Source: Thermogemmatispora onikobensis
Lineage (GTDB): Bacteria; Chloroflexota; Ktedonobacteria; Ktedonobacterales; Ktedonobacteraceae
DNA: 32,560 nucleotides
Assembly (NCBI RefSeq): GCF_001748285.1
Contig: NZ_BDGT01000050.1
Span: forward strand, 1 to 32,560
Reading direction: 5' to 3'
In this document: positions 1-32,560 of the stretch, in pieces
Numbering within the stretch: position 1 is the first letter of the stretch
How the letters are laid out: each line of letters begins with the position of its first letter
Program-made: the position numbers and the translations under genes
The notes under the pieces: generated by a model
The model's input: the letters and a program-made list of their open reading frames with translations, nothing else
Database searches by the model: none
What the model was told of the DNA's origin: nothing

Positions 1-173
1 GGTCTGTCCATGCTGCTCGCTCGTCCGGCGGTTTCTCCATAGGGAGCAGGTGGCAGGGCACGCAGGAAGTAACGCAGAGGATGGAAGGCAGGCGCCAGGA
101 CGAGAACTATGGCAACGCCAGCGCTGACTGCTAACCTGGAGAGAGCGGCAACCGTGGGCTGCGCCCTACCCAA
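1..173 (-). CDS. Possible N-terminal part of a membrane protein, cut by window edge
   Basis: A reading frame on the minus strand stays open from the window edge back to an in-frame TAA at about 189-191. The only usual start codon near its beginning is TTG at 173-171. The translation begins MGRAQPTVAALSRLAV, followed by a hydrophobic stretch (VSAGVAIVLVLAP) and a basic, proline-containing segment. This would fit the first membrane segment of a membrane protein diverging from pgsA. No clear ribosome binding site precedes the TTG, and only about 57 codons are visible, so the family cannot be named. The frame could also be chance. The AT-rich TTATAAT at 189-195 could serve promoters in both directions. 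Confidence 0.3.
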   Translation of the reverse strand, partial: MGRAQPTVAALSRLAVSAGVAIVLVLAPAFHPLRYFLRALPPAPYGETAGRASSMDR

Positions 174-189
174 GCGTCCGCACTTTGCT

Positions 190-195
190 TATAAT
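190..195 (+). promoter_or_regulatory. -10 element (TATAAT) upstream of pgsA
   Basis: A perfect TATAAT lies 35 bases before the pgsA start. No convincing -35 box is seen 17 bases upstream. A ribosome binding site (AAGGAGA, about 213-219) follows it. Confidence 0.5.
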
Positions 196-230
196 GTGAG
201 TACCCAACGCCGTAAGGAGACCGCTGGATT

Positions 231-854
231 ATGCAGCATATTCCCAATCTACTGAGCCTCAGCCGGATCGCCAGCACCCTGCTCATCTTCATGCTGGTAC
301 TGATCAACCAGCACTGGGCTTTTTTGGTGGCCACGGTTTTCTTCGTGCTGGCATCGATCACCGACCTGCTCGACGGTTACCTGGCGCGCCGCTATCACCT
401 GGTCTCATCGCTAGGCGTTTTCCTCGATCTGACGGCAGACAAGGTCTTTGTCTCCAGCATCCTGATCGCCCTGGTGCAAATCGGACTGGTACCAGCCTGG
501 ATCGTTGTGATCATCGTGGCCCGCGAATTCCTGGTCACAGGTCTGCGTTCAATGGCCGCGGCCCGGGGGACTGTGATCGCCGCAGGGCGCTGGGGAAAGC
601 AAAAAACTTTTATCACCTTGCTCGCCATCGGCGGTATCCTCCTGGCCCACGGACTTGGCGACCCCCAGCTGGCGCTCTTCCCCACTCCCATCCTGACGTC
701 CTCTCCCGCAGCCTGGAGCTTGAGTAGCTTGCTCCATCTGTTGGCAGATGTCGCGCTCTTGCTGGCCACCTTCTGGACCATCATGTCAGGAGTGGAGTAC
801 GTGCTGCGCGCCTTGCCACTCCTGCAGGGCAAAGAGGATCGCCTGCGCGCCTAG
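231..854 (+). CDS. pgsA: CDP-diacylglycerol--glycerol-3-phosphate 3-phosphatidyltransferase
   Basis: This 207-aa integral membrane enzyme transfers phosphatidyl from CDP-diacylglycerol to glycerol-3-phosphate, giving phosphatidylglycerophosphate, the committed step to phosphatidylglycerol. The full CDP-alcohol phosphotransferase signature is present: D45-x2-D48-G49-x2-A52-R53-x8-G62-x3-D66-x3-D70, with all metal-binding aspartates. The N-terminal IPNLLSLSRI is typical of PgsA rather than of phosphatidylserine or cardiolipin synthases, although PgsA paralogs of other specificity cannot be ruled out. About five hydrophobic segments follow, and the length is near the usual 180-200 aa. ATG 231 is preceded by AAGGAGA at good spacing and TATAAT at 190. 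It converges with plsY, another phospholipid gene. Confidence 0.93.
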   Translation: MQHIPNLLSLSRIASTLLIFMLVLINQHWAFLVATVFFVLASITDLLDGYLARRYHLVSSLGVFLDLTADKVFVSSILIALVQIGLVPAWIVVIIVAREFLVTGLRSMAAARGTVIAAGRWGKQKTFITLLAIGGILLAHGLGDPQLALFPTPILTSSPAAWSLSSLLHLLADVALLLATFWTIMSGVEYVLRALPLLQGKEDRLRA

Positions 855-959
855 GGCGGAACTTTCCTTTCGCCGCCACCCAGAACAGGGCCGGCGAGGC
901 CACGGCCAGAGGCTCAGCTCAGACGTCTGCCCACTCCTCGGCGCCGCTCGCCGACTCCT

Positions 960-980
960 CTCTCGCCAGCTCAGCGAGAG
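960..980. terminator. Hairpin between convergent pgsA and plsY
   Basis: Inverted repeat CTCTCGC (960-966) / GCGAGAG (974-980) with a 7-base loop. It overlaps the plsY stop codon and lies about 105 bases past pgsA, so it could act in both directions. No T-run follows, so intrinsic termination is only suggested. Confidence 0.3.
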
Positions 981-1672
981 GAAGCCGCGCCGCCGGGTGA
1001 CGCTACCACCTCCTTCTGCCCAAGTTTGCGCTCTTTTCCAGACAGAAGCCGCTCAATATTATCAGAATGGAAAAATATCACGAGCAGGGGAGCAACGATC
1101 ATAAAGATCATGGCCGGTACGGGAAGCCAGCCGAGGACACCAGAGACAATGCCACAGACCATGACGGTGACACAGCCTACCAATGAGCCGAGGGAGACAT
1201 AGCGGGAGAGGGCTATGGTGCTAATAGTGAAGACTGCCCCAATGCCAAAGATGAGGAAGGAGACAGGGGGAGCAACAAAGAGCAATGAGCCGGCCCCAGT
1301 GAGGACCCCTCTGCCTCCTTGAAAGCCAATAAAAACAGGGTGGCGATGGCCGATGAGGGCCGCTAAGCCTGCCAGCAGAGGACCCCAGCCCAGTACGTGA
1401 AAGAAAGGTACGTAGACAGCCAGGAGCATCGGCAAAATACCTTTGGAGAGATCGAGAATCATGACAATGATGGCCGGCCCCAGTCCGAGAACACGGTTGA
1501 CATTGGTCGCCCCCGTCTTGCGACTGCCATAGTTGCGAATATCAAAGTCACGTCCGCGCAGAATCTTGCCCATCCAGTAGCCTGGTGGCAGCGACCCCCA
1601 GAGGTAGCCGATGACGGCCACGAGCAAGAGTCTGAGCGCGATAAAGATGGGTTGATCAGCGGTAAGCGGCAT
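971..1672 (-). CDS. plsY: Glycerol-3-phosphate acyltransferase PlsY
   Basis: A 233-aa polytopic membrane protein that acylates glycerol-3-phosphate from acyl-phosphate, the first step of phospholipid synthesis in the PlsX/PlsY pathway. All three PlsY blocks are recognisable: GSLPPGYWMG followed by GSRKTGATN (residues 49-57), GHRHPVFIGFQGGRGVLT (108-125), and HSDNIERL near the C-terminus. Several positions differ from the usual GSGN-x-GATN, GGKG and HRENI (N to K, K to R, R to S). The frame is open for 15 more codons upstream, but I place the start at 1672 because AAGGAGG lies just before that ATG and MPLTAD matches a normal N-terminus. The 3' end converges with pgsA. A TATAAT lies upstream at 1752-1747. 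Confidence 0.9.
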   Translation of the reverse strand: MPLTADQPIFIALRLLLVAVIGYLWGSLPPGYWMGKILRGRDFDIRNYGSRKTGATNVNRVLGLGPAIIVMILDLSKGILPMLLAVYVPFFHVLGWGPLLAGLAALIGHRHPVFIGFQGGRGVLTGAGSLLFVAPPVSFLIFGIGAVFTISTIALSRYVSLGSLVGCVTVMVCGIVSGVLGWLPVPAMIFMIVAPLLVIFFHSDNIERLLSGKERKLGQKEVVASPGGAASSR

Positions 1673-1746
1673 AGGAGCCTCCTTCGTTGACTCTGTGAAG
1701 TCAGCGCTAGCTAGCACCGGTTGGCGGCGCGTGGTCGCGCGCCCTT

Positions 1747-1752
1747 ATTATA
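1747..1752 (-). promoter_or_regulatory. -10 element (TATAAT) for plsY
   Basis: TATAAT on the minus strand 75 bases before the plsY start. No good -35 match is visible. The rest of 1673-1880 holds nothing I can assign. Confidence 0.4.
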
Positions 1753-1880
1753 GGCCACAATGTCCGCCGGATTCCAGCCAGCCAGTTCCGATAGAAGCCC
1801 CTTCTGCTCTCTCCTGGCGCTCTTTGACGGTCTTGCCTTCATCCGGCAGCGGACAAAAAGCCGCAAGGCCACGGTTGCCC

Positions 1881-2753
1881 TCAGCTGGCAGCTGGCCGAT
1901 CTTGTGACCAGAGCAGACTATCAAGCAGACGAACACCTCCAATACGGACCGCGGCTACGAGCAGCGCTCTGTCTCCCAATCCAGCCAGCGTCGTTAGTGC
2001 TTCGGGATCGCACAGCGCGACATAATCTAGCGTCGCCAGAGGCTCAGCCTTAATGAGCTGCTCCATTGCCTGGATGACCGCCTCTGGCCGCCGCTCACCA
2101 GCAAGCAACAATCCCAAACCGGTCAATAAAGAGCTATAGATAACACGAGCAGCAAGACGCTCTTCAGCAGTTAACAAGGAGTAACTTTCGCTATATACCA
2201 GTCCATCGGCATCTCGCTGCTCAGGCAGGACCGAGATCTTCACGTCGACATTGAGGTCGCGTACAAGGCGACGCAGGAGGGCCACCGTATAGACCTCGTT
2301 GCGCAAGACATAGGCGATATCTGGACGGACAAGCAGCAGCAGTTTGCAGGTGGTCGTGGCGATGGCCTGCAAACGTTGCGGATAGAGCCGGGCTTCGAGA
2401 CATTCGGCCAGTGGCCCAGCAGGGGTGACATAGGTGGCAAAGTCTGGCGGATACATCGCCTCCCACTGCGGCGCGAAGACCACATCAACCCCCAGCCGCT
2501 CCAGCAGCTGCAGGTCATGGTCACTGACCCCTTGCTCGTGTGCACGGCGAGCCAGTTCTTCCGGCGAGGTGAACTGGAGAGGGTCGGCGAAGAGGCTGAC
2601 AACACAGATTTCACATTCTCGCCTGGCTGCCTCGATGAGAGCCAGGTGCCCCGGATGTAAATAGCCCTGCGTTGGCACCAGGGCTACGGCTCCCCCAGAC
2701 AGCCAGCCACGCGCCGTCTCAGTCATCTCCCACAGTTCATGAATCACGCGCAT
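1881..2753 (-). CDS. PanC-like protein (pantothenate synthetase fold, catalytic motifs eroded)
   Basis: This 290-aa protein aligns along its length with pantothenate synthetase, which joins pantoate and beta-alanine using ATP. The N-terminal nucleotide motif is kept (PTQGYLHPGHLALI, H33 and H36), as is FADPLQF with Q60. Later motifs are altered. The usual CG-x2-RPGHF-x-GV block reads CLEARLYPQRLQAIAT, the KD-x-x-Q block reads RNEVY (151-155), and the (L/A)SSRN block reads YSESY (187-191), so the usual lysine, aspartate, glutamine and arginine ligands are absent. It may be a paralog with another substrate or an inactive relative. The start is set at 2753, not the upstream in-frame ATG, because GGGAGA precedes it. 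A strong promoter lies at 2846-2818. I leave the symbol blank because function is doubtful. Confidence 0.75.
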   Translation of the reverse strand: MRVIHELWEMTETARGWLSGGAVALVPTQGYLHPGHLALIEAARRECEICVVSLFADPLQFTSPEELARRAHEQGVSDHDLQLLERLGVDVVFAPQWEAMYPPDFATYVTPAGPLAECLEARLYPQRLQAIATTTCKLLLLVRPDIAYVLRNEVYTVALLRRLVRDLNVDVKISVLPEQRDADGLVYSESYSLLTAEERLAARVIYSSLLTGLGLLLAGERRPEAVIQAMEQLIKAEPLATLDYVALCDPEALTTLAGLGDRALLVAAVRIGGVRLLDSLLWSQDRPAAS

Positions 2754-2817
2754 ACTTTCTCCCTGGGCTGCGCCCATTTGTATAAAAATGTATCTCTATT
2801 ATTCATTATGTGCGCGT

Positions 2818-2846
2818 ATTGTAGTTGCTCGGTGGTACGGCGTCAA
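2818..2846 (-). promoter_or_regulatory. Promoter of the PanC-like gene (TTGACG-N17-TACAAT)
   Basis: Read on the minus strand: TTGACG at 2846-2841, 17-base spacer, TACAAT at 2823-2818. Predicted transcription start near 2811, giving a leader of about 58 nt. Confidence 0.7.
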
Positions 2847-2855
2847 CTCACCTAC

Positions 2856-2876
2856 CATGCTATACTACTCAGCGAG
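2856..2876 (+). repeat. 21-bp direct repeat, copy 1, carrying an extended -10 (TGCTATACT)
   Basis: Identical to 3002-3022. Contains TGC-TATACT (2858-2866), an extended -10 reading toward the alpha/beta hydrolase gene, and overlaps the divergent regulatory region of the PanC-like gene. Confidence 0.75.
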
Positions 2877-3001
2877 CCAGCCCCCTCTCTCAGCTGCACG
2901 CGCCCGGTCCCATGCAACCTGACCCTGGCCATCGCTGTGACCTTTGGCGGTGCGCGGGCGGCTCTTGCTGGTGCTCGCTGAAGTAGCGCCACCTCGCCTC
3001 T

Positions 3002-3022
3002 CATGCTATACTACTCAGCGAG
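3002..3022 (+). repeat. 21-bp direct repeat, copy 2, probable promoter of the hydrolase gene
   Basis: Exact second copy, 146 bases downstream of copy 1, ending 18 bases before the hydrolase ATG. Its TGC-TATACT (3004-3012) would start transcription about 20 bases before the ATG, and the repeat end flows into the GAGGAGG ribosome binding site. Confidence 0.7.
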
Positions 3023-3040
3023 GAGGTCTGCGTCTCACCC

Positions 3041-4303
3041 ATGAAGAACGCTTTGCCCCGCCTGACATGGCTGTTGCGCCTGAGCGCCTTCGCCAGTCTG
3101 CTAGCGGGCCTGGGGGCCGGCCTGGCCGTCGTCTGGCACCGTCTCCTGACACCGCAGCTGCTAGAGAGTGCGCTGCCGGGTCAGGCGCGGCTCTATCGCT
3201 GGCGACACGGCTACATCTTCTACAAGCTGGTTGGTCCCGAGCAAGGGCCGCCGCTGGTGCTCTGGCATGCGCCCGGGCTGGCGGTCTCCGCTTATGAGCT
3301 GCGCGAGCTGGTGGCCCTGTTGGGGGAACAATACCGGGTCTATGCTCCTGACCTGCTGGGCTTCGGCCTCTCTGACCGACCCGCGCTCCCCTACAGCGGC
3401 ACACTCTATACCGAGTTGCTGAGCGATTTCCTGCGGGAAGTGGTCGGGCAGCCAGCGCTGCTGGTGGCCCAGGGTACAAGCTGTCAGTATGCCCTGGAAG
3501 TGGCCAGGCGCAGCCCCGAGCTCTGCCGTGGTCTGGTGCTGCTCTGGCCAGAGCAAGACGCCGAGTGCTGGCAGGAACGCTTGCCCTGGCTCAGACCGCT
3601 GCTGGCCTTTCTGGCTCGTCCTCCTCTGCTGGGGCTGCTCGTCTATTGCTTGCTCACGACGCGGCTCGCGTTGCGCTTGTTGTCGGCCCCAGGGCAGACG
3701 CATAGCAGCCTGGACTATCGCTATGCCGCGACTCACCAGTTCGGCGCAGAACACGCTGTACGAGCCTGGCTTACCGATCGCCTTCGCCTGGAGGCCAATG
3801 GGGTCCGGGTCTGGCCCCCCGCGAAGTCTTTACGCTGCCCTGTCCTGCTCGTGCAAGCTGATCCAGACGGGAGCAAGACAGAGGACTGGCCCAGGCTCCA
3901 GGAGCAGGTGGCAGCAGTTGAGCAGCTCTGGATCGAGGCCCGGCACTGCACGGTCGACCGGCAGACAGCCACTCTGATCAGCGCTCGCCTGAGCGCCTGG
4001 CCAGGACTCGCTCCCCAGGGAGAGGAGATCTCCAAGGTGGCCCCTGGCCCTGGCGAGGCTCACGAGGCGCCCCTGGCCCCCGAGAGTGAGCTGACACACC
4101 CCACAGCTGCCTCTGTGACGGCACAGCCTCCGCAGCAGTCGACAGTCGGGTCAGAGCCTGTTTTTGAAGCGTACTGCGTCAGATGCAGACAGAAGACCCC
4201 AATGCTCTCTATATCGGAAACGACGCTCAAAAATGGGCGTCCAGCGCTCCAGGGCATCTGCGCACGCTGCGGAGCACGCATGTATCGCATTGGCCGTCGC
4301 TGA
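3041..4303 (+). CDS. Membrane-anchored alpha/beta hydrolase with C-terminal DUF5679 zinc ribbon
   Basis: A 420-aa protein in three parts. Residues 8-32 form one hydrophobic segment (membrane anchor or uncleaved signal). Residues about 50-320 are an alpha/beta hydrolase domain: LVLWHAPG at the oxyanion-hole strand, APDLLGFGLSDRP, nucleophile elbow GTSCQ with Ser147, a probable acid in DPDG (Asp274 or 276), and His302 in EARHCTVD. The elbow lacks the second glycine of G-x-S-x-G. A proline- and acid-rich linker (about 325-375) leads to a DUF5679 module with C379-x2-C382 and C407-x2-C410 around TLKNGRPALQG, a four-cysteine zinc site. The substrate is unknown; the family includes esterases, haloperoxidases and lipases. 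The start is supported by GAGGAGG upstream and the promoter repeat at 3002. I see no operon partner. Confidence 0.85.
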   Translation: MKNALPRLTWLLRLSAFASLLAGLGAGLAVVWHRLLTPQLLESALPGQARLYRWRHGYIFYKLVGPEQGPPLVLWHAPGLAVSAYELRELVALLGEQYRVYAPDLLGFGLSDRPALPYSGTLYTELLSDFLREVVGQPALLVAQGTSCQYALEVARRSPELCRGLVLLWPEQDAECWQERLPWLRPLLAFLARPPLLGLLVYCLLTTRLALRLLSAPGQTHSSLDYRYAATHQFGAEHAVRAWLTDRLRLEANGVRVWPPAKSLRCPVLLVQADPDGSKTEDWPRLQEQVAAVEQLWIEARHCTVDRQTATLISARLSAWPGLAPQGEEISKVAPGPGEAHEAPLAPESELTHPTAASVTAQPPQQSTVGSEPVFEAYCVRCRQKTPMLSISETTLKNGRPALQGICARCGARMYRIGRR

Positions 4304-4586
4304 TGGGTCGGGTCGGCCCAGACCAGGAAACCGCCAGCCGCCCTGGCCGCTACCTGGAACGGAATCAGCCGTGTCCGTCGTTTTAATCATAAGAAGGGAG
4401 GTCACAGAAGCGAGGGAAGGAGCCAGACAGGAGCTGGAAGCTGGTCACGCAAGCCATGCCGGCCACATCATGGGTCCGCCTGGTGGCTGGCCCGGTGCAG
4501 CGTTGGCCTGAACGGAACGCACCAGGGCAAACGGGCCTGTGACCAGCCGACATAACTCCATAGCAAAAATGGCTACCTGATTTGAC

Positions 4587-4615
4587 TTGACGTCCGGTTT
4601 TTGAGACCGTATAAT
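4587..4615 (+). promoter_or_regulatory. Strong promoter (TTGACG-N17-TATAAT) with no protein gene downstream
   Basis: TTGACG at 4587-4592, a 17-base spacer and a perfect TATAAT at 4610-4615. Predicted start near 4622. There is no convincing coding frame before greA, 670 bases away, so it probably drives the structured RNA described next. Confidence 0.75.
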
Positions 4616-4621
4616 CTCTGT

Positions 4622-4808
4622 CATGTGTTGCGCACCTGGCGTAGCGCCTGCTGCGCGCTGAGCAGCTCTTGAGGGACCCTGACGGCATAACCACGTGGCA
4701 GCATTGCCCCAAACTCTGCACGGATGCATGCGCAGTGGATCATGATCGCCGAGCCGTGCCCGAATATAGTGCGAGCGCGGTCCAGCGATCACTTGCAACA
4801 GAAGCATG
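4622..4808 (+). ncRNA. Candidate structured small RNA, 6S-like in size and shape
   Basis: The predicted transcript from 4622 can close on itself: CATG plus TGTTGC (4622-4631) pairs with GCAACA (4795-4800) and CATG (4805-4808) across a 4-base bulge. Further inward, CTGG (4636-4639) pairs with CCAG (4782-4785) and GCGC (4644-4647) with GCGC (4775-4778). A wide asymmetric central region follows, with a small hairpin CTGCT/AGCAG (4648-4665) on its 5' strand. Then comes a terminal arm, ACGGC (4682-4686) with GCCGT (4753-4757) and CCAC (4691-4694) with GTGG (4735-4738). A 187-nt rod with a central bubble, starting at a strong promoter, fits 6S RNA, which binds housekeeping RNA polymerase. This is inferred from hand folding; no primary-sequence signature was recognised. 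Confidence 0.42.
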
Positions 4809-4834
4809 CCTGTTCTCTTCCCCGGTTTTCACAA

Positions 4835-4856
4835 CCCACCGGGCCTGCCTGGTGGG
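4835..4856 (+). terminator. Stable hairpin after the candidate RNA
   Basis: CCCACCGGG (4835-4843) pairs with CCTGGTGGG (4848-4856) across a 4-base loop, with one G-T pair. It lies 26 bases beyond the predicted RNA end. No T-run follows (AGGGGC), so it may be a terminator or a processing barrier. Confidence 0.4.
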
Positions 4857-5294
4857 AGGGGCTACGGATTCGCCTTCTGACATGTCCAGCCCCAGGCAGC
4901 CACCCATGCCGTGGCTTCTAGCGATGGCCAGGGCCAGCAAAGCAAACCAACAAGGGTAAGGACAGCAGGCAGCCGGTCTACCCCGGGCCTTCCACCTCGA
5001 GCGAGCGCGCTGGGTTGCCCCGAGCGCCTGGTCACAGAGAGGGGCAAGCCGTCAGGCCAGAGCACCATCTCATCATAGAGACCACAAGGCCGCCAGCCGC
5101 CTCCAGAGCAGGCGAAGGTGTCCGCCGAGCCGCAGCAGTCCCAGTCTGATCCTGGGGCCAGGCAGAGAAGTGTTCCAACGGACCGGACGATAACAAGCTA
5201 GAGCTAGCGATCGCGAAGATCTGGGAGAGGCAACCGCGAACGAATCACGCTTCGATCACGAGCCTTAAGACCAGAGAGGAGTAGGAGTCTAAAT
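4857..5294. other. Intergenic stretch before greA, nothing assignable
   Basis: No plausible coding frame or tRNA was found. GC-rich mixed sequence with a GCGATCGC palindrome near 5209. A greA promoter must lie here, but I could not pick one. The preceding stretch 4304-4586 is likewise empty. Confidence 0.5.
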
Positions 5295-5816
5295 ATGAGT
5301 ATTGGTGGACAGAGCGATGTAACACCCGAGCGCAAGGTCTACTTTCTGACCCCTGAAGGATATCGCAAGAAAAAAGAGCGCCTGGAATACCTGCGCACGG
5401 TCAAGCGCCAGGAGGTTGCTGACTTCATCCATGACGCGAAGGAAGCCGGCGACATCAGCGAAAGCGGCGCCTACGAGGAGGCCAAGCGCCAGCAGGCTGC
5501 GGTAGAAGGCGAGATTCTGGAGCTGGAGAAATTGCTGGCCTCTTCCGAGATCATGACCGCTGATATGCATAGCGATCTCGAAGGCCCTCCGGTCGTGCGT
5601 ATCGGTATGCAGGTAGAGGTGGAGACAGAGAGCGGCGCAACACGCACATTTAAAATCGTAGAGACCTACGAAGCCGATCCCAAGTCCGGTTTGATCTCCG
5701 ACCAGTCTCCGGTTGGTAAGGCTCTGCTCGGCCATAAGGCGGGCGACGTCGTGAGCGTTTCGACGCCGGGTGGCGTGACAACCTACAAGATTCTGTCGGT
5801 GCGCCCAATGCTCTAA
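5295..5816 (+). CDS. greA: Transcription elongation factor GreA
   Basis: A 173-aa cytoplasmic factor that enters the RNA polymerase secondary channel and stimulates cleavage of backtracked transcripts. The N-terminal coiled coil (about 19-90) contains the acidic tip EAGDISESGAYEEAK with D53 and E56, the residues that position the catalytic metal. The C-terminal FKBP-like domain shows the GreA signature V-x-IG-x-V-V, a DPKSGLISDQSPVGKALLGHKAGD block, and ends VRPML. The length is slightly above the usual 155-160 because of a 13-residue N-terminal extension (MSIGGQSDVTPER). ATG 5295 is preceded by GAGGAG at about 5276. It is a single gene with an inverted repeat downstream that probably terminates it before the convergent aminopeptidase. 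Confidence 0.96.
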   Translation: MSIGGQSDVTPERKVYFLTPEGYRKKKERLEYLRTVKRQEVADFIHDAKEAGDISESGAYEEAKRQQAAVEGEILELEKLLASSEIMTADMHSDLEGPPVVRIGMQVEVETESGATRTFKIVETYEADPKSGLISDQSPVGKALLGHKAGDVVSVSTPGGVTTYKILSVRPML

Positions 5817-5880
5817 GCAGGGGAGCGGGCGTCAGCAGCCTGGCCCAGGCTCACGTCCTTCTTGACCACACAGAAGAACA

Positions 5881-5947
5881 GCAGGGTGGCTCCGCCGCCT
5901 CGCGCCGTCAACTGGCACACGAGAGCAGGCGTCGATCGCCACCCTGC
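5881..5947 (+). terminator. Long-range hairpin downstream of greA
   Basis: GCAGGGTGGC (5881-5890) is a perfect 10-bp inverted repeat of GCCACCCTGC (5938-5947). CGCCT (5896-5900) and AGGCG (5927-5931) can pair inside it. The T-rich CCATTTTATT follows. It sits between greA and the convergent aminopeptidase gene. Confidence 0.5.
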
Positions 5948-6032
5948 CCATTTTATTGCTCCATCAGCTCTTTGCCGCAGCACCCGCAGAGCAGACCAGG
6001 AAGCCGGTCTGGCCGGCTAGCCCTTGCACCGC

Positions 6033-7160
6033 TTAGACCACAAACTGGCCATTCTTGTAGAAGAGTAGACCGTCGATCCGAATCTCACTCTCCTGGCGCA
6101 TATCACATACCAGGTCCCAGTGGATAGCCGACTGATTGCCGCCGCCCGCCTCGGGATAGGAGGCCCCCAGCGCCAGATGGATGGTCCCCCCAAACTTCTC
6201 ATCAAAGAGCGAATGCTTGGTAATGTGCTGAACACGGTAGTTATTGCCAATAGCGAATTCTCCCAGCCGGCGTGCCCCCTCATCGATGGCCAGCATGCGA
6301 TCCAGATATGGCTGACCCTGGGCCGCCTGGGCCTCAACCACGACGCCGTTTTCCAGGCGGAGGCGCACATCTTCGACCGACACTCCCTGCGCGCTGCAGG
6401 GAAAACGGAAGCGAATCCAACCGTTGGCCGAGGTCTCTAGCGGACTGGTGAAGATCTCCCCGCCGGGCAGATTGTAACGGCCATCGTCGCTGACAAAGCG
6501 TCGTCCCCTGTAGGAGAGCGTCAGCTCGACGTCCGGCCCACGCAGCTCCACGTTGGCTTCCTCACGTGCGCTGAGCCACTCCACCAGGCGCTCTTGCTGC
6601 TGGTGCAGCTCCGCCCAGCGGGCCACCGAGTCCTCATCATCCAGAAAGCAGGCACTGTAGAGGAAATCCTCGAAATCGCTCAGGGACATGCCCGTGTTCT
6701 GAGCATAGGCGGGCGTCGGGAACATGGTCGCTGTCCAACGCAGCGACTGCGGATCATGGCGCTGACCAGGTTGGGTGCGTTTCATCAGGATCTCACGCAT
6801 TTCTCTTTTAGCTTGCTGTACGAGCGCCAGACGAGCAGGATCAACGCCGCTCAGCTCCGCGGTGTTTTCCTCTGACTCGATATCGAGGAGGGCTTCATAC
6901 TCCTCCCAGATCAAACGCTGCAACGGCGACACAAAGGTCAGCTGCTCTTCGCTGGCCTCTTTGAGGATGATTTCAGAGAGACCTGGCAGCTGCAAGAGAG
7001 GGGCAACATGGGACCCGGCACGCACCGCTTCCCGCACAACTTCGCAGATGAGAGGCGCCGCCAAGGGAGTGGCGAGAATCGCCAGACGATCTCCCCGACG
7101 CAATTCCAGGGAATGGTGGACGAGAACGCGCGCCATGCGCTGCACACGCGGATCGGACAT
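6033..7160 (-). CDS. Aminopeptidase, peptidase family M29 (AmpS/AmpT type)
   Basis: A 375-aa cytoplasmic metallo-exopeptidase that removes N-terminal residues from peptides, using two metal ions. The M29 ligands are all in place: E235 in LPGGEIFTSP, E301 in RRLGEFAIG, H328 in GGTIHLALG, Y335 in ASYPEAGG, and H347 with D349 in IHWDLV. The length is normal for the family (370-410). The frame extends 27 codons further upstream, but the family N-terminus (DPRVQRMARVLV) starts at ATG 7160, preceded by AAGGAGG about 13 bases away and a nearer AAGG. It lies 25 bases after the MFS transporter gene on the same strand, so the two are probably cotranscribed; a transporter and a peptidase may jointly handle peptides, which is only an inference. 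Confidence 0.93.
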   Translation of the reverse strand: MSDPRVQRMARVLVHHSLELRRGDRLAILATPLAAPLICEVVREAVRAGSHVAPLLQLPGLSEIILKEASEEQLTFVSPLQRLIWEEYEALLDIESEENTAELSGVDPARLALVQQAKREMREILMKRTQPGQRHDPQSLRWTATMFPTPAYAQNTGMSLSDFEDFLYSACFLDDEDSVARWAELHQQQERLVEWLSAREEANVELRGPDVELTLSYRGRRFVSDDGRYNLPGGEIFTSPLETSANGWIRFRFPCSAQGVSVEDVRLRLENGVVVEAQAAQGQPYLDRMLAIDEGARRLGEFAIGNNYRVQHITKHSLFDEKFGGTIHLALGASYPEAGGGNQSAIHWDLVCDMRQESEIRIDGLLFYKNGQFVV

Positions 7161-7185
7161 AGCCTTGACTTTGCCTCCTTCAACA

Positions 7186-8544
7186 TCAGGCCTGCGCCGG
7201 CTGCTCGGGTCCCGCTTCAGTCGAGGACGGAGAGGCTGCAACAGGCTCGATTTTGGCTGGCAACCCGAACCAGCCGATAAGACCGGCCAGCACTGTCAGC
7301 CAGCCGCCAATAATAAACAGAATATACACCGGAATGAATTGAGCAAGATAGCCCCCGATGGCGATCGAGAGCACACTGGCAATAAACATGCTGGTCTGGA
7401 TAACAGCCTCGACACGCCCGATGAGCGTGCGCGGCGAGCTGATGAGGACCAGGGCCATATAGCCGACTTCGATGCCGCCCTGGAGGAGCCCCGTGAGGCA
7501 GTAGAAGAACAAGGCCAGGGGGAACCAGACCTGAAAGCCAAAGACGACAATCCCCAGCCCCGTCAGGAAGACGCTCCCAGTCAGTAAGGAGCGCGGCGAG
7601 AGCTTTCTGCTCAAGGCTCCAGCGATTAGCGAACCGATCAGCAGACCAACGCCACTGCCAGTGGCCATCGGACCATAGAGCTCAGGGCTGACATGGAGGC
7701 GTTGGCTGATGAAGACGATGTCCAGAGCATTGAGAGCACCTACGCCAAACCAGTTGATCACCAGGAGCAGCATGACCACGCCAAGAACCCGCGAGCCAAG
7801 GACAAAGCGGAAACCGTCCACTAGCTCGGTCAGCACCGCACGCACGGCCCCAGTCCGCCCCTCACCAGCCGCCACCTCGGCTCGACGCTGCGCGCCCGGC
7901 TGCAGGGCCTGAGCCGAGACGCGCATGGCCAGGATACAGAGGGCCGAGACCAGGAAGGAGAGCGCATTGAGAATCGTCCCAAGGTAGGGGCCCACCAGAA
8001 AGTAGAGGCCCGCTCCCAGACTCGGACCAGCAACGACGGCGAAGGCAAAGCTAGACTGCAGAATCGAGGCCGCCCGCGGCTGGTCTTGCTCGGCCAGAAT
8101 GACTTGCATGACCCCCGAGCGCGCCGGCGAGAAGAAGCGGCCCAGGCTGCCAATCAGGAAGACCGCCAGATAGATAGCAGGCAAGCGCAACGCCGGCGGC
8201 ACCAATAGAGGCCAGAGGGCAATAAAGCAGCGCAGCAGGTCGGAGACGATCATGATCTGACGGCGATTCCAGCGATCGACAAAGACGCCAGCAATCGGTC
8301 CCACCAGCACATAAGGGAGATACTGCGCCGCCCAGATGCCACTGACTGAAGCCGCGTTGGGCACCAGGGAATAGGCCCAGATCTGCAAGGTTGTACTGTA
8401 AATGAAATCTCCCAGATAGGAGATGATCTGGCCGCCGGTCAAGAGAAGAAAATTACGGTTGCGCACCAGGCCCACGGCAGGCGCCTCTCCCGCCGACCGG
8501 GCCGCTGTCTGGGGGGAAGTAGGTTGCTGCGAATCCAATGTCAT
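7186..8544 (-). CDS. Major facilitator superfamily transporter (MFS_3-like exporter)
   Basis: A 452-aa inner-membrane protein with about 12 hydrophobic segments. It has the MFS loop 2-3 motif G-x3-D-R-(W)-(N)-R-R (GVFVDRWNRRQIM) and an N-terminus NRNFLLLTGGQIISYLGDF typical of the MFS_3 group, which includes enterobactin-exporter-like and macrolide-efflux-like proteins. A weaker second copy of the motif (GALSRKLSPRSLL) opens the second half. The substrate cannot be read from the sequence. The start is set at 8544, 27 codons inside the longest frame, because AAAGGAAG lies 6-7 bases before this ATG and the upstream residues look like leader. It is the first gene of a two-gene unit with the M29 aminopeptidase. 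Confidence 0.9.
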   Translation of the reverse strand: MTLDSQQPTSPQTAARSAGEAPAVGLVRNRNFLLLTGGQIISYLGDFIYSTTLQIWAYSLVPNAASVSGIWAAQYLPYVLVGPIAGVFVDRWNRRQIMIVSDLLRCFIALWPLLVPPALRLPAIYLAVFLIGSLGRFFSPARSGVMQVILAEQDQPRAASILQSSFAFAVVAGPSLGAGLYFLVGPYLGTILNALSFLVSALCILAMRVSAQALQPGAQRRAEVAAGEGRTGAVRAVLTELVDGFRFVLGSRVLGVVMLLLVINWFGVGALNALDIVFISQRLHVSPELYGPMATGSGVGLLIGSLIAGALSRKLSPRSLLTGSVFLTGLGIVVFGFQVWFPLALFFYCLTGLLQGGIEVGYMALVLISSPRTLIGRVEAVIQTSMFIASVLSIAIGGYLAQFIPVYILFIIGGWLTVLAGLIGWFGLPAKIEPVAASPSSTEAGPEQPAQA

Positions 8545-9141
8545 GCAGAACTTCCTTTCTCTGTCGCAGTAACAGCCAATCGCATCCAGTGCATCCAGTG
8601 CAGGCGAAGTAAGATCACGACCCACGCTCCAGGCCGCGATTAGGACACGGGGCCGCAGAGCAAGCTGACGAGCAGATGGACAGGTAGGTAGGGAGACCTA
8701 CCCTGGCCCAAGAGTCAGGTCCGAGATGAAAGCGAGAGCCTGGGAATCTGGCACCCAGCTTTGCAACTCTGCCAGCCAGTCAAGAAGCCAGCTCACTCGC
8801 CTGCAGCCGGTCTTTGACGGAAGGACCGTCGCATCCCAGACTCAGGCTCAGGGCAGCGACTGCCCCTGCTGTCCGCTCCTTTTCTTCGTCGAACAGCGGC
8901 AGCAAAGCAGCAATCATGTAGATCTGGCAGAGCCTTTTAGCTACCTACGGTTCTTAATACTCAGGCATTGATCTATTCTTATCGATCAATATCGGCAATC
9001 ATGCAAAAAGATAAAGTACAGATGGCTATGTTGTCAAGGCATTTTATAGCAAGATCATCAGCTCGTTGTTCTGGCAAGGATAGCTCACGATCTCTGCAAT
9101 TGGGAAGAAAAAAAGAAGGCTGGCTGGTAGCTATCGAGACA
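8545..9141. other. Divergent intergenic region between MFS and prs
   Basis: About 600 bases without a supported gene. It holds a 9-bp tandem repeat at 8582-8599, a hairpin GGTAGG/CCTACC near 8683-8702, and an AT-rich inverted repeat ATTGAT (8967-8972) / ATCAAT (8985-8990) that could be an operator for prs. No tRNA or conserved riboswitch was recognised. Confidence 0.45.
8582..8599. repeat. 9-bp tandem repeat (GCATCCAGT x2) in the MFS leader
   Basis: Two perfect adjacent copies at 8582-8590 and 8591-8599, followed by GCA, 38 bases upstream of the MFS start. Could be a regulator site or replication slippage. Confidence 0.5.
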
Positions 9142-9150
9142 TGCTACAAT
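9142..9150 (+). promoter_or_regulatory. Extended -10 promoter of prs (TGCTACAAT)
   Basis: TGC-TACAAT, 70 bases upstream of the prs start; no clear -35 box, as is common for extended -10 promoters. Confidence 0.55.
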
Positions 9151-9220
9151 AGAGGGGTAACCACTGCGGGGATTGCCAGCCACAGTGGTTCTCTGGCTTC
9201 TAAGAGGGGGGAGACCATTC

Positions 9221-10240
9221 ATGACAGAGAGCGCAGCGGCAGCGAGGAGGCCGAATCGGAGCGGCCCGCCGATCGACGTAGACATCTACAGCGGTTCAGC
9301 GACCCCGGAGCTGGCACAGGCGGTAGCAAGCTGTTTGGGGCGTCCCCTGGGGCGGCGGGAGCTGCACCGTTTTGCCGATGGCGAATGTCACGTGCAGATT
9401 CAGGATAGCGTGCGCGGGAGGGACATCTACATCGTTCAATCGACCTGCCACCCGGTTAACGAGCATTTGATGGAGCTGCTCGTGATGATCGATGCCTTCC
9501 GTCGTGCCTCGGCGGCGCGGGTCACGGCGATCATCCCCTACTATGGCTATGCGCGTCAGGAGAAGAAAACCACGGGGCGCGAGCCAATTACTGCCAAGCT
9601 GGTAGCCAATCTACTATCGACCGCCGGGGCTAATCGCGTCGTCTCCGTTGACCTGCACTCGCCGGCCATCCAGGGCTTCTTTGACATCGGCATGGACCAT
9701 CTCACGGCCATTCCGCTGCTGGGCGAGTACCTGCGCCAGCACATGGACCTGGGCGATGCCGTGGTAGTGACGCCGGACACCGGGCGGGTGAAGGTGGCCG
9801 ACGTTTACGCCAACATGCTCAATATTCCCCTGGTCGTGATGCACAAGCGGCGTGGGGGCAACCACGCCCAGGACGTCGAGGTGCGCGCCATCGTCGGCGA
9901 GGTAGCCGGCAAGCGGCCCATCATTGTCGACGACATCATCTCGACCGGTGGGACCATTGTCACCTGTACTCAGGCGCTGCTGGAGGCCGGAGCCAAGCCA
10001 GACATCACCGTGGTTGCTACTCACGCCGTCCTGACTCCGCCCGCGGAGGAGCGGCTTTGCATGCCTGAGATCACGCGCGTGGTCACCACCGATACGATCC
10101 CTCTGGGTAATAAGACCCTTGGGGGCAAGGTCGTGGTGATCTCCGTCGCCTCGTTACTGGCGGAAACAATCGAGCGCCTGCACGAGGGACGCTCGATCAG
10201 CGCCCTCTTCCGCGACTGGCGTGAGAGCTATCCTGTCTAA
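9221..10240 (+). CDS. prs: Ribose-phosphate pyrophosphokinase (PRPP synthetase)
   Basis: A 339-aa cytoplasmic enzyme making PRPP from ribose-5-phosphate and ATP, feeding purine, pyrimidine, histidine and tryptophan synthesis. The markers are FADGECHVQI (51-60), RGRDIYIVQ (66-73), IPYYGYARQEKK (105-116), DLHSPAIQGFFD (144-155), the flexible loop HKRR (208-211), and the PRPP-binding loop IIVDDIISTGGT (234-245). The segment TPDTGRVKVADVYANML differs from the more usual SPD-x-GGV-x-RA, so this is a divergent branch, but catalytic parts are intact. The longest frame starts 16 codons earlier; ATG 9221 is chosen because GGGGGGAGA lies 7 bases before it. A 20-residue polar, alanine-rich extension precedes the domain. 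Confidence 0.95.
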   Translation: MTESAAAARRPNRSGPPIDVDIYSGSATPELAQAVASCLGRPLGRRELHRFADGECHVQIQDSVRGRDIYIVQSTCHPVNEHLMELLVMIDAFRRASAARVTAIIPYYGYARQEKKTTGREPITAKLVANLLSTAGANRVVSVDLHSPAIQGFFDIGMDHLTAIPLLGEYLRQHMDLGDAVVVTPDTGRVKVADVYANMLNIPLVVMHKRRGGNHAQDVEVRAIVGEVAGKRPIIVDDIISTGGTIVTCTQALLEAGAKPDITVVATHAVLTPPAEERLCMPEITRVVTTDTIPLGNKTLGGKVVVISVASLLAETIERLHEGRSISALFRDWRESYPV

Positions 10241-10242
10241 TA

Positions 10243-10272
10243 TTGACACATCCTATCGGGAACGCTCATAAT
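10243..10272 (+). promoter_or_regulatory. Promoter of the 248-aa protein gene (TTGACA-N18-CATAAT)
   Basis: Perfect TTGACA at 10243-10248, 18-base spacer, CATAAT at 10267-10272. It begins 3 bases after the prs stop, so the next gene has its own start signal. Confidence 0.7.
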
Positions 10273-10339
10273 ATAGAGGCATCTTATCATGGGTGCCACG
10301 GGCATACTTGCCCCAACCAGGGGCAGCAAGGAGCGTTTC

Positions 10340-11086
10340 ATGCTAACCTTTGAAGATGTGACCGGTTTCTTCCTAAAGGCGGCTGCGGAGGTCGGGCTGA
10401 CGGCACATCCCGAATACTGGATCAACTCCCGCACCATGGAACGTGAATTTGCCTGCACCTGTCACATCGGAAGCTGCGAACAGGTCGAAAACTCCAGCAT
10501 CTGTACCGTCTCCTTTAGCTGGGGTAGTCTGGATACCGCGCTTTCCCTCGAAGGGCCCAGGGGAGTCTGCGATTTCTTCCACGAGCCCCACGCCAATTGC
10601 CCGCACCTGCGCACGCGCGAGATTCCTGCGCTGGTGCTGGACCTCTCCTACTCGCTCTCCCTCAAAGGGACGACTTTCTCGGAAGAGTCGCTCCTCTCTC
10701 TGACCCAGATGCTCAGGCTGCGCGCCAGTGAGCACAGCAGCCGCACGATCGAGACCCGGCCCGGCGTCACGTTGACTCTCCAGGACCATCGCCTCGCGCC
10801 AGAGTCACTGACGCTCCAGCAGCGCGTGGAGCTCCCGATCTGGCACCCAGAGGGTTTGCGCGGCCTACATGAGAGTTTTCCTTACCAGTACAGCGGGGGT
10901 CATACACTCAGTCCAGGCTGGAGTCATCGCTACAACTATGAGGCGGTGGAGGACGAGGGCGAGACGGAGATTGTAGCCGATGACCCGCATCCCGAAGAAT
11001 GGTTACCTCGGGTCATGGTCGATGTCTGCCAGGACATTGTTCATGTGCTTGAAGCCTTGAGCGCGGTCTGCTCTCTTCCCGACTAG
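10340..11086 (+). CDS. Protein of unknown function, 248 aa
   Basis: I do not recognise a family. The protein is soluble, mildly acidic and has no signal peptide or membrane segment. Its first half is rich in Cys and His (CTCHIGSCEQ at 39-48, ICT near 55, GVCDFFHEPHANCPHLRT near 75-92), which could bind a metal, though no standard spacing is matched. The second half contains an acidic stretch (EDEGETEIVADDPHPEEW) and a final helix-like segment. The start at 10340 is chosen over the longer frame because AAGGAG lies 6 bases before ATG. It has its own near-consensus promoter and two overlapping hairpins at its 3' end, so it is a real, separately expressed gene. The region encoding CTCHIGSC to NCPHLR is the part to compare with other genomes. 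Confidence 0.75.
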   Translation: MLTFEDVTGFFLKAAAEVGLTAHPEYWINSRTMEREFACTCHIGSCEQVENSSICTVSFSWGSLDTALSLEGPRGVCDFFHEPHANCPHLRTREIPALVLDLSYSLSLKGTTFSEESLLSLTQMLRLRASEHSSRTIETRPGVTLTLQDHRLAPESLTLQQRVELPIWHPEGLRGLHESFPYQYSGGHTLSPGWSHRYNYEAVEDEGETEIVADDPHPEEWLPRVMVDVCQDIVHVLEALSAVCSLPD

Positions 11087-11095
11087 GCCAAGGGG

Positions 11096-11129
11096 GAGAG
11101 CAGACCTCCTGTTCCGTCTGTCTGCTCTC
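11096..11129 (+). terminator. Hairpin downstream of the 248-aa protein gene
   Basis: GAGAGCAGAC (11096-11105) pairs perfectly with GTCTGCTCTC (11120-11129) over a 14-base loop, 10 bases after the stop codon. A second copy of GTCTGCTCTC at 11066-11075, inside the end of the gene, can compete for the same arm. Confidence 0.5.
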
Positions 11130-11232
11130 GCTGCCTGTTGATCCTCTCTGCCTCCAGCCTGCGAGATCTCTTCTCCTGCTCCTTCTTCTCTTCTACCTCG
11201 CCCCGCCTGTCTTACACAACAACACGGCTCAC

Positions 11233-12558
11233 TCAATAGCGGCGCGGTGGTCGTCGGCGGCGCTCCGGCGGTAGCAGGACATCGATGGCGTCGTCAACGG
11301 TGACAATTCCTTGGAGCGCACCCTCGTCGTTGACCACCGGCACGGCGAAGAGATTGTATTTGGCAATGATCTCGGCGACGCTGCGCGCGTCAGCTTCGGG
11401 CCGCACTGTGACGAGGTCGCGGTGCATGAGTTCTTGCAGCGTCTGCTCTGGCGAGGCGACCAGCAGGTTCCAAATGGAGACAACGCCGAGCAGATGCGGC
11501 TCGTCGCGCTCCTCATCGTCGACAACGTAGATGTAGACGGTGTGGCCATCCTGGTCAAGGATCTGGCGACGCAGGGCCTCCAGAGCCTCGGTGCTGCTGC
11601 GACTGCCGTTCAGGGCCAGGTAGTCAGTGGTCATCAGGCCGCCGGCGGAGTCTTCGGCGTACTCGAGCAGCTCACGAACGTCCTCGGATTCTTCAGGCGT
11701 GAGCAGGCGCAGGAGCTCCTGAGCCCGCTCTTCGGGCAGGCGAGCCAGAAGATCGGCAACTTCGTCCGGCTCCATCGCGTGCAGGATGGCGGCGGCTCGC
11801 GTGGCTTTGAGCTTCTCCAGAATATAGGTCTGGCGCTCGGTGTCTACTTCCTGGAGAATGTCTGCGGCGGTGTCATCGTCAAGGCCCTCCAGCAAGCGCG
11901 CGCCCTGGGCCGGCGTGAGCTGGTGAATGATGTCGGCAATGTCGGCAGGGCGCAGTTCGGCCAGGGGCCCACTCGGCGGACGCCGCAGCTCCTCACGCGC
12001 CTGCCCTTCGGCCCGGCCTTCACTCCTCTCTCCTTCATCCAGACCCTCTTCTGCCAACGGCTCCCCTTCGCGCAGCAGCTCCAGCCGCTCCCAGGGGATG
12101 AGGTTGCCCGGCGCCTCGCGCCCTCTGGCCCCTAATAGCCAGGCGGGCATCAGGCGCCGCAGCAGGCCCCAGGTGCTGGTGTCGATCCCAACGATACGCC
12201 AGTCCGGCTCTAAGCAGACATCGTTGACGCGCACCGGGCGCCTCCTCTCCAGATCAACTGCCTGCCTGTCAAGGACCTCGTGCGCCAGGCTGATCTCGTT
12301 TTCGACCGCCGCAGGCGGCGGGAGCTCGGGCAGGGCCATGCGCAGGACCAGCGCCTGATCGCGTACCTGGATCGCCAGCGGTGTGACCCGCCAGAGGCGC
12401 CCGTCCTGACCCTCTACCAGCAGGGCGCTGGCATAGGTGGGACCGCCAGCCTCTTCGCGCGCCTGCGCGGGGGCCACCAGCACATCGGTGAGTTTCCCTA
12501 CGCGCGTACCTTGCGCGTCCTCTACGGGTGCACCGAGTAGATGACTCAAATATAACAT
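11233..12558 (-). CDS. PRC-barrel / MgtE N-domain / twin CBS protein without channel domain
   Basis: A 441-aa cytoplasmic protein. Residues 1-75 resemble a PRC-barrel (SHLLGAPVEDAQGTRVGKLTD), with a second PRC-like segment at about 90-165. A charged linker leads to an MgtE N-terminal superhelical domain (about 198-300: LRPADIADIIHQLTP, MEPDEVADLLARLP, AEDSAGGLMTTDYL). Two CBS domains follow (about 305-370 and 375-430: LMHRDLVTVRPEAD, FAVPVVNDEGALQGIVTVDDAID). In MgtE these modules sense Mg2+ and gate the channel, but no membrane segments follow and the protein ends in a basic tail. It is therefore a stand-alone sensor or regulator, perhaps of metal or nucleotide state. It starts 7 bases after pyrG on the same strand, so it is almost certainly cotranscribed; AAAGG precedes the ATG. 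Confidence 0.88.
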   Translation of the reverse strand: MLYLSHLLGAPVEDAQGTRVGKLTDVLVAPAQAREEAGGPTYASALLVEGQDGRLWRVTPLAIQVRDQALVLRMALPELPPPAAVENEISLAHEVLDRQAVDLERRRPVRVNDVCLEPDWRIVGIDTSTWGLLRRLMPAWLLGARGREAPGNLIPWERLELLREGEPLAEEGLDEGERSEGRAEGQAREELRRPPSGPLAELRPADIADIIHQLTPAQGARLLEGLDDDTAADILQEVDTERQTYILEKLKATRAAAILHAMEPDEVADLLARLPEERAQELLRLLTPEESEDVRELLEYAEDSAGGLMTTDYLALNGSRSSTEALEALRRQILDQDGHTVYIYVVDDEERDEPHLLGVVSIWNLLVASPEQTLQELMHRDLVTVRPEADARSVAEIIAKYNLFAVPVVNDEGALQGIVTVDDAIDVLLPPERRRRPPRRY

Positions 12559-12565
12559 CGTGCCT

Positions 12566-14275
12566 TTATTTCGACATTTCGAGTCGCGAATCCGAAGCGA
12601 CGCCCTCGGGGGCGCGTGTGGCGCCGACGCGAGCCACGCTCTCGCCTGCCTCGGGGGTGCTCGCGCTCATGCCAGCGTGCCGTTTGCAGGCGGCAATGAA
12701 GTCGCGGAAGAGCGGATGAGGGCGGTTCGGGCGGCTCTTAAACTCAGGATGGAACTGAGAAGCGACAAACCAGGGATGGTCGGCCAGTTCGATGATTTCG
12801 ACCAGGCTATTATCGGCGGAGCGACCGCTGATGACCAGGCCGTGAGCCTCCATGCGCTTGCGGTACTCATTGTTGAATTCGTAGCGGTGACGATGGCGCT
12901 CGAAGACGATGGCCTCGCCGTAAGCCTGGTAGGCCCGCGTGCCGGGGATCAGGCAACAGACCCAGTTGCCCAGGCGCATCGTGCCCCCTTTCTCCGAGAT
13001 ATGGCGCTGGGTCGGCATGAGGTCGATGACGGGATGGGGGGAATGCGGATCGAACTCCGAGCTGTTGGCGCCTTCGAGGCCGAGGACGTTGCGCGCGAAT
13101 TCGATGACGCTGACCTGCATGCCCAGACAGAGACCCAGATAGGGCGTGTGGGTGCGGCGCGCATAGCCGGCGGCCTTGATCTTGCCCTCGACGCCACGGG
13201 GACCGAAGCCACCGGGTACGACGATGCCGTGGACGTCTTCCAGGGCCTCGGTATAGGCCTCGCCCATCTTCTCCAGGGCCTCCGAATTGATCCACTTGAT
13301 CTGGATATCGACGTCGTGGTACCAGCCGGCATGGCGCAGCGCCTCGGCCACCGAGAGATAGGCGTCATGCAGTTCGACGTACTTGCCCACCAGGCCAACG
13401 GTCAGGGCCGGGCGCGGCTTCTTGATCTTCTCCACCAGGGCGCGCCATTCTTCCATCCGGGGCGCATGGCCCGGCAGCGAGAGGGTCTGCACCAGGTAGT
13501 CGCCCAGGCCAGCCTCCTCCAAAATCAAGGGGATCTCATAGATGGTCTCGACGGTTAACAAGGGGACTACGGCACGGGTTTCGACGTTGCAGAAGAGGGC
13601 AATTTTCTCGCGCAGCTCCTCGCTGACGGGATAGTCGGAGCGGCAGAGGATGACGTCAGGCTGAATACCGACGCGCAGCAGTTCTTTGACGCTGTGCTGC
13701 GTGGGCTTGGTCTTCAATTCGCGGGTCGCGCCCAGGTAGGGGAGGAGGGTCACGTGCAGGTAGAGCACGTTGGCCCGCCCTACATCCTTGCGCATCTGGC
13801 GAATGGCCTCCAAAAATGGTTCGCCCTCGATATCGCCGACGGTGCCGCCTACCTCGACGATGACGACATCGGCGTCCGAGCGGCGGGCCACGTTGTGGAT
13901 GCGCTCTTTGATCTCATTGGTAATATGGGGAATCACCTGAATTGTGCCCCCCAGGTACTCGCCACGCCGCTCTTTGCTGATGACGGTGGCGTAGACCTGG
14001 CCAGTGGTGACGTTGTTGGCCTGGTACGCTGGTTCATCGGTGAAGCGCTCGTAGTGGCCCAGATCGAGGTCGGTTTCAGCTCCATCGTCGGTGACAAAGA
14101 CCTCGCCATGCTGATAGGGGGACATGGTGCCAGGGTCGACGTTGATGTAGGGGTCGAGCTTCATGATGGAGACGGAGATGCCTCGATTCTTGAGCAGGCG
14201 CCCGATGGATGCAACGCTGATACCCTTGCCCACAGACGACGCCACACCGCCGGTCACAAAGATAAATTTTGACAT
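12566..14275 (-). CDS. pyrG: CTP synthase
   Basis: A 569-aa enzyme that aminates UTP to CTP using glutamine and ATP. The synthetase domain starts with the dethiobiotin-synthetase-like loop [10 protein letters not shown] (9-18), then [15 protein letters not shown] (39-53), [23 protein letters not shown] (partly 56-78) and [10 protein letters not shown] (141-150). The class I glutamine amidotransferase domain has Cys383 in LGLCLGMQ and H509 with E511 in SQFHPEF. The length is slightly above the usual 530-550 because of a C-terminal tail ([16 protein letters not shown] onward). ATG 14275 has GAGGAGG about 7 bases upstream. The gene is followed after 7 bases by the PRC/MgtE_N/CBS gene. Its leader contains simple repeats. 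Confidence 0.97.
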
Positions 14276-14336
14276 AAGAACTCCTCCTCGTGTGGAGCCT
14301 TCTTCACCATCGCATATGAGACCGTCTTCATTTGCT

Positions 14337-14403
14337 CAGTCAGTCAGTCTGTCTGCTAGTCTGTCTGCCATTCTGCCATTCTGCCACTCACTCGCTCACT
14401 CAC
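14337..14403. repeat. Low-complexity short tandem repeats in the pyrG leader
   Basis: Three copies of CAGT (14337-14348) followed by runs of CTGT, CTGCCATT and CACT/CGCT motifs. The tract lies about 60-130 bases upstream of pyrG. No gene is seen in 14276-14552, and no clear promoter was identified there. Confidence 0.6.
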
Positions 14404-14552
14404 AGCCTGCCTGGCCCAGGCAAGCGCCCGCTACAGGCCGCTCAGCTATCCCGCAACCAGCTCCCCCGCTCACTGGCCAGGCGCTCCCCAGCAGGGAGGG
14501 CAGCAACAGAGTGGCTCGCTCTGGAAGCCAGCTTCTATGAAGACGCTTCCGT

Positions 14553-15230
14553 TTAGCTCAGACTGCGGCAAGAGAGGATCACGACCTGTGTTTCCGTTGG
14601 CAGATTGCTCTGCGAGATCACGAGTTTGGGCTGGGGATTGAGCGACTCCACGCCCATCTCGCGGCAAAAGGTCACCAGCGCTTCAGGCAGCGACTGCGAG
14701 CCGTCGGCTGCCAGAGGGTAGTAGTGCATGGGAATGACGATGCGCGGCACCACCTGGCTGATCACTTCAGCCGCCTGCGAGGCGTTGAGGGTGTGCTCGC
14801 CACCGATGGGCACTAAGAGGACGTCCGCATCGGCGACTTCCTCAAGCTGCTCTTCTTGTAGGGTATGACCCAGATCGCCGAGATGGCAAACGACGATGCC
14901 ATCTATGTGAATCACATAGATGGTATTGCGCCCACGTTCGCGCCCCCGCTGATTGTCATGATAGGAGGCGACGCCGGTGATCAGCACGTCGCTGATCTCG
15001 TACTCGCCCGGCCCGCGCACAATACGGGGATTCCCCTGCACTGCGCGGACGTAGTTGTGATTGGGATGCTCGTGACTGATGGTGACAATCGAGGCGCTGA
15101 CCTTACCCAGGCGCAGAGGCTCCTTCTGCTGCGGGGCGACTTCCGTCTGGGGAGCGAACGGGTCCGTGATGAGTGTGACTTGTTTTCCTCGCAACTGAAA
15201 ACAGGAGTGGCCGAGCCAGGAAATCTCCAT
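14553..15230 (-). CDS. Metallo-beta-lactamase-fold hydrolase (UPF0173/L13-like)
   Basis: A 225-aa protein with the compact beta-lactamase fold: MEISWLGHSCFQLRG at the N-terminus, TDPFAP (22-27), the metal motif ISHEHPNHN (51-59), His91 in ASYHD, CHLGDLGH (115-122), and PMHY with His169. The metal motif is H53-x-H55-x-x-H58 with asparagine where H-x-H-x-D-H normally has aspartate, which may change metal loading. Relatives are annotated as Zn-dependent hydrolases of unknown substrate. The frame extends upstream to a TTG, but MEISWLGHSC is the family start. No ribosome binding site precedes ATG 15230; instead a UUCG-capped hairpin sits 13 bases before it. The promoter is placed at 15411-15403. 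Confidence 0.87.
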   Translation of the reverse strand: MEISWLGHSCFQLRGKQVTLITDPFAPQTEVAPQQKEPLRLGKVSASIVTISHEHPNHNYVRAVQGNPRIVRGPGEYEISDVLITGVASYHDNQRGRERGRNTIYVIHIDGIVVCHLGDLGHTLQEEQLEEVADADVLLVPIGGEHTLNASQAAEVISQVVPRIVIPMHYYPLAADGSQSLPEALVTFCREMGVESLNPQPKLVISQSNLPTETQVVILSCRSLS

Positions 15231-15243
15231 GTGCAAAATGTGA

Positions 15244-15261
15244 GGACACCCGAAGGTGTCC
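15244..15261 (-). promoter_or_regulatory. UUCG-tetraloop hairpin immediately before the MBL start
   Basis: On the minus strand GGACACC-TTCG-GGTGTCC forms a perfect 7-bp stem with an unusually stable tetraloop, ending 13 bases before ATG. It occupies the place where a ribosome binding site would be expected. Confidence 0.6.
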
Positions 15262-15370
15262 GCTCCCGCTAAATTCAAGAAGAGGGCAGCCGTCAGTCAC
15301 GCGCTCATGCCTGGCAGACTCCCCTCGTGTTGCCTTACTGGTCGACTGTTCGCAATGGACAACATAAGTG

Positions 15371-15396
15371 CGGGCGGGGACTGCAGTCCTCGCCCG
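15371..15396. promoter_or_regulatory. 26-bp near-perfect palindrome at the MBL transcription start
   Basis: The two 13-base halves are reverse complements except at one position. It lies just downstream of the minus-strand -10 (15408-15403), so it covers about +1 to +26: a likely repressor operator, or a 5' hairpin in the transcript. Confidence 0.6.
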
Positions 15397-15402
15397 GATT
15401 AC

Positions 15403-15411
15403 ATTGTACCA
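15403..15411 (-). promoter_or_regulatory. Extended -10 promoter (TGGTACAAT) of the MBL gene
   Basis: Minus-strand TGG-TACAAT; the predicted start near 15396 gives a leader of about 166 nt that contains both the palindrome and the tetraloop hairpin. Confidence 0.6.
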
Positions 15412-15508
15412 CAGGGATAGGTCTTCTACAAGGGAACCTCTGACCAACCGGGCTTTTTTCCTTAGTCTGGTTGCTCGCTCGTGCGCTCGCAGTAGAACGC
15501 TGGTTTGC

Positions 15509-15538
15509 TTGACGGGGCCTGGCCCCGCGATTTATACT
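15509..15538 (+). promoter_or_regulatory. Promoter with a palindromic spacer upstream of the DUF457/HNH-like gene
   Basis: TTGACG (15509-15514), 18-base spacer, TATACT (15533-15538). A 15-bp perfect palindrome CGGGGCC-T-GGCCCCG (15513-15527) overlaps the -35 edge and fills most of the spacer, a classic position for a repressor site. Confidence 0.65.
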
Positions 15539-15653
15539 GCTGCGATAAGCGGCGCCGCTTCTCTCCACTCGCTTTCTGCCCGCCAGGCGCGAGGAGGGAG
15601 GGAGGTAAGACGTCTGCACTCTGGCTCGCCTGAAGTATGGATGAGATGATCGT

Positions 15654-16214
15654 ATGCGCCTGGAGGAACATGTGGCTTTTTCGACGGCAGCAGCCCTGGT
15701 GGCTCTGCCGTGGCTGAAAGAGGAGGTCTGGCTGCCCTACACGGCCAGTATCTTGATTGACCTTGATCATTATCTGGAGTTTGTGGCGGCTCGCCGGCGC
15801 CTGAGCCTGCGCGAGGCGCTGCGCTATCTGCGCACGCCTCATCGTCAGCGCGGCCCACTGCCTAAGCCCCTGCACCAGCCGCTGACCTTGAGCGCGCTGG
15901 CGGCTCTGGCCGCGCTGACTCGCCAGCGCTGGCTGTGGTTGGTGCTGGCCGGGATGCTGTTTCATGTGAGTCTGGATGCTTGCAACAATGAGCTGGTGCG
16001 CGGCATCCAGCGCCAGCTCCAAAGGGAGGCCGCCGGTCGCTGTCCCGGCTGCGCCCGCCAGGTGAGCCGGCTGGAGTTGCATGCCCGCCGCCCCCTTCGG
16101 AGCTTGCTGGCCCGCTATCAACGGGCCAATTATGTGGTGCTTTGCCCGGAGTGCCATCGCCTGGCCCACCAGCAGCGACAGACGGTGACCACGATGGCCA
16201 GCGCCTCCCGCTAG
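15654..16214 (+). CDS. DUF457-like membrane metal-binding protein with C-terminal HNH-like treble clef
   Basis: A 186-aa protein with two recognisable parts. The N-terminal part (about 1-115) looks like membrane-bound metal-dependent hydrolases of the DUF457/YdjM type: His6 at the N-terminus, IDLDHY (35-40), and FHVSLDA (103-109), with hydrophobic segments around 8-20, 78-88 and 92-106. The C-terminal part (128-172) carries CPGC (130-133), LELHARRP (His143), and LCPECHRLAH (C164, C167, H168, H172), the layout of an HNH/treble-clef zinc finger. Catalytic competence as a nuclease is uncertain because the LEVHH-type double histidine is reduced to one. The upstream GATGAGATGAT is a weak ribosome binding site. 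It has its own promoter and terminator, so it stands alone. The family assignment is from motif recognition only. Confidence 0.65.
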   Translation: MRLEEHVAFSTAAALVALPWLKEEVWLPYTASILIDLDHYLEFVAARRRLSLREALRYLRTPHRQRGPLPKPLHQPLTLSALAALAALTRQRWLWLVLAGMLFHVSLDACNNELVRGIQRQLQREAAGRCPGCARQVSRLELHARRPLRSLLARYQRANYVVLCPECHRLAHQQRQTVTTMASASR

Positions 16215-16224
16215 CTTTGTCCGG

Positions 16225-16257
16225 CCCCGCCCCAGTGGGGCCACGCTCTGGGCGGGG
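16225..16257 (+). terminator. GC-rich hairpin after the DUF457/HNH-like gene
   Basis: CCCCGCCC (16225-16232) pairs with GGGCGGGG (16250-16257); GTGG/CCAC can pair inside the loop. It starts 11 bases after the stop codon. No strong T-run. Confidence 0.5.
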
Positions 16258-16316
16258 TCCGCGACCTGTTATCTCTGGCTCGCTGTTGCTTCGGTGGCTG
16301 CTCCCGGTTCGATGTC

Positions 16317-16345
16317 TCGACGGGAGGAGCCTTCTGTGATATAAT
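16317..16345 (+). promoter_or_regulatory. Promoter of secG (TCGACG-N17-TATAAT, extended -10)
   Basis: Perfect TATAAT at 16340-16345 preceded by TGA (extended -10), with TCGACG 17 bases upstream of it. Leader about 47 nt. Confidence 0.65.
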
Positions 16346-16398
16346 CGCCGCGAAGGTTTTGGCCAATCGATGGCCTGCGATGAAAGCGAGGGTGAACC

Positions 16399-16644
16399 TT
16401 GAATACGTTGCAAGCCTGGGCCCCGGCTCTCCGGGTGATTCAGATTATTCTGTCTGTGGCTGTTATTCTCTTTATCTTGTTGCAGGCACGCAGCGCCGGC
16501 CTGGGCAGTATCTTCGGCGGGACCAGCGCCGGCTCGGTCTTTAAAACACGCCGCGGGGTGGAGCGCCTGATCTTTAATTTGACCGTCATCTTTGTGGTGC
16601 TCTTCGCTCTGGTCTCGGTGGTGATGATGTTGCTTCCCGCTTAG
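16399..16644 (+). CDS. secG: Preprotein translocase subunit SecG
   Basis: An 81-aa membrane protein, an accessory part of the SecYEG channel. It has two transmembrane segments (about residues 11-30 and 57-79) separated by a glycine-rich cytoplasmic loop LGSIFGGTSAGSVFKTRRGVER, of which GSIFGG and the T-R-R-G-x-E motif are typical of SecG. The length is normal (70-110 aa). Translation begins at TTG 16399; GAGGGTGA lies 6 bases upstream, and no in-frame ATG or GTG offers a better alternative. It is a single gene with its own extended -10 promoter. Confidence 0.92.
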   Translation: MNTLQAWAPALRVIQIILSVAVILFILLQARSAGLGSIFGGTSAGSVFKTRRGVERLIFNLTVIFVVLFALVSVVMMLLPA

Positions 16645-17018
16645 ATCAGACCGTTCACCTCGACCTCGGCCAGGTAGGGGCGCCTGGGGAGACCGCTCTT
16701 CTCCTGCATGGGCTCGCTCGATACGGCTGCTCCGCGCCCCCCCCAGCTACTCCCGACTCTCCCAGGCTCTAGCCCTGCCTTGCCCACTACTATCAGCCTG
16801 GACTGGATGAGCGGCTTTTTGCGCTCTCTTTTGAACCCCCCCAGCACACCCCTCCCCCAGACTCTGCTTTTCTCTCTCTCATTTGCTCTGGCAATGTGGT
16901 CTTTTCCTTGAACAATAAATAAGCATACATGAATTTATGGATGTAGCGCTGTCCAGGATCTTTGAACCCGGCAGCGATGCGCTGCGCTTCTCAGGCTGGT
17001 TGTTTCTGTGTGAGCACA
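16645..17018. other. Intergenic stretch between secG and kinase A
   Basis: No supported gene. Pyrimidine-rich tracts (16730-16905) are followed by an AT-rich patch (16906-16940). The kinase A promoter begins at 17019. Confidence 0.5.
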
Positions 17019-17048
17019 TTGACATGTTCCATGAACGCTTTCTACAAT
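17019..17048 (+). promoter_or_regulatory. Promoter of kinase A (TTGACA-N18-TACAAT)
   Basis: Perfect TTGACA at 17019-17024, 18-base spacer, TACAAT at 17043-17048; leader about 27 nt. Confidence 0.75.
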
Positions 17049-17081
17049 CAAAGCAGGCAAGCAAGGAGCAGGAGGGCGAGT

Positions 17082-18377
17082 ATGATGGAGCAACCGCTGA
17101 GTTTTTCGGCTGAGGCGGGCCTGGCCGAGGAGGCTGGCAGTAAGCCTGGAGAGGTGGAGCGGCTCCTGCCGCCGGAGGCGCCGCGCGAGCTGGGCCATTA
17201 TCGTCTGGTGCGCCTGCTGGGCCGTGGGGGCTTTGCTGAGGTCTACCTGGGTGAGCATCGCTATCTGGGAACCGCGGTGGCCATTAAGCTCCTGCGGGCT
17301 CGCCTGGACCCTGAGATTCTGCAGCGCTTCTGCGCGGAGGCCCGCCTCGTGGCTCGCCTGGACCACCCTCATATTGTGAGGATCTTCGATTTTGTCCTGC
17401 TGGAGGAGCAGGGCCTGGCTTTTTTAGTGATGGAGTATGCTCCTGGCGGGACTTTGCGCCAGCGTCATCCCCGTGGTAGCCGCTTGCATCCGGCGACGAT
17501 CCTGCTCTATTTGCAGCAGATTGGGGCCGCTCTGGACTATGCGCACCGTCAGCGCTGCATTCATTGCGATATTAAGCCGGAGAATATGCTGATTGGGCGC
17601 GATGGCTCGCTGTTGTTGAGCGATTTCGGCATTGCGTCCCTGGCCGGCCAGAGCCAGGGGGACTGGCCACAGGCAGAGGCCATTGCGGGAACGCTGGCCT
17701 ATATGGCGCCGGAACAGCTGGCGGGTCAACCGCAGTTGGCCAGCGATCAGTATGCGCTGGGAGTGGTGGTCTATGAGTGGCTGTGCGGGGAGTGCCCTTT
17801 TCGTGGTTCGCCTGCTGAGGTGTTGGCCCAGCATGTGCAGGCGCCACCACCGTCGCTGCGTCAGCGCGTGCCCACCCTGCCGCCGGCGCTGGTCGCCGTG
17901 GTGGAGCGGGCCCTGGCAAAGCAGCCGGAGGCGCGTTTTGCGACAGTGCTGGAGTTTGTGCGAGCTTATGAGCAGGCCCTGGGCCAGGCTCTCCGTCCCC
18001 GCCCTCGCTTCCGTCCTCCTGCGCGGTTCTCGCAGGACCAGGTCGAGCGTCCGACACGGCGGGCCTTGATGGTGGGGATGACTAGCCTGGCAGCCAGCGG
18101 CTTGCTTGGTGGCGGGTTGACCTGGCTGGCTTTTTCTTCGTCTCAGCTGCACCCCAGTCGCCCGCCACTGCCCGATTGCCCGCTGCCGCTGAGTCAGCCA
18201 ACCAGACAGCCGCTTGAGGGGCCAGCCCAGGTGACGCCCACCAGACCAGTCCCCCAGGAGCATCAGGGCCAGCACCATGCTTCTTCTTCTTCTCCTCCTC
18301 TCTTTCCCCGAGCGTGGCCTTCCGCTGTCTCGCGGTCGTCTGGGTCCGCGCGTCCTGAGCAGCACCGTGTACCTTGA
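17082..18377 (+). CDS. Kinase A: Ser/Thr protein kinase with HCD catalytic loop and one C-terminal membrane segment
   Basis: A 431-aa Hanks-type kinase. The glycine loop is LGRGGFAEVYLG (46-57), the ATP lysine K69 is in VAIKLL, the helix C glutamate is probably E86 (CAEARLV), the hinge is MEYAPGGTLRQRHP, the catalytic loop is HCDIKPEN (161-168) with D163 and N168, DFG is at 181-183, and YMAPEQ is at 207-212. The arginine of HRD is replaced by cysteine, so this is a non-RD kinase that probably does not need activation-loop phosphorylation. After the domain comes TRRALMVGMTSLAAS and a hydrophobic stretch (about 328-351), then roughly 80 Pro/Ser-rich residues. There is no sensor domain. The start at ATG 17082 follows AGGAGGGCGAG; the longer frame has no better site. 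First gene of the kinase/TPR cluster. Confidence 0.9.
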   Translation: MMEQPLSFSAEAGLAEEAGSKPGEVERLLPPEAPRELGHYRLVRLLGRGGFAEVYLGEHRYLGTAVAIKLLRARLDPEILQRFCAEARLVARLDHPHIVRIFDFVLLEEQGLAFLVMEYAPGGTLRQRHPRGSRLHPATILLYLQQIGAALDYAHRQRCIHCDIKPENMLIGRDGSLLLSDFGIASLAGQSQGDWPQAEAIAGTLAYMAPEQLAGQPQLASDQYALGVVVYEWLCGECPFRGSPAEVLAQHVQAPPPSLRQRVPTLPPALVAVVERALAKQPEARFATVLEFVRAYEQALGQALRPRPRFRPPARFSQDQVERPTRRALMVGMTSLAASGLLGGGLTWLAFSSSQLHPSRPPLPDCPLPLSQPTRQPLEGPAQVTPTRPVPQEHQGQHHASSSSPPLFPRAWPSAVSRSSGSARPEQHRVP

Positions 18378-18403
18378 CAGGCCAATTTCGCCAGTGCTAC
18401 CAT
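18374..18403 (+). promoter_or_regulatory. Promoter after kinase A (TTGACA-N18-TACCAT, extended -10)
   Basis: TTGACA overlaps the kinase A stop codon (18374-18379); TGC-TACCAT ends at 18403. It probably drives the MFS gene with a long leader of about 520 nt. Confidence 0.55.
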
Positions 18404-18932
18404 GTACGATCGTGATGACTGTTCCTTTGTGCTTTGCGCTCAGCGTCGGCCCGCGCACGGCTGCGCTGCGCAGCGAGGCTATTCGCCCGAGCCATATCGC
18501 GCATGCTCCAGCCGCATGAGCCTGGCGCAGCTTATGCGGCAGAAATGAGGAGCAGCGCCACCAGTGTAAGCCAGGGCAGGACCAAGCAAGCAGGACGCCG
18601 TTCTGCTGATGGTGGGTTTTTGGCCTGCAAGCCAGCTCTGAGGGGAGAGAGCGAAGCGCTCTCCGCTCCTTCCTGTCTCTCCCGTCGCTGGCCTGGTCTG
18701 GCCCGGTTTGCTGCCTGGCGAAGACGTTGCCGCGATCGGCAAGCCTCTCCTCCTTTGTTTGCTTTGCTCCTCTGACTGCCCTCTCCCTCCGTTCAGCCTC
18801 TCTGCTGGCCTTGGTTTTGCTTCCTCTGACGGCTGCGCCAGGCTGGTTCCTTTCACTTCACTACTGCGTCCATTGCAGACGCTCGCACTTGCAAGAGCAT
18901 GTGATTCTATTATGAAAGGAACAGGCTGGATC
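18404..18932. other. Long leader before the second MFS gene
   Basis: About 530 bases with no convincing coding frame and no recognised riboswitch. Frames open on both strands here look like GC-rich shadows without ribosome binding sites. Confidence 0.4.
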
Positions 18933-20213
18933 ATGGAAAAGCGGATCGAGGGCGAGGGCGAGGGACAGAAAGCCCAGCCGTCGAGGGCATCGTCGCGCGG
19001 CGCTCGCCTGCGCCTCTTACTGGCCTACGACGGGTATAATCTGGCGACGAATGCGACCTTGAGTAGCGCGGTCTGGATGATCTATCTGGCGCGCCACGGC
19101 TATAGTCCCCTGGCCATCGGCTTGCTGGAGATGACTTTGCATGTGACGAAGCTGTGCGCGGAGATTCCCACGGGGATCTACGCCGATTTGCTGGGGCGGC
19201 GTCGCAGTCTGTTGGTGTACTGCGGTCTGTCGGCAGCGGCGATGCTCGGCCTGGCCTGGCCACTTGGGCCGTTGGTTGTGCTGAGCTTTATGCTTTGGGG
19301 CCTGGCTTTCGCTTTCCGTGGCGGCGCTGAGGAGGCGCTGCTTTGGGGCCTGGCGCGGCGTCTGGTGACTGGCGAGGGCCAGCAGCAGCGCTACTTTCGT
19401 CGCTTGATTAGTCGCATGTATCTGCTGGCGCTCGTTGCGGAGGCGGCCAGTACGAGCCTCGGGGGGCTACTTGGCCAGGTGCAGGAAGTGCTGCCGTTCC
19501 TGGTTCAGGCAGCCCTGGCGCTGCTGGGGATGCTGCCCTTGCTGGCACTACCGGAGGAACGTGGCAGTAGCCAGCGCCAGCCGCTACGGCATTTGCTGCA
19601 GGGATTGCGGGCAGTGCGCAGCGATCGGGTGTTGGTTGCTCTGCTTGCGCTGGCGGGCCTGGTTGAGGGCTGCGGCCTGACCATTTATTACTACCACCAG
19701 CTCTATCTGGTCGGTCTGGGGCTGACGCTGGCCCAGGTGGGCCTGGTGATCGCTGCCAGCCAGGTGATCAGCTTCGGCTGCACCGCCCTGGCTCCGGCGC
19801 TGCTGGCGCGGCTGAGACAGAGCCATCTGCTGGTCGGGCTGCTGGTGGCGTTGGCCGGCGGGCTGCTGTTGATGAGCCTGCCACTGGTACCGCTCAGTCT
19901 GGCGGGTTTCCTGGTGCTCTTCCAGGGAGCGTACGCGCTCTGGCAGCCGGTGGTGAGTACCTGGCTCAATGAGCGCAGCCCCGAGGCTCAGCGGGCCACG
20001 GTGCTCTCTCTGCAGACGGGTCTCTTTAGTGCGGCAATGGTGACCCTCTTCCCGCTCTTCGGTCTGGGAGTAGGAGAAATGAGCTACCGCTCGCTCTATC
20101 GTGCGCTCGCGCTGCTGGCCAGTGGTGGTTTGCTGCTGGCCGGCCTGGGAAGCTTGCTCTGGGGAGGCCAGCGAGGACTTCGCGGGAGCCAGAAGCAGAG
20201 CGAGCAGCCCTGA
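18933..20213 (+). CDS. Major facilitator superfamily transporter
   Basis: A 426-aa inner-membrane protein with about 12 hydrophobic segments. The first cytoplasmic loop carries EIPTGIYADLLGRRRSL, a good match to the MFS motif G-x3-D-x3-R-R. Each half has several conserved small-residue helices (for example FMLWGLAFAFRGGAEEALLWG). The substrate is unknown; the EIPTG-x-xAD form is common in drug-efflux-like families. The first 28 residues are charged (EKRIEGEGEGQKAQ) and cytoplasmic. The start is set at ATG 18933 with AAAGGAACAGG upstream; ATG 18912 is possible but has no ribosome binding site. It sits between kinases A and B on the same strand but has its own promoter region, so a link to the kinases is only positional. 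Confidence 0.85.
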   Translation: MEKRIEGEGEGQKAQPSRASSRGARLRLLLAYDGYNLATNATLSSAVWMIYLARHGYSPLAIGLLEMTLHVTKLCAEIPTGIYADLLGRRRSLLVYCGLSAAAMLGLAWPLGPLVVLSFMLWGLAFAFRGGAEEALLWGLARRLVTGEGQQQRYFRRLISRMYLLALVAEAASTSLGGLLGQVQEVLPFLVQAALALLGMLPLLALPEERGSSQRQPLRHLLQGLRAVRSDRVLVALLALAGLVEGCGLTIYYYHQLYLVGLGLTLAQVGLVIAASQVISFGCTALAPALLARLRQSHLLVGLLVALAGGLLLMSLPLVPLSLAGFLVLFQGAYALWQPVVSTWLNERSPEAQRATVLSLQTGLFSAAMVTLFPLFGLGVGEMSYRSLYRALALLASGGLLLAGLGSLLWGGQRGLRGSQKQSEQP

Positions 20214-20437
20214 GTACGGCGGCCAGCGGATCGCCCGCGCGCCGCTCGTGACACTCGTCTGGCGCGCAGGTTCTGGTCAGGCGGTGAGCCGGACGGGGCG
20301 ACGCTGGCCTGCCATTTTTTGGGCACAACTTACAAATTTTTAGCTACTCGTCAGCAGCGATCTTGTACGACATGACGCTACCGACACGTGGCCGCGCTAG
20401 AACTGAGCAGCAGGCACTTTCAGCGTCTTACGAGTAC
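20214..20437. other. Intergenic stretch before kinase B
   Basis: No gene seen. A short AT-rich patch (TTTTTTGGGC and AAATTTTTAG, 20316-20342) lies after the MFS gene and may contribute to termination; no hairpin of note was found beside it. Confidence 0.35.
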
Positions 20438-20466
20438 TTGACGAGCTTTCTTCTCTCTCCTACAAT
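20438..20466 (+). promoter_or_regulatory. Promoter of kinase B (TTGACG-N17-TACAAT)
   Basis: TTGACG at 20438-20443, 17-base spacer, TACAAT at 20461-20466; leader about 112 nt. It has the same -35 hexamer as the promoters at 4587, 15509 and 2846(-). Confidence 0.75.
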
Positions 20467-20584
20467 AAGTATGCTGGTAGATTGTTAGCCAGAGGCCCGG
20501 CAGGGCCAGCTTCGCTACGACTGTGTCACACGGGGAAATCCGCCCAACCCAGGGCTTGCAAGCACGGGCAAGAGAACAGGCACG

Positions 20585-22648
20585 ATGGTTGATCATTCGG
20601 GTAGACAGCTCGATAACTACTTCCTCCTCCGCTTGCTTGGGCAGGGTAACTACGGCCAGGTCTACCTGGGCGAGCATACCCAGCGCAAGCATCTCGTGGC
20701 GGTGAAGGTGCTCCACACCGGCCTGAACTATGAGGCGCTGCGCCATCTGGTCAATGAGGCCCGCCTCTTCCGCCTGCGACATCCACATATCGTGGCAGTC
20801 CAGGACTTCGGTCTCGAGCAGGCGCTCGGGGTGCCTTTCATTGTGATGGACTATGCCCCCAACGGCACCCTGCGCCAGCGCCATCCCCAGGGAACGCGCG
20901 TGCCGCTGGAGCTGGTGCTGCACTATGTGCAGCAGCTCGCCGATGCCCTGCAGTATGCCCACGATGAAAATGTGATCCACCGCGACCTGAAGCCGGAAAA
21001 TATGCTGCTGGATCAGGAGGACCGCCTCCTGCTGACCGACTTCGGGATCTCGGTGATCGTGCAGACCCCCCCAGGCCAGACCCCTCTGGAGCAGCAGAAC
21101 GCCGGGATCGCCGGCACCCCCCACTATATGGCCCCGGAGCAGTTTATGGGACGTACCAGCCGCGCCAGCGATCAGTATGCGCTGGCGGTGATCGTCTATG
21201 AGTGGCTCTGCGGCGATCCCCCTTTCGATGGAACCTTCTATGAGCTGTATGCCCAGCATTCTCAAGCCTCTCCTCCTTCTCTGTTGGAGCGCGTGCCCGA
21301 GCTCTCGCCCGAGATCGAGTATGTGATTATGCGCGCGCTGGCAAAGGACCCCAAGGGACGCTTCGCCAGCGTGCGCGAGTTCGCTCAGGAGTTGGAACGC
21401 GCCGCCCGCTCGCTGCTGGTGCTCAATTATGTGCCGCGCATCCAGCCTCGTAGCCGCCAGGAGTGCTTCGATGATGGGGTGGCTTTTTATTTTCAGGGCC
21501 GCTATAAGGAGGCGGCTGAGGCTTTCTCTGAGGCTATCTCACAGGACCCCACCTACGCCGACGCTTATGTGAACCGCGGCAGCTGCTATCTGCAGCTCCA
21601 GGAGCCTGAAAAGGCCCTCACCGATTTCGATCGCGCTCTGGAGCTGAATCCTCAGCAGGCTATCGCTTATAATGGGCGCGGCTACGCCCGCTGCGCCCTG
21701 GGCGATGATCGCCGCGCGCTGGCCGATTTCGAGCGCGCTCTGGAGCTTGATCCAGCCTACCTGGAGGCTTATTTTAACCGGGGCCGCGCTTATCGCCGCC
21801 TCCAGGAGTATGAGAAGGCTATCTCTGACTATAGCCGCGTGCTGCAGCTCGACCCCTCTCATGTCGACGCCTATAATAATCGCGGCAATGCCTATTGCTG
21901 CCTGGGCAATTTCGAGCAGGCCATCGCCGATTTCAGTCAGGCTATTCGCCTCAATCCCGAGTATACGCTGGCCTACAATAACCGCGGTAATGCCTATGAT
22001 GCGCTGGGCGAGCACGAGCTGGCTCTCTCCGATCTGACACGCGCTATCGAGCTGGATGCTTTCTACGCTAATGCCTACAATAACCGTGGAACGGTATATC
22101 GCAATATGCAAGAGTATGAGCAGGCTCTGGAGGATTATGAGCGCGCTCTGGAGATCCAGCCCGATTACGCCCTGGTGTACTACAATCGCGGCCTGACTCG
22201 CTATGAGATGCAGGACTATGAGCAGGCCATTCAGGATTTCGAGCGCGCTCTGGAGCTTGATCCCGGTTACGTGGAGGCTCATATCAGGCGCGGCATGGCT
22301 TATGATGCTTTGCAGGAGTACGAGAAGGCAATTGCGGATTTCAATCGGGCTGTGGAGCTGTCCCCCTGTCTGGCACGCACTTACGTTTACCGCGGCCTGG
22401 CTTACGCCGGTCTGGGGAACTACCGACGGGCAATTCTGGACTACGATCGCGCTCTGGAGCTGCGCCCCGATGATGCTGAGAGCTATCGCCATCGGGGTGT
22501 GGCCTACTTCCGCCTGGGAGACTACCAGCGGGCGATTCTGGACTACGATCGCGCGCTGCAATTGGACCCGAGCAATCGGCTGGTGCGGGCGAGCCGCGAG
22601 GAGGCGCTCTATCGGCTGCGCCAGGAGCGGCGGCGCGAGGCTCGTTGA
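20585..22648 (+). CDS. Kinase B: active-looking Ser/Thr protein kinase fused to 11 TPRs
   Basis: A 687-aa cytoplasmic protein. The kinase domain (about 11-275) is complete: LGQGNYGQVYLG (18-29), K41 in VAVKVL, hinge MDYAPNGTLRQRHP, HRDLKPEN (132-139), TDFGIS (151-156) and YMAPEQ (181-186), followed by SDQYALAVIVYEWLCG. It is therefore a classical RD kinase. Residues 291-664 are eleven consecutive 34-residue tetratricopeptide repeats close to the consensus A-Y-x-N-R-G-x-A-Y, ALxDFxRALELDP. A basic tail ends the protein. No membrane segment is present. TPRs usually bind partner proteins, so the array may recruit substrates or the related TPR proteins encoded downstream. ATG 20585 is preceded by ACAGG. 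It is the only kinase of the four with every catalytic motif intact. Confidence 0.93.
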   Translation: MVDHSGRQLDNYFLLRLLGQGNYGQVYLGEHTQRKHLVAVKVLHTGLNYEALRHLVNEARLFRLRHPHIVAVQDFGLEQALGVPFIVMDYAPNGTLRQRHPQGTRVPLELVLHYVQQLADALQYAHDENVIHRDLKPENMLLDQEDRLLLTDFGISVIVQTPPGQTPLEQQNAGIAGTPHYMAPEQFMGRTSRASDQYALAVIVYEWLCGDPPFDGTFYELYAQHSQASPPSLLERVPELSPEIEYVIMRALAKDPKGRFASVREFAQELERAARSLLVLNYVPRIQPRSRQECFDDGVAFYFQGRYKEAAEAFSEAISQDPTYADAYVNRGSCYLQLQEPEKALTDFDRALELNPQQAIAYNGRGYARCALGDDRRALADFERALELDPAYLEAYFNRGRAYRRLQEYEKAISDYSRVLQLDPSHVDAYNNRGNAYCCLGNFEQAIADFSQAIRLNPEYTLAYNNRGNAYDALGEHELALSDLTRAIELDAFYANAYNNRGTVYRNMQEYEQALEDYERALEIQPDYALVYYNRGLTRYEMQDYEQAIQDFERALELDPGYVEAHIRRGMAYDALQEYEKAIADFNRAVELSPCLARTYVYRGLAYAGLGNYRRAILDYDRALELRPDDAESYRHRGVAYFRLGDYQRAILDYDRALQLDPSNRLVRASREEALYRLRQERRREAR

Positions 22649-22894
22649 GCCTTCCCACCTCCGTCGCCGGGCCTGCCTGCCCCCTCCCTTATCTCGCTCC
22701 TCCCTTTGCTTGCCGGCCTTGCTCCTATCCTGGCCAGGCCGGCGCCTGCCAGAGCCGCCAGCGCTCTCCCTTCTCTATCTGCTCGGCGGGACTGACCACA
22801 GGCGTCCTTTCCCTCTGGATGAATGGATAGCGCTTGCTACCATGACCACAATCGGATCAGCAGGTTTTCAGGATCAGGAGTAGAATAGAGAAGC
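22649..22894. other. Spacer between kinase B and the TPR protein
   Basis: No gene. A possible extended -10 TGC-TACCAT lies at 22835-22843 without a clear -35; AGGAG occurs at 22876-22880. Confidence 0.35.
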
Positions 22895-22954
22895 ATGACC
22901 ACTCCATTCGATCAGCTCAATGCTAAAGAGCAGCAACAGCCAGAATACAGATAA
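22895..22954 (+). CDS. 19-codon ORF in frame with the TPR gene, ended by TAA (possible interrupted N-terminus or leader)
   Basis: ATG 22895 opens MTTPFDQLNAKEQQQPEYR and stops at TAA 22952. The next start of the TPR protein (23030) is exactly 45 codons downstream in the same frame, and the codons between the stop and that ATG read RPETSTGQIELAPSSAP and on without another stop, matching the Pro/Ala/Glu-rich start of the TPR protein. The simplest reading is one original gene with a nonsense change near its start; a translated leader peptide is the alternative. GAGAAG lies just before ATG. Confidence 0.4.
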   Translation: MTTPFDQLNAKEQQQPEYR

Positions 22955-23029
22955 AGACCAGAGACGAGCACCGGGCAGATAGAGCTGGCTCCTTCTTCTG
23001 CCCCCCAGCCCGCGCCTTCACTGGAGGAG

Positions 23030-24592
23030 ATGCCTGCGGCGGCGCCGTCCCTGGCGGGGCAGCCCTCAGCCGAGGCTCCCCCGCAGGCGGAGGAGCTTCT
23101 GAGACAGGCCCAGGAACTCCGCAAAAGTGGCGCTTTGGAGGCGGCACGCTCTACGATAGAGCAAGCACTGCGATTGCAGCCGAAGAGTGCTATACTGCTC
23201 AATGAGCGTGGCGAGATTCGCTATGCACAGAGAGATGTCAACGGCGCTTTCGCCGACTGGCAGGCTGCTCTGGAGCTGGAGCCTGCCTGTATCGATGCGA
23301 TCAATAACCGCGGGGTTGTCTTTCTGGAGCGGGGTGAGTATGAGCAGGCCCTGGCCGATTTCAATGCCGCTCTCCTGCTCCAGCCTGATCATGTCGAGGC
23401 TCTCTCTAACCGCGGCGTCCTCTTCCTGCGCCAGGGGCAGTATGAGCAGGCTCTGGCCGATTTCAATGCCGCTCTCCAGCTCAAACCCGACCTGGTCGAG
23501 GCTCTCTCTAACCGCGGCGTCCTCTTCCTGCGCCAGGGGCAGTATGAGCAGGCTCTGACCGACCTGAACGCAGCCCTCCAGCTCAAACCCGACCTGGTCG
23601 AGGCTCTCATCAGTCGCGGCGTCCTCTTCCTGCGCCGGGAACAGTACGAGCAGGCTCTGGCTGACTTCAACGAGGCTCTCCGCCTGCAGCCGACGCATGC
23701 CAGGACATTGGTCGAGCGGGGCCGCGTCTTGAGGGCCATCGCCCCCGAGCTGGCTCTGGCCGACTTCAATGAGGCCATCCGCCTGCAGCCGACCGCCAAC
23801 GCTTTCCAGGAGCGCGCTCTTCTCTTTTTGAGTGAGCAGCGCTACAAGGAGGCGGTCGCCGACTTCACCGAGGCGCTGAACCTCTCGCCAGCGCCTTCGT
23901 CTGCACTGCTGACCTATCGCGGTACCGCTCATTTGCGCGCGGGTGATCTGCTCCAGGCCCTGACTGACTTCAATACCGCCCTCCAGCTCAAGCCCGAGGA
24001 TGCTTCCGCCCTGCATGGGCGCGGGCAGGTCCTGATGAAGCTAGGAGAGGCCGAGCAGGCATTGAATGATTTCAATGCAGCCATTGCTCTGCAGCCGGCG
24101 AATGCCACTTTCTATGAGAGCCGGGGCACGCTGCTCACGCGGTCCTTCGATCAGGAGCGGCAGCGGCAAGCGCTGGCCGATTTTACGGAGGCCATCCGCC
24201 TGCAGCCCAACAGGCCTATTCCCCACGTTGGCCGTGCGGCCCTGCTCTTTGGCAAGCTGCAGTGGGAGGAGGCCCGCGAGGCCATAGAGGAGGCGATCCG
24301 GCTCAATCCGTTCGATCCTTACACGTGCCGCCTGGCGAGCGAGATCTACCGCTGGCTGGGCCAGCGCGAGGAGGCGATCGCCAGTCTGTCGCAGGCGATC
24401 AGGCTGCAGCCAGGGCGGGCGAAAGACTACTGGCAGCGCGCCACTCTCTATCTCTGGCAGGGCCGCTATGGACTCGCCGCCGCCGATTTCCGGCAGACTC
24501 TTCGCCTGGCGCTGCGCGCCAGGCGGCGGCGCCTGCTGCAGGCCGCCGGCTTCTGGAAACGGAAGGAGAGCGGGCAGGAGGGCCGACTGTGA
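23030..24592 (+). CDS. TPR-only protein (about 14 repeats)
   Basis: A 520-aa protein made almost wholly of tetratricopeptide repeats, about 14 by eye, beginning at residue 20 (AEELLRQAQELRKSGALEAA). Repeats 4, 5 and 6 are close copies: GTCGAG-led units recur at 23393, 23495 and 23597, exactly 102 bases apart. One unit near residue 345 carries a short insertion (TRSFDQERQRQALADF). There is no kinase domain, signal peptide or membrane segment; the tail is basic (RARRRRLLQAAGFWKRK). TPR similarity to kinase B and pseudokinases C and D suggests a shared origin and perhaps mutual binding. The start is uncertain: GGAGGAG directly abuts ATG 23030, too close for a normal ribosome binding site, and an in-frame ORF upstream is cut by a stop. 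It may reinitiate here. Confidence 0.82.
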   Translation: MPAAAPSLAGQPSAEAPPQAEELLRQAQELRKSGALEAARSTIEQALRLQPKSAILLNERGEIRYAQRDVNGAFADWQAALELEPACIDAINNRGVVFLERGEYEQALADFNAALLLQPDHVEALSNRGVLFLRQGQYEQALADFNAALQLKPDLVEALSNRGVLFLRQGQYEQALTDLNAALQLKPDLVEALISRGVLFLRREQYEQALADFNEALRLQPTHARTLVERGRVLRAIAPELALADFNEAIRLQPTANAFQERALLFLSEQRYKEAVADFTEALNLSPAPSSALLTYRGTAHLRAGDLLQALTDFNTALQLKPEDASALHGRGQVLMKLGEAEQALNDFNAAIALQPANATFYESRGTLLTRSFDQERQRQALADFTEAIRLQPNRPIPHVGRAALLFGKLQWEEAREAIEEAIRLNPFDPYTCRLASEIYRWLGQREEAIASLSQAIRLQPGRAKDYWQRATLYLWQGRYGLAAADFRQTLRLALRARRRRLLQAAGFWKRKESGQEGRL

Positions 24593-24829
24593 CTGAGCAG
24601 TCACGCTCTTTTGCTGCGCTACCCGGTTGCTCTCTACCACAGGGACATGAGTAGCTCATAGCGCAGCTAGTGCAGCCCTTCTTGTATGAGGCTATGAGGG
24701 AGAAGATGAGGAGGCTCTTCTACAGGCAGCAAGGCAGCAGGTCCCAGATTCCGATGAGGAAAGCTGTCAGGGCTGGCAGGCACAGCGCCGATCGCTCCCG
24801 CTTCGTACCATCAGGACCATCAAGCCAGC

Positions 24830-25078
24830 GCTCTCCAGCCCGGCGGCGCCAGGATCTGCCTGCAGCGCGTCACTCTATCCCTCCCGCAGGACAATCTGCC
24901 GCAGGGCCTGGCCGGCTTCAGCAGGGCGCTCCGTCTCAACGCCCGCCACGCCGCGGCCTCTTCCAGCCCTGGTACGCGCTTTCTTGAGCCGGTCCCTGGC
25001 CGTTGCGATGTGCTGACGGTAATCGAGAAAAGGGCGCTGGCAATGGTGCGCGAGGCCATGCGCCGCCAGCAGTCCTGA
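24830..25078 (+). pseudogene. Decayed TPR-gene remnant
   Basis: This frame has no start codon near its beginning, yet reads ALQPGGARICLQRVTLSL then PQDNLPQGLAGFSRALRLNA, which follows the end of the preceding TPR protein (RLQPGRAKDYWQRATLYL then WQGRYGLAAADFRQTLRLAL) almost position by position. Upstream DNA at 24771-24800 (GGCTGGCAGGCACAGCGC and on) still resembles the corresponding TPR coding sequence (CGCTGGCTGGGCCAGCGC) but in a shifted frame. The last 40 codons show no TPR likeness. I read it as a broken partial copy left by duplication within the cluster. The rest of 24593-25218 shows no gene. Confidence 0.5.
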
Positions 25079-25105
25079 ATCAGGAGCCTCGCGCGCTGGC
25101 TCTTC

Positions 25106-25135
25106 TTGCATCGAGCCAGCGGCTTTCTCTATACT
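25106..25135 (+). promoter_or_regulatory. Possible promoter of pseudokinase C (TTGCAT-N18-TATACT)
   Basis: Good -10 TATACT (25130-25135), weak -35 TTGCAT (25106-25111); leader about 77 nt. Confidence 0.45.
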
Positions 25136-25218
25136 ATCAGCTGGCTATACCAGTATGCCACTGGGAATGCGCCAGGGCCAGCAGGCGTATCAGCGGAGGA
25201 GAGAGGAGAGACGAGGTG

Positions 25219-27459
25219 ATGCAGGATCTGACAGGAGCAGAGTTTGAGGGCTATCGGTTGTTGGGCCTGCTCGGGAGGGGCAGCCTGGGCCAGGTCTATC
25301 TGGCCCGCAGGACGAGCGAGGAGGCCGAGGGGAGAGCCGCGCCGCCTCTGGCTCTTAAGGTACTGAACACGCCCGCGCTCAGGAAGGCGGAGCTGCCTCC
25401 CTTGTTCGCCGCGCTGCTGGCTTTGCGGGCGCTTCGCCATGAGCAGCTGCTGCCACTGCTGGACTTCGGCTACGACAGCGCGCGTCGTCTGCTCTTTGTG
25501 GTGCTGCCCTATGTCGCCGCTGGCTCTCTGCGCGCGCGCCATCCTCACGGCTCCCGCCTGCCCCTGCTTACGGTGGTGCGCTACGCGACGCAGCTCGCTT
25601 CGGCGCTGCAGGCCGCCCATGAGGCCAGCTGGTTGCACGCTCATTTGAAGCCGGAGAACGTGCTGCTCGCCGACGATGAGCGGCTCTTGTTGAGTGAGGT
25701 GGGCCTCTGGACAGTGCTGCAGCCTTTTACGAGAGGGACCGCTGCCTGGCTTGCGGGCGAGCTGACGGCCTCCTCCTATCAGGCCCCTGAGCAGCTGGCC
25801 GGGCAGCCTGTGGCGGCCAGCGACCAGTATGGGCTGGCGGCGCTCTGCTACGAATGGCTGACGGGCGCCCTACCACAGCGCCTGGAGGAGGGCGGAACGC
25901 TGCAGTCGCTGCGGGCCAGCGCGCCGGAGCTGAGCACGGCAGTTGAGCAGGTGCTGGCTCAGGCGCTGGCCCCTGATCCGGCCAGGCGCTTCCTTTCCGT
26001 GCAGGCTTTTGCCGAGGCTCTCAGCCGGGCCGCCGCCGCCCTGGAGGTGGCTATTCCCCAGGAGCGCGAGCTGGTTGAGCTGTGGCTGCAGCAAGGCAAC
26101 GAGCACTATCGTCAGGGACGCCGCCAGGAGGCCCTGGCCGCCTTCGGCGAGGCGCTGCGTCTCGATCCACGCAACGTTTACGCCTACAATCGGCGCGGCC
26201 AGGTCTATGCTGAGCTGGGACGCACTGAGGAGGCCCTGGCCGACTTCAATGCCGCTATTCGTCTGGCTCCTTCCGACCCGACGGCCTACCACCATCGCGG
26301 CTTTCTGGCGCTGCAACAGGACCGGCTGGAGCAGGCGCTGGAGGACTATACGACGGTGCTGCGCCTGGAGCCGGGGCGCGCGGTGAGCTATAACAATCGC
26401 GGGCGCATCTATCTGGAGCTGGGACGCCCTGGCGAGGCCCTGGCCGATCTGAATGAGGCCCTTCGCCTCGACCCCGCCTATGCCCCGGCCTATTTTAATC
26501 GCGGCAACGCTTATGAGGAGCTGGGAGAGCCAGAGCGGGCTATCGCTGACTATACGGAGGCGCTGCGCCTTGATCCATCGCATGCCCCGGCCTCCTTCCA
26601 TCGTGGGCTGCTCTATCAGCAAGAGGGCGAGCTGGAGCGGGCGCTGGCCGATCTCGACGAGGCCATCCACCTGGATACCAGCGATGCCGCCGCCTATCTG
26701 GCACGCGGCGAGGTCTATCTGGCCTTGGGTCAGGCTGCTCAGGCCCTGGCCGATTTCGAGCAGACGCTTCGCCTTGATCCCCACAACGCCGGGGCCTATC
26801 TGCAGCGCGGCTTGCTGCGGCGACGCCAGGGAGAGGAGGCTCAGGCCCTGGCCGACCTGAGCACGGCTATCCGCCTGGCGCCCGCCGATCCCCTGGCCTA
26901 TCGAGAGCGCGCCAGCCTGTATGAGGAGCAGGGCGACTTTGATCGGGCGCTCTCGGATCTGGATCAGGCCATCCACCTGGCTCCTGCTGAGGCCCTCAGC
27001 TATGCTCAGCGCGGTAATCTCCGCCAGCAACGGGGGGAGATCGAGGAGGCCCTGGCCGACTTCGAGCAGGCGCTTCGCCTTGATCCCAGCCTGGCGGCGG
27101 CTTACTTTGATCGGGCTGTGCTCTACGCGGAGCTGGGCGAGCTGGAGCTGGCCCTGAGCGATCTCAACGAAGCTCTTCGCCTGGCCCCCGAGACTGCCGA
27201 GGCCTATTATTATCGCGGCCTGCTCTACGCCGATCTGGGCCAGCTCCAGGAGGCCATCACCGACCTCAGTGAGGCCCTTCGCCTCCGTCCCGACGATGCC
27301 GCCCTGTACCGGGAACGGGCGCGCCTCTACGAGCTGCAGGGGCGACTTCAGTACGCGCTGGCCGATCTGGAGCGCGCCCGACGCTACGCGCCAGAGGATG
27401 AGGAGATCTGGCAGACCCTGCAGCGGGTTCGGCAGCTTTTGCACTCACAGGGAGACTGA
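25219..27459 (+). CDS. Pseudokinase C: kinase-fold domain lacking catalytic Asp, fused to 13 TPRs
   Basis: A 746-aa cytoplasmic protein. The kinase fold is clear: LGRGSLGQVYLA (18-29), K47 in LALKVLN, hinge LPYVAAGSLRARHPHGSR, KPENVLL (144-150), QAPEQ and SDQYGLAALCYEWLTG. The catalytic loop, however, reads HAHLKPEN (140-147), with histidine in place of the catalytic aspartate, and DFG reads EVG (160-162). ATP-binding elements (glycine loop, lysine, catalytic-loop asparagine) remain, so it may bind nucleotide but should not transfer phosphate. Residues 286-727 are thirteen 34-residue TPRs. The start at ATG 25219 follows a GGAGGAGAGAGGAGAG tract; the longer upstream frame is leader. It lies beside kinase B relatives and is probably a scaffold or inhibitor derived from an active kinase-TPR paralog. 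Confidence 0.92.
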   Translation: MQDLTGAEFEGYRLLGLLGRGSLGQVYLARRTSEEAEGRAAPPLALKVLNTPALRKAELPPLFAALLALRALRHEQLLPLLDFGYDSARRLLFVVLPYVAAGSLRARHPHGSRLPLLTVVRYATQLASALQAAHEASWLHAHLKPENVLLADDERLLLSEVGLWTVLQPFTRGTAAWLAGELTASSYQAPEQLAGQPVAASDQYGLAALCYEWLTGALPQRLEEGGTLQSLRASAPELSTAVEQVLAQALAPDPARRFLSVQAFAEALSRAAAALEVAIPQERELVELWLQQGNEHYRQGRRQEALAAFGEALRLDPRNVYAYNRRGQVYAELGRTEEALADFNAAIRLAPSDPTAYHHRGFLALQQDRLEQALEDYTTVLRLEPGRAVSYNNRGRIYLELGRPGEALADLNEALRLDPAYAPAYFNRGNAYEELGEPERAIADYTEALRLDPSHAPASFHRGLLYQQEGELERALADLDEAIHLDTSDAAAYLARGEVYLALGQAAQALADFEQTLRLDPHNAGAYLQRGLLRRRQGEEAQALADLSTAIRLAPADPLAYRERASLYEEQGDFDRALSDLDQAIHLAPAEALSYAQRGNLRQQRGEIEEALADFEQALRLDPSLAAAYFDRAVLYAELGELELALSDLNEALRLAPETAEAYYYRGLLYADLGQLQEAITDLSEALRLRPDDAALYRERARLYELQGRLQYALADLERARRYAPEDEEIWQTLQRVRQLLHSQGD

Positions 27460-27507
27460 GCCTCTCTCTTGCTCTGCTTCTCTGACCTCCTGCCCAGCCG
27501 CCAGTAT

Positions 27508-27536
27508 TTGCCCTGACCGCGAGGGTGTGCTATGCT
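27508..27536 (+). promoter_or_regulatory. Promoter of pseudokinase D (TTGCCC-N17-TATGCT, extended -10)
   Basis: TTGCCC (27508-27513), 17-base spacer, TGC-TATGCT ending at 27536. A second -10-like TATACT lies at 27546-27551. Leader about 100 nt. Confidence 0.5.
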
Positions 27537-27650
27537 ATCCGCGTTTATACTATAGCGGTGCAGGCCACTGCCACGCTCGCGCTCTGCCGACTCCAGATCT
27601 ACCGATCCTGCGCGCTCTCATTTGAAATCAAAGGAAAGGAGACGTCCCTG

Positions 27651-30600
27651 ATGCTCCCCGATCTTTCTGGCCAGCGCCTCGGTCGCTACCAGCTTATCCG
27701 CCTGCTAGGCCACGGCCCTCTCGGCCAGGTCTATCTGGCCGAGGACCAGGAGCAACGGTTAGCAGAGCCTGTCGTGCTCAAACTCCTTACGGCTTTTCCC
27801 TCCTCCCCAGCACAAGCCGAGGGCTTTCAGGATGAGATCCGCTTCTTGAGGCGGCTCTCTTTTCAGAGCTTTCTGCCCTGGCTCGACTCCGGCTTCGATT
27901 CCGTCCTCTCGCTCCCTTTCTTAGTCCGGGCTTACGTTCCCGGCAGTTCCTTGCGCGCCCATCATCCCAGTGGCTCCCGTCTCTCTCTCTCTACTGTGCT
28001 AGACTATGTGAACAAGATCGTTCCCGCCCTGCAGGAGCTGCATGATCTTCACCTGCCCCATGCACGTCTGAAGCCCGAGAACGTCTGGCTGGATGCTCAT
28101 GGGCACCTGCTGCTCAGCGACGGTGTTCTCACTTTCCCCGAAGCCGATCCCGATAGGCAGACCCCTTCTCCCTACCTGGCCCCCGAGCAGCGGCAGGATC
28201 AGGCGCAACTCGCCAGCGATCAGTATGCCCTGGCAGTCATGATCTACGAGTGGCTGGCCGGCGAGCTGCCCACTCTCGGTAGCACCGACCAGCCAGCCCT
28301 GCAGCTTCCTCCCCTTGCCGCTGACGATGAGGCCCCTGGTATCCAGGCCGCCTTCGAGCTGGCGCTGCAGCGCGCCCTGGCTCCCCAGCCCACTGAGCGC
28401 TTTGCTTCTGTACGCGACTTCGCTGCCGCTCTCGAGCAGGCCACTATCGGAAGTCCACCTGCTCCCTCAGAAGAGGTCGAGGAGCTGCTCCAGCAGTTTC
28501 AGAGCGCCTATGAGAAGGAGGACTACAACCAGGCTCTGGCCATTTTGAATGAGGTTATCCGCCTCGCTCCTGGTCATTCCGACGCTTATCTCTACCGCGG
28601 CCTCTACTACCTGATTCACAACCAGGGCGATCAGGCACGGGCCAACTTTGACGCAGCTATCCGCAACGATCCCCTGAACGCGGAGGCCTACCTCTGGCGC
28701 GGCGCCATCTTCAGTCTCCAGGACCATCGCGAGCTGGCCCTCGCTGACTTCAACGAGGCCATCCGCCTCCAACCTGATCTTGCCAGAAGCCACAGCCACC
28801 GCGGTCTCTTCTATCAACGGCAAGGAGAGCATGAGCTGGCTCTCGCCGACTTCAACGAGGCCATCCGCCTCAATCCTACAGACGCGCAACTGTATAGCGA
28901 CCGCGGCTCGCTCCATCACGAGATGGGGCGGCTCGACCTGGCTCTCGCCGACTTCAATGAGGCCATCCGCCTCGATCCTACAGACGCTCAAGTCTATAGC
29001 GACCGCGGCTCCGTTCATCGCGAGATGGGGCGGCCCGACCTGGCTCTCGCCGACTTCAATGAGGCCATCCGCCTCGATCCTACAGACGCCCAACTGTACA
29101 ACTATCGGGCTGTGCTTCATCGCGACCTGGAGCAGCTCGATCTGGCTCTCGACGACCTCAATGAAGCCATCCGTCTCGATCCCACCACCGCCCAACTGTA
29201 CCACCATCGGGCTGTGGTTCATCGCGACCTGGAGCAGCTCGATCTGGCTCTCGCCGACTTCAACGAGGCCATCCGCCTCGATCCCACTAACTCCCAACAG
29301 TACAGCAACCGCGGCGCCCTTCATCACCAGATGAAGCAGCCCGAGCTGGCTCTCGCCGACTTCAACGAGGCCATCCGCCTCGATCCCACTAACTCCCAAC
29401 AGTACAGCGACCGCGGCTTCCTTCACCGCGAGATGAACCAGCTCGATCTGGCTCTCGCCGACTTCAACGAGGCTATCCACCTCGATCCCACCAACCTCGA
29501 ATTCTACCTGCACCGCGCCTCGCTTCACCGCGAGATGAACCAGCTCGATCTGGCTCTCGCCGACCTCAACGAGGCCATCCGCCTCGATTCCACCAACGCC
29601 GAACTGTACAACTATCGGGCAGCGCTTCATCGCGACCTGGAGCAGCTCGATCTGGCTCTCGCCGACTTCAACGAGGCCATCCGTCTCGATCCCACAGACG
29701 CCGAGCTGTACCTCCATCGGGCAGCGCTTCATCGCGACCTGGAGCAGCTCGATCTGGCTCTCGCCGACCTCAATGAAGCCATCCGCCTCCAACCTGATCT
29801 TGTCAAGAGCTACGCCTTCCGCGGCTTCCTCTACCAACGGCAAGGAAAGTATGAGCTGGCTCTCGCCGATTTCAACAAGGCCATCCGCCTCGCTCCTACC
29901 AACACCTACCTGTACAGCTATCGGGCTATGCTTCATCGCGAGATGAACCGGCTCGATCTGGCTCTCGCTGACCTCAACGAGGCCATCCGCCTCGATCCCA
30001 CTAACGCCGAACTGTACAGCTATCGCGGCGAGTTGCGTAGTCATGCGAGCCAGTTCGAGCCGGCTCTCGCCGACTTCAACGAGGCTATCCGTCTCGATCC
30101 CACTAACGCCAAAGCCTATCTGAGGCGTTGCCTCCTTCACCGGCTGCAAGGCCACTACGATCTCGCGTTGGCCGACCTCAACCGGATACTACAGCTCTTC
30201 CCTGACGATCCAGATCTCTACCTTGATCGCGCTCAGCTTTACGAAGAGATGGGGGATTTCACCAGCGCCCTCTCTGACTACCATGAGGCGATCCGCCTTG
30301 CTCCGACCTACGTCCGCGCTTATAACCACCGCGGCCTCCTTTATCGAGAGCAGGGTCAATATGATCTGGCTCTGGCTGACCTCAATGAGGCCATCCGCCT
30401 CAATCCTACCGATGCCTCCAGTTACAATAACCGCGCCCTCATTCATGAGAAGTTAGGGAACCTCTCTCAGGCCCTCAGCGACTACAATCAGGCGATTCAG
30501 CTCGATCCCGGCCATACGGCGGCTTATAACAACCGCGCCCTCCTCTACCAGTCGCTGGGCAATTTCGAGCCCGCGCTGGACGACTTCAATGAGGCCATTC

Positions 30601-30779
30601 GTCTGAATCCGTATCTCGCGCTTCTCTACTACCATCGTGGCCGGCTCTATGCCAGCAATGGGATGTTAGCAGAGGCTATCGCTGATCTGGAGCAGGCTTA
30701 TCTCCTCTCTCCCGACAACGAGAGCATTCGCCATGAGTTAGAGCAGGCTCGGCAGGCGCGCAAACGGCGCAGACATTGA
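27651..30779 (+). CDS. Pseudokinase D: degenerate kinase domain fused to 22 near-identical TPRs
   Basis: A 1042-aa cytoplasmic protein, the largest of the cluster. The kinase fold persists: LGHGPLGQVYLA (19-30), K44 in VVLKLLT, hinge VRAYVPGSSLRAHHPSGSR, KPENVWL (141-147), YLAPEQ and SDQYALAVMIYEWLAG. The catalytic loop reads HARLKPEN (137-144), with arginine at the catalytic aspartate position, and DFG reads DGV (157-159); the activation segment is also short. It should be catalytically dead. Residues 276-1023 are twenty-two uninterrupted 34-residue TPRs, many repeating the LDLALADFNEAIRLDPT core, followed by a basic 19-residue tail. ATG 27651 has AAAGGAGAC 8 bases upstream, whereas the longer frame has none. 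Such a long regular array forms a superhelix suited to holding several partners. Confidence 0.92.
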   Translation: MLPDLSGQRLGRYQLIRLLGHGPLGQVYLAEDQEQRLAEPVVLKLLTAFPSSPAQAEGFQDEIRFLRRLSFQSFLPWLDSGFDSVLSLPFLVRAYVPGSSLRAHHPSGSRLSLSTVLDYVNKIVPALQELHDLHLPHARLKPENVWLDAHGHLLLSDGVLTFPEADPDRQTPSPYLAPEQRQDQAQLASDQYALAVMIYEWLAGELPTLGSTDQPALQLPPLAADDEAPGIQAAFELALQRALAPQPTERFASVRDFAAALEQATIGSPPAPSEEVEELLQQFQSAYEKEDYNQALAILNEVIRLAPGHSDAYLYRGLYYLIHNQGDQARANFDAAIRNDPLNAEAYLWRGAIFSLQDHRELALADFNEAIRLQPDLARSHSHRGLFYQRQGEHELALADFNEAIRLNPTDAQLYSDRGSLHHEMGRLDLALADFNEAIRLDPTDAQVYSDRGSVHREMGRPDLALADFNEAIRLDPTDAQLYNYRAVLHRDLEQLDLALDDLNEAIRLDPTTAQLYHHRAVVHRDLEQLDLALADFNEAIRLDPTNSQQYSNRGALHHQMKQPELALADFNEAIRLDPTNSQQYSDRGFLHREMNQLDLALADFNEAIHLDPTNLEFYLHRASLHREMNQLDLALADLNEAIRLDSTNAELYNYRAALHRDLEQLDLALADFNEAIRLDPTDAELYLHRAALHRDLEQLDLALADLNEAIRLQPDLVKSYAFRGFLYQRQGKYELALADFNKAIRLAPTNTYLYSYRAMLHREMNRLDLALADLNEAIRLDPTNAELYSYRGELRSHASQFEPALADFNEAIRLDPTNAKAYLRRCLLHRLQGHYDLALADLNRILQLFPDDPDLYLDRAQLYEEMGDFTSALSDYHEAIRLAPTYVRAYNHRGLLYREQGQYDLALADLNEAIRLNPTDASSYNNRALIHEKLGNLSQALSDYNQAIQLDPGHTAAYNNRALLYQSLGNFEPALDDFNEAIRLNPYLALLYYHRGRLYASNGMLAEAIADLEQAYLLSPDNESIRHELEQARQARKRRRH
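28476..30719 (+). repeat. 22-unit tandem array of 102-bp repeats coding TPRs
   Basis: Every unit is exactly 102 bases (34 codons). The core CTGGCTCTCGCCGAC and GAGGCCATCCGCCTC recur nearly unchanged from about 28735 to 30080. Units 3-4 and 13-14 share the rare QPDL and YQRQG motifs at a spacing of 1020 bases (10 units), units 7, 8, 12 and 13 share HRDLEQLDLAL, and units 10 and 11 share HREMNQLDLAL, a mosaic pattern expected from unequal exchange. Confidence 0.9.
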
Positions 30780-31071
30780 TCACCCAGGCGAGCTGCACCA
30801 TGCACTCACGCCCTGGCCATCCCCGGTCTTCCGATGAGCCAGCCGTGCTTCCCGCTCGCTCTCCCTCACAGGCAGGAGGTCAGGGGAGGTGGCCCCCCTC
30901 CCTTTCTCTCCTTCGGTAGCCTCTGAGCAGTTCCAGGATCAGCCGACACGCACTGGCTCTCGGCTCTCAGGGGGTCCCTGCCCCTCGGTTTGGAAGAGCG
31001 CGCTCCCTCTCCGCTTGCTCAGCCCTTCGATCCCTGACAGGCTCCACCTTTTTTGGTTCAGCAGCCGGGCC
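30780..31071. other. Intergenic stretch before the HxlR gene
   Basis: Mixed GC-rich sequence with no coding frame I trust and no clear terminator for pseudokinase D. Confidence 0.4.
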
Positions 31072-31100
31072 TTGCCTCAACTGGACGACAATGTTATACT
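31072..31100 (+). promoter_or_regulatory. Promoter of the HxlR regulator (TTGCCT-N17-TATACT)
   Basis: TTGCCT at 31072-31077, 17-base spacer, TATACT at 31095-31100; leader about 80 nt. Confidence 0.65.
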
Positions 31101-31187
31101 CTAGGGTGGATGTTGTGACCTTTGAACCGCTGGATCGCCGCCAGAGTACCAGGTCAACCCTCTTGAGGATACTGAAAGGCGAGAAGG

Positions 31188-31667
31188 ATGGAGAAAGCAC
31201 AAGAGTCGGCTACCTCTGCTGCGTTTTCAACACCATCACGTCCACAACAACAGCAGCCGCTCAGGCCGATTACCCAGCTGTGCCCCCGCTACGAGCACGC
31301 GATGCAGATCCTCGGCAAGCGCTGGACCGGCCTGCTGATCGCGTCGTTGCTGGATGGCCCGCGCCGCTTTGGCGAGTTGACCACGATCGTCGGCGGCCTC
31401 TCCGACCGCGTGCTCTCCGAGCGCCTGCGCGAGCTGGAACAGGAGGGCATCGTCGAGCGCGTCGTCTACCCACACATTCCTGTGCGCGTCGAATACCAGT
31501 TGACAGAGAAGGGCCGCGCGCTGAAGCCGGTGATCGATGCCATCCACGCCTGGGCTGAGCGGTGGATCGAGTTGCCTCTTCCTCCATCTTCGTGCCAGCC
31601 TTCAGCGATGGATTCATCTTCAGCTTCCTCCTGCTCCGAGGGAGAAACCTGCCCTCGCGAGGCCTAA
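31188..31667 (+). CDS. HxlR-family winged helix-turn-helix transcriptional regulator
   Basis: A 159-aa DNA-binding protein. The HxlR domain spans about 30-125: QLCPRYEHAMQILGKRWT with Cys32 at the family's conserved position, LLIASLLDGPRRFGELTTIV, then the recognition-helix region LSDRVLSERLRELEQEGIVER, and the wing (VYPHIPVRVEYQLTEKG), where P-x-RVEY-x-LT-x-KG is a family hallmark. HxlR proteins bind as dimers, and several respond to electrophiles or oxidants through the conserved cysteine, so redox control is possible here. The flanking N-terminal (QQQQ) and C-terminal (serine-rich) tails look disordered. ATG 31188 has AAAGG 8 bases upstream. Its target is unknown; adjacent genes all have their own promoters. 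No divergent partner gene is visible. Confidence 0.92.
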   Translation: MEKAQESATSAAFSTPSRPQQQQPLRPITQLCPRYEHAMQILGKRWTGLLIASLLDGPRRFGELTTIVGGLSDRVLSERLRELEQEGIVERVVYPHIPVRVEYQLTEKGRALKPVIDAIHAWAERWIELPLPPSSCQPSAMDSSSASSCSEGETCPREA

Positions 31668-31693
31668 CTTCGCTCGCATCCCTGGCAGATAGA

Positions 31694-31722
31694 TTGACCT
31701 TCCTTCCCCCTGCTGCTATACT
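31694..31722 (+). promoter_or_regulatory. Promoter of the HIT gene (TTGACC-N17-TATACT, extended -10)
   Basis: TTGACC at 31694-31699, 17-base spacer, TGC-TATACT ending at 31722. Leader about 105 nt. Confidence 0.7.
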
Positions 31723-31833
31723 CGTCTTCGCTCAGGCAGGCAGGCACCGTTCATCAGTGGCGGTCTGTACTGCTTTTGCCTCACTCCTTCTTTCTTTCTT
31801 TCTTATCAAGACTCTGTAAGGAGAAGTGCGCAC

Positions 31834-32337
31834 ATGGAAAATTTATGGGCTCCCTGGCGCATGGCCTATATCACGCCCAAGGACCAACAGGCGAAGTCGG
31901 AGGAGTGCATCTTTTGCAGCAAGCCCGCCGCCAACGACGATGCCCGCAATCATATCGTCTACCGCGGCGAGCGCTGCTTTATGATGCTCAATCTCTATCC
32001 ATACAATAACGGCCACTTGATGATCGCTCCTTACCACCACGTGCCCAGCATCACGGAGCTGGAGGCGGAGACGCTCGGCGAGCTGATGGCTCAGGCCCAG
32101 CTGGCTCTGCGCGCGCTGCGCAGGCTGATGGCCCCCGATGGCTTCAATCTGGGGATCAATGAGGGGAAGGTGGCCGGCGCCGGCTTCGCCGAACATATGC
32201 ATCTGCACATAGTGCCGCGCTGGCTCGGCGATACGAATTTTATGCCAGTGATTGCCGATGTGAAGGTGATCCCCGAGCATCTCGATAATGTCTATCGCCA
32301 GCTTAAGGAGACGATCGAGACGCTGCTGCACAGTTGA
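31834..32337 (+). CDS. HIT-family nucleotide hydrolase/phosphorylase
   Basis: A 167-aa cytoplasmic protein of the histidine triad superfamily. The triad reads H121-M-H123-L-H125-IVPRW, with H123 as the expected nucleophile. CIFC (25-28) supplies two cysteines of the zinc site often seen in the bacterial AP4A-phosphorylase-like branch, and LYPYNNGHLMIAPYHHVPSI (partly residues 54-72) is the conserved segment ahead of it. The N-terminus MENLWAPWRMAYI is characteristic of this branch, whose members act on diadenosine polyphosphates or adenylylated substrates. The exact substrate is not readable from sequence. ATG 31834 is preceded by AAGGAGAAG. It is probably a single gene with its own promoter. 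Confidence 0.94.
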   Translation: MENLWAPWRMAYITPKDQQAKSEECIFCSKPAANDDARNHIVYRGERCFMMLNLYPYNNGHLMIAPYHHVPSITELEAETLGELMAQAQLALRALRRLMAPDGFNLGINEGKVAGAGFAEHMHLHIVPRWLGDTNFMPVIADVKVIPEHLDNVYRQLKETIETLLHS

Positions 32338-32560
32338 GCCTGGGGGGAACGATGGCTGTGTCGGGAGCGACTGGCATGCGGCGGAAGACGAGCGACACGA
32401 GATCAGTGGCAGCGACAACAATACGGCCCTGGCGCTCGCCGCTCCAGGGTATCAAAGGCCGCTTGGGAGGAATGCCATTGGTATACGCTTCGGCAAGCCA
32501 GGTAAAGCGCCCAGGCCTACGCAGTCCCGCCACCCTACGGGACGCTCCACACCTGCACTA
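32338..32560. other. Right edge, no gene supported
   Basis: A minus-strand frame (GTG 32533 to 32303) is open here but closed upstream by TAG at 32560-32558, lacks a ribosome binding site and overlaps the end of the HIT gene. I do not call it. Confidence 0.4.

Follow-up and report, generated by a model that had tools for sequence, protein, structure and literature searches.

Complete kinases and predicted pseudokinases with TPR arrays in a Thermogemmatispora locus made of a fixed core and a variable interval

Organization of the locus

The stretch of DNA analyzed here (32.6 kb, hereafter the window) is an entire contig (C50) of the 5.56 Mb genome of the thermophile Thermogemmatispora onikobensis (Chloroflexota, Ktedonobacteria). 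It contains six genes in a row on the + strand, which we call A, MFS, B, T, C and D. A preliminary description of this DNA had reported four kinase-fold genes, a TPR-only protein and a TPR remnant, all on one strand. The listing of open reading frames and the profile searches recovered every one of these features at the same coordinates, together with a MFS transporter gene located between A and B that was absent from that description.

Gene A (about 17082..18377, + strand) codes for a non-RD (HCD) kinase with the full catalytic set and no TPR. Its C-terminal part has one hydrophobic segment (about residues 367-392 of the 471-aa ORF), by which the protein would be anchored in the membrane, and then a short Pro/Ser-rich tail. 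The MFS gene (about 18912..20213, + strand; PF07690, E 2.5e-19) has an uncertain start, its ORF opening at 18708. B (20585..22648, + strand) codes for 687 aa with a complete kinase domain and 11 TPRs, and T (23030..24592, + strand) for a TPR-only protein with about 10 repeats. Between T and C lies the TPR remnant (about 24821..24976, + strand), which matched the TPRs of the cluster with tblastn E values of 5e-4 to 2e-3. C (25219-27459) and D (27651-30779) are built alike, with a predicted pseudokinase domain (25219..26035 and 27651..28442, + strand) and then a linker and a TPR array (+ strand), with 13 repeats in C (26036..27459) and about 22 in D (28443..30779), the latter in near-identical tandem DNA copies. 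Pfam detected the kinase domain in A, B, C and D, with PF00069 scores of 157, 147, 68 and 62 bits, all over the cut-off of 31.7 bits, and TPR arrays in B, T, C and D. An HxlR-type regulator (31188..31667, + strand; PF01638, 115 bits) forms the right border of the variable interval that is described below.

A profile built from the cluster's own repeats gave TPR counts of 0 in A, 11 in B, 10 in T, 13 in C and 21-22 in D. At the DNA level the repeats have a 102-nt period and are present in tens of copies, and 48 of the 107 TPR_11 matches listed fall in the window. The numbers are constant among orthologs (11 for B in six genomes, 13 for C in five, 21-22 for D in two). Therefore, the expanding arrays (0, 11, 13, 22) of the preliminary description are right as counts, but they reflect a difference between genes and not an ongoing expansion within the genus.

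By inspection, the neighbors of the cluster read as housekeeping genes (CTP synthase, PRPP synthetase, GreA and PanC). These neighbors, together with family scores below cut-off, led us to discard a defense system: the PADLOC hits to the PD-T4-6, MADS6 and PglW defense kinases correspond to the generic kinase domain, and the MAD6 and PglW scores were far below the NCBIfam cut-offs. Elsewhere in the window, positions 10289-11086 code for a 265-aa protein with no match in Pfam or NCBIfam.

Candidate promoters

Sigma70-like matches precede A, the MFS gene and B, and those of A and B are conserved in the six Thermogemmatispora genomes compared. The candidate promoter of A (17019..17048, + strand; TTGACA-18-TACAAT) agrees with the consensus at 11 of 12 positions, and both hexamers are identical in all six genomes. 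That of B (20438..20466, + strand; TTGACG-17-TACAAT) lies within a block that is near-invariant in the same genomes. Upstream of C, the 12-nt block TTCTCTATACTA (25124..25135, + strand), which includes a -10-like TATACT, is identical in five genomes within poorly conserved surroundings, and it may act as a promoter as the sigma70-like matches would. Since A, MFS and B have matches of their own, the cluster is probably not one operon and its genes are likely transcribed separately; a single operon found no support.

In another part of the window, a 65-nt direct repeat (74% identity; 2812-2876 and 2958-3022) ending in CATGCTATACTACTCAGCGAG is located between a PanC-like gene on the minus strand and a hydrolase-like gene. 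The two copies are possibly paired promoters.

Catalytic residues

We have compared the kinase motifs of the four domains and of their orthologs. B is complete (VAVK, the aC-Glu, HRDLKPEN and TDFG). A is non-RD (VAIK, Glu, HCDIKPEN and SDFG), yet it retains the Lys, the Glu, the catalytic Asp, the Asn and the DFG motif; HCD is also found in another kinase of the genome (L024). In C (LALK, HAHLKPEN and SEVG) the catalytic Asp, the DFG Asp and the aC-Glu are gone and the beta3 Lys is kept. In D (VVLK, Glu, HARLKPEN and SDGV) the catalytic Asp is gone and the DFG motif is scrambled, while the beta3 Lys, the aC-Glu, the catalytic-loop Asn and an Asp at the DFG site are retained. The motifs are thus as first described, with catalysis complete in B, non-RD in A and its residues lost in C and D. 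The count of one active and three altered kinases that had been derived from them is wrong: A has every catalytic residue, so the set consists of two complete kinases (A and B) and two that are predicted to be dead (C and D).

These patterns extend to the orthologs. A and B have the whole active-kinase set (beta3 Lys, aC-Glu, HxD Asp, Asn and DFG Asp) in six of six genomes. The set is incomplete in C in five genomes (aC-Glu, HxD Asp and DFG Asp lost) and in D in two (HxD Asp lost). All five C orthologs have the same dead motifs, HRD to HA(H/N) and DFG to EVG, differing only by the H or N at one position, and the changes in D (HRD to HAR, DFG to DGV) are the same in T. carboxidivorans. Considering as a pseudokinase a domain that has lost at least one of the Lys, the HxD Asp and the DFG Asp, with the loss kept in orthologs, C (5/5) and D (2/2) are predicted to be pseudokinases.

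The G-loop and the pocket of C are almost invariant across orthologs, and the nucleotide pocket is more invariant than the remainder of the domain (37/45 vs 111/224 positions, p 6e-5). This fits a retained nucleotide binding, although it may reflect folding only, the same bias being seen in the active A (p 0.0035).

Conservation and turnover within the genus

The comparison included T. onikobensis, T. carboxidivorans PM5, T. aurantia A1-2, T. tikiterensis T81 and the MAGs HOG59 and HOG45. The MFS gene is shared with five relatives, all of them Thermogemmatispora, in which it is syntenic and 75-91% identical. The order YdjM-A-MFS-B is constant in the six genomes and the right flank is HxlR-HIT, except in HOG59, whose contig ends before HxlR; in the four remaining relatives the contig is long enough and this regulator is syntenic. 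No gene of the cluster is more strongly conserved than B (95-98% identity within the genus).

The interval between B and HxlR is different. It contains T-C-D in T. onikobensis, T-D in T. carboxidivorans, C and an active kinase-TPR relative that we call E in T. aurantia, a TPR gene and C in T. tikiterensis, and a T remnant, two TPR genes, C and a broken E in HOG45. In HOG59 there is C and then the contig end. C is thus found in five of the six genomes, D in two (it is absent from at least three), and E intact in one and broken in one. D, the intact E and the broken E occupy the same position before HxlR. T is intact only in T. onikobensis and T. carboxidivorans (74% identity), with a partial degraded copy in HOG45. 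In every one of the six genomes at least one predicted pseudokinase-TPR gene, C or D, is found beside B. However, C and D co-occur only in T. onikobensis, so they are not obligate partners. The synteny check suggested in the preliminary description hence succeeds in full for A-MFS-B and largely for C, but not for D.

There are also remains of past events. The TPR remnant between T and C appears in T. carboxidivorans too, with an in-frame stop. In the T-D interval of this species a 21-aa scar (L061:10678-10740), just upstream of D, has an 86% match to the C terminus of C, indicating that C was deleted there. This deletion, together with the absence of D from at least three genomes, means that neither gene is essential. 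The linker and TPR array of D are 88% identical in T. carboxidivorans. The E-type kinase-TPR gene of HOG45 (L063:15503-16898) is interrupted by a TAG, and T. tikiterensis has two truncated fragments (L053 and L171) similar to E2, another member of the group of E.

Outside the genus, the top matches to C and D do not exceed 45% identity, and 51 of the 52 kinase domains sampled from other genera are catalytically complete. C and D are therefore genus-specific within the 29 family genomes searched. The locus is restricted to Thermogemmatispora and consists of a fixed core and a variable interval.

Ancestry of the kinase domains

In a tree of 81 kinase domains A, B, C, D and F (a further kinase described below) each form one clade, and C, D, E and E2 group together. 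A focused tree separated C, D and E from all else with support 100/99. Because C and D have long branches each was omitted in turn, and the one left still joined E and E2 at 99; a long-branch artifact behind this clade can be discarded. Within it, the support for C and D as sisters was 73/92, and a clade of D with E was not rejected (p 0.275). A single clade of A, B, C, D and E was rejected by the AU test (p 0.0098), and also with F added (p 0.035), while B, C, D and E as one clade was not (p 0.208). The proposed local duplication of all four kinases hence receives support for C and D, which descend from one local kinase-TPR family with E. It is compatible with the data for B and does not extend to A, whose domain cannot be placed in a common clade with the others.

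The motifs shared by A, B, C and D, which had been taken as an argument for local duplication, are indeed present in the four, but also in other genera. The strict R-x-(R/H)-H-P-x-G-(S/T)-R motif is found in five domains of the genome (A, B, C, D and F) and in 7 of 52 related domains of other genera; the SDQYxLxxxxYEWLxG block appears in 10 of 66 own domains and in 39 of those 52. They mark a Ktedonobacterial kinase subfamily and are not, alone, evidence of local duplication. F, with a kinase domain, a transmembrane segment and WD40-like repeats, is the sole kinase of the genome outside A-D with the strict motif. In T. aurantia and T. carboxidivorans it comes right after HIT, in convergent orientation (L062:2579-4456 and L167:356-2326). 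In T. onikobensis (L006/L169, G000:C12:108800-109799) it is cut by the end of contig C12, and this contig probably borders the window on the right.

B, C and D had seemed the only kinase-TPR fusions of the genome in a count with our own TPR profile, but the Pfam search showed more, with TPR_11 matches in kinase frames also on contigs C14, C16, C44 and C64. As in the cluster, kinase and TPR matches share one open frame; they have fewer TPR matches than the cluster genes and fall, where placed, outside the C/D/E clade. Of 69 kinase-like domains that could be scored in the genome, 21 (30%) lack at least one of the beta3 Lys, the HxD Asp and the DFG Asp, so pseudokinases as such are common in T. 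onikobensis. A review gives up to 67% for some bacterial kinomes (PMC12599244). A second active-to-dead series was found on contig C61 (L085, G000:C61:10000-19900), where three tandem kinase ORFs of about 950-990 aa go from HRD/VDFG to HCD/VGFG and HGD/VNLL. Besides, two single ORFs, L079 (G000:C43:3500-6500) and L088 (G000:C23:47000-52500), have two kinase domains each, one complete and one devoid of catalytic residues.

Selection

We estimated omega (Nei-Gojobori dN/dS) by domain for pairs within the genus. The values were 0.07-0.15 for the A kinase, 0.01-0.07 for the kinase and 0.05-0.10 for the TPR part of B, 0.25-0.37 and 0.11-0.23 for those of C, and 0.26 for T. For D they were 0.46 (95% 0.27-0.79) in the kinase and 0.57 (0.41-0.82) in the TPR part. 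C and D are therefore under purifying selection, with omega below 1. The higher values are no signature of dead kinases, since F (0.35-0.48) and E2 (0.29), both with a full catalytic set, change at a similar pace; omega alone does not mark the dead genes.

C shows a reversal of the usual relation. In its deepest pair the TPR part (0.106 [0.076-0.140]) is more constrained than the kinase domain (0.366 [0.266-0.498]), with separate 95% intervals. In the same pair B is the opposite (TPR part 0.049 vs kinase 0.012). A, L017, L018 and L023 also go the other way, and E2 is level.

Relation to known kinases and pseudokinases

AlphaFold2, run with 12-row alignments of the window sequences and the named relatives, predicted a kinase fold for C (pLDDT 87.9, pTM 0.88), with a poorly predicted activation segment (residues 174-183), and for D (pLDDT 80.8, pTM 0.80). 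With the PF00069 matches of A-D, and the predicted bilobal folds of C and D matching kinases, they belong to the protein kinase superfamily. The nearest solved folds to C and D are the mycobacterial PknI, PknB and PknA and the staphylococcal PknB, PknI being nearest to C, and among solved structures kinases of this type are the best match to B, C and D in both fold and sequence. They have no TPR array, and PknB and PknA retain the catalytic residues.

The domain order of B, C and D, a Ser/Thr kinase and then a C-terminal TPR domain, is that of PknG. This kinase is known from Mycobacterium and Corynebacterium, with one homolog in Ktedonobacter racemifer, and its TPRs couple the signal to the choice of substrate (PMC8546545). 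However, the proteins of the cluster have no rubredoxin domain or long N-terminal region, their TPR arrays are much longer and the adjoining paralogs are predicted pseudokinases. The profile search found no rubredoxin match among the families listed, and no more than about 20 residues precede the kinase domain. The PknG of Corynebacterium has no rubredoxin either, but the N-terminal region is present (PMC8546545). We have thus ruled out that they belong to PknG.

The pseudokinase review describes the bacterial Ser/Thr families ActPs1-3, GLW, CP1, DYD and DLHK, and scaffold roles for MviN and EssB/YukC (PMC12599244). C and D share with these families the kinase fold and the lost catalytic motifs. 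Set against the descriptions given there of ActPs3, GLW, CP1, DYD and DLHK, C (HA(H/N), EVG) and D (HAR, DGV) fit none. In GLW pseudokinases, as characterized there, GLW replaces HRD and Leu or Trp replaces the beta3 Lys; in C the Lys is retained and the only GLW comes behind the DFG site (SEVGLW), so we rejected this assignment as well. TPR and Chloroflexi do not appear in the review, and our search of the literature on Thermogemmatispora or on Chloroflexi kinase-TPR proteins and pseudokinases found nothing on this locus.

A role for the pseudokinase-TPR genes

The reading that we favor, at even chances, is that C and D are retained non-catalytic pseudokinase-TPR scaffolds or adaptors beside the near-invariant active B, in a locus with a turnover interval. 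The membrane-anchored kinase A, the MFS transporter and the active kinase-TPR B would form the fixed core. Between B and HxlR, genes of the kinase-TPR and TPR-only types would have gone through duplication, decay and deletion. C and D would have lost catalysis after splitting from active ancestors, keeping the kinase fold and the TPR arrays. By functional analogy to PknG, the most likely role of B is that of a soluble kinase with a TPR array for recruiting a partner. C and D would most likely use their arrays to bind partners that they do not phosphorylate. They may hold partners of the B pathway, with B supplying the phosphorylation, their pseudokinase domain being a folded and possibly nucleotide-binding module. 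Indirect support comes from the purifying selection on both genes, from dead motifs that do not vary among orthologs, from the TPR array of C being constrained beyond its kinase domain and from the predicted pseudokinase-TPR gene that accompanies B in all six genomes. On the other side stand omega values no different from those of complete kinases, the deletion of C in T. carboxidivorans, the absence of D elsewhere and the separate candidate promoters.

The same turnover could be explained without any common function. C, D, E and T would then be decaying duplicates, and their nearness to B only the trace of local duplication. The stop in the E of HOG45, the E2-like fragments of T. tikiterensis, the scar of C in T. 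carboxidivorans and the degraded T of HOG45 are what this predicts, D evolves fast, and domains lacking a catalytic residue are frequent in the genome (21/69). Against it, the frame, the 13 TPRs and the altered motifs of C have persisted in five species and its omega is far under 1, omega is also below 1 in D (95% limit under 0.83), and each genome has at least one such gene beside B. We consider decay without function rather unlikely; natural selection keeps C and D, probably as binding proteins.

A stronger version of the scaffold reading is that signaling by B requires one pseudokinase-TPR partner, C or D interchangeably, with the TPR array as the selected part and the dead domain as a nucleotide-sensing or allosteric module. 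Active kinase and pseudokinase would then form a bacterial pair that is renewed as genes turn over locally. This we hold to be unlikely.

A single dedicated assembly of the four kinases, with A at the membrane, B as the enzyme and C and D as graded scaffolds joined by TPR-TPR contacts, could account for the synteny of A-MFS-B (6/6) and C (5/6) and for the motif common to A-D and F. But A has no recent common origin with the rest (p 0.0098), C and D co-occur only in T. onikobensis, and the separate candidate promoters argue against strict co-expression. Some physical assembly of the cluster proteins is plausible; the complete one is improbable. Non-standard catalysis by C or D (a weak kinase, AMPylation or an ATP-dependent switch) has precedents in SelO and SidJ (PMC12599244), and could draw on the residues kept in both D orthologs and on the near-invariant G-loop and pocket of C, but the catalytic Asp is replaced by Arg in D and by His or Asn in C, the aC-Glu and the metal-binding Asp are missing from C as well, and the top solved relatives are ordinary PknB/PknI-type kinases, all of which makes it decidedly improbable.

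This locus is a lineage-specific example of known kinase biology and not a new kind of system. It also illustrates that the proximity and common motifs of such genes do not prove a single origin. Bacterial pseudokinases are largely unstudied by experiment, according to the review (PMC12599244). Here an active kinase-TPR (B), an active sister (E) and two predicted pseudokinase-TPR relatives are found with natural presence and absence across named, isolated species. This offers a tractable setting for the role of a dead kinase domain once the TPR array is the part under stronger selection.
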